Shown here: positions 1 through 50,613 of the stretch, piece after piece
How the letters are laid out: each line of letters opens with the position of its first letter
Numbering within the stretch: position 1 is the first letter of the stretch
Source: Thermanaeromonas sp.
GTDB taxonomy: Bacteria; Bacillota; DSM-521; Neomoorellales; Neomoorellaceae
Assembly: GCF_021890735.1 (NCBI RefSeq)
Contig: NZ_JAKKUR010000010.1
Span: 1 to 50,613 of the forward strand
DNA length: 50,613 nt
Reading direction: 5' to 3'
Notes under the pieces: model-generated
Seen by the model: only the letters and a program-made list of their open reading frames with translations
Told to the model about the DNA's origin: nothing
Databases searched by the model: none
Program-made: the position numbers and the translations under genes

Positions 1-666
1 GTTGTTTTCGGGCGGTCGTACTGTCCTAAGTGTAAGACGGTGCTGGCGTGGTACGATTTGATACCCTTACTAAGTTACATAATCTTGCGAGGTCGCTGCC
101 GGCATTGCCGTGAGAGAATTTCCTTAAGGTATCCCCTGGTAGAGTTACTGACGGGCGCGGTTTTTGCCGCGCTCTTTTTCCGCCTGGGGCTAAGCCTTGT
201 ATTGCTTAAATACTTGTGCTTAGCCAGTATCTTGATTGCGGCTTCTTTTATAGACATCGAGCATTATTTGATACCCGACCGCCTAAATTTTACTGCGTTG
301 GCTGTTGCAGGAGGATTCTTGTTGTCGAATATTGAAATAACATTAACATCGGGTTTGCTAGGGGCTTTTTTGGCGGGTGGCCTGGTATGGCTTCTGGCCG
401 TGCTCAGCAAGGGTAACGTGGGCGGCGGGGATATAAAACTTGCCGCGGCAGTTGGCCTGTTTTTGGGCTGGCCCCTAGGATTTATAGGGGTTTTGCTGGG
501 CTTTTTCCTTGCGGGGATGGTAGGGCTCCTTTTGCTTTTGACCCGTATAAAGGGTCGAAAGGACCCCATACCTTTAGCTCCTTTTTTAAGCGCCGGGGCT
601 TTTATATCTTTGTTTTGGGGTTACGATATTCTTTCTTGGTATTTAAACCGTTTCTGGTACGTTTAA
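1..666 (+). CDS. pilD: Prepilin peptidase (type IV leader peptidase), 5' end outside window
   Basis: The reading frame is open from base 1, so the gene starts before the window; 221 residues are visible. It cleaves the leader of type IV prepilins at the cytoplasmic membrane and usually N-methylates the new end. Near the start lie two CxxC pairs (CPKC and CRHC) separated by the family block WYDLIPLLSYI, a zinc-binding insert typical of PilD. The two catalytic aspartates of this aspartyl protease family are visible in FIDIEHYLIPD and in GGGDIKL. The rest is hydrophobic with several membrane spans. It is followed within 60 bases by pseudopilin genes that are its likely substrates, so this is the end of a pilus operon entering from the left. 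Confidence 0.93.
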   Translation, partial: VVFGRSYCPKCKTVLAWYDLIPLLSYIILRGRCRHCRERISLRYPLVELLTGAVFAALFFRLGLSLVLLKYLCLASILIAASFIDIEHYLIPDRLNFTALAVAGGFLLSNIEITLTSGLLGAFLAGGLVWLLAVLSKGNVGGGDIKLAAAVGLFLGWPLGFIGVLLGFFLAGMVGLLLLLTRIKGRKDPIPLAPFLSAGAFISLFWGYDILSWYLNRFWYV

Positions 667-718
667 TCTTAAGTTAGAATGGGCCAATGAAAAGTCCTAG
701 AAGGCAGGGGCGACACTT

Positions 719-1210
719 TTGAATAAAAGGGCGGCATCCTCGGGATTTACACTCATTGAGCTGGCTTTAGTCGTAAGCATTATAGGCATAATTTTGCATA
801 TAAGCCTGCCCTTCTTTATCAAGCCCCTGGGTTATTACCGCCTTAAAACATCTGCCGGGAAAATGGCTCAAGATTTGCGCGAAGTCCAGCAGAGGGCCCT
901 TAATGAGGAGAGCAGTTATTATAACATCTTTTTTGCATTGGGCGGTAGCTACTACGAAGTGCGGAAGGCAGAGAGCGTTTCTCCTAAGGTAATAAAAACC
1001 GTTGCTTTACCTAGTACTGTCAAGATCGCGGCTACAACCTTTAGCAATAACTCCTTGAGTTTTACTGCCAAGGGTACGCCTTACCCTAGAGGGGGTACGG
1101 TCACTTTGCAGGATGCGGTTTCCGGCCGGCTTCTTTATGTTATCGTGGCCTCCGTTACAGGCCGAATCCGTGTAAGCAGCTCACCCCCGGAAAGCTGGGA
1201 GGTGGAGTAA
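719..1210 (+). CDS. Type IV pilus pseudopilin (GspH/FimT-like)
   Basis: A 163-residue protein with a class III leader: a short basic stretch, then GFTLIELALVVSIIGIIL, with cleavage expected between G and F and the conserved glutamate at +5. This hydrophobic helix anchors the subunit in the membrane and packs in the filament core. The globular remainder is beta-rich and resembles GspH/FimT minor pseudopilins; this subtype is inferred from length and position. The start is TTG, preceded by a purine-rich AAGGCAGGGG. It is probably processed by the prepilin peptidase just upstream and co-transcribed with the following pseudopilin genes. Confidence 0.85.
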   Translation: MNKRAASSGFTLIELALVVSIIGIILHISLPFFIKPLGYYRLKTSAGKMAQDLREVQQRALNEESSYYNIFFALGGSYYEVRKAESVSPKVIKTVALPSTVKIAATTFSNNSLSFTAKGTPYPRGGTVTLQDAVSGRLLYVIVASVTGRIRVSSSPPESWEVE

Positions 1211-1217
1211 AAGGGTT

Positions 1218-1598
1218 GTGAGCAGGCGAGAATACGGATTCACCCTTTTAGAGGTAGTGGTGAGTGTAGCCATTTTAGGGATGGCTCTGGTGCCTTTAAT
1301 TGAGTACATAGTCTTGGCTACCCGCTGGACGGCCTCTTCTAGGGAGGACCTTACGGCTTTGGCTTTAGCGCAAAGCAAAATAGAAGAAATAAAGGGGAAG
1401 CCCTTTGAGGGAGTGCGAAACGAGCCGGAAGATCCCCAGGAGCCTCCTGTAACTTTCACGGAAAACCCGTCCTTTAGTTACCGTGTTTCCGTCCAGGAGA
1501 GCGGCCGTTATCTTAAAACTGTTACAGTGACGGTATTTTATGAAGATGCAAGCGGCCGTAAAGAGGTGAGCTTGACGGCAGATAAAGGCTGGAGGTAA
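1218..1598 (+). CDS. Type IV pilus minor pseudopilin (PilV/GspI-like)
   Basis: A 126-residue protein with a typical prepilin leader (YGFTLLEVVVSVAILGMALVP), cleavage expected after the glycine and glutamate at +5. The motif ALAQSKIEEIKG after the helix is common in PilV/GspI-type minor pilins. The GTG start lies only 7 bases after the previous stop, so translation is probably coupled. Minor pseudopilins of this kind usually form the tip complex that starts pilus assembly; that role is inferred from the family and the clustered genes, not shown by the sequence. Confidence 0.83.
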   Translation: MSRREYGFTLLEVVVSVAILGMALVPLIEYIVLATRWTASSREDLTALALAQSKIEEIKGKPFEGVRNEPEDPQEPPVTFTENPSFSYRVSVQESGRYLKTVTVTVFYEDASGRKEVSLTADKGWR

Positions 1599-1603
1599 AA
1601 ACT

Positions 1604-2065
1604 TTGGAGGGTAAGGCAGACGGGTTTACTTTGGTAGAAGTGGTTGTGGCGGTGACCATCCTTGTTCTTGTTTTGAGTGCAGCCTTACTCCTTTATGCCC
1701 AAGGAGCGCTTGTGTATAAACGTGAGGAAGTTCAGGTGGATATCCAGGAGAACGCCCGTATCGCGTTGGATAGGCTGGTACGGGAGTTGAGGAGCGCTAA
1801 GGAGATCGTGACAATTCAAAGTAACTCTATAACCTTTATCTTGGATGATGGTTCCAGGGTGCGTTATTATCATGATGTCGGCCGCCAGCAGCTTATGCGC
1901 GAGAAGGGCGGGGGCGTTAATCCGGTAGCAAGTTTTATAAAGGATTTGCGTTTTGAGAAAGAAGCGGAAGATGACCCTTCCCATGCTTTGATAGGGATTA
2001 CTCTGGTTGCGGGGGAAAGGGAGAAGGAGGGTTTCACCTTAAGCACCAAGGTGCTTGTGCGGTGA
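1604..2065 (+). CDS. Type IV pilus minor pseudopilin (PilW/GspJ-like)
   Basis: A 153-residue protein starting at TTG just 5 bases after the preceding stop. The leader DGFTLVEVVVAVTILVLVLS is a class III prepilin signal with glutamate at +5. After the helix, the stretch with DIQENARIALDRLVREL is characteristic of PilW/GspJ-type minor pilins, which resemble one another in this region. The gene sits third in a run of pseudopilins and is followed by a PilX-like gene, the usual H-V-W-X order of minor pilin operons. Confidence 0.83.
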   Translation: MEGKADGFTLVEVVVAVTILVLVLSAALLLYAQGALVYKREEVQVDIQENARIALDRLVRELRSAKEIVTIQSNSITFILDDGSRVRYYHDVGRQQLMREKGGGVNPVASFIKDLRFEKEAEDDPSHALIGITLVAGEREKEGFTLSTKVLVR

Positions 2066-2069
2066 TGAT

Positions 2070-3245
2070 ATGATCTGTCGCATTGAAAATAGCCAGAGAG
2101 GCCAGGCTTTACTGTTTGTAGTGCTTGTGACCTCCCTCGTTTTAGCTCTTACTACGGGTGTTTTAGAAGTTGCCGGTATCCACCGCCGGAACATCCAGTA
2201 CCAAAGGCAGCAGGTGCAAGCTTATTATATAGCTGAGGCTGGTATAGAAAGGGTTATAGCCAGGATAAGGGAGGATCCGAGATGGCTGGATGGATTTGGA
2301 TGGGGGCGGGATGAGACGGTAACGGAACTTACGGGCCCTTACGCCGGCGGCGAGATCCGCAAGGTAACCTTACATAAAAGCGCCGACGGTCCGGGACTAA
2401 AAATAGAGGTTACCTCTTTAGGAAAATTTGTGAGCGCTCAAAAGACCTTAAAAGCCACATTATATTACGTAAGCGTGCAGAACCTCCTTGGGGGTTTAAG
2501 CCTCCTACCTCCTACGCCCCTTGATCTAGACATACGAGGGAATTTCTCTCTGATGAATACTGGCCTGAACCGGGGAAAGTTGCTCCTTAACGGGAATCTT
2601 ACGCTTTCAGGCTCTGCTTATGTGGATGCAGACGTATACGTTTCAGGAAGCGTAGAGGGTTGGGATAAGATAGAAGGTCAGGTGTATACCAATGTTAGGG
2701 ATTTTCCCCGCTTTCCGGAACTAAACCTTAACTATTACGAAACAGAGGCCAGGCAGGCAGGCCAATACTATTCTGGAAATGTTACTTTAAGCGGAACGGG
2801 TGTTTATACAGGAGTATATTACGTTAAAGGAAATCTTACCTTTTCCGGTACTTATTCCGGACAGGCCACCTTTGTAGTAGAAGGAGATGTTTCGATCCCT
2901 AGGGATCTTTTGCCGGCTTCCTCCTACGATAGGATTACTATTATTTGCCTGGGTGATGTGGACATAGAAAATAGCCAGGTAAAGGCCATTATTATAGCTG
3001 GAGGAACTTTCCATGCTAAAGGGAATGCGGAGCTGGAGGGAGCCTTGATGGCCCAGGGTTTAAATTTCGGAGGGCTGGGTATAGGCGAAGGTGATGGCGA
3101 AAGTAGAGGCGGAGGTAGAGGAAAAGGTGGAGGTGGAAATGTTACCATTAGATATAACCCGCAGCTCATTGAGCTCTACTCACTTATAGGAGTGTTGCCG
3201 CAGCTAAAGATATTATCTTGGAAAGAAAATTATCCCGTCTTTTAA
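2070..3245 (+). CDS. PilX-like pilus assembly protein with glycine-rich insert
   Basis: About 391 residues. The N-terminus (RGQALLFVVLVTSLVLALTTG) is a PilX-type membrane helix without the strict GFTLxE leader, followed by AYYIAEAGIERV, a hallmark of PilX-like proteins. The central region (residues about 155-330) has short beta-repeats such as NLTLSG, DVYVSGSVEG and NLTFSG, which suggest a right-handed beta-helix or bactofilin-like fold. Near the C-terminus, bases about 3070-3140 encode a Gly/Arg/Glu-rich low-complexity run. The ATG at 2070 was chosen over an upstream TTG at 2055 that lies inside the previous gene. It is unusually long for PilX, so it may be an adhesin-like or surface-exposed subunit (inference). 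Confidence 0.75.
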   Translation: MICRIENSQRGQALLFVVLVTSLVLALTTGVLEVAGIHRRNIQYQRQQVQAYYIAEAGIERVIARIREDPRWLDGFGWGRDETVTELTGPYAGGEIRKVTLHKSADGPGLKIEVTSLGKFVSAQKTLKATLYYVSVQNLLGGLSLLPPTPLDLDIRGNFSLMNTGLNRGKLLLNGNLTLSGSAYVDADVYVSGSVEGWDKIEGQVYTNVRDFPRFPELNLNYYETEARQAGQYYSGNVTLSGTGVYTGVYYVKGNLTFSGTYSGQATFVVEGDVSIPRDLLPASSYDRITIICLGDVDIENSQVKAIIIAGGTFHAKGNAELEGALMAQGLNFGGLGIGEGDGESRGGGRGKGGGGNVTIRYNPQLIELYSLIGVLPQLKILSWKENYPVF

Positions 3246-3290
3246 ATTATTGCCTTTCCTTTATGAGGCTTTCTGCCTAGCAGGAGGATT

Positions 3291-3365
3291 ATGTCGTTCA
3301 GCTTAACACGATTATTAAAAGAAGATATAAAAAACAGGAGGAAAAATGCTTGTTCCGCATTTTAA
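3291..3365 (+). CDS. Possible 24-residue leader peptide overlapping pilM
   Basis: A short ORF with an ATG start sits 5 to 8 bases after a strong Shine-Dalgarno sequence, AGGAGG at 3283-3288. It encodes a basic 24-residue peptide beginning MSFSLTRLLKEDIKN and stops at 3365, inside the start region of pilM, whose own AGGAGG lies within this ORF. The arrangement would suit translational coupling. No family is recognised, and the ORF is too short for coding statistics. It could also be a decayed gene fragment. Confidence 0.35.
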   Translation: MSFSLTRLLKEDIKNRRKNACSAF

Positions 3366-4243
3366 GGCGTACAGATAAGAGTTTGCTGGGGGTAGACTTG
3401 GGCTCTAGGCTCATCAAAGTGGTGGCTTTAAAGGGCAGGCGGGTGGTAGCTCAAGGCATGAGGGAAGCCCCGCCTGCCGGTGTAGTCGACGAAACCCAGA
3501 TGACCGCCGCTTTGGTCGATGTTGTTCAGCAAAGCGGTTTTAAAGGCAGAAAAGCGGTAAGCGCTATAGACGGTGAGAGGGTCATCGTACGTTACCTGCG
3601 GCTTCCCCGCATGCCTGAACAGGAGTTGCGTTCAGGGCTCGAGTATGAGGCTGAGAGATATCTACCTGTGAGTACGCAGGATATGGTATTGGACTGCGCC
3701 ATTTTGGACCCCGAGCCTACGGGCTTTGCAGGCCAGATGCTGGTAATGTTGGCGGCAGCACCCCGGGAATTGGCTTTCTCGTATTATCGCATATTTCGGG
3801 CGGCAGGCCTGGAATTGGTGGCCCTGGACCTGGTACCGGCAGCTTTGTGCCGGGCTCTGGCGAGACAAATAAATGAGGAGGCCATCGTTTTGGAGTTGGG
3901 AGCAAATTCTGCTCAGGTGATCCTGGTGAGGGGAGGACAATTGCTATACAGCAGGAGGATAAATGCGGGCATTGCAACAGTTTCCCCGGAAGATACCCCG
4001 CAGGGCTTTAATCCCCTTTTTAACCTGCTCCAGGAGATCCGCCGCTCTTTAGAGTTTTACCGTTCCCAGGTGGGGAGGGAATTCAGCCCGTCTAAGGTTT
4101 ATCTTACCGGAGGAGGTTCATACCAAGAAGGGCTGAAGGATTTTTTAGAGATACAACTTGAACTGCCAGTTGAAATGGGGAGTACTTACGGCCTTGGCCC
4201 TGAATTCGCCGTAGCTGTGGGCCTGGCACTAAGGGAAAGTTGA
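3350..4243 (+). CDS. pilM: Type IV pilus assembly ATPase-like protein PilM
   Basis: A 297-residue protein of the FtsA/actin-like fold. The phosphate-binding motif LLGVDLGSRLIKVVAL lies at the N-terminus, with later actin-like segments AIVLELGANSAQVILV and VYLTGGGSYQEGLKDF. PilM is cytoplasmic and binds the N-terminal tail of PilN, linking the motor to the PilN/PilO inner-membrane assembly. The start is TTG at 3350 with AGGAGG 8 bases upstream; the nearby ATG at 3346 is out of frame and stops quickly. pilN and pilO follow in order, supporting the call. Confidence 0.92.
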   Translation: MFRILRRTDKSLLGVDLGSRLIKVVALKGRRVVAQGMREAPPAGVVDETQMTAALVDVVQQSGFKGRKAVSAIDGERVIVRYLRLPRMPEQELRSGLEYEAERYLPVSTQDMVLDCAILDPEPTGFAGQMLVMLAAAPRELAFSYYRIFRAAGLELVALDLVPAALCRALARQINEEAIVLELGANSAQVILVRGGQLLYSRRINAGIATVSPEDTPQGFNPLFNLLQEIRRSLEFYRSQVGREFSPSKVYLTGGGSYQEGLKDFLEIQLELPVEMGSTYGLGPEFAVAVGLALRES

Positions 4244-4273
4244 GGTTTAGTATGAGGAGAGAACCGTAGGGTT

Positions 4274-4816
4274 ATGGTAAAGATAAATCTGCTTCCTCCC
4301 GAGGTAAGGCCTCCCCAACCCCTGCCTTTCTTTAGGGATCGCAGAAAGATTGCGGTATCCCTGGCGGGATTAGTAACGGCCATATATTGTCTCTTTGCTG
4401 CACATGGCCTACTTATCTTGAGGCGTCTCGAAAATGTTAAAGCCCAGATGAAACTTTATCAACCACAAGAAAAAGAAGCCTTAAAGGTGCAGCAAAGGAT
4501 AGAGGATCTCCGGCGGCAGAAAGCGGAGCTAGAGAACCTGGTGCAGCAAAGGAGAAGGTGGTCAGACGTTTTGGCGGCTTTAGATTCGGCGCTGCCCAGG
4601 GAAGCATGGATGACCAAGCTTGAGGTTACCCCTAATGGAGAAATAATTTTTACCGGCAGGACTTACACTTTGGCCGCAGTAGCGGGCTGTCTGGAGGCTT
4701 TACGGAGCCTGACTTTCTTACAGGATGTAAGGCTCCAATCCGTCCAGGCAGCCCCTGAGGATAAAGCGGTTTTAGAGTTTAGCATAAGGTCTTTACTGGG
4801 GGAACCGCCGGAATAA
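4274..4816 (+). CDS. pilN: Type IV pilus assembly protein PilN
   Basis: A 180-residue bitopic membrane protein. It opens with KINLLPPEVR, the conserved PilN tail that docks into PilM, followed by one transmembrane helix (about residues 33-53) and a coiled-coil segment rich in Gln, Glu and Arg (about 55-95). The C-terminal part has the ferredoxin-like fold expected for PilN. It lies between pilM and a pilO-like gene, the standard inner-membrane alignment complex. Length and order fit the family well. Confidence 0.9.
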   Translation: MVKINLLPPEVRPPQPLPFFRDRRKIAVSLAGLVTAIYCLFAAHGLLILRRLENVKAQMKLYQPQEKEALKVQQRIEDLRRQKAELENLVQQRRRWSDVLAALDSALPREAWMTKLEVTPNGEIIFTGRTYTLAAVAGCLEALRSLTFLQDVRLQSVQAAPEDKAVLEFSIRSLLGEPPE

Positions 4817-4836
4817 ACCTGGGGGGAATTCATGTT

Positions 4837-6126
4837 GTGGTGTGGCGAAAATACCAGCACCTAAGTAGTAGAGAGAAATTCTTGGTGCTCCTTCTTGTTG
4901 TGGTGGCGGGGTTGTTCTTTGTCCATCGAGTGGTGGTAAAATACCAACTCCCACGTTATTTGCAAGCCAAAAAGGAACTTTCGGCTGAGAGTGCCAGGCT
5001 TACGGCCGTCCGGGAAGCCGCTTTAAAGCTGCCGTTACTTAAGGAAGAGTTAGCCCGGGCCGAGGCGGAAATTTCCATGACCAGGGCCCGGCTGGGTTTA
5101 ACCCTGCTCGATAAAGAGGCTTTTTTGGGTGCGGCCCAACCCCAAGATAAAGGGGTAAAGGTTTTATTGTTTCGCCCCATGGAGGTTGAAAAACGGGGAA
5201 GTTTTAACGTACAACGTTTTCAGGTTGCGGTTGAAGGAGGCTATCCTCAAATAGAAAATTACCTCCGCCAGTTGGAAAATCTGCCCGCCTTACTCGAGAT
5301 AAGGGACCTGAAGCTGGCAGGTAAGGAAGGAGGCAACGTAGAGGCCAACTTTATCGTGGACTTTTATGAGCTTGGGGATGAAACTGCTAGCAAGGGACGG
5401 GCTGTGGCCCTTTTACCCTCAGGTCGCGTGGATATTTTCCTACCCCTTCCCTCGGCAGGTGAGCCCTCCGGCAGCAAGAAGGTGTCATTTTATGGTGAAT
5501 CCCATTCTGCTACCTCCCCTACATCCTTAAGAACTGAGAGTCCCGAGGTAAAACCCGATTCTAGAGAAAGCGCTGCGTCCAAGATTTCAACCCGCAACTC
5601 TGAAGACCGCACTGAAGAGGCAGTACCAGGAGGACGGAAGCAAAGCGAAACAGTGGAATATACTTTTCCAGCTCGCGGCCGCAACCGTAGCAGGGCAGGG
5701 GCGCCCTGGCTGGAGGGAATAAGGGTTTTGCGGAATGTGGGCCCTTTTTATTACCCGGCGGACCGGGCCATAAATATAGGAGGCCGGCGCTTCGAGCACG
5801 GTATAGTGGTCGATCTGGAAAAGGGCAAGCCTAGGGCAGAGGCGGTGCTGGACTTGCAGGCCGGATATTTGAAACTTAAGGGCTTTGCAGGTGTGGAGGA
5901 CAGTACAAGAAACAGCAGCGGAAGCTTCATTTTACGGATAAGCGGCGATGAACGGGAACTTTTTACCAGCGCGCCTTTGAAACCGGGCGCGTATCCCCAA
6001 TACATAGAGATAGACGTGGCTGGAGTCAACCGGCTTATTATCCAGGTAGAATGGAAGGAGGCGGGTCCAGGGGACTACACCGACCTTAAGGCAGCCCTGG
6101 CGGATATGTTTTTTTCAACTATCTAA
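4837..6126 (+). CDS. pilO: PilO-like pilus assembly protein with C-terminal NPCBM-like domain
   Basis: A 429-residue protein, about twice the normal PilO length. Residues 1-180 look like PilO: a transmembrane helix (FLVLLLVVVAGLFFVHRVVV), a coiled coil, and a ferredoxin-like region containing YPQIENYLRQLENLPALLEI. Residues about 190-290 are a Ser/Glu/Arg-rich, probably disordered linker. Residues about 295-429 resemble the NPCBM carbohydrate-binding module, with the family-like pieces GGRRFEHGIVV, LKLKGFAGVEDS and YIEIDVAGVNRLIIQVEW. PilO pairs with PilN in the periplasmic-side alignment complex; in a Gram-positive cell the extra domain would face the wall, so glycan or peptidoglycan binding is a reasonable inference. 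The GTG start follows GGGGGG by 10 bases. Confidence 0.8.
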   Translation: MVWRKYQHLSSREKFLVLLLVVVAGLFFVHRVVVKYQLPRYLQAKKELSAESARLTAVREAALKLPLLKEELARAEAEISMTRARLGLTLLDKEAFLGAAQPQDKGVKVLLFRPMEVEKRGSFNVQRFQVAVEGGYPQIENYLRQLENLPALLEIRDLKLAGKEGGNVEANFIVDFYELGDETASKGRAVALLPSGRVDIFLPLPSAGEPSGSKKVSFYGESHSATSPTSLRTESPEVKPDSRESAASKISTRNSEDRTEEAVPGGRKQSETVEYTFPARGRNRSRAGAPWLEGIRVLRNVGPFYYPADRAINIGGRRFEHGIVVDLEKGKPRAEAVLDLQAGYLKLKGFAGVEDSTRNSSGSFILRISGDERELFTSAPLKPGAYPQYIEIDVAGVNRLIIQVEWKEAGPGDYTDLKAALADMFFSTI

Positions 6127-6191
6127 AGGAATATTTGACCACATCTTGAATCATACTAGGGCAGAAGGTTTTGGAAGTAAGGGGTGGAAAG

Positions 6192-7598
6192 ATGCTGCTC
6201 GCGCCTGATGACTTAAAAGTTATCTTAGAGGCCGCCCTGGAGGGAGGGGGCGATTTTGCCGAAGTTTTTCTAGAAAGGCGGCAGACAACAGTCATAGGGT
6301 GTGAGGATAATAAGATTGAGAGGGTGCATTCTGGCCTGGACCAGGGCGCTGGGATACGCGTCCTAAAGGGAGAGGATACTGTTTACGGTTACACTAATGA
6401 ACTTACCCGGGATGGCCTTTTAGAACTGGCCCGAAAGCTAGGTAGGGCTGCAGGCGGTAAGGGAAATAATAAACCGGAAATCGAGTGGCAAAGGCCCAAG
6501 CCTAACTGGGACTTCCAGGTAAAAAAACGCCCGGACGAAATACCGGTGGAAGAGAAGGTAGCACTTGTCCAGCGGGCCAACGAAGCAGCGCGGGCGGTGG
6601 ACCAACGGATTGTCCAGGTAAGCGTATCTTATGGTGATATTATCCAGGAGGTAACTATCGCTAATAGTGAAGGTATATTGGTGGAAGACGAGCGGGTGCG
6701 CTGCCGTTTTGTAGTAAATGCTGTGGCCAGCGATGGTAAGATTATCCAAACCGGTTACGAATCCATTGGAGGGCTTATAGGTTTTGAGCTCTTTGAAGAG
6801 AATGATCCGGTGGAGCTTGCCCGAAAAGCTGCGGAAAGGGCCGTCCGGATGCTGGAAGCCAGGCCCGCCCCAGCTGGAAGGATGACGGTGGTTATGGCCG
6901 GGGAGGCGGGTGGCACTATGATTCATGAGGCCTGCGGCCATGGGCTGGAAGCGGACCTGGTGCAGAAAAAACTTTCCGTATATGCAGGTAAGAAAGGCCA
7001 GCAGGTGGCTTCACCCTTGATTACTGTAATAGACGATGCAACTTTGCCCGGTAAGTACGGATCCTTCAGGTTCGATGATGAAGGCCAGCCGGGCCAGAGA
7101 ACGGTCCTTATCAAAGATGGTATACTCGTGGATTACATGTATGATTACTTGACGGCCCGTAAAGAGGGACGCAGATCTACAGGCAATGGCAGGCGAGAGT
7201 CCTACCGGGATCGCCCTATCCCCCGGATGACCAATACTTTTATCGCGCCGGGTAAAGACGATCCTCAGGCTATCATCAGGGAAACAAAGAAAGGGCTATT
7301 GGTCAAGCGTATGGGAGGAGGGCAGGTAAATACCACCAATGGGGACTTTGTCTTTGACGTAGCAGAAGGGTACTTGATTGAAAACGGGGAGATCGGGCCC
7401 TTAGTAAGAGGGGCAACTCTCACCGGCAACGGGCCGGAAGTTTTGAAGATGGTAGACCGGGTAGGAAGTGATCTGGGGTTTAGTTTGGGTACTTGCGGCA
7501 AGGACGGGCAGGGAGTGCCCGTGGGTGATGCCCAACCTACGATTCGCATTCCGGAGATGGTAGTGGGTGGCATACTGGACGAGGAGGAAAATCCGTGA
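6192..7598 (+). CDS. tldD: Metalloprotease TldD
   Basis: A 468-residue member of the TldD/PmbA family, which forms a TldD-TldE heterodimeric zinc protease acting on unfolded or modified peptides. The active-site HExxxH is visible in MIHEACGHGLEADL, about residue 240. The glycine-rich C-terminal segments (VRGATLTGNGPEVL, VGDAQPTIRIPEMVVGG) are typical. The ATG at 6192, preceded by AAGGGGTGG, was preferred to a TTG 21 bases upstream. The stop overlaps the start of the tldE-like gene by one base (TGATG), so the two subunits are translationally coupled. Confidence 0.92.
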   Translation: MLLAPDDLKVILEAALEGGGDFAEVFLERRQTTVIGCEDNKIERVHSGLDQGAGIRVLKGEDTVYGYTNELTRDGLLELARKLGRAAGGKGNNKPEIEWQRPKPNWDFQVKKRPDEIPVEEKVALVQRANEAARAVDQRIVQVSVSYGDIIQEVTIANSEGILVEDERVRCRFVVNAVASDGKIIQTGYESIGGLIGFELFEENDPVELARKAAERAVRMLEARPAPAGRMTVVMAGEAGGTMIHEACGHGLEADLVQKKLSVYAGKKGQQVASPLITVIDDATLPGKYGSFRFDDEGQPGQRTVLIKDGILVDYMYDYLTARKEGRRSTGNGRRESYRDRPIPRMTNTFIAPGKDDPQAIIRETKKGLLVKRMGGGQVNTTNGDFVFDVAEGYLIENGEIGPLVRGATLTGNGPEVLKMVDRVGSDLGFSLGTCGKDGQGVPVGDAQPTIRIPEMVVGGILDEEENP

Positions 7599-8950
7599 TG
7601 GACTACGAAAACTTGGCACGGAAGTATCTTGATCTGGCCCAGCTAGTGGTCGAAAAAGCTACCCAGAAAGGGGCCTTAGCTGAAGCCTTCGTAAGTGCAG
7701 GGGAAAACCTGGATATAGAGGTGCGCGAGCAGGAGGTTGAGGTTTTAACCTTAGCCCAGGAGAGCGGCCTGGGGCTCCGTATACTGTGGGATGGCCGGGT
7801 GGGCTTTGCTTATACCACTGATTTTAGTGCTTCTGCCCTTGATGAAACTATAGAACAGGCCTTGGCCAACGCCAGGAGAGCTACACCTGATGAGTGCAAT
7901 TGCTTGCCTGGGCCCCAGGAGTATCCCTATCTGGACCTCTTCGATCCGGAGATAGAAGCTAGGCCGTTAACATCCAAGATAGAGCTGGCCAAAGAGATGG
8001 AACGCGAGGCCCGGGCTTTCGATCCCCGGGTTAAGATTACAGAAAGCTGTTCTTATTTTGACCGGCGTTACGTGATCGCCCTTGCCAATTCTCAAGGAGT
8101 GGCTGCCACCTACTGGGGGGCCTATTGCGGGGCAAGTATTTTTGTTGTGGCTACTGATGGAGAGGAAAGCCAGACCGGTTTCGGTATGGCTACTTCCTTA
8201 AGACTTGCAGAGTTGGATCCTGCAAAAATAGGCCGGGAGGGAGCTTTAAGGGCCGTACGGCTCCTGGGGGCAAAGAGGGTCAATACCCAGAGGGCGCCGG
8301 TTATCTTCGATCCCTATGTTATGGCCAGTTTCTTAAGGGTTATAGCTCCGGCCCTGGCTGCGGATTCCGTGCAAAAGGGAAAGTCCCTTTTTCGGGGTAA
8401 AGTGGGTCAAAGGGTTGCTTCACCGGTAGTACATATCATCGACGATGGACGGATGCCTGGGGGGGTTGCTTCTGCTCCCTTTGACGGTGAAGGTGTGGCC
8501 ACGGGGAAGACCGTGTTGGTGGAGGAAGGGATTTTACGCGGTTTTCTCCATAACACCTACACGGCAGCTAAAGAAGGGGTACGCTCCACAGGGAACGGAG
8601 CACGGGGCTCTTTCAAATCTACACCTGAGGTAGGTACTACCAATTTTTACCTTGCGGCAGGCCGGTGTTCTCCCGAAGAACTCATTAAAGAGGTGCCCCG
8701 TGGCCTTTATGTGACGGATGTACTGGGTATGCACACAGCTAATCCTATATCCGGAGACTTCTCTGTCGGCGTGGTGGGGATGTGGATCGAAGGGGGCGAG
8801 TTTAAAGCTCCCGTCCGCGGTGTAGCCATAGCCGGAAACCTCATAAACCTTCTTAACTCGATTGAAGCTGTAGGCAATGATCTAACCTTTTATGGATCCA
8901 CCGGGGCCCCTACAGTACGTATAAGTAACATGAGTATAAGCGGTATGTGA
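7598..8950 (+). CDS. tldE: TldE/PmbA-family partner of TldD
   Basis: About 450 residues, TldD/PmbA family. It lacks the HExxxH motif present in its neighbour, as expected for the catalytically inactive TldE/PmbA subunit that completes the barrel-shaped heterodimer. Family segments include RVASPVVHIIDDGRMPGG, AAKEGVRSTGNGARG and VRGVAIAGNLINLLNSIEAVGNDL. The ATG at 7598, 9 bases after GAGGAGG, overlaps the tldD stop; a GTG three bases earlier is also possible. The pairing with tldD strongly supports a functional two-subunit protease. Confidence 0.9.
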   Translation: MDYENLARKYLDLAQLVVEKATQKGALAEAFVSAGENLDIEVREQEVEVLTLAQESGLGLRILWDGRVGFAYTTDFSASALDETIEQALANARRATPDECNCLPGPQEYPYLDLFDPEIEARPLTSKIELAKEMEREARAFDPRVKITESCSYFDRRYVIALANSQGVAATYWGAYCGASIFVVATDGEESQTGFGMATSLRLAELDPAKIGREGALRAVRLLGAKRVNTQRAPVIFDPYVMASFLRVIAPALAADSVQKGKSLFRGKVGQRVASPVVHIIDDGRMPGGVASAPFDGEGVATGKTVLVEEGILRGFLHNTYTAAKEGVRSTGNGARGSFKSTPEVGTTNFYLAAGRCSPEELIKEVPRGLYVTDVLGMHTANPISGDFSVGVVGMWIEGGEFKAPVRGVAIAGNLINLLNSIEAVGNDLTFYGSTGAPTVRISNMSISGM

Positions 8951-9015
8951 AAGATGTGGGGGAGCTTCATCATATCCCTCTAGCCAAATTTTAAGGAGTA
9001 TGTTACAATGCGGCC

Positions 9016-9459
9016 ATGAAGATTTTGGTGATCCATGGACCCAACCTCAATCTTTTAGGTCGCCGGGAGCCAGAGGTTTACGGCCGGGTTACTCTAGAGG
9101 AGATAAATAGAGAGCTGGAAGGGCTAGCCCTCCAGGCTGGAGCGGAGGTGGAATTTTTCCAGTCTAATCATGAGGGCGCCATCATTGACCGGCTGCACCA
9201 GGCCTGCGGCAGGGTAGATGCCGCGGTCATTAATCCAGGTGCCCTGGGCCATTACAGCTACGCCCTTCGTGACGCCATAGCGGCGGTGGACTACCCTGTG
9301 GTAGAGGTTCACCTCTCCAATATATACGGCCGGGAAGAATTCCGGCGGCATACCGTTACGGCACCGGTAGTAAAGGGCCAGATCAGCGGGTTCGGTCCTT
9401 TGAGCTACCGGCTGGGGTTTTGGGCCGCTTTGGAGCTTGCCCGGAGGAAGGAAAGGTAA
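9016..9459 (+). CDS. aroQ: 3-dehydroquinate dehydratase, type II
   Basis: A 147-residue cytoplasmic enzyme that converts 3-dehydroquinate to 3-dehydroshikimate, step three of the shikimate pathway. The N-terminal ILVIHGPNLNLLGRREPEVYG carries the catalytic Tyr-loop and Arg. The substrate-binding block INPGALGHYSYALRDAI contains the catalytic His, and EVHLSNIYGREEFRRH completes the site. Length is standard for the dodecameric type II enzyme. AAGGAG at 8993-8998 is rather far from the ATG; an ATG at 9008 is out of frame and stops at once. A peptidase gene follows 5 bases later, the order also found in many other Firmicutes. Confidence 0.96.
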   Translation: MKILVIHGPNLNLLGRREPEVYGRVTLEEINRELEGLALQAGAEVEFFQSNHEGAIIDRLHQACGRVDAAVINPGALGHYSYALRDAIAAVDYPVVEVHLSNIYGREEFRRHTVTAPVVKGQISGFGPLSYRLGFWAALELARRKER

Positions 9460-9464
9460 AGCTT

Positions 9465-10559
9465 ATGCTAAAGCGCATTGGGCGCCTATGGTCTTACTTA
9501 GAAGAAAAGGGTTGCTTAATTGAAGAGAACCTCGGATTTTTGGTAAGCGATCCGGCGAACCGCCTTTACTTAAGCGGTTTTACAGGCGAAAGCGGGTACC
9601 TACTTCTAACACCGCAGAAGAACTGGCTTTTAACCGATGGCCGGTTTACAGAGCAGGCGCGCGAAGAGGCCCCGGGCTTTGAAGTGGTAGACCTGGGCAG
9701 GAAGCCCTTTGAGAAAATGGGGGAAGTGGTTGCGCGGGCCGGGCTAAGAGAGCTCTATTTTGAAGAAGAGGCTCTCACGGTCTCCGCGTACCGCCGGCTG
9801 GAGGAAGCCGTAAAGAATTGGCCGCAAAAGCCCGTACTTAAACCTGCCTCCGCAGTGGTAGAAAAGTTAAGGGCGGTAAAGGAGCCGGAAGAGCTAGGCT
9901 ACATCCAGCAGGCCGTAGTAATAGCGGAGGCAGCGTGGGAACATATACTGGAGTATCTGAAGCCCGGCGTCAAGGAGAAGGATGTGGCTCTTGAACTGGA
10001 ATATTTTATGCGCAAACGGGGAGCGACTGCTGCGTCTTTCCCCGTGATTGTGGCCTCCGGTCCCCGGTCGGCCCTGCCCCATGGTAGGGCGGAAGACCGT
10101 AAACTTAAGCCCGGCGACCTGGTAGTCTTGGATTTTGGTGCGGTTTATCACGGGTATTGTTCCGACCTTACCCGTACGGTAGCCGTAGCCCCGGCTACGG
10201 ATGAACAACGTAAGATTTATAAGGCGGTGTTAAAGGCCCAGGAGGAGGCTTTGCAAGCCCTCCGGGCCGGCCTTCCCGGCCGGGAAATAGATGCCTTAGC
10301 TAGAAGATATTTGGAAGAAGCGGGGCTAGGTGATTACTTTAGCCACAGCCTGGGGCATGGGGTGGGCTTAAGCGTGCATGAGAAGCCTACTCTAAGCTGG
10401 CGTGAGGAAGACCCCCTTCCCGCCCGGGCAGTAGTCACGGTAGAACCCGGTGTCTACATTCCCGGATGGGGCGGTGTACGGATAGAAGACATGGCTGTGG
10501 TAGAGGAAGGGGGTTGCAGGCTGCTGACGAAAATAAGTAAGGGATTTCTCGAGATCTAA
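9465..10559 (+). CDS. pepP: Xaa-Pro aminopeptidase (M24 family)
   Basis: A 364-residue creatinase-fold metallopeptidase that removes N-terminal residues preceding proline. It has an N-terminal creatinase-like domain (about 1-125) and a C-terminal pita-bread catalytic domain. Metal ligands are visible as the Asp in VVLDFGAVYHGYCSDLTRT (two Asp), the His in SHSLGHGVGLSVHE, and the Glu residues in VTVEPGVYIPGWGGVRIED. The ATG at 9465 was chosen because it follows the aroQ stop by 5 bases and has AGGAAAGG 8 bases upstream. Whether it prefers aminopeptidase P or dipeptidase (PepQ) substrates cannot be read from sequence alone. Confidence 0.92.
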   Translation: MLKRIGRLWSYLEEKGCLIEENLGFLVSDPANRLYLSGFTGESGYLLLTPQKNWLLTDGRFTEQAREEAPGFEVVDLGRKPFEKMGEVVARAGLRELYFEEEALTVSAYRRLEEAVKNWPQKPVLKPASAVVEKLRAVKEPEELGYIQQAVVIAEAAWEHILEYLKPGVKEKDVALELEYFMRKRGATAASFPVIVASGPRSALPHGRAEDRKLKPGDLVVLDFGAVYHGYCSDLTRTVAVAPATDEQRKIYKAVLKAQEEALQALRAGLPGREIDALARRYLEEAGLGDYFSHSLGHGVGLSVHEKPTLSWREEDPLPARAVVTVEPGVYIPGWGGVRIEDMAVVEEGGCRLLTKISKGFLEI

Positions 10560-10617
10560 AACTTAAATCTGTGGGAAGCTGCTGCTCAGAGCTCAAAGCG
10601 AAGGAGGCGAGCAAGGC

Positions 10618-11175
10618 TTGATCTCCACCAATGATTTCCGTACCGGTCTTACCATAGAAGTGGATGGCGAAGTATATACTGTTTTGGAATTTATGCACGT
10701 AAAGCCCGGGAAGGGTGCGGCTTTTGTGCGCACGAAGCTTAAGAACCGCCGTACAGGAGCAGTTATCGAGCGGACCTTCCGGGCAGGAGAGAAGGTTAAC
10801 CGCGCCCATGTGGACAGGCGCAAGATGCAGTATCTCTATAACGATGGTGACACTTACTACTTCATGGATTCGGAGACCTTCGAACAATTCGCTCTACCGC
10901 GGGAAAAGCTCGATGAGGCTACCAAGTACCTGACAGACAATATGGTTATTGACATGCTTTTTTACCAGGGAGAGACCATCGGGATCGAGCTTCCCAATTT
11001 CGTGGAACTTAAGGTTATCGAGACGGAACCCGGAATCAAAGGCGATACCGCGGCAGGGGGCTCTAAGACGGCAGTAGTAGAAACAGGTGCTGTGGTGCAG
11101 GTTCCTCTATTTGTGGAAGTAGGTGATGTGATCCGCATAGATACCCGAACAGGAGCATACATTGAAAGAGTATAG
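10618..11175 (+). CDS. efp: Translation elongation factor P
   Basis: A 185-residue protein with the three beta-barrel domains of EF-P, which rescues ribosomes stalled at polyproline. The domain I loop [15 protein letters not shown] carries the lysine at the tip that is post-translationally modified in many bacteria; no modification enzyme is visible nearby. The C-terminal [13 protein letters not shown] is a clear family signature. The TTG start at 10618 lies 10 bases after AAGGAGG. The order aroQ-pepP-efp is conserved across Firmicutes. Confidence 0.97.
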
Positions 11176-11242
11176 GGAAAGGTAATTAAGGGGAGACTGC
11201 TGCTAGCCTTAAGTAAAAGCTTTTAAAAAGGGGTGCTTTATT

Positions 11243-11767
11243 GTGCGAGACCTACGCCAGCGAGTGGCTTACCTCCAGGGCTTAATGGAAGGCCTGCAGC
11301 TAGAAGATGATAAAGAAGGGAAGATATTAAAGGAGATAGTATCCATACTTGATGATATGGCAGAAGCTATCCATGATCTTTATGACGAGTATGAGGACCT
11401 AGAAGAGTACCTCGAGGATCTCGATGAAGATCTTTATGATCTGGAAGATGAATTCTATTCTGCCGACGAAGAGGACGAAGAAGATGAAGAAGACGAAGAT
11501 GAGTATGAAGACCTGGAGGATGAAGACGAGGACTATGACGATGAAGACTATGAAGAAGATTATATAGAAGTAGAATGCCCTAAGTGCCATGAGATAGTTT
11601 GCTTTGATGCCGACATCCTAGATGATGAAGATGTAGTAGAGGTTACCTGCCCTAGTTGTAATACTGTAGTCTTCGTAAATGAAGAAGGTAAGGGAAGTCT
11701 AGTACCTCCGGGCCAGGAGCACAAAGATGAAGACAAACCGAAGGAAGGGGATACGGAAGACATCTAA
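11243..11767 (+). CDS. Acidic zinc-ribbon protein of the CD1247 type
   Basis: A 174-residue protein in three parts. The N-terminal helix (VAYLQGLMEGLQL) resembles the CD1247 N-terminal domain found in clostridial proteins near efp. A central run of roughly 75 residues is almost entirely Asp, Glu and Tyr. A C-terminal zinc ribbon carries two knuckles, CPKC and CPSC, about 33 residues apart. Its function is unknown. The acidic tract mimics nucleic acid or could bind metal or basic proteins such as ribosomal components (inference). The gene starts at GTG and is followed by a strong terminator. Confidence 0.78.
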   Translation: MRDLRQRVAYLQGLMEGLQLEDDKEGKILKEIVSILDDMAEAIHDLYDEYEDLEEYLEDLDEDLYDLEDEFYSADEEDEEDEEDEDEYEDLEDEDEDYDDEDYEEDYIEVECPKCHEIVCFDADILDDEDVVEVTCPSCNTVVFVNEEGKGSLVPPGQEHKDEDKPKEGDTEDI

Positions 11768-11785
11768 CTTGGCATTTTAAATTTT

Positions 11786-11815
11786 ACCCGGCTTTTAAAG
11801 CCGGGTTATTTTTTT
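11786..11815 (+). terminator. Intrinsic terminator after the efp/CD1247-like genes
   Basis: Near-perfect inverted repeat with arms ACCCGGCTTT and AAAGCCGGGT separated by one base, followed by TATTTTTTT. It ends the transcription unit that includes efp and separates it from spoIIIAA. Confidence 0.92.
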
Positions 11816-11869
11816 GCATAAAATTGGCAGGTAGGTAATAAGCATTATTGCAGGGAGGGGAAGTTTACC

Positions 11870-12856
11870 ATGGGGGTAGAGCAGGTAGATGAAGTTTTAT
11901 ATCTTTTACCTCCGAGGCTAAAAGAGTTGATAACTAAGCTTCCCCCAAAGGTTAAGGAAACTTTGGAGGAAATACGCCTGCGCTGCCACCAACCCTTACA
12001 TATCCGGTGGACAGGCGGGGAGTCTTGGATCACCATTGAAGGGCGTTTAACTGTAAACTTCGAGGAAGCTTACCGGGTAGAGGTAAAAGACGTACAGCAT
12101 GCGGTGCAAGCTCTAACTCAGAATTCTTTGTACGCCTTGGAAGAAGAGCTTCGCGCGGGTTACATAACGATAAAGGGAGGTCACCGGGTGGGTCTTGCCG
12201 GAGAGTCGGTAGTAGAGAGGGGTAGCCTACGGACTTTAAAGAATATCAGCAGCCTAAATATCCGCCTGGCCCGGAGCCTTCCCGGTTGCGCAAGGCCCCT
12301 TTTACCGTACTTGGTGAGCCCTTCAGGCCGGCCTTATCACACACTGGTCCTCTCCCCCCCACGGTGCGGGAAGACGACTTTATTGAGAGATCTGGTACGC
12401 ACCTTTAGCTATGGTATCTCCGACCTCGGTCTTCCGGGCCTAAATGTAGGTGTGGTGGATGAGCGGTCCGAGATAGCAGGTTGCTATCAGGGTATTCCCC
12501 AGTTAGATGTGGGACCCCGTACGGATGTGCTGGACCGTTGTCCTAAAGGGGAAGGACTGCTCATGCTGGTACGGGCTATGGGACCGGAAGTGGTGGCTAC
12601 GGATGAAGTGGGCAAGCCTAAAGAGCTGGAGGCGCTTCAAGAAGCCCTTCACAGTGGGGTTATTTTACTGGCTAGCGTTCATGCTTCTACACTGGAGGAG
12701 CTAAAAAAGCGACCGGGATGGGAGCCTTTACTTAAGCAAGGAGTATGGCAGAGGTTTATTCTTCTTAGCCGGGGCCTCGGACCGGGCACTGTGGAGGCTG
12801 TCGTGGATGGGGAGGGTAGGGCCCTTTTAGCAGGTCCACGGAAGCTTTTAAGTTAG
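11870..12856 (+). CDS. spoIIIAA: Stage III sporulation protein AA (ATPase)
   Basis: A 328-residue AAA-type ATPase related to type II/IV secretion ATPases. The Walker A is LSPPRCGKTTLLRDL, with a Walker B/Asp-Glu region around VGVVDERSEIAG. It powers the SpoIIIA-SpoIIQ feeding-tube channel between mother cell and forespore. The ATG has GGGAGGGGAAG upstream. It is the first gene of a complete eight-gene spoIIIA operon in standard order. No confident sigma-E promoter could be picked out between the upstream terminator and the start. Confidence 0.96.
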   Translation: MGVEQVDEVLYLLPPRLKELITKLPPKVKETLEEIRLRCHQPLHIRWTGGESWITIEGRLTVNFEEAYRVEVKDVQHAVQALTQNSLYALEEELRAGYITIKGGHRVGLAGESVVERGSLRTLKNISSLNIRLARSLPGCARPLLPYLVSPSGRPYHTLVLSPPRCGKTTLLRDLVRTFSYGISDLGLPGLNVGVVDERSEIAGCYQGIPQLDVGPRTDVLDRCPKGEGLLMLVRAMGPEVVATDEVGKPKELEALQEALHSGVILLASVHASTLEELKKRPGWEPLLKQGVWQRFILLSRGLGPGTVEAVVDGEGRALLAGPRKLLS

Positions 12857-12879
12857 AGCTTTTAAGGGAGGTCGCGGCT

Positions 12880-13398
12880 TTGCTTAAGGTGGCCGGTGCC
12901 AGCCTGGTGATATTAAGCTGCGGTTTTCTCGGTTTAATTTTGGCAAATATCTACCAGACCCGTCCGGTACAGCTTAAGTCCTTAATAAGCGGGCTAAAGC
13001 TACTTGAGACAGAAATTGTATATGCCTCTACTCCCTTACCCCAGGCTCTAGGGAAAGTTGGAGGGCGGCTGGAGGGGGCAGTCAAGCTTTTATTCTTACA
13101 AACTGCAACCCTTTTGAGGGAGGAGCCGGGCTTGCCTGCCGCGGAGGCTTGGGAAGAAGGCTTGAAAAAACTTAAGGAACAGAGCGCCCTTCATATGCAA
13201 GATCTCGAGATACTTAAAACTTTAGGCCAGGGATTGGGGGTATCTAGCCGGGAAGATCAAGTCAAAAATTTAGAGCTGGCCCGAGAACATTTAAAGCAGC
13301 AGCTTGCACTAGCCGAAGAGGCTGCCCAGCGTCAGGGTAAAATGTGGCGGACGTTAGGTTTTCTTCTGGGTATAACCCTGGTCTTGCTTATGTATTGA
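12880..13398 (+). CDS. spoIIIAB: Stage III sporulation protein AB
   Basis: A 172-residue membrane protein with an N-terminal transmembrane helix (ASLVILSCGFLGLILANIY), a cytoplasmic helical domain resembling GspF of type II secretion, and a C-terminal transmembrane helix. YQTRPVQLKSLISGLKLLETEI is the typical conserved block just after the first helix. It starts at TTG, 23 bases after spoIIIAA. It is a component of the mother-cell-side SpoIIIA channel. Confidence 0.95.
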   Translation: MLKVAGASLVILSCGFLGLILANIYQTRPVQLKSLISGLKLLETEIVYASTPLPQALGKVGGRLEGAVKLLFLQTATLLREEPGLPAAEAWEEGLKKLKEQSALHMQDLEILKTLGQGLGVSSREDQVKNLELAREHLKQQLALAEEAAQRQGKMWRTLGFLLGITLVLLMY

Positions 13399-13414
13399 AG
13401 GGAGAGAGCATAAG

Positions 13415-13621
13415 ATGCTGGGAGTAGATGTAAACTTGATCTTTCGCCTGGCAGCCCTGGCCATTATAATTACCATATTCTACACTTTCCTCAAGCAGGC
13501 AGGTAGGGACGAATATGCTTATATGACTGTTTTAGCCGGGCTAGCCATAGCGTTACTATGGGTCATCCCGCTTATCCTGGAACTTTTTAATGCCGTACGG
13601 GCCGTGTTCCAATTGTATTAG
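13415..13621 (+). CDS. spoIIIAC: Stage III sporulation protein AC
   Basis: A 68-residue polytopic mini-protein with two hydrophobic helices (FRLAALAIIITIFYTFL and YMTVLAGLAIALLWVIPLI). The linker KQAGRDEYAYM between the helices matches the conserved SpoIIIAC signature. It is an integral component of the SpoIIIA complex in the mother cell membrane. Size and position between AB and AD are standard. Confidence 0.94.
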   Translation: MLGVDVNLIFRLAALAIIITIFYTFLKQAGRDEYAYMTVLAGLAIALLWVIPLILELFNAVRAVFQLY

Positions 13622-13637
13622 GTTAAGGGGAACCCTT

Positions 13638-14027
13638 ATGGAGATCTTCCAGCTTGTAGGTCTCGGCCTAACAGCCACGTTCATAGTTGTGGTGGTAAGG
13701 CAGGCCCAATCTAAAGAGATAGCTCTGCTTATCAGCTTAGTAGCAGGCGCTTTAATGTTCCTTCTTCTAGTAGACCGTATCGCCGCGGTAATTCAAGTCC
13801 TTTCCGACCTTTCGGACCGGGCCGGCATTAACCGTTTTTACCTTACCACCGTTTTAAAAATAATAGGTATAGCTTACGTGGGGGAATTCGGTGCCCAGGT
13901 GTGCCGGGATGCGGGAGAAAACGCTATAGCAAGCAAAGTGGAGCTGGCCACTAAGGTTTTGATTATGGTTTTGTCCATACCCATCATTGTGGCCATTTTG
14001 GAGAGCATTGTGAAATTATTGCCTTAA
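13638..14027 (+). CDS. spoIIIAD: Stage III sporulation protein AD
   Basis: A 129-residue membrane protein with four hydrophobic segments. Its first helix and loop (VVVVRQAQSKEIALLISLVAG) are related to SpoIIIAC. GIAYVGEFGAQVCRDAGENAIASK is a recognised SpoIIIAD block. The ATG at 13638 follows AAGGGG and the spoIIIAC stop by 16 bases; an upstream in-frame GTG-type start at 13590 would overlap spoIIIAC and adds a sequence without family resemblance, so it was rejected. Confidence 0.94.
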   Translation: MEIFQLVGLGLTATFIVVVVRQAQSKEIALLISLVAGALMFLLLVDRIAAVIQVLSDLSDRAGINRFYLTTVLKIIGIAYVGEFGAQVCRDAGENAIASKVELATKVLIMVLSIPIIVAILESIVKLLP

Positions 14028-14049
14028 GGCGCCAAAAGAAGGTGTAGGA

Positions 14050-15267
14050 GTGCGGTGGAAAATCGTTCTGCACAAAGTCCTTATAATCCTTTTCATATTA
14101 GTTTTACCTTTTCCTTTGGAAGCCAGGGAGGTCGTTCCCGTACTTAAAGAGGAAAACGAAATGGCCTCCCTTTTGGACAAGCACTTAGAAGAACAGATCC
14201 GTGAGTTAAACCTAGAGGGGCTGGACCGGTACCTAGAAGAGCTGGAGCGGGAAGCCGGCGCCTATCTCCCCTCTTTGAGGTGGCGGGATATATGGGATAG
14301 GATCCGGCACGGCGAGTTGCCGGTCGACCCGGAGGAGGTAGCCAGGGGACTGGCCGGGTATCTATTTCGGGAACTATGGGCGGGAGTAAAACTTTTAAGC
14401 CAGTTGGTGATTTTAGCCGTGGCAGGAGCCGTGCTTCATAATTTACAAGCAGCTTTTGGTGAAGGTACAGCGGCCAAAGTGGCCCATGGAGTGGTGTTTC
14501 TGGCTTTAATGGGGCTGGCCTTAACTCCTTTTACCCTGGCCTTACAGGCGGCCAGCCAGGCCATCGACCGTATGGTGAGTTTTTTTCAATCCCTGCTACC
14601 TGTATTAGTAACATTACTGGCCGCTACAGGAGGGCTAACTACTTCCAGCCTGCTTCAGCCCGTACTCACCTACAGCCTTATCATTGCGGGTACCGTTACC
14701 CGGGGCACTATATTCCCCCTCATATATTTAGGAGCCATCTTGAGTTTGGTCAGCCACATTTCTGACCGTTTCCAGATAAGCCGGCTGGCCGGGCTTTTAC
14801 GCCAGTTTTCTTTGGCTCTCTTGGGACTTATGCTAACCCTTTTCACCGGGGTTCTTTCCATCTATGGTATCGGCGGTTCTGTTGCTGACGGGCTAGGATT
14901 GAGGGCAGCGGAATTCGCTACTTCTTCCTTTGTACCTGTAGTGGGAAAGATACTATCCGATGCGGTGGCTACCGTAGCGGGTACCACCCTATTACTGAAA
15001 ACCGCCGTGGGAATCACAGGAGTGATCATAATATCCTTCCTAGTAGTGTTTCCCCTTTTGAAGATCGTTTCTTTAGCCCTGGTCTACCGGGTGGCAGCAG
15101 CACTGGTGCAACCCTTCGGTGAGAACCAGCTCTCCGATGCTTTGGAAGGGATGGGCGGGGCTTTGCTTCTTCTTTTCGCATGCTTAATAGGTGTGACCCT
15201 GATGTTTTACCTAACCATAGGTGTACTGGTGCTTTTGGGAAACTTATTGGTGGCCCTGAGAGGGTAG
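14050..15267 (+). CDS. spoIIIAE: Stage III sporulation protein AE
   Basis: A 405-residue polytopic membrane protein. An N-terminal signal-like helix (VLIILFILVLPFPLEA) is followed by an extracytoplasmic helical region and about seven to eight transmembrane segments. SpoIIIAE resembles a transporter or export-gate component of the mother-cell SpoIIIA complex. The start is GTG at 14050, with AAGGTG just upstream. Confidence 0.94.
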   Translation: MRWKIVLHKVLIILFILVLPFPLEAREVVPVLKEENEMASLLDKHLEEQIRELNLEGLDRYLEELEREAGAYLPSLRWRDIWDRIRHGELPVDPEEVARGLAGYLFRELWAGVKLLSQLVILAVAGAVLHNLQAAFGEGTAAKVAHGVVFLALMGLALTPFTLALQAASQAIDRMVSFFQSLLPVLVTLLAATGGLTTSSLLQPVLTYSLIIAGTVTRGTIFPLIYLGAILSLVSHISDRFQISRLAGLLRQFSLALLGLMLTLFTGVLSIYGIGGSVADGLGLRAAEFATSSFVPVVGKILSDAVATVAGTTLLLKTAVGITGVIIISFLVVFPLLKIVSLALVYRVAAALVQPFGENQLSDALEGMGGALLLLFACLIGVTLMFYLTIGVLVLLGNLLVALRG

Positions 15268-15284
15268 AAGGGGGTTTAAACTTT

Positions 15285-15818
15285 TTGCTAGAGGTAATCG
15301 GGGAAATAGTTAGGCAGGTAGCCCTCATCGCCCTTTTGGCGGGCTTAATGGAGATGATGCTTCCGCAGCAGGCTTTAAGTAAATACGTGCGCTTGGTTCT
15401 CGGTTTATTTGTTATCGTGGCCATCCTTTCGCCTTTGGCGGAAAGTTTTAGTCGGGGTAAAGCTTTGGAAGTCATGTCTTGGGATCTGAGGCCCGGTAGT
15501 GAGCTGGAGTTTAAGGTGTCGGAAGGGGTAATGGCCGGAAGTACAGAAGGGACTGCCTTGGAAATTTTTCAGAAAAGGCTATCCAGCCAGATGCGCACTC
15601 TTGTGGCTTTGATACCGGGAATTAAGGATATAGAAGTACAGGTAGAGGTGGAGCCAGGGAGCCCGCATAATACGAAAATACGCCGTGTACATGTCTCCGT
15701 GGTCTTGGATAAGGAGGCTAGCCCTGAAGAGGTAGAAGCAAGAATCCGGCAGACTTTAGCTTACTTTTATGGTGTGGACCCGGAGGCAGCGGATATTGAT
15801 ATGCTGCCCGGCGAGTAA
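15285..15818 (+). CDS. spoIIIAF: Stage III sporulation protein AF
   Basis: A 177-residue protein with two N-terminal transmembrane helices (IVRQVALIALLAGLMEMMLP and YVRLVLGLFVIVAILSPL) and a C-terminal ring-building-motif domain (about residues 85-177, alpha/beta). This domain class forms rings in secretion systems, as in SpoIIIAG. The TTG at 15285 has GAAGGGGG about 10 bases upstream and was preferred over an in-frame start deep inside spoIIIAE. Confidence 0.92.
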   Translation: MLEVIGEIVRQVALIALLAGLMEMMLPQQALSKYVRLVLGLFVIVAILSPLAESFSRGKALEVMSWDLRPGSELEFKVSEGVMAGSTEGTALEIFQKRLSSQMRTLVALIPGIKDIEVQVEVEPGSPHNTKIRRVHVSVVLDKEASPEEVEARIRQTLAYFYGVDPEAADIDMLPGE

Positions 15819-15843
15819 AAATAGCGCAGAAGGGGGTGAAGTG

Positions 15844-16440
15844 GTGCCGCAAGAGGACCGGTTAAAGGGATGGCGCCTGCCGGGTAAACCTCCCTGGTAC
15901 CTGTGGGCAGCTGTAGGATTGCTGGTACTGGGCAGTATTTTTTTGAGCCTGGGTCACATGCTGGAGCCTAAATCCAGGAGCCAGGCACCGCGTTCACCAG
16001 ATCAAGGGGAAGGCCAAAACCAAGAAAGCGAGCTCTTTACCTTTGCCAGGGCTTTGGAGACAGAGCTCCAGACTATTTTAGAACAAGTAGAAGGTGCCGG
16101 GAAAGTAAAGGTCAGTGTATCGTTATCTTCTACACCCCTCAAGCAATACGCTACCAATACAAGGGCAACCAGACGTAGTACGGAAGAAAAAGATAAGAGC
16201 GGTGTGAGCAGGGTAACCACAGAGACGAACGAAGACGGCCAGCTAGTACTAGCCCGTACCAGCACCGTCCAGGGAGAAGAACCGGTGGTGGTGAGGGAGT
16301 CTAAGCCGCAAATCCAGGGAGTAATAGTGGTGGCAGAAGGGGGTAATGATCCCTTGGTTCGGTCACGGCTTACTGAAGCTGTGCAGACTTTATGGGGCCT
16401 TGCTCCCCACCAAGTTCAGGTTTTACCCATGCGCAAGTGA
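15844..16440 (+). CDS. spoIIIAG: Stage III sporulation protein AG
   Basis: A 198-residue bitopic protein: a short cytoplasmic N-terminus, one transmembrane helix (LWAAVGLLVLGSIFLSLG), a low-complexity linker and a ring-building-motif domain that forms the large SpoIIIAG ring in the intermembrane space. Family blocks are EGAGKVKVSVSLSS and IQGVIVVAEGGNDPLVRSRL. GTG codons at 15841 and 15844 are both possible; 15844 has better spacing from AAGGGGGTG. Confidence 0.93.
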   Translation: MPQEDRLKGWRLPGKPPWYLWAAVGLLVLGSIFLSLGHMLEPKSRSQAPRSPDQGEGQNQESELFTFARALETELQTILEQVEGAGKVKVSVSLSSTPLKQYATNTRATRRSTEEKDKSGVSRVTTETNEDGQLVLARTSTVQGEEPVVVRESKPQIQGVIVVAEGGNDPLVRSRLTEAVQTLWGLAPHQVQVLPMRK

Positions 16441-16454
16441 AAGGAGTGGGGACT

Positions 16455-17069
16455 GTGATAAAAATTAACGATAAAATGAGGGTGCTGGTTGCTTTAGTGC
16501 TGACCTTTGGGGTGCTAGCCTATCTCCTTCACGGAGACCAGCAGGCTGTTCAAAGCAGCCCGGCAGATACACCGGCGGAAGGTCCGGCCCGCGAGCTCAG
16601 CGGTTTAGAAAAAACCGGAGGAACTACTCAAACAACATCTCCTGCCTCTTCAGGGGCGAAGACAGACATAAAGGCAGAGGACATTTTAAAGAGTGCTACG
16701 GAGAAGGCCGGGCAAGGAGGTACAGCCTTTTTTGTAGAGTACCGGTTGGAGAGGGACCGGCGGCGTAGCCAACAGATAGATATGTTAAAACAAATTATAG
16801 ATAATCCCAACGCACCGGGTGACAGCAAGCAAGAAGCCCAGAAACGTTTAGTAGATCTTACCAAACAGATGGACCTAGAGCTCCAGCTGGAAAAGCTTAT
16901 TGTAGCAAAAGGATATAAGGAAGCCGCAGTATTCATTCAACCCCAGGCTGTGAATGTAGTAGTAATGGCGGAAAAACTTACCGAGGAGGATGCCAACAAA
17001 ATCGGAGACCTGGTTTCCCGTTCTACCGGGCGTCCCCGGGAGCAGATAAGTATTATTCCTCAAAAGTGA
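16455..17069 (+). CDS. spoIIIAH: Stage III sporulation protein AH
   Basis: A 204-residue bitopic protein with a transmembrane helix near the N-terminus (VLVALVLTFGVLAYLL), a linker rich in Thr, Ser and Gly, and a C-terminal YscJ/FliF-like ring-building domain. FVEYRLERDRRRSQQIDMLK and EDANKIGDLVSRSTG are SpoIIIAH signatures. In sporulating cells it binds SpoIIQ from the forespore to complete the channel; no spoIIQ gene lies in this window. The GTG at 16455 follows AAGGAGTGGGG. It is the last gene of the operon. Confidence 0.94.
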   Translation: MIKINDKMRVLVALVLTFGVLAYLLHGDQQAVQSSPADTPAEGPARELSGLEKTGGTTQTTSPASSGAKTDIKAEDILKSATEKAGQGGTAFFVEYRLERDRRRSQQIDMLKQIIDNPNAPGDSKQEAQKRLVDLTKQMDLELQLEKLIVAKGYKEAAVFIQPQAVNVVVMAEKLTEEDANKIGDLVSRSTGRPREQISIIPQK

Positions 17070-17126
17070 AGCTGGCTACTGAGGTTCCCCAAGGCCACTT
17101 CTAGGTACCTCAGGAGCAAGAATAGG

Positions 17127-17152
17127 GCGGGCTGATGCCCGCTTATATTTTT
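17127..17152 (+). terminator. Intrinsic terminator after spoIIIAH
   Basis: A GC-rich hairpin with arms GCGGGC and GCCCGC, loop TGAT, followed by TTATATTTTT. It ends the spoIIIA operon. The 17070-17390 gap otherwise holds this terminator, a promoter (17283-17312) and a short leader with a small hairpin (17344-17359, arms CTTCCT and AGGAAG); no gene is seen. Confidence 0.88.
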
Positions 17153-17282
17153 GACCGGAAAGCCCACCGGATTTTTCTACCATCCGTGCACGTTGGGATA
17201 AGTGGAGGAAGCAGGTTTTGGCAGCCCTCCCAATCAAGTGCCAGGAGGGCTACAAATATAATGTATACTTGCCTCCTATATA

Positions 17283-17312
17283 TTGCGCCACGTAATAAAC
17301 CTCTTATATAAT
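17283..17312 (+). promoter_or_regulatory. Sigma-A-type promoter for pycB-accB/accC
   Basis: TTGCGC at 17283-17288 and a perfect TATAAT at 17307-17312 with an 18-base spacer. Transcription would start near 17319, giving a leader of about 70 bases before the TTG start, with AAGGAGGT at 17373-17380. Confidence 0.6.
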
Positions 17313-17390
17313 AGGGCAAGATGCAGAGGGGCCAAAAAGGCAACTTCCTTGTAAGGAAGACTAAGGATTTTCAAGGAGGTTTTGACACCC

Positions 17391-19265
17391 TTGGGAGTTA
17401 GGATAACGGATACTACCTTGCGTGACGGTCACCAAAGCCTTTGGGCCACGAGGATGGCTACCAAAGACATGATTCCTATACTAGAGAAGCTGGACAGTGT
17501 GGGCTACCATTCCTTGGAAGTATGGGGTGGCGCTACCTTCGATGTTTGTTTGCGCTATTTAGATGAGGACCCTTGGGAGCGCTTGCGTACTATAAAGCGG
17601 TACGTCAAGCGTACACCCCTGCAGATGCTCTTGCGGGGCCAGTCTTTAGTGGGGTACCAGCATTACCCGGATGACGTGGTGGCTGCCTTTATAGGCCGGG
17701 CGGTTTCCAACGGTATTGATATCATTCGCATTTTTGACGCTTTAAACGATCTGCGCAACATGGAGTTTCCTATAAGAGTAGCCAAGAAAGAGGGAGCCCA
17801 CGTGCAGGGCGCCGTAGTATATACCATAAGCCCCGTGCACACCATAGAACATTTTTTGGATGTAGCGCGACAGCTTGAGGAGATGGGGGTAGATTCCATC
17901 TGCATCAAGGATATGGCAGGATTGCTTGCTCCCCCCGTGGCCTATGAGCTGGTGAAACTTTTTAAAGAAAATTTAAAGGTACCCGTACAGTTGCACAGTC
18001 ATTATATTGGGGGTCTGGCTTTAGGCAGTTATCTGGAGGCGGCCCGGGCCGGTGTGGACATCGTAGATACAGCCTCTTGCCCCTTGGCCTTTGGGGCTTC
18101 GCAGCCTCCGGTAGAAACCGTGGTAAGGGCTCTCGCCGGTACGCCTTATGATACAGGGCTTGATTTAGAGTTGCTTTTTGAAATAGCTGAGTACTTCGAT
18201 GGAGTACGGCGGGAGTTGGGCTATGAACGCGGGGTTACCCGCCTCAGTGACATGTGGGTTTTTCAGCACCAGGTTCCTGGAGGGATGATCTCCAATCTTG
18301 TAAACCAGCTTAAAGAACAGAAAGCAGCCCACCGCATTAATGAGGTTTTAAGAGAGATACCGCGGGTCAGAGCAGAGTTAGGCTATCCGCCTTTGGTGAC
18401 ACCTACCAGCCAGATTGTAGGAACCCAGGCTGTACTTAACGTTTTGCTGGGTGAAAGGTATAAAGTGGTACCGGAAGAGGTTAAAAATTACGTGCGGGGA
18501 TTTTACGGCCGTCCTCCAGCTCCCGTAGACGAGGAGGTAAAACGGAGGATAATCGGCGATGAAGAGCCCATCACAGGCCGGCCCGCCGACTATCTTCCAC
18601 CTAGATTAGAAGAAGCCAGGCGGGAGATAGGGGACCTGGCTGAAAGCGAAGAAGATGTAATTTCCTATGCTTTGTTCCCCCAGGTGGCCAGGAAATTCTT
18701 GGAAGACAGAAAAGCCGGCAGGCTAAACCCCGGGCGGAGAGAGGAGAAAAAAGCGGAGAAAAAAGAAGAAGGAACAAGGTCCCAAGGGCAAATAGATGTT
18801 AGAGAGGTGAAAAAGGATATGAACTTAAAGGATATAGTGGAGCTTATCAGGGCTTTGGAAGAGACTGGGGTAACGGAGCTTAACCTGGAAAGCGAAGGCG
18901 TTAAGGTCAGTATAAAGCGGGGCGGCGGTACAGAGCCTTCGGTTTCCATAAAGTCTAGTGTAGCCTCTGAACAACCAGCTTCTTCTCCCGCTAAGGAAGA
19001 AGCTTCTCCTTCACCGGCTGCTGAGATAGTAGAAGTGAGGGCACCTCTGGTAGGTACCTTTTATCGTGCTCCTGCTCCGGATGCCCCACCCTTTGTGGAG
19101 GTTGGAAGTCGGGTTAAACCCGGGCAGACCTTGTGTATAATTGAAGCCATGAAGTTGATGAACGAAATTACTGCAGAAGTGGCCGGGCGTGTGGTTGAGA
19201 TCCTGGTGGAAAACGGCCAACCCGTAGAATATGGCCAAGTTCTATTCCGCCTGGAAAAGGAGTAG
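17391..19265 (+). CDS. Pyruvate carboxylase subunit B fused to biotin carboxyl carrier protein (PycB-AccB)
   Basis: A 624-residue fusion. Residues about 1-460 are a carboxyltransferase of the pyruvate carboxylase B/oxaloacetate decarboxylase alpha type: [25 protein letters not shown] with the active-site Lys, and metal-binding LHSHYIGG. After a Lys/Glu-rich linker, residue 477 begins [18 protein letters not shown], the normal N-terminus of AccB (acetyl-CoA carboxylase carrier), then a Pro/Ala/Ser linker and a biotinyl domain with EAMKLMNE (biotinyl Lys588). With the adjacent biotin carboxylase it would form a two-subunit carboxylase making oxaloacetate from pyruvate. The TTG at 17391 has proper spacing from AAGGAGGT; the TTG at 17382 is too close. 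An internal start could release AccB alone. Confidence 0.9.
18802..18821 (+). promoter_or_regulatory. accB: Internal ribosome binding site and ATG for a stand-alone AccB
   Basis: GAGAGGTG at 18802-18809 precedes an in-frame ATG at 18819-18821 by 9 bases, exactly where AccB homologues normally begin. Translation from here would give a 148-residue biotin carrier protein ending at 19265. This suggests an ancestral accB gene whose upstream pycB stop was lost, and possibly dual expression of fused and free carrier. Confidence 0.5.
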
Positions 19266-19273
19266 AGGTACTC

Positions 19274-20617
19274 GTGTTCAAGAAGGTGCTTATTGCTAAC
19301 CGCGGCGAGATTGCTGTGCGTGTTATTCGCGCTTGCCGTGAGCTGGGCATCAAGACTGTGGCCATTTACTCTGAAGCAGACCGCAATTCTTTACATGTTA
19401 GATTGGCCGACGAAGCAATATGCATAGGTCCTCCACCCGCTACACGCAGCTACTTAAACATTCCCAGCATTATCGCGGCAGCACAGGTGACCGGAGTTGA
19501 GGCCATTCATCCCGGTTACGGCTTTTTAGCCGAGAACGCCTATTTCGCCGAGATGTGCTCTACTTCCGGTTTGACCTTCATAGGTCCACCAGCACAAGCC
19601 ATCCAGCTTATGGGGGATAAAGCCCGGGCCCGGGAGACGATGAAAGCGGCGGGTGTACCGGTGGTGCCGGGTTCTGAAGGGGTAGTTACGGAAGTGGAGC
19701 AGGCCCTAGCTCTAGCGGAAGATATCGGGTATCCCGTGATTGTTAAAGCTGCGGCAGGTGGTGGCGGACGGGGAATGCGGGTGGCCCAGAACCCTTCCGA
19801 ATTGCGGCAAGCTGTTCAGGTAGCCCGGCAGGAAGCCGAGGCAGCTTTCGGTAACGGACATGTTTATCTAGAAAAGTATATTGAAGAACCCCGGCATATC
19901 GAGTTTCAAATTTTAGGAGATACCCATGGCCATATCGTTCATCTAGGAGAGAGGGATTGTTCCATCCAGCGCCGCCACCAAAAAATATTAGAAGAGGCTC
20001 CTTCTACTGCCTTAACGCCGGAGCTGCGCCAAGAGATGGGAGAAGCGGCTATAAAGGCTGCGGCGGCCGTTGGGTACTACGGCGCGGGTACAGTGGAGTT
20101 TTTGCTGGATAAATACGGTCGTTATTACTTCATTGAGATGAATACCCGTATCCAGGTAGAACACCCTGTTACCGAAGCGGTTACAGGCATCGATCTCGTC
20201 AAGGCCCAGATTCTCATTGCAGCAGGAGAAAAGTTACCCTACAGGCAAGAGGATGTTGAAATACGGGGGCACGCTTTGGAGTGCCGGATAAACGCTGAAG
20301 ACCCGGCCCATAACTTCCGGCCTTCGCCAGGCCGGGTGGAAAAATACCATGCTCCGGGTGGTTTCGGCATCCGGGTGGATAGTGCCCTGTACTCGGGGTA
20401 TGAGATACCCCCTTACTACGACTCTCTTATAGCGAAAGTCATCGCCTGGGCTCCTACCCGGGAGGAAGCTATAGCCAGGATGCGAAGCGCCTTGCAGGAG
20501 ATGATTGTCGAAGGCGTGCCTACCACCATCCCCTTTCACCTTAAGATATTGGACAACGCTTTCTTCCGCCGGGGAGAGGTGTACACCAACTTCATCCAAC
20601 GCCGCCTGGTGGATTAA
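19274..20617 (+). CDS. accC: Biotin carboxylase (AccC/PycA type)
   Basis: A 447-residue ATP-grasp enzyme that carboxylates the biotin of the carrier domain encoded just upstream. The N-terminus [20 protein letters not shown] is invariant in the family. The glycine-rich ATP loop [14 protein letters not shown], the catalytic [17 protein letters not shown] and [14 protein letters not shown] are all present. Length is standard for a stand-alone subunit. The GTG start lies 8 bases after the fusion gene. It may serve pyruvate carboxylase, acetyl-CoA carboxylase or both; the AccB-like carrier makes dual use plausible. An inverted repeat (AACGCCGCC at 20598, GGCGGCGTT at 20622) spans its stop but lacks a T-run. 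Confidence 0.95.
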
Positions 20618-20662
20618 ATTTGGCGGCGTTTGGGCCCGGCTACGGGTTAATTTTAGGGACCG

Positions 20663-21403
20663 TTAGTTTTCGCCAAGGTGTTTTAAGAGTTCGGATAGAA
20701 ATCTTCCGGCTTGCTCATAAACTACCACTTCGGCCTTATAATCCCATGGCGTGGGTTCTTTATTTATTATTACCAGCCTCGAGGCAAGACGCGGTAAATC
20801 GGCGACAGGATAGACTTGTAAGCTGCTCCCGACCACCACTAGGGTATCGCAGTCTTTCATTTCTTGCAGGGCCTTATAGTAATCTTCACTCATGGGATCT
20901 TCGAAAAGTACCACGTCTGGCCGTAACATCCCGTGGCACAAAAAGCACTTAGGCGGGTTGACTCCTTGATTAAATTGCTCAATAAGCTCGTTGAACGGGT
21001 AGCTTCTGCCGCATTCCAGGCAGTGACAGGTTCGAAGATGTCCGTGTACTTCCCACACTTTCTTAGAACCTGCCCTCTGATGCAAGCCGTCTATGTTTTG
21101 AGTGATGATTCCATAAATAAGACCTTTTTCTTCTAGCTTAGCCAGTGCAAAGTGGGTGGCATTTGGTTTGGCTTGTAGATAGCCTGACCAGCGCGGGAGA
21201 TTAAAGCGGTAAAATTCTTCAGGGTTGGACAGTAGGGCCGTAACGCTGGCTTTTTCCATAGGGTTATACTTTTGCCACAGACCTGTGCCCTGGCTCCTAT
21301 AGTCAGGGATGCCACTTTCGGTACTGGCACCGGCACCGGTGAGAGCTAGAGTTTTGCGTGAGTCCTTTAATATCCTAGCTACATCTTTTACAAGTGCTTC
21401 CAA
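20663..21403 (-). CDS. NAD-dependent protein deacylase (Sir2 family)
   Basis: A 246-residue sirtuin that removes acyl groups from lysines using NAD+. Signatures: LALTGAGASTESGIPDYRS (NAD binding), IITQNIDGLHQRAG, the catalytic His in WEVHGHL, a zinc site formed by CHCLEC and CFLC, and VVVGSSLQVYP. The TTG at 21403 follows GAGGGAGGTG by 6 bases and fits sirtuin N-termini; a TTG at 21472 with a perfect AAGGAGG 7 bases upstream would add 23 residues. It lies opposite to its neighbours. It could deacetylate the acetyl-CoA synthetase encoded at the far end of the window, as sirtuins do in other bacteria (inference). Confidence 0.93.
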   Translation of the reverse strand: MEALVKDVARILKDSRKTLALTGAGASTESGIPDYRSQGTGLWQKYNPMEKASVTALLSNPEEFYRFNLPRWSGYLQAKPNATHFALAKLEEKGLIYGIITQNIDGLHQRAGSKKVWEVHGHLRTCHCLECGRSYPFNELIEQFNQGVNPPKCFLCHGMLRPDVVLFEDPMSEDYYKALQEMKDCDTLVVVGSSLQVYPVADLPRLASRLVIINKEPTPWDYKAEVVVYEQAGRFLSELLKHLGEN

Positions 21404-21588
21404 AAAGTTCACCTCCCTCGTTGAATAGTATACCTTTGCGGCAATTTCTCTTGTCTTATTCGACGGAGCCAACTCGTTTCCTCCTTCGCCGGGTTAATGG
21501 ACGCGTGCCGCATTAGGCTACCTATGCGCTGTTCATCTTTTTAGCGGGCCGTAAGAAAAAGGCTAAGAACTGAGCATATCTCAAAATA

Positions 21589-21617
21589 TTGTAGGAGCTG
21601 GTCAGCTCTGGTATAAT
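21589..21617 (+). promoter_or_regulatory. Promoter upstream of asp23 with palindromic spacer
   Basis: TTGTAG at 21589 and TATAAT at 21612 are separated by 17 bases. The spacer contains GAGCTG-GT-CAGCTC (21595-21608), a perfect palindrome that could be a repressor operator. The predicted start near 21624 leads into the asp23-amaP-nusB genes. Confidence 0.6.
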
Positions 21618-21652
21618 GGAAAGGAAATCTGGGAAAGGCAGGTGCTTACTTG

Positions 21653-22063
21653 ATGGAACCTACTAAAACTGCATCGACACCTGAGGTATCGACTGAATTG
21701 GGCTCCATTAGGATTGCAGATGAAGTGGTGGCTATTATTGCTGGTCTTGCGGCTACAGAGGTAGAAGGCGTAGCCGGGATGAGCGGCGGTATTGCCGGCG
21801 GTATAGCCGAAATGCTGGGAAGGAAAAACCTTTCTAAAGGGGTAAAGGTAGAAGTAGGAGAAAAGGAAGCAGCGGTGGATCTTTTCGTCATTGTAGACTA
21901 CGGAGTACGGATACCGGATGTAGCCATAAAGATCCAGGAACGGGTAAAAAGGTCGATTGAAAGCATGACCGGTCTTAGGGTAGTAGAAGTCAATGTTCAC
22001 GTCCAAGGAGTAGCTTTCCCCCACGAGAAGGCACCCGAAGAAGAGACGAGCCGGGTGCGGTAG
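21653..22063 (+). CDS. Asp23/Gls24 family envelope stress protein
   Basis: A 136-residue protein of the Asp23/Gls24 (DUF322) family. The conserved core begins GSIRIADEVVAIIAGLAATEVEGV, followed by a glycine-rich patch and AVDLFVIVDYGVRIPDVAIKIQERVKRSIE. The protein is cytoplasmic and in Staphylococcus is tethered to the membrane by AmaP, whose homologue is the next gene. The ATG at 21653 is preceded by AAGGCAGGTG. Upstream of nusB this gene is commonly called yqhY in bacilli. Confidence 0.94.
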   Translation: MEPTKTASTPEVSTELGSIRIADEVVAIIAGLAATEVEGVAGMSGGIAGGIAEMLGRKNLSKGVKVEVGEKEAAVDLFVIVDYGVRIPDVAIKIQERVKRSIESMTGLRVVEVNVHVQGVAFPHEKAPEEETSRVR

Positions 22064-22081
22064 AGGGAGGCTGGTCGTCAA

Positions 22082-22624
22082 GTGCTTCTTTTTGAACGGG
22101 CGGTCCTCGCCCTTTATTCATTATTAGTGGGCGCTTTAAGTTTGAGTTTTCTTCTTACCAGTGCGGGATGGACGGTTCTTCTCGACCTGTACGAGTACAC
22201 CCTTACCAGAACCGACTACCGGGTGATAGGAGCTATAATAGCGGCAGGTATGTTCTTGGTGTCTTGGCGTTTTTTCTGGTCGAGTTTAAAGGTGCCCCGT
22301 AAGAAAGTAGACCAGGTTATCATCCACCGGGCAGAAGAAGGGGAGGTTACCATAAGTTCTACGGCCTTAGAGCAGTTGGTCATAAGGGGGGCGCGGCAGG
22401 TCAAAGGACTCCGGGAGGTTAAGCCTTACCTTAAACTTTTGCCCGAGGGGGTATCCATATCCTTAGAGGTGACCGCAAGCCCCGACCAGAATTTACCCGC
22501 CCTAGCTCAGGAGCTCCAGAATAATGTGCGTCGGTATGTAACCAGCACGGCAGGCCTTGAGATCCTGGAAGTACGTATTTCGGTTAACGGTATCGCTTAT
22601 GAAACAGTAAGGCGTGTGGATTAG
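22082..22624 (+). CDS. amaP: AmaP-like alkaline shock membrane anchor protein
   Basis: A 180-residue protein with two N-terminal transmembrane helices (about residues 5-25 and 48-66) and a C-terminal soluble domain distantly similar to Asp23. It resembles AmaP, which anchors Asp23-family proteins to the membrane. The GTG start is 18 bases after the Asp23-like gene. Together with the following DUF2273 protein it forms the usual asp23-amaP-DUF2273 envelope stress cassette. Confidence 0.88.
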   Translation: MLLFERAVLALYSLLVGALSLSFLLTSAGWTVLLDLYEYTLTRTDYRVIGAIIAAGMFLVSWRFFWSSLKVPRKKVDQVIIHRAEEGEVTISSTALEQLVIRGARQVKGLREVKPYLKLLPEGVSISLEVTASPDQNLPALAQELQNNVRRYVTSTAGLEILEVRISVNGIAYETVRRVD

Positions 22625-22637
22625 GAGTGAGGCAGGA

Positions 22638-22859
22638 TTGGGTAAGGATGAACTGCTAAAAATATGGCGTGAACACCGGGGAAAGATTTTAGGCCTTGCA
22701 CTGGGACTGCTTTTCGGGCTTGCTGTAGCTGCGTGGGGGCTCCTTAAAACGTTGTTTATCGTTTTTTGCATGATGGTAGGCTACTTTATAGGCCGTGGTC
22801 TTGACGGCGGGCAAGGCTGGTCGGGTTGGTGGGAGCGCATCTTGCGCAGGCGCTGGTAG
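22638..22859 (+). CDS. DUF2273 small integral membrane protein
   Basis: A 73-residue protein with two hydrophobic segments (ILGLALGLLFGLAVAAWGLL and TLFIVFCMMVGYFIGRGLD), the hallmark of DUF2273. Genes of this family sit beside Asp23 and AmaP in many Firmicutes; the function is unknown but is probably part of the membrane-anchored Asp23 complex. The TTG at 22638 follows AGGAGTGAGG. An in-frame start at 22614 inside amaP is less likely. Confidence 0.85.
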   Translation: MGKDELLKIWREHRGKILGLALGLLFGLAVAAWGLLKTLFIVFCMMVGYFIGRGLDGGQGWSGWWERILRRRW

Positions 22860-22879
22860 AAAGGGGTGTAGTTTACCGC

Positions 22880-23302
22880 TTGAGCCGGAGAAAGGCTAGG
22901 CGCAGGGTATTACAGGCTTTGTTCGCTGCCGATATCGCTCGCATTTCGGGAGAGGCTGCGCTAGAGCAGGTACTTGAAGGTAAAAGCCTTGGCCCCGGGG
23001 ACATCTCCTTTGCCCAAAAGTTGGTCCGGGGTGTGGAGGAAAACAGGGAGAAACTAGATGAGTTATTGGATAAATACGCTATAGGTTGGCCGGTAGAGCG
23101 CATGTCGGTAGTGGACCGAAATATTTTGCGCCTGGGACTTTACGAGCTCATGTTTTTGCAGGAGGAGATTCCTCCTTCTGTGGCCATAAATGAAGCCGTG
23201 GAATTGGCCAAGATTTTTAGCAGTGAAGAGGCTTCCGCCTTTGTGAATGGGATTTTAGATACTATCCGTCGGGATCTGGAAGAGGGTAGGGTAGGGATGT
23301 AG
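22880..23302 (+). CDS. nusB: Transcription antitermination factor NusB
   Basis: A 140-residue all-helical RNA-binding protein. It starts SRRKARRRVLQALFAADI, close to the NusB consensus, and ends with PPSVAINEAVELAKIFSSEEASAFVNGILD, the strongest family signature. NusB works with NusE (S10) at boxA in rRNA antitermination. The TTG at 22880 follows AAGGGGTG by 11 bases; the longer open frame back to 22826 would overlap the previous gene. Confidence 0.95.
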   Translation: MSRRKARRRVLQALFAADIARISGEAALEQVLEGKSLGPGDISFAQKLVRGVEENREKLDELLDKYAIGWPVERMSVVDRNILRLGLYELMFLQEEIPPSVAINEAVELAKIFSSEEASAFVNGILDTIRRDLEEGRVGM

Positions 23303-23304
23303 AA

Positions 23305-24258
23305 GTGGCTGTCCTGGGTATTGATACTAGTTGCTATACTACGGCGGTAGCTGTAGTGGACGCACAAGGAAGGCTTCTTTTTGAAGACCGCCGGTTGCTG
23401 CGGGTCCCCGAAGGAGAATATGGCCTGCAGCAATCCATGGCGGTTTTTCAACATATTGGAAACCTTCCCGAGCTTTTGCTTCGTGCCTTTGAAATTGTTT
23501 CCCCCAAAAAGCTCCATGCCGTGGCTGCATCTATAAAGCCACGACCGGTCCCCGGTTCTTACATGCCCGTTTTTACAGTTTCCGCCAACCAGGGACGCAT
23601 ACTTTCGGCCGCCCTGGGAGTCCCGTTCTGGCCCACTACCCACCAGGAGGGCCACCTGCGCGCCGGCCTCTGGTCGGCGGGTTTTAGTCCCCGGGGACCT
23701 TTTATAGCCGTTCATCTTTCCGGGGGAACTTCAGAAGTATTGCTGGCGGAACCCCAAAAGGGAGGGGTAAAGTTAAAAAAGGTTGGCGGTACTACGGACC
23801 TTAATGCCGGGCAGTTTATAGACCGTATAGGGGTGCTTCTGGGTCTACCCTTCCCTGCCGGTCCACACCTGGAAGAGCTAGCCCGTGGGGCAGGACCTGG
23901 AACAGAGGAAGTAGCTCTGCCTTCTGCGGTACGTGGTTACGATTTTAGTTTTTCGGGACCGGCCTCCCACGCGGAACGCCTTATCCAGCAAGGTGCCCGG
24001 CCTGCGGCAGTTGCCCGGGCGGTGGAAAGGTGTATCGCTAACACCCTGGAGAAGGTTTTACGGCCTTTAATAGAGGAAACGGGATACCGGGACGTCCTTT
24101 TTGTTGGTGGGGTTGCCGCCAACCTTTTCCTGCGAGAGCGCCTCCGGCACCGGTTGGAACACCGGGCCGTAGGCGGAAGGCTTTATTTTGCCCAACCGCA
24201 ACACAGTACGGACAATGCCATTGGAGTAGCCTTGTTGGGGTTGGAGGGAGCGGGTTAG
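23305..24258 (+). CDS. Kae1/TsaD-like paralogue (O-sialoglycoprotein endopeptidase-like)
   Basis: A 317-residue ASKHA-fold protein related to TsaD/Kae1. It has VLGIDTSCYTTAVAVVD at the N-terminus, a metal-ligand-like HQEGH in place of TsaD's HMEGH, AVHLSGGTSEVLLAE and GGVAANLFLRERL. These are close to, but distinct from, true TsaD, which makes t6A on tRNA with TsaB, TsaC and TsaE. Proteins of this branch occur in clostridia beside nusB or xseA; their function is unproven. It starts with GTG 2 bases after nusB. Its stop overlaps the stop of the convergent MFS gene. Confidence 0.85.
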   Translation: MAVLGIDTSCYTTAVAVVDAQGRLLFEDRRLLRVPEGEYGLQQSMAVFQHIGNLPELLLRAFEIVSPKKLHAVAASIKPRPVPGSYMPVFTVSANQGRILSAALGVPFWPTTHQEGHLRAGLWSAGFSPRGPFIAVHLSGGTSEVLLAEPQKGGVKLKKVGGTTDLNAGQFIDRIGVLLGLPFPAGPHLEELARGAGPGTEEVALPSAVRGYDFSFSGPASHAERLIQQGARPAAVARAVERCIANTLEKVLRPLIEETGYRDVLFVGGVAANLFLRERLRHRLEHRAVGGRLYFAQPQHSTDNAIGVALLGLEGAG

Positions 24259-25433
24259 GCTGAAAGTGCCCTGCGCACATCCGGCAGGAAAAGGCCCAAG
24301 ATGAGGGCTGCGACGGGTAATACGCTCATCAAGGAGAGGGTTTGCGGTACCCCTACGGTATCGGCTATCGCTCCGAGAATAGTTAATCCCAGCCCGCCCG
24401 TACCTACAGCAAACCCGATCATCAACCCTGATGCGATGCCGACGTGCCCAGGCATGAGATTCTGGGCTAAGACAATGGAGGGAGAAAAACTGGAGATCAA
24501 GACGAAGCCCGATACGGCTACCAGCGGGTAAAGCCAGGGGGGCCGGACATGGGGTAGAAGGAATACTAACGGTATCATAAAAGCCATCGAAAGGAGAATA
24601 AGGCGCCGCGGGCCCCAACGGTCGGCTAAATGTCCTCCCACCAAGGTCCCCAGGGCACCGGCTACAAGGAATATTCCGAGAAGATTGCTCGAGAATACGG
24701 GATCTCCTCCGAGGTAATTAGTAAAATAAAAGGGTATATAGAAGGTCATACCGGCATGGAGCCAGGAGCGGAGTATCACTATGATCAGAAGGAGCATTAA
24801 GGCCTTGGTGCCTCTACCATGCAGTCCGTCCGCTTTCCTATACACTGACCCCGGAGAAGGCGGGGAAACATTGGTTACGGTTTTGCCTAGAGATGGCAGG
24901 GAATACCATAAATACGCGGCAAGGAGGCCGGTTGGGAAAAGTAAAAGGGGAGAAGACTTGGTTCCCCCATGGCTAAGGAGAAACGCAGCTACCAAAGGCC
25001 CGAGGCCGAACCCCAGGTTTCCTCCGACGGAGAAGATGGCCATAGAGCTGGCTTGGTGCTCACCGCTGAGGTGGTGGGCCGTCTTGGAGGCCTCGGGATG
25101 GTAACTTGCAATTCCCAGGCCGCTTAAGAAGACAGCGAAAAGCAGGGTGAGGTAGTTGGGGGCCCAGCCTGCAATGGCCATACCCAGTGCGGCTAAAAAG
25201 CAACCAGTGGGAAGCATCCAGCGGCTTTCCCTGCGGTCCGACCAAAAACCGAAAAGAGGCTGGATTACCGAGGAACTGAAATTAGAGATAAAGGCCACCA
25301 GGCTTGCGGCAGTATAGGAAAGCATAAATTGTTCTTTGTAGACGGCCAGGAAGATGGGCAGAAGGCCTTGATTAAGATCAGTGAGGAGATGGCCTAAACT
25401 GAGAAGGTAAAGAAAACGTCTTTTCTGTTTCAT
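24255..25433 (-). CDS. MFS transporter, fosmidomycin resistance (Fsr) type
   Basis: A 392-residue protein with about 12 transmembrane segments. The N-terminal SLGHLLTDLNQGLLPIFL and YHPEASKTAHHLSG are characteristic of the Fsr branch of the major facilitator superfamily, first described as a fosmidomycin efflux carrier in E. coli. The real substrate here cannot be deduced. It is transcribed opposite to its neighbours; its TAA overlaps the stop of the Kae1-like gene by four bases, leaving no room for a separate terminator. The region 25434-25634 between it and nfnA must hold divergent promoters, but none is convincing. Confidence 0.9.
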   Translation of the reverse strand: MKQKRRFLYLLSLGHLLTDLNQGLLPIFLAVYKEQFMLSYTAASLVAFISNFSSSVIQPLFGFWSDRRESRWMLPTGCFLAALGMAIAGWAPNYLTLLFAVFLSGLGIASYHPEASKTAHHLSGEHQASSMAIFSVGGNLGFGLGPLVAAFLLSHGGTKSSPLLLFPTGLLAAYLWYSLPSLGKTVTNVSPPSPGSVYRKADGLHGRGTKALMLLLIIVILRSWLHAGMTFYIPFYFTNYLGGDPVFSSNLLGIFLVAGALGTLVGGHLADRWGPRRLILLSMAFMIPLVFLLPHVRPPWLYPLVAVSGFVLISSFSPSIVLAQNLMPGHVGIASGLMIGFAVGTGGLGLTILGAIADTVGVPQTLSLMSVLPVAALILGLFLPDVRRALSA

Positions 25434-25634
25434 GAGGCTACCCCCGTATCTTTAAATGATATTAGAGCTCAATTTTGAAGGGGTCAAGGGCTGGCTCGGC
25501 GGGCTAAATTTATTAAATCGGGTATTTAAGGGATTGTCTTCAGGTTTTTTAGATAGTCTTAAGCAGGAATATGCTTTTTTAAGCCGAAATATTAAACGGA
25601 TATGGCAGTCACCAAGGGAGGTGTGGTAGGTTAA

Positions 25635-26480
25635 GTGTACCGTATAGTGAAGAAAAAAGAATTGGCCAAAAATATTAAGCTTATAGAAGTAGAAGCCCCT
25701 ATGGTTGCCGCTAAAGCGGCAGCCGGGCAGTTTGTTATTCTGCGTATAGATGAACCGGGAGAGCGTATACCCCTAACCATTGCCGATTTTAACCGGGAGC
25801 AAGGCACTATTACTATGATTTTTCAGGAAGTTGGGTATACGACCCGCAAGCTAGGAGAATTAAAGGAAGGGGATTTTCTAGCCGACTTTGTGGGGCCTTT
25901 GGGGCAACCCTCAGAGATCGAAAAGTACGGCCGGGTGGTGTGCGTAGGTGGTGGCGTGGGAGTAGCGCCCGTGTACCCTATAGCCCGAGCCTTGAAGGAA
26001 GCCGGTAATGAAGTAATATCCATCATAGGAGCTCGTAACCGTGAGCTGCTGATTCTGGAGGAGGAGATGCGGGCTGTTTCTGATGAACTCCTGGTGGCCA
26101 CAGACGACGGGTCCTATGGCCGGAAAGGATTTGTTACGGAACTTTTGGATGAGGTGTTACGCCGTAACGGGCGGGTGGACAGGGTCTGGGCCATCGGGCC
26201 TGTAGTCATGATGCGTGCTGTGGCGGAGGTCACAAGACCCTTTGGGATACCTACTATTGTGAGCATGAATCCCATCATGGTGGACGGTACGGGCATGTGC
26301 GGGGCCTGCCGGGTAAGTGTGGGCGGTGAAACGAAATTCGCCTGCGTGGACGGTCCGGAATTCGACGCACACCTTGTAGACTGGGACTTGGCTTTGCGGA
26401 GGCTAAATATGTATCGCGAAGAAGAAGCCCAAGCCCTGGCTTACCATTCAGGCGAAGGGGGGAATTGCCGGTGCCAGTAA
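25635..26480 (+). CDS. nfnA: NADH-dependent ferredoxin:NADP+ oxidoreductase subunit A (NfnA-like)
   Basis: A 281-residue flavoprotein of the ferredoxin-NADP reductase/PyrK type. It has an N-terminal FAD beta-barrel (PGERIPLTIADF), an NAD-binding half (VVCVGGGVGVAPVYPIARAL), and a C-terminal [2Fe-2S] cysteine cluster (GTGMCGACRV followed by FACVDGPEFD). With NfnB it forms a soluble electron-bifurcating transhydrogenase that couples NADH and reduced ferredoxin to NADP+ reduction, characterised in Moorella and Thermotoga. The GTG start follows AAGGGAGGTG. nfnB overlaps it by ten bases, supporting a two-subunit enzyme. PyrK or a SudB-type subunit is the alternative, less likely given nfnB. Confidence 0.9.
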   Translation: MYRIVKKKELAKNIKLIEVEAPMVAAKAAAGQFVILRIDEPGERIPLTIADFNREQGTITMIFQEVGYTTRKLGELKEGDFLADFVGPLGQPSEIEKYGRVVCVGGGVGVAPVYPIARALKEAGNEVISIIGARNRELLILEEEMRAVSDELLVATDDGSYGRKGFVTELLDEVLRRNGRVDRVWAIGPVVMMRAVAEVTRPFGIPTIVSMNPIMVDGTGMCGACRVSVGGETKFACVDGPEFDAHLVDWDLALRRLNMYREEEAQALAYHSGEGGNCRCQ

Positions 26481-27880
26481 GCCTAAAGAAGACCCCCATG
26501 CCTTGCCAGCCACCGGAGGAGCGCATTCGTAATTTCCAGGAGGTTGCCCTGGGTTATACAGAAGAGCAGGCCAGGATGGAGGCAGAAAGGTGTCTGCAGT
26601 GCAAGAAGGCACCTTGCCGTCAGGGTTGTCCGGTAGAAATAGATATTCCGGCCTTTATCAACTTTATAAAACAGGGAGACTTTGAGAGTGCTATCAAAAA
26701 AATAAAGGAAAAGAATAACCTTCCGGCTATATGCGGCAGGGTCTGCCCTCAGGAAAACCAGTGTGAAAAATACTGTACGCTATCTAAGAAAGGCGAACCT
26801 GTGGCCATCGGGAGGTTGGAGCGTTTCGTTGCCGATTACGAGTTGGCCCGTGGAGAAAGTGAGCTACCGACTTTGCCTCCTCCTACCGGTTTTAAGGTGG
26901 CAGTCGTCGGTTCAGGGCCGGCTGGGCTTACCGCCGCGGCAGATCTGGCCCGTATGGGGCATAAAGTCACAGTATTTGAAGCCCTTCATGTACCCGGCGG
27001 GGTTCTTATGTATGGTATACCCGAATTTCGCCTGCCTAAAAGGATCGTTCAAGCCGAAGTAGACTACATCCGGCGCCTTGGCGTGGAGATACGCACCAAC
27101 TCTGTAGTAGGAAAAATGGTGACGGTGGATGAGCTTTTAGAGAACGGTTATGATGCAGTATTCATCGGCACCGGTGCAGGGCTTCCCTACTTTATGGGCA
27201 TTCCCGGAGAGAATTTACTGGGTGTGTACTCGGCCAACGAATTTCTTACCCGTACCAACCTGATGAAGGCCTACCTTTTCCCGCAGTATCTTACCCCTAT
27301 TAAGGTCGGTGAGAGGGTGGCGGTCATCGGCGCGGGTAATGTGGCCATGGATGCCGCCCGTACGGCCTTACGCTTAGGGGCCAAAAAATCGATGATAGTT
27401 TACCGGCGCTCGGCAGAAGAGATGCCGGCCCGCAAGGAAGAGGTAGAGAATGCCAGGGAGGAAGGAGTAGAGTTCCACTTTTTGACCAGCCCGGTAGAGT
27501 TCCACGGTGATGAAGCCGGATGGGTTAAACGCATGACATGTATACGTTACGAACTGGGTGAACCGGATGCCAGCGGCCGGCGCAGGCCCGTTCCCGTCCC
27601 GGGATCAGAATATCATATGGAGGCAGATACCGTAGTAATAGCCATCGGTCAAGGCCCCAATCCCCTGGTTCTCCGTACCACCCCTGGCTTGGAGCTAACC
27701 AAGAAAGGGACCATCGCGGCCGACGAGGAGACGGGGGCCACTTCCAGGCCGGGCGTCTTCGCCGGAGGGGATATAGTAACCGGCGCGGCTACTGTTATCT
27801 TGGCCATGGGCGCAGGGAAGAAGGCCGCCCGGGCCATCGATGCTTATCTTCGAGAAAAGGGGAGGAGAAGCCATGGCTAA
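26471..27880 (+). CDS. nfnB: NfnB-like subunit (glutamate synthase small-subunit family)
   Basis: A 469-residue iron-sulfur flavoprotein. The N-terminal ferredoxin-like domain has two cysteine clusters ([14 protein letters not shown] and [15 protein letters not shown]) that bind [4Fe-4S] centres. FAD binding is at [19 protein letters not shown] and NADPH binding at [19 protein letters not shown]. The family also includes GltD and SudA, but fusion-free pairing with an NfnA-like subunit favours the bifurcating transhydrogenase. No gltB large subunit is nearby. The GTG at 26471 has better spacing from GAAGGGGGG than the TTG at 26465. Confidence 0.92.
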
Positions 27881-28718
27881 TATATTGGACGGTAAAAAGA
27901 TTGCAGCCGAAGTCCGGGAAGAAGTGAAAAGAGAGGTACAAGAGTTAAAGGAGCGCGGTGTCACGCCGGGGTTGGCGGTTATCCTGGTAGGTGACGATCC
28001 TGCCTCGCAGGTTTACGTACGCAACAAACACAGGGCTTGTGAAGAAGTAGGCATATATTCTGAAGTGCACAGGCTGGCTGCCAGCACCACCCAAGAAGAG
28101 CTTCTAAAGCTTATTGACCAGCTTAACCGTGATCCCCGCATACACGGGATCTTGGTCCAGCTCCCCTTGCCTGACCATATCGACGAAAAGAAGGTCATCG
28201 ATAGTATAGCTTTAGACAAGGATGTGGACGGTTTCAGTCCCTCTAATGTGGGCAATCTGGTGATAGGAGACAAGTGTTTCTACCCGTGCACACCCCACGG
28301 TTGCATGGTTCTATTAGACCGGGCCGGTATTGATCCCAAAGGAAAGAAAGCTGTGGTGGTAGGCCGTAGCAATATCGTAGGCAAGCCCATGGCCATGATG
28401 CTTTTAGCCCGCCATGCGACGGTAACCATCTGCCATTCTCGCACGTCCGATCTCGCAGCCGAATGCCGGCAGGCGGATATTCTCGTGGCGGCGGTCGGGA
28501 AACCTGAGCTTATTACCGGCGACATGGTCAAAGAAGGTGCGGTAGTCATCGATGTAGGTATAAACCGGCTCCCGGACGGCAGACTGGTCGGGGATGTACA
28601 TTTTGAGAGCGTAAGTAAGAAGGCTTCTTGGATAACCCCTGTCCCTGGCGGGGTTGGCCCCATGACCATAGCCATGCTACTTAAAAACACGGTGGAGGCT
28701 GCCCGGCGGGCGTGTTAA
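27873..28718 (+). CDS. folD: Bifunctional methylenetetrahydrofolate dehydrogenase/cyclohydrolase
   Basis: A 281-residue enzyme that interconverts methylene- and formyl-tetrahydrofolate using NADP(H). The active-site region has [17 protein letters not shown] with the catalytic Lys, then [22 protein letters not shown] and the nucleotide-binding [18 protein letters not shown]. The ATG at 27873 overlaps nfnB by eight bases, with GGGGAGGAG upstream. In acetogens this enzyme sits in the methyl branch of the Wood-Ljungdahl pathway and uses NADPH, so genetic linkage to Nfn is meaningful. Confidence 0.97.
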
Positions 28719-29950
28719 ACCGGCAGCGCGTGTTGAGCGTAAGCGAAATCAATCTCTATATCAAGGAATTACTAGATAAGGATGCCCGCCTCAGTAACGT
28801 CTGGGTAACAGGCGAGATATCCAACCTTAAATGGCATTCTTCCGGCCACCTTTACTTTAGCTTAAAGGATAGGGCTGCGGCGCTGCGCTGTGTTATGTTC
28901 CAGGGCCGCTGCCGCAACTTGAGGCTCAGGCCGGAAAACGGAAAGCAGGTTATAGCGCGAGGATATATCAGCGTATACGAGCGGGATGGCTTGTACCAGC
29001 TTTATGTGTTGGACCTTTACCCGGCGGGTATGGGCCTGCTGGAAGCAGCTCTTCAGGAGTTAAAGAAGCGGCTCGAAAAGGAAGGCCTGTTCGATCCCAC
29101 GCGGAAACGGCCCCTTCCTAAACTCCCGCAGAGGATAGGTTTGGTTACTTCGTTAAATGGGGCAGCCTGGCGGGATGTAGTAACCGTTGTCAGGCGGAGA
29201 TATCCGGGTATGGGGATTGTCCTGGCCCCCGCTGCTGTACAGGGAGAGACGGCGGTAGAAGAGATAGTGGCTGCTATAGAAAATTTAAACCGGTGGGGGA
29301 AGGTAGATGTAATAATTGTGGGCCGCGGGGGCGGTTCAGCAGAAGAGCTTGCGGCCTTTAACACAGAAGAAGTAGCCCGGGCTATTTATGCCTCACGGAT
29401 ACCGGTTATCACTGCCGTGGGCCACGAGACGGATTATACGATAGCCGATCTCGTAGCCGACCGCCGGGCCCCTACCCCTTCTGCGGCTGCGGAGATGGCC
29501 GTTCCCGTACGGGACGAACTTGAACGGGAAGTGTTAAAACTTAAGGAGCGGCTTGACCGGAGTGTACTTTATAGGTTACAGCTTATGAAGGAGAAGCTAG
29601 AAAGACTGGTCCGGAGCCGGGGCTTAGCCCGGCCTGAACAGGAGATATACTCCCGCCAGCAGTATCTGGATACTTTAGAGCAACGGCTTGAGGCTGCATG
29701 GTCCTTGTTATGGCAGGAGAGGCTTACGAAACTTGAACTTTTAACGGCCCGCTTGGAGGCGGCCAGCCCTTTAACCATCTTACGAAGAGGCTATGCTGTT
29801 TGCCGGAATTTGCCGGACGGCCGCATCATTCAAGCCAGCAGTGAGGTAAAGCCGGGAGATAGGGTGGAGGTTATCTTGAGGATAGGCGCCCTGCAATGTT
29901 TAGTGGAGGAAGTAGAGGGGGAACGGAGTTGGCAAGGGAGAAGGAGTTAA
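28712..29950 (+). CDS. xseA: Exodeoxyribonuclease VII large subunit
   Basis: A 412-residue nuclease subunit. An N-terminal OB-fold ([37 protein letters not shown]) is followed by the catalytic core with [45 protein letters not shown] and a long C-terminal coiled coil. With XseB it degrades single-stranded DNA. The GTG at 28712 overlaps folD by seven bases; GTG at 28730 is an alternative start. Confidence 0.95.
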
Positions 29951-30168
29951 CCTTTGAAGAAGCCTTAAGCAAATTGGAATCCGTTGTGCAGGCACTGGAA
30001 GGTGGAAACCTTAAATTAGAGGAAGCCCTGGATTATTACCAGGAAGGCATAAAGCTGGTACGCTTTTGCCGGGAGCAGCTCAACAAATTTGAGCACAGGC
30101 TTCAGATCTTGATGGCCCGGGAGGATGGCGAACTGGTGGTCCGGCAATTGGAGCTTCCGGAGGTATAA
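29929..30168 (+). CDS. xseB: Exodeoxyribonuclease VII small subunit
   Basis: A 79-residue helical protein; [20 protein letters not shown] and LEEALDYYQEGIKL match the XseB consensus closely. Multiple copies bind the coiled coil of XseA. The TTG at 29929 follows GAGGGGG by 7 bases and lies inside the 3' end of xseA (22-base overlap), so the two are coupled. Confidence 0.95.
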   Translation: MAREKELTFEEALSKLESVVQALEGGNLKLEEALDYYQEGIKLVRFCREQLNKFEHRLQILMAREDGELVVRQLELPEV

Positions 30169-30172
30169 GGTT

Positions 30173-31060
30173 ATGGATTTAGCGAATTATCTCGCCAGTC
30201 GCCGGAAGTTGGTAGAAGAAGCCCTTGAGAAGGTGGTTCCGCCACCCGGAGCCTTCCCCTCCATCATACATGAAGCTATGCGTTATAGCCTTTTTGCAGG
30301 CGGGAAAAGGCTCAGACCCATACTGGTTTTGGCGGCGGGGGAAGCCGTGGGGTGCCCTGCAGATAAGCTTTTACCTGCGGCCTGTGCGGTGGAACTCCTC
30401 CATACTTATTCCCTCATCCACGATGACCTACCGTCCATGGATAACGACGACTACCGGCGGGGCCGCTTAACTTGCCACAAAGTTTACGGTGAAGCTATAG
30501 CTATTCTGGCGGGGGATGCTCTGCTTACCGCGGCTTTCGGTGTCTTAGCCGAGGAGGTTCAAGTTGGATGTAGTCCGGAGGCTACTCTGGCTGCTATTCG
30601 TGAGCTCGCCCTGGCTGCCGGCAGCCAGGGATTAGTCGGAGGGCAGGTAGTAGATCTTCTCTCCGAGGGGGGCTCTCCGGAAGCAGAGCTGGTAGAATAT
30701 ATTCACCGCCATAAAACGGGCAGCCTTATCCGGGCTTGTGTCCGTATCGGCGGACTTTTGGGAGAAGCAACCCAAGACGAGCTAGAAAGGTTAACTCGTT
30801 ACGGAGAGGATATCGGACTTGCCTTCCAGATTATAGATGATTTGTTGGATATAGAAGGGGAATTCTATTATACGGGAAAGGCTACGGGAAGTGATGCTAA
30901 AAAACAAAAGCTTACTTATCCTGCCTGCTTCGGCATAGAAAAATCGAGGCAAGTGGCCCGGGAACTTGTGGACCGGGCAGCCAGTACTGTAGAGGAATTG
31001 GGAGAAAAGGCCTGGCCTTTAAAGGCCATAGCTCATTATATTGTAGAACGCAAAAGCTAA
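30173..31060 (+). CDS. ispA: Farnesyl/geranyl diphosphate synthase
   Basis: A 295-residue all-helical prenyltransferase that condenses isopentenyl and allylic diphosphates. Both aspartate-rich motifs are present: IHDDLPSMDNDDYRRG (first) and IIDDLLDIEG (second); GGKRLRPIL binds diphosphate. The ATG at 30173 is preceded by GGAGG at 30159-30163. In several Firmicutes ispA precedes dxs; here, as in other OLE-bearing species, a structured RNA and oapA lie between them. Confidence 0.95.
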   Translation: MDLANYLASRRKLVEEALEKVVPPPGAFPSIIHEAMRYSLFAGGKRLRPILVLAAGEAVGCPADKLLPAACAVELLHTYSLIHDDLPSMDNDDYRRGRLTCHKVYGEAIAILAGDALLTAAFGVLAEEVQVGCSPEATLAAIRELALAAGSQGLVGGQVVDLLSEGGSPEAELVEYIHRHKTGSLIRACVRIGGLLGEATQDELERLTRYGEDIGLAFQIIDDLLDIEGEFYYTGKATGSDAKKQKLTYPACFGIEKSRQVARELVDRAASTVEELGEKAWPLKAIAHYIVERKS

Positions 31061-31221
31061 TACAAAAAGCTAACAAGTGATAAAGACGCTTAAGTTAAAG
31101 CAAGGGCTTGCAAAAGAAAGCTATAATGAAGTACAAGAAGCGTTATTACCTTCTGGTGGGGTTTATTTTTCCTTGCTCCCTGTGGTAAACCGTGGCGGAC
31201 GATAGCTCTTGTTTCTTTACC

Positions 31222-31251
31222 TTGCCGAGGAGCTATTATATACCCTATAAT
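31222..31251 (+). promoter_or_regulatory. Sigma-A-like promoter of the OLE RNA
   Basis: TTGCCG at 31222-31227, an 18-base spacer, and a perfect TATAAT at 31246-31251. Transcription would begin around 31258, where the structured RNA starts. The 31061-31221 stretch between ispA and this promoter holds no ORF; it contains an inverted repeat ACGCTT (31086) / AAGCGT (31138) of unclear role. Confidence 0.65.
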
Positions 31252-31257
31252 ACTTGA

Positions 31258-31890
31258 TACCGGGGCTTAAGGCCTAATGGTTCGGTGGGTGGCGCAGTAT
31301 CCTAGTCAGTACCACCCTTTCTGAAGACGGGCCTAAAAATCCGTCAAGGGCATAGCGATGAAGTTCCTGGTGCTGGCTGCCGACGCCCAGTCGGGGGCTG
31401 GTGCTGGGAGTTAAGGAAGGAGGGCGATCTACAAAGGCATGTAGGCGTTGACCCTCCTTCCGCGGAGACCCAAGTGCGTGGGAAAGTCCTCGAAAGCGGG
31501 GATGAGTACTATGGCTTGGGGTATAAACCTGCAGTCGGTACAAAGGGTGCTGGCTGCAGCGTAGCCTGCCTTGAGTGGTTGTGGTGGAAACCAGCCTCAT
31601 CATTGGGGGCTAACGTCAAGGTTGAAACCACAGCTGCAAAAGAGGCTAGGAAAGGGTTGGTGCTGTGGAGGAAAACTCCTAGGCTGTTTACCGCTTCGTT
31701 GGTAAGGCCTGCCAGGGATTAAAGTGTGTGCTAAGTGGTGATCCAGCTCTGTATACGGCGACGTTACAGGGCAACCTTTAAAGGGGAACCGCCGCTTACG
31801 GCGACGGGCGGTAGGTTGCCGGGAAAACCTGCTGGACCTAAGCCACAACGTTTACCTGGCAGGTTGCCACCCACTGTAGCGGTAAGCGAG
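31258..31890 (+). ncRNA. OLE (Ornate, Large, Extremophilic) RNA
   Basis: About 630 bases of non-coding, highly structured sequence between ispA and the oapA-dxs genes, the standard OLE locus in extremophilic Firmicutes. Perfect or near-perfect paired arms include GGGTGG/CCACCC (31287/31312), GGAAGGAGGG/CCCTCCTTCC (31415/31452, enclosing CTACA/TGTAG), CCACAGC/GCTGTGG (31628/31662), CTGTA/TACAG (31749/31765), a compound stem GGCAACCT+ACCGCC with GGCGGT+AGGTTGCC (31770-31793 with 31807-31820), and CGTTTACC/GGTAAGCG (31849/31881). OLE forms a membrane-associated ribonucleoprotein with OapA, whose gene follows directly; in Bacillus halodurans it is linked to cold, alcohol and magnesium stress. Boundaries are estimates from the promoter and last stem. 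No covariance model search could be run; identity rests on context, length and structure. Confidence 0.88.
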
Positions 31891-31924
31891 CAACAGACCT
31901 TTCTTTGGAGGAGAGTTTCGGTAT

Positions 31925-32521
31925 TTGGGGAGTAATAAGACCCGAAAGCGGAGATCTTGGCGGAATGCACTAACCACCGGTATCGGTACTTTTTTTTTGG
32001 CCTTAAGCTTGGGTTACTTATCCCAAACCTTCCTTGGGCGGTTGACCTCCCTTCTGGTTTCTTTTACTTTACTAGTAGCAATCATACTTACGGGTATAGC
32101 CTTTGATATTTTAGGTATAGCCGTAGCAGCAGCAGTAGAGCCGCCTTTACATGCACGCGCGGCAAGGAAGGTGGCGGGGGCCAAAGAAGCTATCTGGCTC
32201 CTCCGCAACGCCGACCGGGTAGCGAGCTTTGCCAACGATGTAGTGGGCGATGTGTGCGCCACCCTTAGCGGTGCCATAGGAGCCAGCATCCTCTTCCGAT
32301 TGGTGGGAGGATCAACCCAGGATATATGGATAACCACTGCCATGACCGCGGCTATCTCAGCTCTTACCGTTGGAGGTAAAGCGCTGGGTAAAAGTTTTGC
32401 CTTGCAGGAGGCTAACGAAATAGTTTTCCGGGTCGGCTGTATTTTGCATTTTTTGGAGAGGATAACAGGGAAAATGTGGGTACCCTCCAACAATCCAAAA
32501 AGGAAAGGTAGGGATTCATGA
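31925..32521 (+). CDS. oapA: OLE-associated membrane protein OapA
   Basis: A 198-residue membrane protein with a basic N-terminus ([12 protein letters not shown]) and about three to four hydrophobic segments ([44 protein letters not shown], and [16 protein letters not shown] plus the following helix). The region [24 protein letters not shown] resembles part of the DUF21/CNNM magnesium-transporter fold, as described for OapA. OapA binds OLE RNA and places it at the membrane. The TTG at 31925 follows GGAGGAGAG (31907-31915) immediately after the RNA, and the stop overlaps the dxs ATG (ATGA). Its position between OLE and dxs makes the identity strong. Confidence 0.9.
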
Positions 32522-34392
32522 GGATTCTCGATAAAATCAACTCGCCGGAAGATTTGAGAAGTTTAAACCTGAAGCAATTGGAGGTGTTGGCTCAGGAAAT
32601 ACGTGAAGAATTAGTATCTATTGTGTCTAGGACGGGCGGCCACCTGGCCCCTAATCTAGGTGTGGTCGAACTGACCCTAGCCCTGCACATGGTGTTTCAT
32701 TCGCCCCGGGACAAGATAATTTGGGATGTGGGACACCAGTGCTATGTACACAAGATGCTTACAGGAAGAAGGGAACGATTGTCTACTCTACGTCAGTTTG
32801 GGGGCTTGAGCGGTTTTCCTAAAAGGGAAGAAAGCCCCCATGACGTTTTCAATACCGGCCATAGCAGCACCTCGGTATCTGCTGCATTGGGTATGGCCCT
32901 GGCCAGGGATTTAAGGGGAGAGGATTTTGAGGTTGTGGCGGTCATCGGAGATGGAGCTTTGACCGGGGGCATGGCCTTTGAAGCCCTAAACCATGCTGGC
33001 CACCTTAGGACCCATTTGATCGTGGTATTGAACGATAACGAGATGTCCATATCGGGGCCGATAGGCGGGCTTGCTTCTTATCTTTCTAGGATGCGTACCG
33101 ACCCCCGTTACTTCCGGAGCAAAGAAGAGCTAGAGCTTATTTTGAAGCGTCTACCCCGATTGGGCCCACATTTTTTGAAATTGATAGAGCGCTTAAAGGA
33201 TAGCCTTAAATATCTAGTTATCCCCGGTATGCTTTTTGAAGAGCTGGGATTCACTTACCTGGGTCCCATAGACGGGCATAACCTTCTCCAGCTCAAAGAA
33301 ATACTCAGGCAGGCACGCCGGACTCCGGGTCCGGTGTTAGTGCATGTGGTTACTCGAAAAGGTAAAGGGTACCCTCCGGCGGAAAACCAACCGGAGGTGT
33401 TTCACGGGGTAGGACCCTTTGACCCGCACACAGGGAAAATACTACCTTCTCCAGGTCCCGTTACCTTTACATCTGTGTTCGGGGCCGAGCTTGTGCGGCA
33501 AGCGGAACAAGATGAACGGATAGTGGCTATTACGGCGGCCATGCCGGACGGGACGGGCCTTACGTCCTTTGCTAGGCGCTTTCCTAATCGCTTTTTTGAC
33601 GTGGGTATCGCTGAGCAGCACGCCGTTACCTTGGCGGCTGGCTTGGCCACCATGGGTTTCCGGCCTGTAGTGGCCATTTACTCGACTTTTCTCCAGCGGG
33701 CTATAGATCAGGTTATTCATGACGTGGCCCTGATGCGTCTTCCGGTTACTTTCATTCTAGACCGGTCAGGGTTGGTAGGAGAGGATGGGGAAACGCATCA
33801 AGGCATATTCGATATCGCACTTCTCAGGTGTATTCCGGGTATGGTGCTCATGGCTCCGAAGGATGAGCAGGAACTTAAATGCATGCTGGTGACGGCCCTC
33901 CAGGTTGAAGGCCCGGCCGCCATTCGCTACCCGCGGGGTCCGGGGGTAGGAGTCCCTCTGGAGGATCCGGCCCAGCCGTTACCGATCGGTAAGGGGGAAA
34001 TTTTACGAGAGGGACGGCAAGCGGTGATCGTGGCCATCGGCCCTCTAGTATATGCGGCGCTGAATGCGGCAGAGATCCTGGCTGCGCGCGGGCTCGACAT
34101 AGGGGTTATCAATGCTCGTTTTATTAAACCTTTAGACAAAGACATGATCGTCGAATGGGCTAAAAAAACTGGGCACCTTGTTACCTTAGAAGAACATGTG
34201 GTAGCCGGAGGATTCGGGAGCGCAGTTTTGGAGGCCCTGGCGGAGAGCGGGTGTACGGGCGTAAAGGTTAGAAACCTAGGTATAAGGGATATTTTTGTAG
34301 AGCACGGGAAACCTGATATATTGAGAGAAAAATTGGGTCTTACAGCCGCGGGCGTAGCCCAAGCTGTGGAAAGCCTACTTCATGCTCTATAA
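32518..34392 (+). CDS. dxs: 1-deoxy-D-xylulose-5-phosphate synthase
   Basis: A 624-residue transketolase-like enzyme that condenses pyruvate and glyceraldehyde 3-phosphate, the first step of the MEP isoprenoid pathway. Thiamine diphosphate binding is seen in [20 protein letters not shown], followed by [14 protein letters not shown]. The central domain has [19 protein letters not shown] and [18 protein letters not shown]. The ATG overlaps the oapA stop, so it is coupled to the OLE-associated gene. With ispA it brackets the OLE locus. Confidence 0.97.
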
Positions 34393-34406
34393 ACCGGAGG
34401 GGGAAG

Positions 34407-35222
34407 ATGGGTACTCTTAAGAAGCGGCTGGATGTAGAGCTGGTAGATAGAGGATTCTTTCCCAGCCGGGAGAAGGCGCAGGCAGCCATCATGGCGGGTA
34501 ACGTGCTGGTGGAAGGTCAGAAGGTAACCAAGCCGGGCACTATGATATCTGCTAACGCTCGATTAGAAGTGGTGGGATCCTCTTGCCCCTACGTGAGCCG
34601 GGGAGGGCTAAAATTGCAACATGCGTTGGAAGTTTTTACGGTAGATCCTAGGGACAAAGTGGCTTTAGATGCGGGTGCCTCCACCGGAGGCTTTACCGAT
34701 TGCCTTTTGAAGCACGGGGCCAAAAGGGTTCATGCAGTCGATGTGGGTTACGGGCAATTGGACTGGAGTTTAAGGCAAGATCCCCGGGTGGTAGCACATG
34801 AACGTGTAAACGTAAGGTATTTAACACCGGACATTCTAGGAGAGTTGGTAGATCTGGCTACTCTAGACCTGTCTTTTATTTCCCTTAACAAGGTTTGGTC
34901 GGCAGTAGCCCGCTGTTTGAAACCCGAGGGTCAGGTCTTAGCCTTAGTTAAACCCCAATTCGAGGCCGGCCCTGAAAAGGTGAGCAAACGCGGAGTAGTG
35001 CGTGACCCGGAGGTTCACCGGCAAGTATTACGGGAAGTAGCTCAGGGTGCCCGCAGGCAGGGTTTCGGTGTGCACGGTCTTACTTTTTCTCCCCTCTTGG
35101 GGCCGGAAGGCAACCGGGAGTTTTTTCTTTGGGGTGTGCTGGGTGTTCCGGGCCTGGCGGAAGAAGAGCTTGAAGCACAAATTTTTTCAGTTGTGGACCA
35201 GGCCCATACCCAGTTGCGTTAG
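34407..35222 (+). CDS. tlyA: TlyA-family rRNA methyltransferase (YqxC)
   Basis: A 271-residue protein with an N-terminal S4 RNA-binding domain (KKRLDVELVDRGFFPSREKAQAAI) and a C-terminal FtsJ-like SAM methyltransferase (LDAGASTGGFTDCLLKHGAKRV, TLDLSFISLNKV, LVKPQFEAG). TlyA-type enzymes 2'-O-methylate ribosomal RNA; some were first named hemolysins. It is placed 14 bases after dxs, as in Bacillus and Moorella relatives. Confidence 0.94.
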   Translation: MGTLKKRLDVELVDRGFFPSREKAQAAIMAGNVLVEGQKVTKPGTMISANARLEVVGSSCPYVSRGGLKLQHALEVFTVDPRDKVALDAGASTGGFTDCLLKHGAKRVHAVDVGYGQLDWSLRQDPRVVAHERVNVRYLTPDILGELVDLATLDLSFISLNKVWSAVARCLKPEGQVLALVKPQFEAGPEKVSKRGVVRDPEVHRQVLREVAQGARRQGFGVHGLTFSPLLGPEGNREFFLWGVLGVPGLAEEELEAQIFSVVDQAHTQLR

Positions 35223-35237
35223 GCTCAAGTAAATATA

Positions 35238-35246
35238 TGGTATAAT
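35238..35246 (+). promoter_or_regulatory. Extended -10 promoter upstream of NAD kinase
   Basis: TGG followed by a perfect TATAAT at 35241-35246 (TGnTATAAT form). No good -35 is seen, as is common for extended -10 promoters. Transcription from about 35253 would supply nadK-argR-recN independently of the long upstream operon. Confidence 0.5.
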
Positions 35247-35271
35247 ATTTCCCGGAAATGGGGGACAGAGG

Positions 35272-36120
35272 TTGAAAAAAATTGGCCTTATAGCCAATTT
35301 AGATAAACAAGGAGTCGGGGAAGTGGCGCTGGGGCTGGCCAGGTGGCTGGAAGAAAAGGGAGTACAGCCTCTGATTTTAAAAAGCAATTCCGTAAAGCTC
35401 GGTTGTCCCTGGTGGGGTGCCGAACCGGAAGTCCTGGCCAGCGCCGATTGTGTATTGTCTTTGGGAGGCGACGGGACACTGTTAAGGTCTGCGCGTATTC
35501 TCGCCCCGTGGGGGACTCCCGTTCTAGGGGTAAACTTGGGCCATCTAGGTTTTCTTACCGAAATTGAAGTAAAGGAGCTCTTTCCGGCCCTAGAGCAGCT
35601 CCTTTTGGGCCGCTTTCATATAGAAGAGCGCATGATGCTAAAAAGCTCCTTGGTACGGCAGGGGACCAGAAAGGAATTTTGGGGTTTAAACGATGTAGTG
35701 ATCACCAAAGGAGCCTTTTCCCGTATGTTAAGGCTTAAAGTTTATATAGGTCCCCACTATCTTGATACCTACCGGGCAGATGGCCTCATTATTTCTTCTC
35801 CGACCGGTTCTACAGCCTACTGCCTATCAGCCGGAGGCCCTTTGGTTTCACCTCAGCTACAGGTCATGATCCTAACCCCCATATGCCCCCACACCCTTTA
35901 CGCCCGGCCGCTGGTAGTTCCTGCAGATCAAGAGGTACGGGTGACGGTTTACACTGCTGGCGCCGAGGTTATGCTCACAGTAGACGGCCAGCAGGGTATA
36001 AACTTGATGCACGGAGATGAAGTGATAACCTCCCGGGCCCCTTTCTCGGCGCGGCTTATAAGGCTTAAGGAGCGATCCTTTTATACTCTTCTCCGGGAGA
36101 AATTCAGGGAAGGGGAGTAA
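35272..36120 (+). CDS. nadK: NAD kinase
   Basis: A 282-residue enzyme that phosphorylates NAD to NADP. It has the catalytic GGDGT motif in CVLSLGGDGTLLRSAR, then LGVNLGHLGFLTE and the substrate-binding TYRADGLIISSPTGSTAY. The TTG start at 35272 begins KKIGLIAN, typical of the family. It lies between tlyA and argR, an order conserved in clostridia. Confidence 0.96.
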   Translation: MKKIGLIANLDKQGVGEVALGLARWLEEKGVQPLILKSNSVKLGCPWWGAEPEVLASADCVLSLGGDGTLLRSARILAPWGTPVLGVNLGHLGFLTEIEVKELFPALEQLLLGRFHIEERMMLKSSLVRQGTRKEFWGLNDVVITKGAFSRMLRLKVYIGPHYLDTYRADGLIISSPTGSTAYCLSAGGPLVSPQLQVMILTPICPHTLYARPLVVPADQEVRVTVYTAGAEVMLTVDGQQGINLMHGDEVITSRAPFSARLIRLKERSFYTLLREKFREGE

Positions 36121-36122
36121 GG

Positions 36123-36587
36123 ATGGATAAGGGTGCCCGCCAGCGGCTTATCCTGGGAATTATTAGCGAAAAACCCGTAGCCACCCAGTGGCAGTTGACG
36201 CAGGAACTTAAAAAAAGGGGGTTAAAGGTTACCCAGGCTACCGTCTCGCGGGACATCAAAGAACTCGGTCTTATAAAAATCCCCTTTGGAGAAAACAGGT
36301 ACCGTTATGCCCTTCCCCCCGGAGATAAGCGCGCTAACCCATACCTTCGCTTGGAAAGGCTCTTCCAAGACTCTGTGCTAAAAATTGATTTCAGCGAGAA
36401 CTTGGTGGTAATTAAGACCCTCCCGGGCACTGCCCATGCGGTAGCCTCATGCATCGACCAGGTAGAATGGCCGGAGATTATAGGAACCGTGGCCGGTGAC
36501 GACACCATTCTTGTCATTGTAAAACCTAAAGAAGCCGTACACCATATCCTAGAACGTTTTCATGCTCTCCTGCACACCAGGGGGTAG
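36123..36587 (+). CDS. argR: Arginine repressor ArgR/AhrC
   Basis: A 154-residue regulator with an N-terminal winged helix (QLTQELKKRGLKVTQATVSRDIKELGLIK) and a C-terminal arginine-binding, hexamerising domain (VVIKTLPGTAHAVASCID, IIGTVAGDDTILVIV). It represses arginine biosynthesis and can activate catabolism. The ATG is two bases after the nadK stop, with GGGGAGTAAGG upstream. recN follows 5 bases later, as in most Firmicutes. Confidence 0.96.
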   Translation: MDKGARQRLILGIISEKPVATQWQLTQELKKRGLKVTQATVSRDIKELGLIKIPFGENRYRYALPPGDKRANPYLRLERLFQDSVLKIDFSENLVVIKTLPGTAHAVASCIDQVEWPEIIGTVAGDDTILVIVKPKEAVHHILERFHALLHTRG

Positions 36588-36592
36588 AGAAC

Positions 36593-38281
36593 ATGCTGGC
36601 CGAACTTCAAATAGAGAATTTTGCCTTAATTGAAAAATTAGAGCTGCATTTGGCTCCCGGGCTGAATGTGGTTACCGGAGAAACCGGGGCCGGTAAATCC
36701 ATAATAATAGATGCTATAAGCTTGCTAGTAGGAGCTAGGGCATCAGGAGACTATCTACGTGAAGGGGCCGAGCGGGGTTTCGTAAGCGGGCTTTTTTATT
36801 GCCAGAATCTAAAGGGCGTGGAAGAAACCTTAAAAGAACTTGGCCTTAAGCCTGAGGAAGACGGGAGCGTGCTTTTGGTTAGAGAACTGAGCCGGAGCGG
36901 ACGTCACTCCTGCCGGATCAACGGGCGGCCGGTCACCCTGTCCATGTACCAAAAGATCGGTCAGCATCTCGTGGATATTCACGGCCAGCACGCTTACCAA
37001 TCCCTTTTACGGCCTGCCTACCAGCTTAAGCTTTTAGATAGTTTTGGAGGATTATCCGGCTTGCGTGAAGAAATAGAAGGCATTTACAACCGTTGGCGGC
37101 AAACAAAACGCGAGTTGGAAGAATTATGCGGAGATCCCGGCCAAAGGGAAAGGCAGAAGGATTTGTTGCGATTCCAGATTGAGGAAATAGATCGCGTTGC
37201 CCCTAAGCCAGGGGAAGAAGAAGAGCTTAAGCAAGAGCTTAAAATCCTTAGTTCAGCTGAGGAACTGGTCAAGGGTGCGGAGACAGCTTACACCTACCTT
37301 TTTGGAGGGGGAGCAGGGCAGCCTTCAGCATATGATCTTGTGGCCCGAGCGGCAGAAATCCTTAACTCCATGGCCAATTTAGACTCTGGATTAAAAAAAT
37401 GGATAAGTATGTTAGAAGAGGCCAGCCTACAAGTGGAAGAAGTAGCTAAAGCCCTCCGTTCCTATAGGGAGGCCTTAGAATTCAACCCTAGGCGACTGGA
37501 GGAAATAGAAGATAGGCTGGAAACTTTACGGCGACTGCATAAGAAATACGGTGGCACCGTAGAAGAGATCTTGCATTTTCGCGAAGAAGCAGCCGCAACG
37601 CTTGCCCGCTTAGAACAAAGCGAGGAGCTCGCTTCCCGCCTCGAGGAAGAGTGCCAAAACCTTCTTACTGCATATGAGGAAAAGGCAGCAGAGCTTCACC
37701 GTTTGCGCCTTGAAGCCGCCCAAAAATTAGAGAAGGAAATACAGGCCGTGTTAGGGGAGCTGTCCATGCCGGCGGCCAAGGTAAGTATAGGCGTAAGCTA
37801 CCGGGCTGAACCGGGACCTGCCGGTAAGGATGAGGTCGAATTTTATTTTCAACCCAATCCTGGAGAAGGAATGTACCCTTTGGCCGAGATAGCTTCAGGA
37901 GGAGAAATGGCCAGGGTGATGTTGGCGTTAAAGAGTATTTTAGCGGGTGTAGATGAGATACCCACTCTCATTTTCGACGAAATAGATGCCGGCGTGGGCG
38001 GGCAGGCTGCCCGGAGCGTAGCCCTTCACCTAGCCCATATTGGTAAAAAGCACCAGGTGCTCTGCGTTACCCATTCTGCACAGCTAGCAAGCCTGGCCGA
38101 CCGCCATTTTAACGTTAACAAAGTAGTCAAGGGTGACCGTACCTATACCTTAGTGAGCGAGCTAAAAGGTAAGGATAGGATATTCGAACTTGCCCGCCTG
38201 CTGTCGGGTGAAGCCAGCCCGACAGCTCTAAAACACGCGGCAGAGCTTCTAGACCAGGCTAAAGCAATTAAACGAAATTAA
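36593..38281 (+). CDS. recN: DNA repair protein RecN
   Basis: A 562-residue SMC-like ATPase of double-strand break repair. The Walker A region is NVVTGETGAGKSIIIDAISLL, the family block DIHGQHAYQSLL follows, there is a central coiled coil (about 160-370), and the C-terminal signature/Walker B reads LAEIASGGEMARVMLALK and TLIFDEIDAGVGGQAA. Length is normal. A terminator follows, ending the long operon. Confidence 0.96.
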   Translation: MLAELQIENFALIEKLELHLAPGLNVVTGETGAGKSIIIDAISLLVGARASGDYLREGAERGFVSGLFYCQNLKGVEETLKELGLKPEEDGSVLLVRELSRSGRHSCRINGRPVTLSMYQKIGQHLVDIHGQHAYQSLLRPAYQLKLLDSFGGLSGLREEIEGIYNRWRQTKRELEELCGDPGQRERQKDLLRFQIEEIDRVAPKPGEEEELKQELKILSSAEELVKGAETAYTYLFGGGAGQPSAYDLVARAAEILNSMANLDSGLKKWISMLEEASLQVEEVAKALRSYREALEFNPRRLEEIEDRLETLRRLHKKYGGTVEEILHFREEAAATLARLEQSEELASRLEEECQNLLTAYEEKAAELHRLRLEAAQKLEKEIQAVLGELSMPAAKVSIGVSYRAEPGPAGKDEVEFYFQPNPGEGMYPLAEIASGGEMARVMLALKSILAGVDEIPTLIFDEIDAGVGGQAARSVALHLAHIGKKHQVLCVTHSAQLASLADRHFNVNKVVKGDRTYTLVSELKGKDRIFELARLLSGEASPTALKHAAELLDQAKAIKRN

Positions 38282-38320
38282 AACAAAATATCCCGTTATT
38301 TCACCGTCTGGCAGGCTAAG

Positions 38321-38380
38321 CCTCGCTAATAGCCCGTTTTTTACAGCATAAAAGCGGGCGAGCGGGGCATTTTATTTTTA
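38321..38380 (+). terminator. Terminator after recN
   Basis: A long stem-loop: CCTCGCT pairs with AGCGGGG (one G-U) and the inner GCCCG with CGGGC, followed by CATTTTATTTTT. It separates the recN operon from the spoIVB-spo0A gene. Confidence 0.75.
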
Positions 38381-38414
38381 GGCCACTAAAAAAACAAAAA
38401 AGCGAGGTGAGGAC

Positions 38415-40643
38415 TTGAAAAAACTAAAGCGCCAAATTTTAGGTATTGTGTTGGCTTTCAGCTTATTCTTAGGTTATTTTTCCCCACCGGTGCGGGGATT
38501 TTTCGCTTTACCGGAAGAACAACAAGTTATATTAGGAGAAAATATAAACCTTAATTGGGAATTACCTTCTTTTCTAGAAAAAAGTTTAAGCTGGTTTCTG
38601 TATGATGGCCAGGCTGGCGGCCGGATCCTTTGTGCAAACGGGGATATTAAACCTTGGGCTCCGGGGGACTTGCACCTAGAGCTAAAACTTTTTGGTCTTA
38701 TTCCCCTAAAAAATATTAAAGTTCACGTAATAAAACCGGTTTCTGTAACGCCTGGAGGCCACTCTATCGGTATCCTTTTGCATACTCAAGGTGTACTGAT
38801 AGTGGGAGAGGCCGGTGTGGAAACAGCTCCTGGTAAGGTAAAATACCCGGCCCGGCTGGCCGGGTTAACGGTAGGTGATACCATCCTGGCGGTGGATGGT
38901 CAGGAGGTTAGTAGCGAAGAGGTTTTAGCTCAGTTGATCGACGCTGCTGGTAGAGCCGGCCGGGAGGCGGAGCTTTTGGTACGCCGGGGGGAGGACACCC
39001 TTAAAATAAAAATAAAACCCGAGTACTGTCATAAGACAAAACGGTATCGCCTCGGTCTTTACGTCCGGGATAGTGCGGCGGGTGTAGGTACCTTAACTTT
39101 TTATGATCCGGTGCGTGGTATTTACGGAGCCCTCGGTCACAAGGTAGTTCCAGAGGGGGGGCAGAAGGATGTAAATATAGCCGGGGGGCGTATAGTAGCA
39201 GCTCTGATAAAGGGTATTCAACAAGGCCGACGGGGATACCCGGGCGAAAAGGTAGGAGTTTTTCTTGATAAAGGAGAATTTACCGGCATAATTGAAAAAA
39301 ATACAGAATTTGGGATTTTTGGTATATTACAGGGGAAACCTGCTCCTGGGCCTTACCCAGAACCGATTCCCGTAGCCCTTGTTTCTCAGGTTCATCCTGG
39401 AGAAGCCGAAATATTGACAGTGGTTTCAGGAGAACAGGTAGAAAAATTTCAGGCCTATATTGAGAAGGTGCTGCCACAGCAGAGCCCTAACGGCAAGGGT
39501 TTAGTCATACGCATTACGGATCCCCGTCTGCTGGCCCTGACGGGTGGGATAATTCAGGGAATGAGTGGAAGCCCCATTATCCAAGATGGGCGGCTCGTAG
39601 GAGCTGTCACCCATGTTTTCGTAAACGATCCGGCTAGGGGTTACGGAGTGCTAGCCGAATGGATGGTCAAAGAGGCCGGTCTTTGGGAGGAAACTTCTAC
39701 TGGTCAGGCTACCAGGCTATTCTTGGTGCATTTTCCTGGTAGCCTTAGTTATGTTTTTACGCGTTTTTTGGCGGAGGAGCAAAAGTTTTGGGTTTTGGTG
39801 CGATTGGAAGGATTATCCCTACCTTACGTCGAAATCTATTGCCCGGTTGAAAGGAAAATGTTAGAAGGCGGGGTGCAGTTAATGGGCCAGCCTATAAAAG
39901 TTCTAATTGCAGATGATAATCGTGAATTTTGTGAGGTACTGGAGGAATTTTTTAATGAACAGCCGGATTTGATTTTGACTGGTATAGCCCATAACGGGCA
40001 TGAGACACTACAGCTCATCCGGGAGCATGAGCCGGATATTGTTGTGCTGGATATTATCATGCCGCATCTCGATGGCCTTGGGGTTCTGGAGCGGTTGGCT
40101 GAATGGGAGAACCGACCCAAAATAGTGGTGCTAACCACTTTGGGGCAGGAAGCCGTAACTATCAGAAGTTTAGAATTGGGAGCCGATTATTACATATTGA
40201 AGCCCTTCGATTTAGAAGTTTTGGGTAATCGCCTGCGCCAGCTAGCTAACGGTCAGTCTGTTTCCCCTTCCTCTCCAGTGATACGTAACCGCAACATGGA
40301 TGTGGAAGTTACGAAGATTCTCCATCAGATGGGTATACCGGCCCACATAAAAGGATATCAGTACCTGCGGGAAGCCATCCTTTTGGTTATAGAAGATATG
40401 AACCTTTTAGGTGCCGTTACCAAGGAACTTTATCCCATGATTGCCCGGAAGTATATGACTACACCTAGCCGGGTGGAGAGAGCTATTCGGCATGCCATTG
40501 AGCTTGCCTGGGACCGTGGTAATGTAGAGATGATGACCAAGTTTTTCGGGTATACCATCAATATGGAAAGGGGCAAGCCTACGAATTCAGAATTCATTGC
40601 TCTGGTAGCGGACAAACTCCGTATCGGGGCAAAGATAAACTAA
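38415..40643 (+). CDS. spoIVB: SpoIVB serine peptidase read-through fused to Spo0A
   Basis: One uninterrupted 742-codon frame. Residues 1-30 are a signal/anchor helix, about 115-200 a PDZ domain ([20 protein letters not shown]), and about 220-425 the SpoIVB S55 peptidase: His242 in GALGHKVV and Ser386 in GMSGSPII. SpoIVB normally ends near residue 425-430. The frame continues through about 60 non-family residues and then enters Spo0A at Met490. SpoIVB is exported and activates pro-sigma-K processing; Spo0A is a cytoplasmic regulator, so a stable fusion makes little biological sense. A lost stop with separate Spo0A translation, proteolytic separation, or a sequence error are the likely explanations. 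The start is TTG after GAGGTGAGG. The linker DNA carries a terminator-like hairpin (39707-39744). Confidence 0.85.
39707..39744 (+). terminator. Terminator-like hairpin inside the spoIVB-spo0A frame
   Basis: Perfect 10-base arms GGCTACCAGG (39707-39716) and CCTGGTAGCC (39735-39744), loop 18 bases, followed by a T-rich run (TTAGTTATGTTTTT). It sits just after the expected end of SpoIVB. ACCAG in the first arm can instead pair with CTGGT at 39700-39704, so the hairpin has an internal competitor. Confidence 0.55.
39882..40643 (+). CDS. spo0A: Sporulation response regulator Spo0A (internal start)
   Basis: From the in-frame ATG at 39882, preceded by AAGGCGGGG (39865-39873) with 8-base spacing, a normal 253-residue Spo0A would be made. 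It has a receiver domain ([20 protein letters not shown]; phosphoacceptor Asp57 in [12 protein letters not shown]; Lys in YYILKPFD) and a C-terminal effector domain with [21 protein letters not shown] and [21 protein letters not shown], which recognises 0A boxes. Spo0A~P commits cells to sporulation. A near-match to an 0A box (CGTCGAA at 39827-39833) lies upstream, hinting at autoregulation. The match to free-standing Spo0A is complete, so separate translation is likely. Confidence 0.93.
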
Positions 40644-40667
40644 AATCCAGAAAGGAGTGGGAACTCT

Positions 40668-41234
40668 TTGGAGCTAGAGGAAAAATGCGTCAAATCCGAG
40701 AGGATTTATAAAGGCAAAATCTTAAATTTGCGCCGTGATATTGTGAAGCTACCTGATGGCCGGGAAGCAAGCCGGGAGGTAGTAGAGCATTCCGGTGCCG
40801 TGGGCGTAGTTCCTTTGACGGGGGAGGGGCAGGTTTACCTTGTAAGACAATACCGTTATCCCATAGGAAAAGTTACCTTAGAGATACCTGCTGGTAAACT
40901 CGAAGAGGGAGAAGACCCTTTAGATTGCGCGAGGCGAGAACTCAAAGAGGAGGTAGGAATAGAAGCAAGCCGGTGGGAGCCGCTGCTTACATTTTATACC
41001 ACCCCAGGCTTTTCTAATGAAGTTATGCATCTTTTCTTAGCTACTGAGTTATCCAAGAAAGAAGCCCAACCCGACCAGGATGAATTCTTACAGATCGTAT
41101 CCCTCCCCCTAGAAGAGGCTTTAGAAAAAGCCCGCACCGGGGAGATCATGGATGCCAAGACTATTTTAAGTTTGCTGCTGGTAAGGTATAAATTTACCGG
41201 CCGGGCATATCCATTATTAGGGGAAAAGCCTTAG
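40668..41234 (+). CDS. nudF: NUDIX hydrolase (ADP-ribose pyrophosphatase)
   Basis: A 188-residue cytoplasmic enzyme with a full Nudix box: GKLEEGEDPLDCARRELKEE followed by VGI. The VYLVRQYRYPIGKVTLEIPAG segment before the box is typical of ADP-ribose pyrophosphatases, which hydrolyse ADP-ribose to AMP and ribose 5-phosphate. The TTG start follows AAAGGAGTGGG. The order spo0A-nudix-spoIIM-xerD is common in clostridia. Confidence 0.93.
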   Translation: MELEEKCVKSERIYKGKILNLRRDIVKLPDGREASREVVEHSGAVGVVPLTGEGQVYLVRQYRYPIGKVTLEIPAGKLEEGEDPLDCARRELKEEVGIEASRWEPLLTFYTTPGFSNEVMHLFLATELSKKEAQPDQDEFLQIVSLPLEEALEKARTGEIMDAKTILSLLLVRYKFTGRAYPLLGEKP

Positions 41235-41253
41235 TTTAACTTAGGAGGATATT

Positions 41254-41862
41254 ATGATTGAGGAGGCTCTGGTCAAACATCTAGAGGAAAACTTCGGTAT
41301 GTATATACTGGTAGGCCTGAGCCTCCTTATAGGGACGGTAACAGGTGCTGCTGCGGTATTAATTTTAGGCCAGGGCGAAGAAGTTAAACTTGTAGCCTAT
41401 GTAGATGATCTTTTAAATCAAATCGCAAATTCTTTACCCGTTCCAGGATCCCTCCTTTACCAGGCTGCATGGCAGGGGATAAGAGAGGTAGGGGTTCTTT
41501 ACCTTTTAGGCTTAACGGTCATAGGTGCACCCTTCGTGCTGGTAGCCATATTTACACGCGGATTTATATTGGGCTTTACAGTAGCCTTTTTGGTACAGGA
41601 AAAAGCCCTAGTAGGTATACTTCTCGCTCTCGTCTCTATCCTGCCCCCCAACCTGTTACGGTTGCCTGCCGTATTTTTGGCGGGCATATTATCCGTTTCC
41701 TTTTCTTTGAGCCTATGGCGGGGACGTACTTCAGGTATTTTTACCCGGGAGTTGATTACATATTCTTTGTCTATGGCCGGTCTGGGTGTACTGGTCACTT
41801 TAAGCGGGCTTGTGGAGGGATACTTAATACCTCCGCTTCTAAAATTTATGTTAAATGTATAA
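41254..41862 (+). CDS. spoIIM: Stage II sporulation protein M
   Basis: A 202-residue integral membrane protein with about five transmembrane segments. LLIGTVTGAAAVLIL, LYLLGLTVIGAPFVLVAIFTRGFILGFTVAFL and ILPPNLLRLPAVFLAG match the SpoIIM family. SpoIIM forms the SpoIID-SpoIIM-SpoIIP complex that remodels peptidoglycan during engulfment. The ATG follows AGGAGG. Confidence 0.94.
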   Translation: MIEEALVKHLEENFGMYILVGLSLLIGTVTGAAAVLILGQGEEVKLVAYVDDLLNQIANSLPVPGSLLYQAAWQGIREVGVLYLLGLTVIGAPFVLVAIFTRGFILGFTVAFLVQEKALVGILLALVSILPPNLLRLPAVFLAGILSVSFSLSLWRGRTSGIFTRELITYSLSMAGLGVLVTLSGLVEGYLIPPLLKFMLNV

Positions 41863-41874
41863 GGGGGGAGGTAA

Positions 41875-42123
41875 ATGCTGGTAGTAACTATTACCCACTG
41901 GCGGCGAAAGCTGGTGTGGCTTTTAGCGGGCTTGTTGGTTATTACGGTAATTTTTTTGGGCGGGCTTTTTTCCCAGCAACCCCATCGGGATAATCTTCCA
42001 CCTGTGGGCACAGAAAACGAAGTATTTTCCAACCAGGTTCAGGAAACATCCGGGTTTTGGGAAGGTTTGCTGGCTAGGCTAAGGGAATATTATAAGGGCC
42101 AGCAGCCCCAGCGGACGCCTTAG
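41875..42123 (+). CDS. Small single-span membrane protein
   Basis: An 82-residue protein with one transmembrane helix (about residues 11-33: LVWLLAGLLVITVIFLGGLF) and a polar tail. The ATG lies 12 bases after spoIIM, with GGGGGGAGG upstream, so it is probably co-translated. Its family is not recognised. Position between spoIIM and xerD suggests a sporulation-associated or envelope role, but nothing in the sequence proves it. The DUF4227 (YqzK) gene often sits here in bacilli; this protein does not obviously match it. Confidence 0.7.
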   Translation: MLVVTITHWRRKLVWLLAGLLVITVIFLGGLFSQQPHRDNLPPVGTENEVFSNQVQETSGFWEGLLARLREYYKGQQPQRTP

Positions 42124-42225
42124 GACACTTTTCCTTGGGTTTTTTATTTAACGTGGAGGAGTTTACCAGGAAATGTGGAAATAAATTGAAATAGAAACTT
42201 AAGCCATGGGGAACGGTGAGGGTTT

Positions 42226-43110
42226 GTGCGGGAACTCTTAGATGAGTTCTTATATTACTTGGCCATAGAACGAGGGCTGGCTGAGAACACACTAGCCTCT
42301 TATCATAGTGACCTGGAGCAATTCTTTGATTACCTGTCTAAGGCCGGGGTAACTTCTCTTAAAGAATCAAATCGTGGCCTTATTATAGCTTATCTAATGC
42401 ATTTGAAAAAACAGGGACGTTCTCCGGCCACTGTTAGCCAGCACCTGGCCGCCATCCGTTCTTTTTATCAATTTTTACTAAGAGAAGGGATCCTCAGCTC
42501 TGACCCCACCGCAACCCTAGAATCCCCGCGCCAGGTTAAAAAGTTGCCCAAGGTGTTGACCGTACAGGAGGTGGAACTTCTTCTAAGGCAGCCGCAGCCC
42601 CAAACTCCCTCAGGGCTTCGAGATAAGGCCATGTTAGAACTCCTTTACGCCAGCGGTCTGCGGGTCTCGGAACTGGTTGCGCTGAACATAGACCAAATAA
42701 ACCTAAAAGAAGAGTACGTCCGGTGCCTGGGTAAAGGCTCACGGGAAAGGGTTATCCCCATAGGGTCCATCGCCTGTTTTCATTTAGAAAATTACCTCCG
42801 GCACGGGCGAGGGAAGCTTCTTAAAGACAAGCGTGAGAAGGCTTTGTTTATAAATCAGCAGGGAAAAAGGCTAACACGTCAGGGCTGCTGGAAAATCATC
42901 AAAGCCTATGCCAGGGCGGCAGGACTTTCTAATATCACTCCCCACACTTTACGCCACTCTTTCGCTACCCACCTTTTAGAAAACGGTGCCGACCTGCGTT
43001 CAGTCCAAGAACTCTTAGGCCATGCCGACATAAGCACTACCCAGATATATACCCATTTGACCCAAAGAAAAATTAGGGAAATTTACAATCATACCCACCC
43101 CCGTTCCTGA
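42226..43110 (+). CDS. xerD: Site-specific tyrosine recombinase XerD
   Basis: A 294-residue recombinase that resolves chromosome dimers at dif with a partner such as XerC/CodV. An N-terminal core-binding domain (LLDEFLYYLAIERGLAENTLASY) precedes the catalytic domain with Arg in YASGLRVSELVALN, HTLRHSFATHLLENGADL, the LLGHADISTTQIYTHL block and catalytic Tyr. The GTG at 42226 follows GGTGAGGG. Integrase from a mobile element is unlikely, given the gene order xerD-dacF-spoIIA and lack of att sites. Confidence 0.93.
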   Translation: MRELLDEFLYYLAIERGLAENTLASYHSDLEQFFDYLSKAGVTSLKESNRGLIIAYLMHLKKQGRSPATVSQHLAAIRSFYQFLLREGILSSDPTATLESPRQVKKLPKVLTVQEVELLLRQPQPQTPSGLRDKAMLELLYASGLRVSELVALNIDQINLKEEYVRCLGKGSRERVIPIGSIACFHLENYLRHGRGKLLKDKREKALFINQQGKRLTRQGCWKIIKAYARAAGLSNITPHTLRHSFATHLLENGADLRSVQELLGHADISTTQIYTHLTQRKIREIYNHTHPRS

Positions 43111-43143
43111 ATATGTTTTTAGGGGAAATGGGGGGAGAAAAAG

Positions 43144-44346
43144 TTGCGGAAGTTGGTAGCTTTTGCCCTGGCTATAACCCTTTTCGTCAGCCTTGGGGGT
43201 TCATTTTCCTGGCGAGCCTTCGGTGAGGTTGAAGCCCAGGCGGAGGAGGCCGAAGAAGCGACCCAAGGTGCTCCTGCATTAAAGCTTAATGCTAAAGGAG
43301 CCATCCTTATGGACCCCCAGACGGGAAGGGTATTGTGGGAACAAAATGCCCATTTTAAAGGTTATCCGGCTAGTATGACTAAGCTTATGACCATGGTAGT
43401 AGCTATGGACGCCGTATCCAGTGGCCAGGTCAGCCTGGATGATCCGGTGCAGGTTAGCGAGAGGGCTGAAAGCTTTGGGGGCGCGGAGGTGTTTTTGGCC
43501 GAGGGCGAGGTCTTCCCTTTAGAGAAACTGCTTATAGCCATCGCTGTAGCTTCGGCTAACGATGCTAGCGTCGCAGTCGCCGAACACATTGCGGGTACGG
43601 AAGAAGCTTTCGTCGAGCTTATGAACAGGAAAGCCAAAGAATTGGGTCTCAAAAACACCAACTTTACCAATTGTCACGGCCTTCATGATCCCAACCATTA
43701 TACAACGCCATACGATATGGCTTTGGTTGCCCGGTATGCTTTAAGGTACCCCAAAATATTGGAATGGACCTCTATAAAGCGCTATACCTTCCGCCAGGAA
43801 CCTTTAACTATTTTAGATACCACTAATAAAATGTTATATTGGTACCCCGGTACCGATGGCTTTAAGACGGGATATACCGAGGCGGCAGGCCTTAACCTGG
43901 TCTCTACTGTAGAAAGGGACGGCTTAAGGCTTATCGCAGTAGTCATGGGTGTGGAGACACCCCGCGGGCATTTTACAGAATCTATGAAGTTGTACAATTG
44001 GGCCTTCCGGCAGTGGAAATGGCATAAAATTTACAACCCTGGAGAGACGGTGGCTGAGATAGGGGTAGATAAAGGGCGCCAAGAAAAGATTCCTGTCGTT
44101 GCTTCTGGTAAGGTAGGTGCCGTAGTACCCAGAACGGGCAAGGAAGAAGAGCGCATTACTACCCGCTTGGAGATACCGGGCCTTATAAAGGCGCCGGTAA
44201 AGGAAGGCCAGAAATTAGGTGAGATAGTCGTTTTAGAAGATGGCCGGGAAATAAACCGTACAGACCTTTTGGCCGGTCAGGACGTGCCGCGGGCCGGTTT
44301 GAAACAAGAGATACAGCGGGTCATACGTGCAGTCTTCATTTTTTAG
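43144..44346 (+). CDS. dacF: D-alanyl-D-alanine carboxypeptidase (DacF-like)
   Basis: A 400-residue penicillin-binding protein. An N-terminal signal peptide (LVAFALAITLFVSLGGSFSW) is followed by a serine peptidase S11 domain with SxxK at SMTKLMTMV, SxN at ASANDASVAV and KTG at GFKTGYTEAAGL, then a C-terminal PBP5-type domain and an amphipathic anchor helix (EIQRVIRAVFIF). It trims the terminal D-Ala of wall or cortex peptides. The TTG start follows GGGGGGAG. It precedes spoIIAA as in Bacillus, consistent with a sporulation role. Confidence 0.94.
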   Translation: MRKLVAFALAITLFVSLGGSFSWRAFGEVEAQAEEAEEATQGAPALKLNAKGAILMDPQTGRVLWEQNAHFKGYPASMTKLMTMVVAMDAVSSGQVSLDDPVQVSERAESFGGAEVFLAEGEVFPLEKLLIAIAVASANDASVAVAEHIAGTEEAFVELMNRKAKELGLKNTNFTNCHGLHDPNHYTTPYDMALVARYALRYPKILEWTSIKRYTFRQEPLTILDTTNKMLYWYPGTDGFKTGYTEAAGLNLVSTVERDGLRLIAVVMGVETPRGHFTESMKLYNWAFRQWKWHKIYNPGETVAEIGVDKGRQEKIPVVASGKVGAVVPRTGKEEERITTRLEIPGLIKAPVKEGQKLGEIVVLEDGREINRTDLLAGQDVPRAGLKQEIQRVIRAVFIF

Positions 44347-44399
44347 CCCCCAACTTACCATATTTTTGCAGGAAAAAAGAGGTCCTGTGGCGAAAAATA

Positions 44400-44434
44400 C
44401 CTCCCCGTAAAGCTGTTTGGGGGGGTTTTATTTT
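44400..44434 (+). terminator. Terminator-like hairpin before spoIIAA
   Basis: CCTCCCC (44400-44406) can pair with the G-run 44419-44425 across a 12-base loop, followed by TTTTATTTT. The same G-run is the only visible Shine-Dalgarno for the spoIIAA TTG at 44433, so the structure could either end dacF transcription or restrict spoIIAA translation. Confidence 0.55.
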
Positions 44435-44780
44435 GCAGGTATTTTTTAGCCAAGAAGGTTCGGCCCTTATAGCCAGGGTTAAGGGCGAGGTAGATTTGAG
44501 CACGGCAGATAGGCTGCGGCAAGAATTAGAATCCTCTCTGGAACACGCCCGGGCACACATACTTTGCTTAGACTTGGAGGGAGTTTCCTTTATGGACAGC
44601 TCCGGTCTAGGGGTCATCCTCGGGCGCTACCGACGTATAAGCCAGACAGGGGGAAAAGTCGTTATTTGCCGGCCTCAGCCCCAGATACGCCGCCTTTTGG
44701 ATCTTGCGGGCTTAAGTAAAATCATGGATATAGTAGAGGAAGAGCCGCAGGAATATCTCCGCAAAGCCGGGAAGGAATAG
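44433..44780 (+). CDS. spoIIAA: Anti-sigma-F factor antagonist SpoIIAA
   Basis: A 115-residue STAS-domain protein. When unphosphorylated it releases sigma-F from SpoIIAB in the forespore. The phosphorylation site is the Ser in FMDSSGLGVILGRYRR. The N-terminal ARVKGEVDLSTADRLRQEL is characteristic. The TTG at 44433 is the best start, with GGGGGGG 7 bases upstream. Confidence 0.95.
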   Translation: MQVFFSQEGSALIARVKGEVDLSTADRLRQELESSLEHARAHILCLDLEGVSFMDSSGLGVILGRYRRISQTGGKVVICRPQPQIRRLLDLAGLSKIMDIVEEEPQEYLRKAGKE

Positions 44781-44830
44781 TAAGAGCTTTACGCAAATGA
44801 TGCAGGCCGAATAAGGGGAGGGATGGGGCG

Positions 44831-45283
44831 ATGCCCAAAGGAAACGGAGAAGTACTGAACACCGTGCGTTTGGAATTTTTAAGCCTTCCGGAAAATGTAG
44901 GCCTGGCCAGGGTGGCTGTAGCGGCCCTCGCTGCCCAGGCCGATATAACTTTGAGCGAGTTGGAGGAGATAAAGGTAGCTGTTTCAGAAGCTGTGGCTAA
45001 CGCTATCATCCACGGCTACGGGGGAGAACCGCGGGGATGGGTACGCGTAACCGTTAACCGGTTGCAGGATGGATTGGAGATCATTGTAGAGGATGATGGT
45101 AAAGGGATACCAGATATTGCCCAGGCTATGCAGCCAGCCTATTCTACTGATCCTGAAAGAATGGGCTTAGGCTTTGCCTTTATGCAATCTTTTATGGATG
45201 AGCTAGAAGTTACCTCAGAAGAGGGCCGGGGTACCCGGGTAGTCATGAGGAAAAAATTAAACCCGTCGGTTACTACCGCCTAA
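44831..45283 (+). CDS. spoIIAB: Anti-sigma-F factor SpoIIAB
   Basis: A 150-residue GHKL-type kinase/anti-sigma factor. It holds sigma-F inactive and phosphorylates SpoIIAA. The N-box EIKVAVSEAVANAIIHGYGG and the nucleotide-binding VEDDGKGIPD and MGLGFAFMQSFMDEL are present. The ATG follows GGGGAGGGATGGGGCG. Confidence 0.96.
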   Translation: MPKGNGEVLNTVRLEFLSLPENVGLARVAVAALAAQADITLSELEEIKVAVSEAVANAIIHGYGGEPRGWVRVTVNRLQDGLEIIVEDDGKGIPDIAQAMQPAYSTDPERMGLGFAFMQSFMDELEVTSEEGRGTRVVMRKKLNPSVTTA

Positions 45284-45302
45284 AATGTAGGGGGCGGGGG
45301 AG

Positions 45303-46070
45303 TTGCGCTTATCGGAGATGAACTTGCCCCGGTTTCCTCTGTTATCGGAGGAAGAGACACTCAAGCTTTTGCGCCGCGCCAAGGAAGGAGACCGTGAGGC
45401 CAGGGAGCGCTTAATAAATTGTAATTTAAAGCTTGTGTTCAACATAGTCCAGCGTTTTCAAAACCGGGGTTATGAGCTGGAGGACCTTTTCCAGATAGGC
45501 ACCATCGGTTTGATTAAAGCTATCGACAAGTTCGACTTAAGCTACCAGGTTAAATTCTCTACCTACGCGGTACCCATGATCCTGGGAGAGATAAAGCGCT
45601 TTCTCCGGGATGATAGCTCCGTAAAGGTCAGCCGGTCCTTAAAAGAGACGGCTTTTAAAGTCAACCGTGCCAGGGAGGAGCTGGCTAAGAAACTTGGGCG
45701 GGAGCCCGGTATAAATGAAATCGCCCAGGCCTTAGACCTTTCCCGAGAGGAAATCGTGGCCGCCCTGGAGGCAATACAGTCTCCCGGGTCCATCCATGAG
45801 ACCGTCTACCAGGATGATGGAGATCCCATCTATGTTTTAGATCAGCTTCAAGATGAGAGCGAGCAGGAACCTGCCTGGCTGGATAAGATAGCGCTAAAGG
45901 AAGTGCTTCTAAAACTGCCGGAAAAACACCGGAAGGTAATAGTTATGCGTTTCTTCCAGGACAAAACCCAAACTGAAGTGGCAGAAAAATTAGGCCTTTC
46001 CCAAGTACAGATCTCGCGCATAGAACGCCAGGCCCTAGCTCGCCTGCGGGAGCTTTTAGGACCGAGGTGA
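45303..46070 (+). CDS. sigF: RNA polymerase sigma factor SigF
   Basis: A 255-residue sporulation sigma factor. Region 2 shows LINCNLKLVFNIVQRFQNRGYELEDLFQIGTIGLIKAIDKFD and FSTYAVPMILGEIKRFLRDD; region 4 shows KLPEKHRKVIVMRFFQDKTQTEVAEKLG and a helix-turn-helix LSQVQISRIERQAL. SigF versus the close paralogue SigG is decided by the dacF-spoIIAA-spoIIAB context. The TTG start follows GGGGGCGGGGG. No spoVA genes follow, unlike in several Bacillus species. Confidence 0.95.
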   Translation: MRLSEMNLPRFPLLSEEETLKLLRRAKEGDREARERLINCNLKLVFNIVQRFQNRGYELEDLFQIGTIGLIKAIDKFDLSYQVKFSTYAVPMILGEIKRFLRDDSSVKVSRSLKETAFKVNRAREELAKKLGREPGINEIAQALDLSREEIVAALEAIQSPGSIHETVYQDDGDPIYVLDQLQDESEQEPAWLDKIALKEVLLKLPEKHRKVIVMRFFQDKTQTEVAEKLGLSQVQISRIERQALARLRELLGPR

Positions 46071-46145
46071 TACCTTAACAAGGCGAAGGTTGAGGGAGGA
46101 ATAGGAAGTGAGAGTTCCTTTTAGTGAGCGCAGGTGAGGTAGCCT

Positions 46146-46322
46146 ATGTGTTTTGGACCAGGTAATACTGTAATAGCAAGAAAAAAACAGCCTCTTTGGG
46201 CTGCTCTGAAAAAACTACGTGCCCCCATTGCCGTGAGTTCTGTATCACCGGGCGACACTCGTTTGTCTCAACAAGTGGTAATTCTAACACCGAACGGTTA
46301 TTCTGCTCCGATGGCTAGGTAA
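46146..46322 (+). CDS. Possible 58-residue small protein downstream of sigF
   Basis: An ATG at 46146 has AGGTGAGG (46132-46139) 6 bases upstream. The frame reads MCFGPGNTVIARKKQPLWA and ends TAA at 46322, overlapping the 3' end of the opposite actP gene and reading through its terminator. The good ribosome site supports it; the antisense overlap and lack of recognised family weigh against it. Confidence 0.3.
   Translation: MCFGPGNTVIARKKQPLWAALKKLRAPIAVSSVSPGDTRLSQQVVILTPNGYSAPMAR
46181..46203 (-). terminator. Intrinsic terminator of the acs-DUF485-actP operon
   Basis: On the minus strand, CAGCC and GGCTG arms with a 6-base loop are followed directly by seven T residues. It lies about 95 bases after the actP stop and faces the sigF operon. 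Confidence 0.85.
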
Positions 46323-47836
46323 GTCCGGACCTGCTGTTCTTCAAACTTCGCCTCGGCTTCACGATCTGGGAATAGCAACGATCCAATGAAGGCCACTGCA
46401 AATCCCACGGGCATTGACACGATCGCCGGATTGTTCAAAGGAAAGATAGCGTGCGGGTACTTGAGTATATCTACCCAGACCGTAGGACTAAAGATAATTA
46501 GCAATGTCGCCAGGACAGCTCCCACTACAATAGAAGCGGCAGCACCTGTAGTGCTCAATCTACTCCATGTAATAGACAGTAACAGCGCAGGGAAATTGCC
46601 ACTTGCAGCCACCGCGAAGGCAAGACCAACCATAAAGGCTACGTTCTGCCCTTTAAAGAAGATGCCAAGCAGTATGGCCAAGACGCCGACGCCGATTGTC
46701 GCGACCTTGGCTACCTTTACTTGTTCCTGCTCTCCCGCTTGCCCGCGCTTTATGACATTGACGTAGATGTCATGCGATAAAGCAGAAGCCCCGGAAAGGG
46801 TAAGACCAGCTACAACGGCCAGAATTGTGGCAAAGGCTACGGCGGCGATAAACCCGAGGAAAGGCGTTCCCCCTAGTAGCTCTGCGAGCAGGGGTGCAGC
46901 CATATTACCGCCCTTATCAATACTGCTAATGATTTCCCGCCCAACAAGGACAGAGGCGCTAAAGCCGACAAGGGGAATGATACAGTAGAAATAGCCGATA
47001 AATCCTATTGCCCATACTGTTGATTTACGGGCTTCCTTAGCATCCGGCACAGTATAAAAGCGCATCAGGATGTGCGGCAGTCCCAGGAGCCCGAACATGA
47101 GGGCCAGCCCTAGAGAAACGGCATCTAAGGGATTCTGGATCAACCCACCGGGCTCTAACGCCGCCTGACCGTATCTTTCAGCCACGGCGGCGTAAAGCTT
47201 GCCGGGATTAAAACCAAACTTAGCCATACTGAGAACGGTAAGCAGGGTAACACCACTGAGAAGGAGAATCGCTTTGATAATTTGCACCCAGGTAACGGCA
47301 ATCATTCCTCCAAAAAGAACGTAAATCAGCATCACGATCCCGACAATAACAATAGCCACTTCATACGGGAGACCGAACATCAGCTTGATAAGGTTCCCCG
47401 CGCCAACCATCTGGGCAATAGTGTAGAACAGTATGGTAAGAATACCTCCTACCGCTGCCGCCACCCGGATCGGCCTGTTCTGCAGCCTGTAAGCCAGTAC
47501 ATCTGCGAAAGTAAATTTTCCTAAGTTACGAAGCGGTTCGGCTAGGAGAAAAAGCAATACTGGCCAGCCGACAAGGTAGCCAATTGCATAAATCATACCA
47601 TCAAAACCCTTTAATGCAACCAAACCCACAATCCCCAGGAAGGAAGCGGCGCTCATATAATCGCCGGCCAACGCCAAGCCGTTCTGTAAGGCGGTCACCC
47701 GCCGGGCAGCCGCGTAATACTCGCTCGTGGTCTTTGTCCTTTTTGCCGCCCAATAGGTGATGAGCAGGGATAAAGCGACAAACAACAGGAAAAAGAGAAT
47801 GGCCATGGCTGTGGGTTGACCAAAGCTGGTTGACAT
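46298..47836 (-). CDS. actP: Sodium/solute symporter, acetate permease type
   Basis: A 512-residue membrane protein of the SSS family with about 13 transmembrane segments. RRVTALQNGLALAGDYMSAASFLGIVGL and LFGGMIAVTWVQIIKAILLL match the ActP/YjcG branch, which imports acetate and other short acids with sodium. The ATG lies 12 bases after the DUF485 gene, with AAGGAGGG upstream. The acs-yjcH-actP order is the same as in E. coli, supporting acetate as substrate. Confidence 0.92.
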   Translation of the reverse strand: MSTSFGQPTAMAILFFLLFVALSLLITYWAAKRTKTTSEYYAAARRVTALQNGLALAGDYMSAASFLGIVGLVALKGFDGMIYAIGYLVGWPVLLFLLAEPLRNLGKFTFADVLAYRLQNRPIRVAAAVGGILTILFYTIAQMVGAGNLIKLMFGLPYEVAIVIVGIVMLIYVLFGGMIAVTWVQIIKAILLLSGVTLLTVLSMAKFGFNPGKLYAAVAERYGQAALEPGGLIQNPLDAVSLGLALMFGLLGLPHILMRFYTVPDAKEARKSTVWAIGFIGYFYCIIPLVGFSASVLVGREIISSIDKGGNMAAPLLAELLGGTPFLGFIAAVAFATILAVVAGLTLSGASALSHDIYVNVIKRGQAGEQEQVKVAKVATIGVGVLAILLGIFFKGQNVAFMVGLAFAVAASGNFPALLLSITWSRLSTTGAAASIVVGAVLATLLIIFSPTVWVDILKYPHAIFPLNNPAIVSMPVGFAVAFIGSLLFPDREAEAKFEEQQVRTYLAIGAE

Positions 47837-47848
47837 GATGCACCCTCC

Positions 47849-48154
47849 TTAAGGTTGAGAAAGTTTGTTTCTTAGAGATGTTACTAAATTATCATATTTT
47901 ACGTTAGACCACAGTACATAAACAATGGTCAGGAAGAAACAGACTACTATAACAAGGAGCGCTAGCGGGATCCCTAGGGTTGTAGCCTCTCCTATTTTGC
48001 GTGCTACTGTTGTTTTTGAAAGGCCTATCATAAGGATAAATCCGTAATACGTCAGGGAAACCAGGGACGACAGAATAGCCGCAATCAGCCACCTACTGGA
48101 AACCAAAGCCTTAAACTCGGTTGTCTTGACAATTTTTGTTTCTGTGCTGATCAT
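47849..48154 (-). CDS. yjcH: DUF485 (YjcH-like) inner membrane protein
   Basis: A 101-residue protein with two hydrophobic segments (about residues 22-44 and 60-82). The TTEFKALVSSRWLIAAILSS start and GIPLALLVIVVCFFLTIVYV match DUF485. Such proteins accompany ActP-type symporters and probably act as accessory subunits; direct biochemical proof is limited. The ATG follows GGGAGGGT. Confidence 0.9.
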   Translation of the reverse strand: MISTETKIVKTTEFKALVSSRWLIAAILSSLVSLTYYGFILMIGLSKTTVARKIGEATTLGIPLALLVIVVCFFLTIVYVLWSNVKYDNLVTSLRNKLSQP

Positions 48155-48192
48155 GGAAGTACCCTCCCTTCTTCGTTCCGAAAAGGAGCCGG

Positions 48193-50142
48193 TTAATCTT
48201 CTTCACTACCGTAGCGCTCTTTGAGCTCCTGCACCACGCCAGGATCCGCTAGTGTAGTAGTATCGCCCAAGACACGCCCCTCGGCAATATCCCGCAACAG
48301 GCGGCGCATAATCTTGCCGCTGCGGGTCTTGGGCAGTTCGGCGGTAAAGAAGACGTCATCCGGTCTAGCCAGGGCACCGATCTTCCTGGCCACATGAGCT
48401 TTAAGCTCTACGGCTAGCTCAGCAGTTCCTTCAACGCCTTCCTTTAGAGTTACAAAGGCTACCACCGCTTGCCCCTTTAGTTCGTGGGTCTTGCCGATAA
48501 CCGCCGCTTCGGCCACCGCCGGGTGATCTACCAGGGCGCTTTCCACTTCCGCCGTGCCGATGCGGTGCCCAGAGACGTTTAGCACATCGTCTACTCGACC
48601 GAGCATCCAGATATAGCCGTCAGCGTCACGACGGGCACTGTCGCCGGTAAAATACATGTTGGGGAACCGGCTCCAATATTGCTGCACGTAGCGGTCGGGG
48701 TCGCCGTAAATAGTGCGGAGCATGGCTGGCCAGGGAGATTTTACCACTAGGTACCCTGCGCCTACCGGTACCGAATGGCCGTGTTCGTCGACAACGTCGA
48801 CCTCGATACCGGGAAAAGCAAAAGTGACCGAGCCTGGTTTTAGATCCGTAATCCCAGGTAAGGGAGTAACCAGGTGCATACCGGTCTCGGTTTGCCACCA
48901 AGTATCCACTATCGGGCATTTCTCCCGTCCGATGTGGCGGTAAAACCACATCCAGGCCTCGGGATTAATAGGTTCACCCACGGTCCCGAGAAGCCGTAAG
49001 CTAGAAAGGTCATGGCGTTCAGGGTATTCCGGGCCCCAGCGCATAAAAGATCTGATGGCCGTTGGCGCAGTATATAAAATGTTTACGCCGTACTTCTCCA
49101 CAATCTGCCACCAGCGATCCCGGTCGGGATAGTCCGGAGCACCCTCGTAAATCAAGGTAGTGGCACCGTTAGAAAGCGGGCCGTAGATTACATAACTATG
49201 CCCGGTGATCCAGCCGATGTCCGCGGTGCACCAGTAAACATCGGTATCTTTAATATCGAACACCCACTTGGTGGTCACGTGCACGCCCAAAAGGTAGCCA
49301 GCTGTGGTATGCACCACTCCTTTGGGTTTGCCAGTGGTGCCGCTAGTGTAAAGGATGAAAAGCATATCCTCAGCATCATGGCCTTCGGCAGGACAATATG
49401 CAGGCGCCCCGGCCATTAACTCATCCCACCAAAGGTCGCGGCCCGGTGTAAAGGGTACTGGCTCGCCGGTGCGGCGTACCACAATAACTTTTTCCACCGA
49501 TGGGCTCTGCTCCAGAGCCTGGTCGGCGTTCTCTTTTAAAGGTACCACTTTGCCCCGCCGGTAGCCCCCGTCGGCGGTGATAAGCACCTTAGCCTGGGCA
49601 TCGTTGAGCCGGTCGCGTAAGGCCTCGGCGCTGAACCCGCCAAAGACCACGCTATGCACCGCTCCCAGGCGGGCACAGGCCAACATAGCAATAACTGCCT
49701 CTGGGATCATGGGGAGATAAATGCCCACCCGGTCCCCCTTTTGCACGCCGAGTTGTCGTAAGACGTTGGCTGCCTTGTTTACTTCCCGCAAGAGTTCCCC
49801 GTATGTGTAAAGACGCGTCTCACCAGGTTCACCTTCCCAAATGAGGGCTACCTTGTTTCGGCGGAAACTGTATGCATGTCGGTCCAGGCAGTTAACGGCT
49901 GCATTCAGCCGGCCGCCCACAAACCACTTAGCGAAGGGGGGATTCCACTCTAGCACTTTGTCCCATTTTTTATCCCAGACCAGTTCTTCTTCTGCAAGCC
50001 GCGCCCAGAACCCCTGAGGGTCCTTCGCGGCTTCCTGGTAAACCTGCAGATTTTTGATATTCGCTTGTAACTTGAACTTCGCGGGTGGAGAAATTATTTG
50101 TTCTTCCTTCCATAAAGATTCTAGTGCCCGCCCTTGTGTCAT
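48193..50142 (-). CDS. acs: Acetyl-CoA synthetase (AMP-forming)
   Basis: A 649-residue adenylate-forming enzyme that activates acetate to acetyl-CoA with ATP. It shows [20 protein letters not shown], the acetate pocket region [30 protein letters not shown] and the C-terminal catalytic Lys in [17 protein letters not shown], a known acetylation site removed by sirtuins in other bacteria. The ATG at 50142 follows GGAGGGGAG by about 5 bases. A GTG at 50211 would add 23 residues but overlaps its own Shine-Dalgarno; it was not chosen. Confidence 0.95.
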
Positions 50143-50162
50143 GGTTCTCCCCTCCGGCCTTT

Positions 50163-50189
50163 GCTCTGCAGGCTTCTTTGCTGCAGAGC
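50163..50189 (-). repeat. Perfect inverted repeat in the acs leader
   Basis: Arms GCTCTGCAG (50163-50171) and CTGCAGAGC (50181-50189), loop 9 bases, placed just upstream of the acs ribosome site (50147-50155). It could be an RNA hairpin or a protein-binding operator. Confidence 0.6.
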
Positions 50190-50258
50190 GAGATTTTATT
50201 TGGATTTTCACTCCTTTAAAATAAAAATGACTCCTTATTCATGTAGCTATGTAGCTAT

Positions 50259-50286
50259 ATTATAAATATGCTGTTTTACGTTAGAA
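50259..50286 (-). promoter_or_regulatory. acs: Candidate acs promoter
   Basis: On the minus strand, TTCTAA (50281-50286) and TATAAT (50259-50264) with 16-base spacing. A plus-strand -10 (TATAAA, 50261-50266) overlaps it. The -35 match is weak. Confidence 0.35.
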
Positions 50287-50408
50287 TGATAATAATAATG
50301 CAAGAGCGTAAATTCACAATAATACAGAACATTATTTATTCATGCGCTATACTTCGCAACTCTTACCATCCTCCTTAATATGCGGTGTATGCTAAATTTC
50401 TATAGTAG

Positions 50409-50433
50409 CTTCCCGTGAGGAAGTTTATTTTTT
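50409..50433 (+). terminator. Plus-strand intrinsic terminator upstream of acs
   Basis: CTTCC and GGAAG arms around a CGTGA loop, followed by TTTATTTTTT. No plus-strand protein gene precedes it, so it may end a short RNA beginning near 50273. Confidence 0.55.
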
Positions 50434-50445
50434 CAAAGAAGATTT

Positions 50446-50610
50446 TTAGCAGAGGCAGGCCCTGGCTGTCAAGAGAACTGCGGCGAACGGAAGTTTTTCG
50501 CTCTTAAGATGCTTTTTTGGGGTGGGAAAAGTTTCACAACAACACAAAGCCTGCCCTAAAGGTGGGGCATCTTTAATCAGGCTATAGACCAGGGCGGCCA
50601 CGATTTCCAT
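50446..50610 (-). CDS. Short or partial ORF at the window edge
   Basis: On the minus strand an open frame of 54 codons begins MEIVAALVYSLIKDAPPLGQ and ends TAA at 50446. The frame is still open to the end of the window, so it may be the C-terminus of a gene lying further right. No family is recognised and no good ribosome site is visible for the ATG at 50610. Confidence 0.25.
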   Translation of the reverse strand: MEIVAALVYSLIKDAPPLGQALCCCETFPTPKKHLKSEKLPFAAVLLTARACLC

Positions 50611-50613
50611 ATG

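Follow-up and report, generated by a model that had tools for sequence, protein, structure and literature searches.

Two look-alike GNRA hairpins in OLE RNA domain 2: a P13 loop that follows OapB and a P12.1 loop that may dock on P12

The described systems closest to the locus studied here are the OLE RNAs themselves and, for the type of contact proposed below, the GNRA tetraloops that dock on helices. In the available sections of two reports (PMC12265935, PMC9723947), OapB is described as contacting P12.2 and P13 of OLE RNA. The same sections of the former present OLE domain 1 as solved in the form of a dimer and domain 2 as unresolved in the published cryo-EM models, and add that, judging from low-resolution density, domain 2 dimerizes too, as does a fragment carrying the OapB site. 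According to the accessible part of PMC11332333, the variant-1 OLE RNAs have a shortened P13 tip that was linked to missing OapB. A published OLE alignment comprises 1,517 representatives (legend in PMC12054373). With respect to helix receptors, the excerpts available from PMC3494683 associate GUGA with AG/CU and GUAA with GG/CC, and report that GCGA was always found with AG/CU in the crystal set, and the H93-H74 contact of 23S rRNA is a GNRA loop on a helix receptor following the AG/CU or GG/CC rule (PMC2738903, in the part available). Designed self-docking tectoRNAs, in which loop and receptor lie on one arm, work best with 11-bp stems, as described in the accessible text of PMC6614920. In the portions of the literature retrieved for OLE RNA together with GNRA, the sole co-mention of both was a list of motifs.

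The window, that is, the whole stretch of 50,613 nucleotides from Thermanaeromonas sp. that was analysed, carries a full-length OLE RNA (RF01071) at 31273-31886 on the forward strand (cmscan 498.7 bits, with a gathering score of 50, covering model positions 1-616), which is the single OLE match in the host assembly of 142 contigs. An oapA candidate of 198 amino acids begins 39 bp downstream (31925-32521, forward strand, start codon provisional). Its tentative identification draws on a sub-threshold Pfam match and on its OLE-flanked relatives: the sole Pfam match is to CNNM at 25.6 bits, under the family cut-off of 28.4, an NCBIfam search of the 198-residue protein gave no match, and a protein search of genome contigs placed OLE at most 3 kb away at 9 of 11 loci of its relatives. 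Two loci (L052 and L054) carry oapA-like genes at 3001-3540 with no OLE inside the fetched 3-kb flanks, and the genomes concerned have OLE at another locus (L328, L327). Across 27840-36120 of the window, the gene order, with names given by eye and from no search, reads folD, xseA, xseB, prenyl synthase, OLE, oapA, dxs, rRNA methylase and NAD kinase. The host genome also encodes an OapB homologue (L300:1735-2025), flanked by ORFs taken by eye for map and infA, and its best match among solved structures is 7k9b, OLE-associated protein B (1.9e-5 with the single sequence, 7e-16 with the profile). The locus resembles the known OLE RNA with its OapA, OapB and OapC partners in the full-length model match, in the oapA-like gene directly downstream, in the presence of an OapB homologue and in the conservation of the OapB region, P12.2/P13; the window's member differs solely by a 2-nt bulge in P13.

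The comparison covered a single phylum and, in addition, a few named contigs; a search directed at a second phylum drew the identical sample. OLE was searched in 22 genomes of the class (19 matches) and 398 genomes of the phylum (284 matches), and 11 named contigs were added via OapA, nine of them with OLE within the fetched stretch. From 102 OLE sequences a covariance model was built for P12-P13, and a search of 295 loci with it recovered this region in 294 (100, 99 and 95 in three batches). Loop counts refer to 293 parsed OLE domains, two genomes being counted twice (L055/L207 and L060/L154) and two loci being excluded, L059 because it is cut off and L173 because it gave no domain match; nine loops missed by the strict rule were assigned by eye (five of P12.1, four of P13), and those of L323 were read from its sequence. 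The OLE tree was made from 286 sequences longer than 500 nt, using exclusively columns outside domain 2. One OLE (G170) has domain 2 absent, and a search of viral contigs for OLE with one pattern gave 0 matches.

The initial annotation had drawn attention to a 9-mer, ACGGCGACG, repeated within the OLE RNA. Both copies are there, on the forward strand at 31755-31763 and 31798-31806, 43 nt apart, and neither strand of the window holds a further copy; chance alone predicts 0.17 matches for the window, and two copies appeared in 1 of 100 shuffles. The stem CTGTA/TACAG named around the first copy is also present (31749-31753/31765-31769). The compound stem assigned to the second copy stood in part: GGCAACCT and AGGTTGCC do pair (31770-31777 with 31813-31820), but this stem is P12.2, while the second loop caps P13, with a joining strand between them. 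What did not hold is the description of the repeat as a 9-nt loop, since both folding and the Rfam structure line leave only GCGA in the loop (31758-31761 and 31801-31804) and pair the flanking CG...CG; they also pair A31755 with U31764 and leave A31798 bulged. Each copy is, thus, a GCGA tetraloop of the GNRA class plus its closing C-G and G-C pairs, on two neighbouring hairpins, P12.1 and P13. The former (31749-31769, forward strand as all elements described here) has 8 bp and a bulged U31754, a fold z of -5.31 and covarying pairs across 102 sequences; its label was derived from its position between P12 and P12.2 in the published P12/P12.2/P13 numbering. P12.2 is supported by Rfam pairing and covariation. 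P13 (31791-31812), delimited by Rfam pairing and by folding, is the OapB-binding stem-loop described in the available sections of PMC12265935 and PMC9723947, and in the window its 2-nt bulge is made of U31797 and A31798. Pieces of 52 and 103 nt have the GNRA form as their fold of lowest energy, at an ensemble frequency of only 0.22 and 0.04. An isolated 26-nt P13 piece (31788-31813) folds otherwise, part of the second 9-mer pairing upstream.

Neither loop varies freely among relatives, and neither copy is missing from most of them: the P12.1 loop is GNRA in 281/293 domains (276 by the strict rule and 5 by eye) and that of P13 in 293/293 (289 and 4), with a G-C closing pair in 276/281 and 290/293, respectively. 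The exactness of the repeat is another matter. Both exact 9-mers occur in just 2 of 294 OLE domains, that of the window (L001) and L011, and a relative from the same genus (L014) has GCGGCGACG in P13. Across 272 RNAs, the same 8-mer was found in both loops in 49 cases, with 40.1 expected from each loop's own frequencies, and the same tetraloop at both sites in 99, with 89.6 expected. The identity of the two copies is therefore near chance and carries no signal of its own; selection for identical copies was rejected, the sharing of 8-mers being close to independence, and the copies are alike because both sites conserve a GNRA loop with a G-C closing pair, not because of a need to match. For the same reasons, and because the stems around the two loops share no sequence relation, a recent duplication, or a shared signal requiring identity, is extremely improbable, even if an exact 9-mer repeat with 0.17 expected matches might at first sight suggest it. 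One RNA (L183) has no GNRA loop on P12.1 but carries in its place a perfect palindrome of 14 nt, CTGTTTTAAAACAG, by which two molecules could pair; L204 resembles it.

The two loops were then told apart by their relation to OapB. A profile built on 16 relatives detected OapB in 316 of 398 phylum genomes and in 22 of 22 class genomes; a search with Pfam KOW for OapB recovered ribosomal L24- and NusG-like loci alone. Sixteen of the 284 OLE-bearing genomes gave no OapB match, a figure obtained by comparing the match lists by hand, with 62 negatives unnamed in the OapB listing. The P13 loop has the form G[GYRA]C in 269 of 270 RNAs from genomes with OapB and in 5 of 16 from genomes without it (Fisher 2.4e-15), while for P12.1 the corresponding figures are 249 of 259 and 14 of 15 (p=0.47). 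The sole OapB-bearing exception (L120) has an A-U closing pair on its P13 loop, and all 10 P13 loops with GAAA in this set belong to the 16 genomes lacking OapB. Of the 11 genomes with neither OapB nor the usual P13 loop, 10 retain a P12.1 loop, and in all of these it is still G[GYRA]C. The changed P13 loops fall at three places on the OLE tree, one being a run of eight neighbouring tips, so that they represent about three events and not eleven. Since the variant-1 link had already been reported, the dependence of P13 on OapB extends a known correlation. These observations support the notion that the P13 loop belongs to the published OapB-binding site, and they led us to reject paired OapB sites, because the P13 loop tracks OapB and the P12.1 loop does not. 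The proposal that both loops are equivalent protein sites, for instance two contacts for OapB, could draw on the motif Y-G[GNRA]C-R, which prevails in both, and on the binding of OapB to P13 together with P12.2 (available sections of PMC12265935 and PMC9723947), yet it is very unlikely in view of the stability of P12.1 in genomes lacking both OapB and the usual P13 loop. Of the earlier suggestion of paired protein-binding or tertiary contact sites, it can be said that each role seems to hold for one of the loops, but not for a pair of equal sites.

A candidate partner for the P12.1 loop came from covariation with the helix P12, whose strands, UCCAGC (31742-31747) and GCUGGA (31831-31836), are paired in Rfam. 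In the numbering used here, pair 45-33 corresponds to 31745-31833 and pair 46-32 to 31746-31832; A31745-G31746 on the 5' strand and C31832-U31833 on the 3' strand make up the two halves of the proposed GNRA receptor. Among 286 sequences, pair 46-32 is G-C in 285, and pair 45-33 is A-U in 245, G-C in 37 and G-U in 4. Other than with itself, the third base of the P12.1 loop shares most mutual information with 31745 and 31833, two positions paired to each other in P12. RNAs with A-U at pair 45-33 have G as the third base in 181 cases and A in 56, and those with G-C have G in 5 and A in 28 (Fisher 1.1e-11), whereas the third base of the P13 loop shows no such association (p=0.31). When the null was simulated on the tree, the observed value was reached in 0 of 600 runs in each of two directions, and the P13 control gave p=0.31-0.32. 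A test of dependent rates yielded an LRT of 20.0 for P12.1 (p=0.0005) and of 2.0 for P13 (p=0.74); the top LRT among 44 random control columns was 19.9 (31579C), their median being 4.8. Parsimony places seven separate gains of the G-C pair on the tree, with GNAA prevailing in five of them, GNGA in one and the loop lost in one. The third loop base of P12.1, but not that of P13, thus covaries with the P12 pair as expected for an RNA receptor.

In a column scan of 1390 tests, pair 45-33 (p=0.0013) was exceeded in z and in correlation only by the loop's own column, although the P11 column 31864C ranked above it by p (0.0007), another P11 column, 31707G, tied with it, and the signal fails correction for all columns; when the scan is restricted to pairs with more than 100 informative sequences, 45-33 has the largest correlation, in the direction that the rule predicts. 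The rule, GNGA with A-U and GNAA with G-C, is obeyed in 210 of 271 sequences and broken in 61, mostly by GNAA with A-U (56 of the 61). Twelve RNAs have lost the P12.1 GNRA loop, and eight of them keep the A-U receptor pair. When a receptor was sought for the P13 loop by an equivalent scan, no interpretable helix pair stood out. The likeness to known GNRA contacts on 2-bp helix receptors, such as 23S H93-H74 and the set in the available excerpts of PMC3494683, includes the GCGA loop, which the window combines with A45-G46/C32-U33, an AG/CU receptor type; the tandem C-G/U-A receptor, in the same orientation; and the covariation of the third loop base with the second receptor pair. It differs from them in that the OLE contact would join either neighbouring helices of one junction or two RNA copies, and in that it is proposed from sequence covariation.

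The region holds additional elements. RNAalifold, run on 102 sequences, paired GG[GAAA]CC and GG[GAAAN]CC, two mini-hairpins that are unpaired in the Rfam model. Mini-hairpin 1, of the general form GG[GNAA]CC, occupies the strand joining P12.2 and P13 (31783-31790); on the tree, its outer and inner pairs show 7 and 6 compensatory changes and are broken in 7/286 and 0/286 sequences, and its loop is GNAA in 286/286 (GAAA 223, GGAA 60, GUAA 3). Mini-hairpin 2, GG[GAAAN]CC, lies between P12.2 and P12 (31821-31829), with 2 and 3 compensatory changes and no broken pair in 286 sequences. None of 16 slid versions used as controls showed compensatory changes. Added to P12.1 and P13, the mini-hairpins bring the number of GNRA-type loops to four in about 75 nt of domain 2; these two and the proposed P12.1-P12 contact are what the Rfam structure line of OLE is missing. 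Mini-hairpin 2 may have been published as a stem with a different number, and mini-hairpin 1 may already be visible in the 2021 work of Yang, which reportedly dealt with OapB and P12.2/P13. At the base of P12, CUAAGUGG (31731-31742) stands opposite CCUAAG (31837-31842), a strongly conserved arrangement resembling the 11-nt tetraloop receptor in one of its strands. The GAAA/11-nt receptor has the sequence UAUGG/CCUAAG, and CCUAAG lies next to the P12 base in many OLE RNAs; however, the opposite strand in OLE is AGUGG, and the CCUAAG strand varies (CCUUAA, CCUCAA, CCUAUG). A canonical 11-nt receptor was accordingly discarded for this site, where AGUGG, not UAUGG, faces a variable CCUNAR-like strand.

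How could these observations be integrated? The explanation that we consider best, to which a probability of about 0.6 can be given, is that the two GNRA hairpins of OLE domain 2 would do different work, the P13 loop serving as OapB site and the P12.1 loop docking on P12, most likely reciprocally between two OLE RNAs. In this model, the third and fourth bases of the P12.1 loop would occupy the shallow groove of P12, contacting it at C31832-G31746/U31833-A31745, the receptor being of the classical AG/CU helix type and becoming GG/CC when the loop is GNAA. We infer this physical contact, as well as its being between molecules, from the covariation and from the spacing. On the 5' strand, the distance from G31746 to the P12.1 loop is 11 nt in 257 of 281 RNAs and 12 nt in 20, and the segment measures 34-36 nt in 278 of the 281 RNAs with a P12.1 GNRA loop and 23-65 nt in the 12 without it. 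Fixed length by itself is no proof of docking, since the distance is almost as invariant for P13 (10 nt in 240 of 293). With receptor and loop on one strand and 11 nt, about one helical turn, apart, end-to-end stacking of P12 and P12.1 would leave a loop scarcely able to contact the receptor of its own molecule. Docking between two OLE RNAs is thereby favoured, in keeping with the 11-bp optimum of the tectoRNAs and with the published dimerization of domain 2 and of the OapB-site fragment. The preference for docking in trans over docking in cis comes from this spacing with stacking of P12 and P12.1 assumed, the 11 nt including just 9 pairs and an unpaired or bulged nucleotide. Such reciprocal docking might help to pair two copies of domain 2. 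The resulting picture, in which domain 2 pairs with a partner copy through reciprocal P12.1-P12 docking, as a natural counterpart of tectoRNA dimers, while P13 takes OapB, is put forward tentatively, at somewhat less than an even chance. It shares with the designed loop-receptor homodimers described in the accessible text of PMC6614920 the location of loop and receptor on one arm, some 11 nt apart, and the possibility of reciprocal docking; it differs in that OLE is a natural RNA, with a branched junction and a bulge between receptor and loop, and in that an OLE dimer formed by this route is a proposal.

Two alternatives to this model have to be weighed. The P12.1 loop might be a stable cap only, the covariation with P12 reflecting shared ancestry, a notion that finds some ground in the imperfect rule (210/271), in the weak significance across the scan and in a control column with an equal LRT. 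We regard it as unlikely, though deserving of serious weight, because five of the seven origins of the G-C pair obey the rule, the internal control provided by P13 shows nothing, the direction and the bases were set by a published rule (PMC3494683, in the excerpts available), and a loop acting purely as a cap would have no need of a constant 11-nt spacing. The same covariation would also fit an intramolecular contact, with the loop docking on P12 or a different OLE helix via a sharp bend at the junction, to which the bulged U31754 in the P12.1 stem could contribute by bending the hairpin. However, the receptor is 1-2 bp from the junction and the loop tip 8 bp out, so that helices placed side by side would be out of register, a point reached by reasoning, and docking in cis appears fairly unlikely. 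Reciprocal docking of P12.1 on P12, with OapB on P13, continues to be the preferred reading.

OLE RNAs are among the largest and best conserved bacterial RNAs whose biochemical function is unknown. Here, two look-alike loops have been told apart, one following OapB and the other not, and specific candidates for loop and receptor pair, joined to a swap rule, offer a direct mutational handle on the folding or the dimerization of domain 2. If true, P12.1-P12 docking would give OLE dimers a second interface, independent of the contacts in domain 1 seen by cryo-EM.
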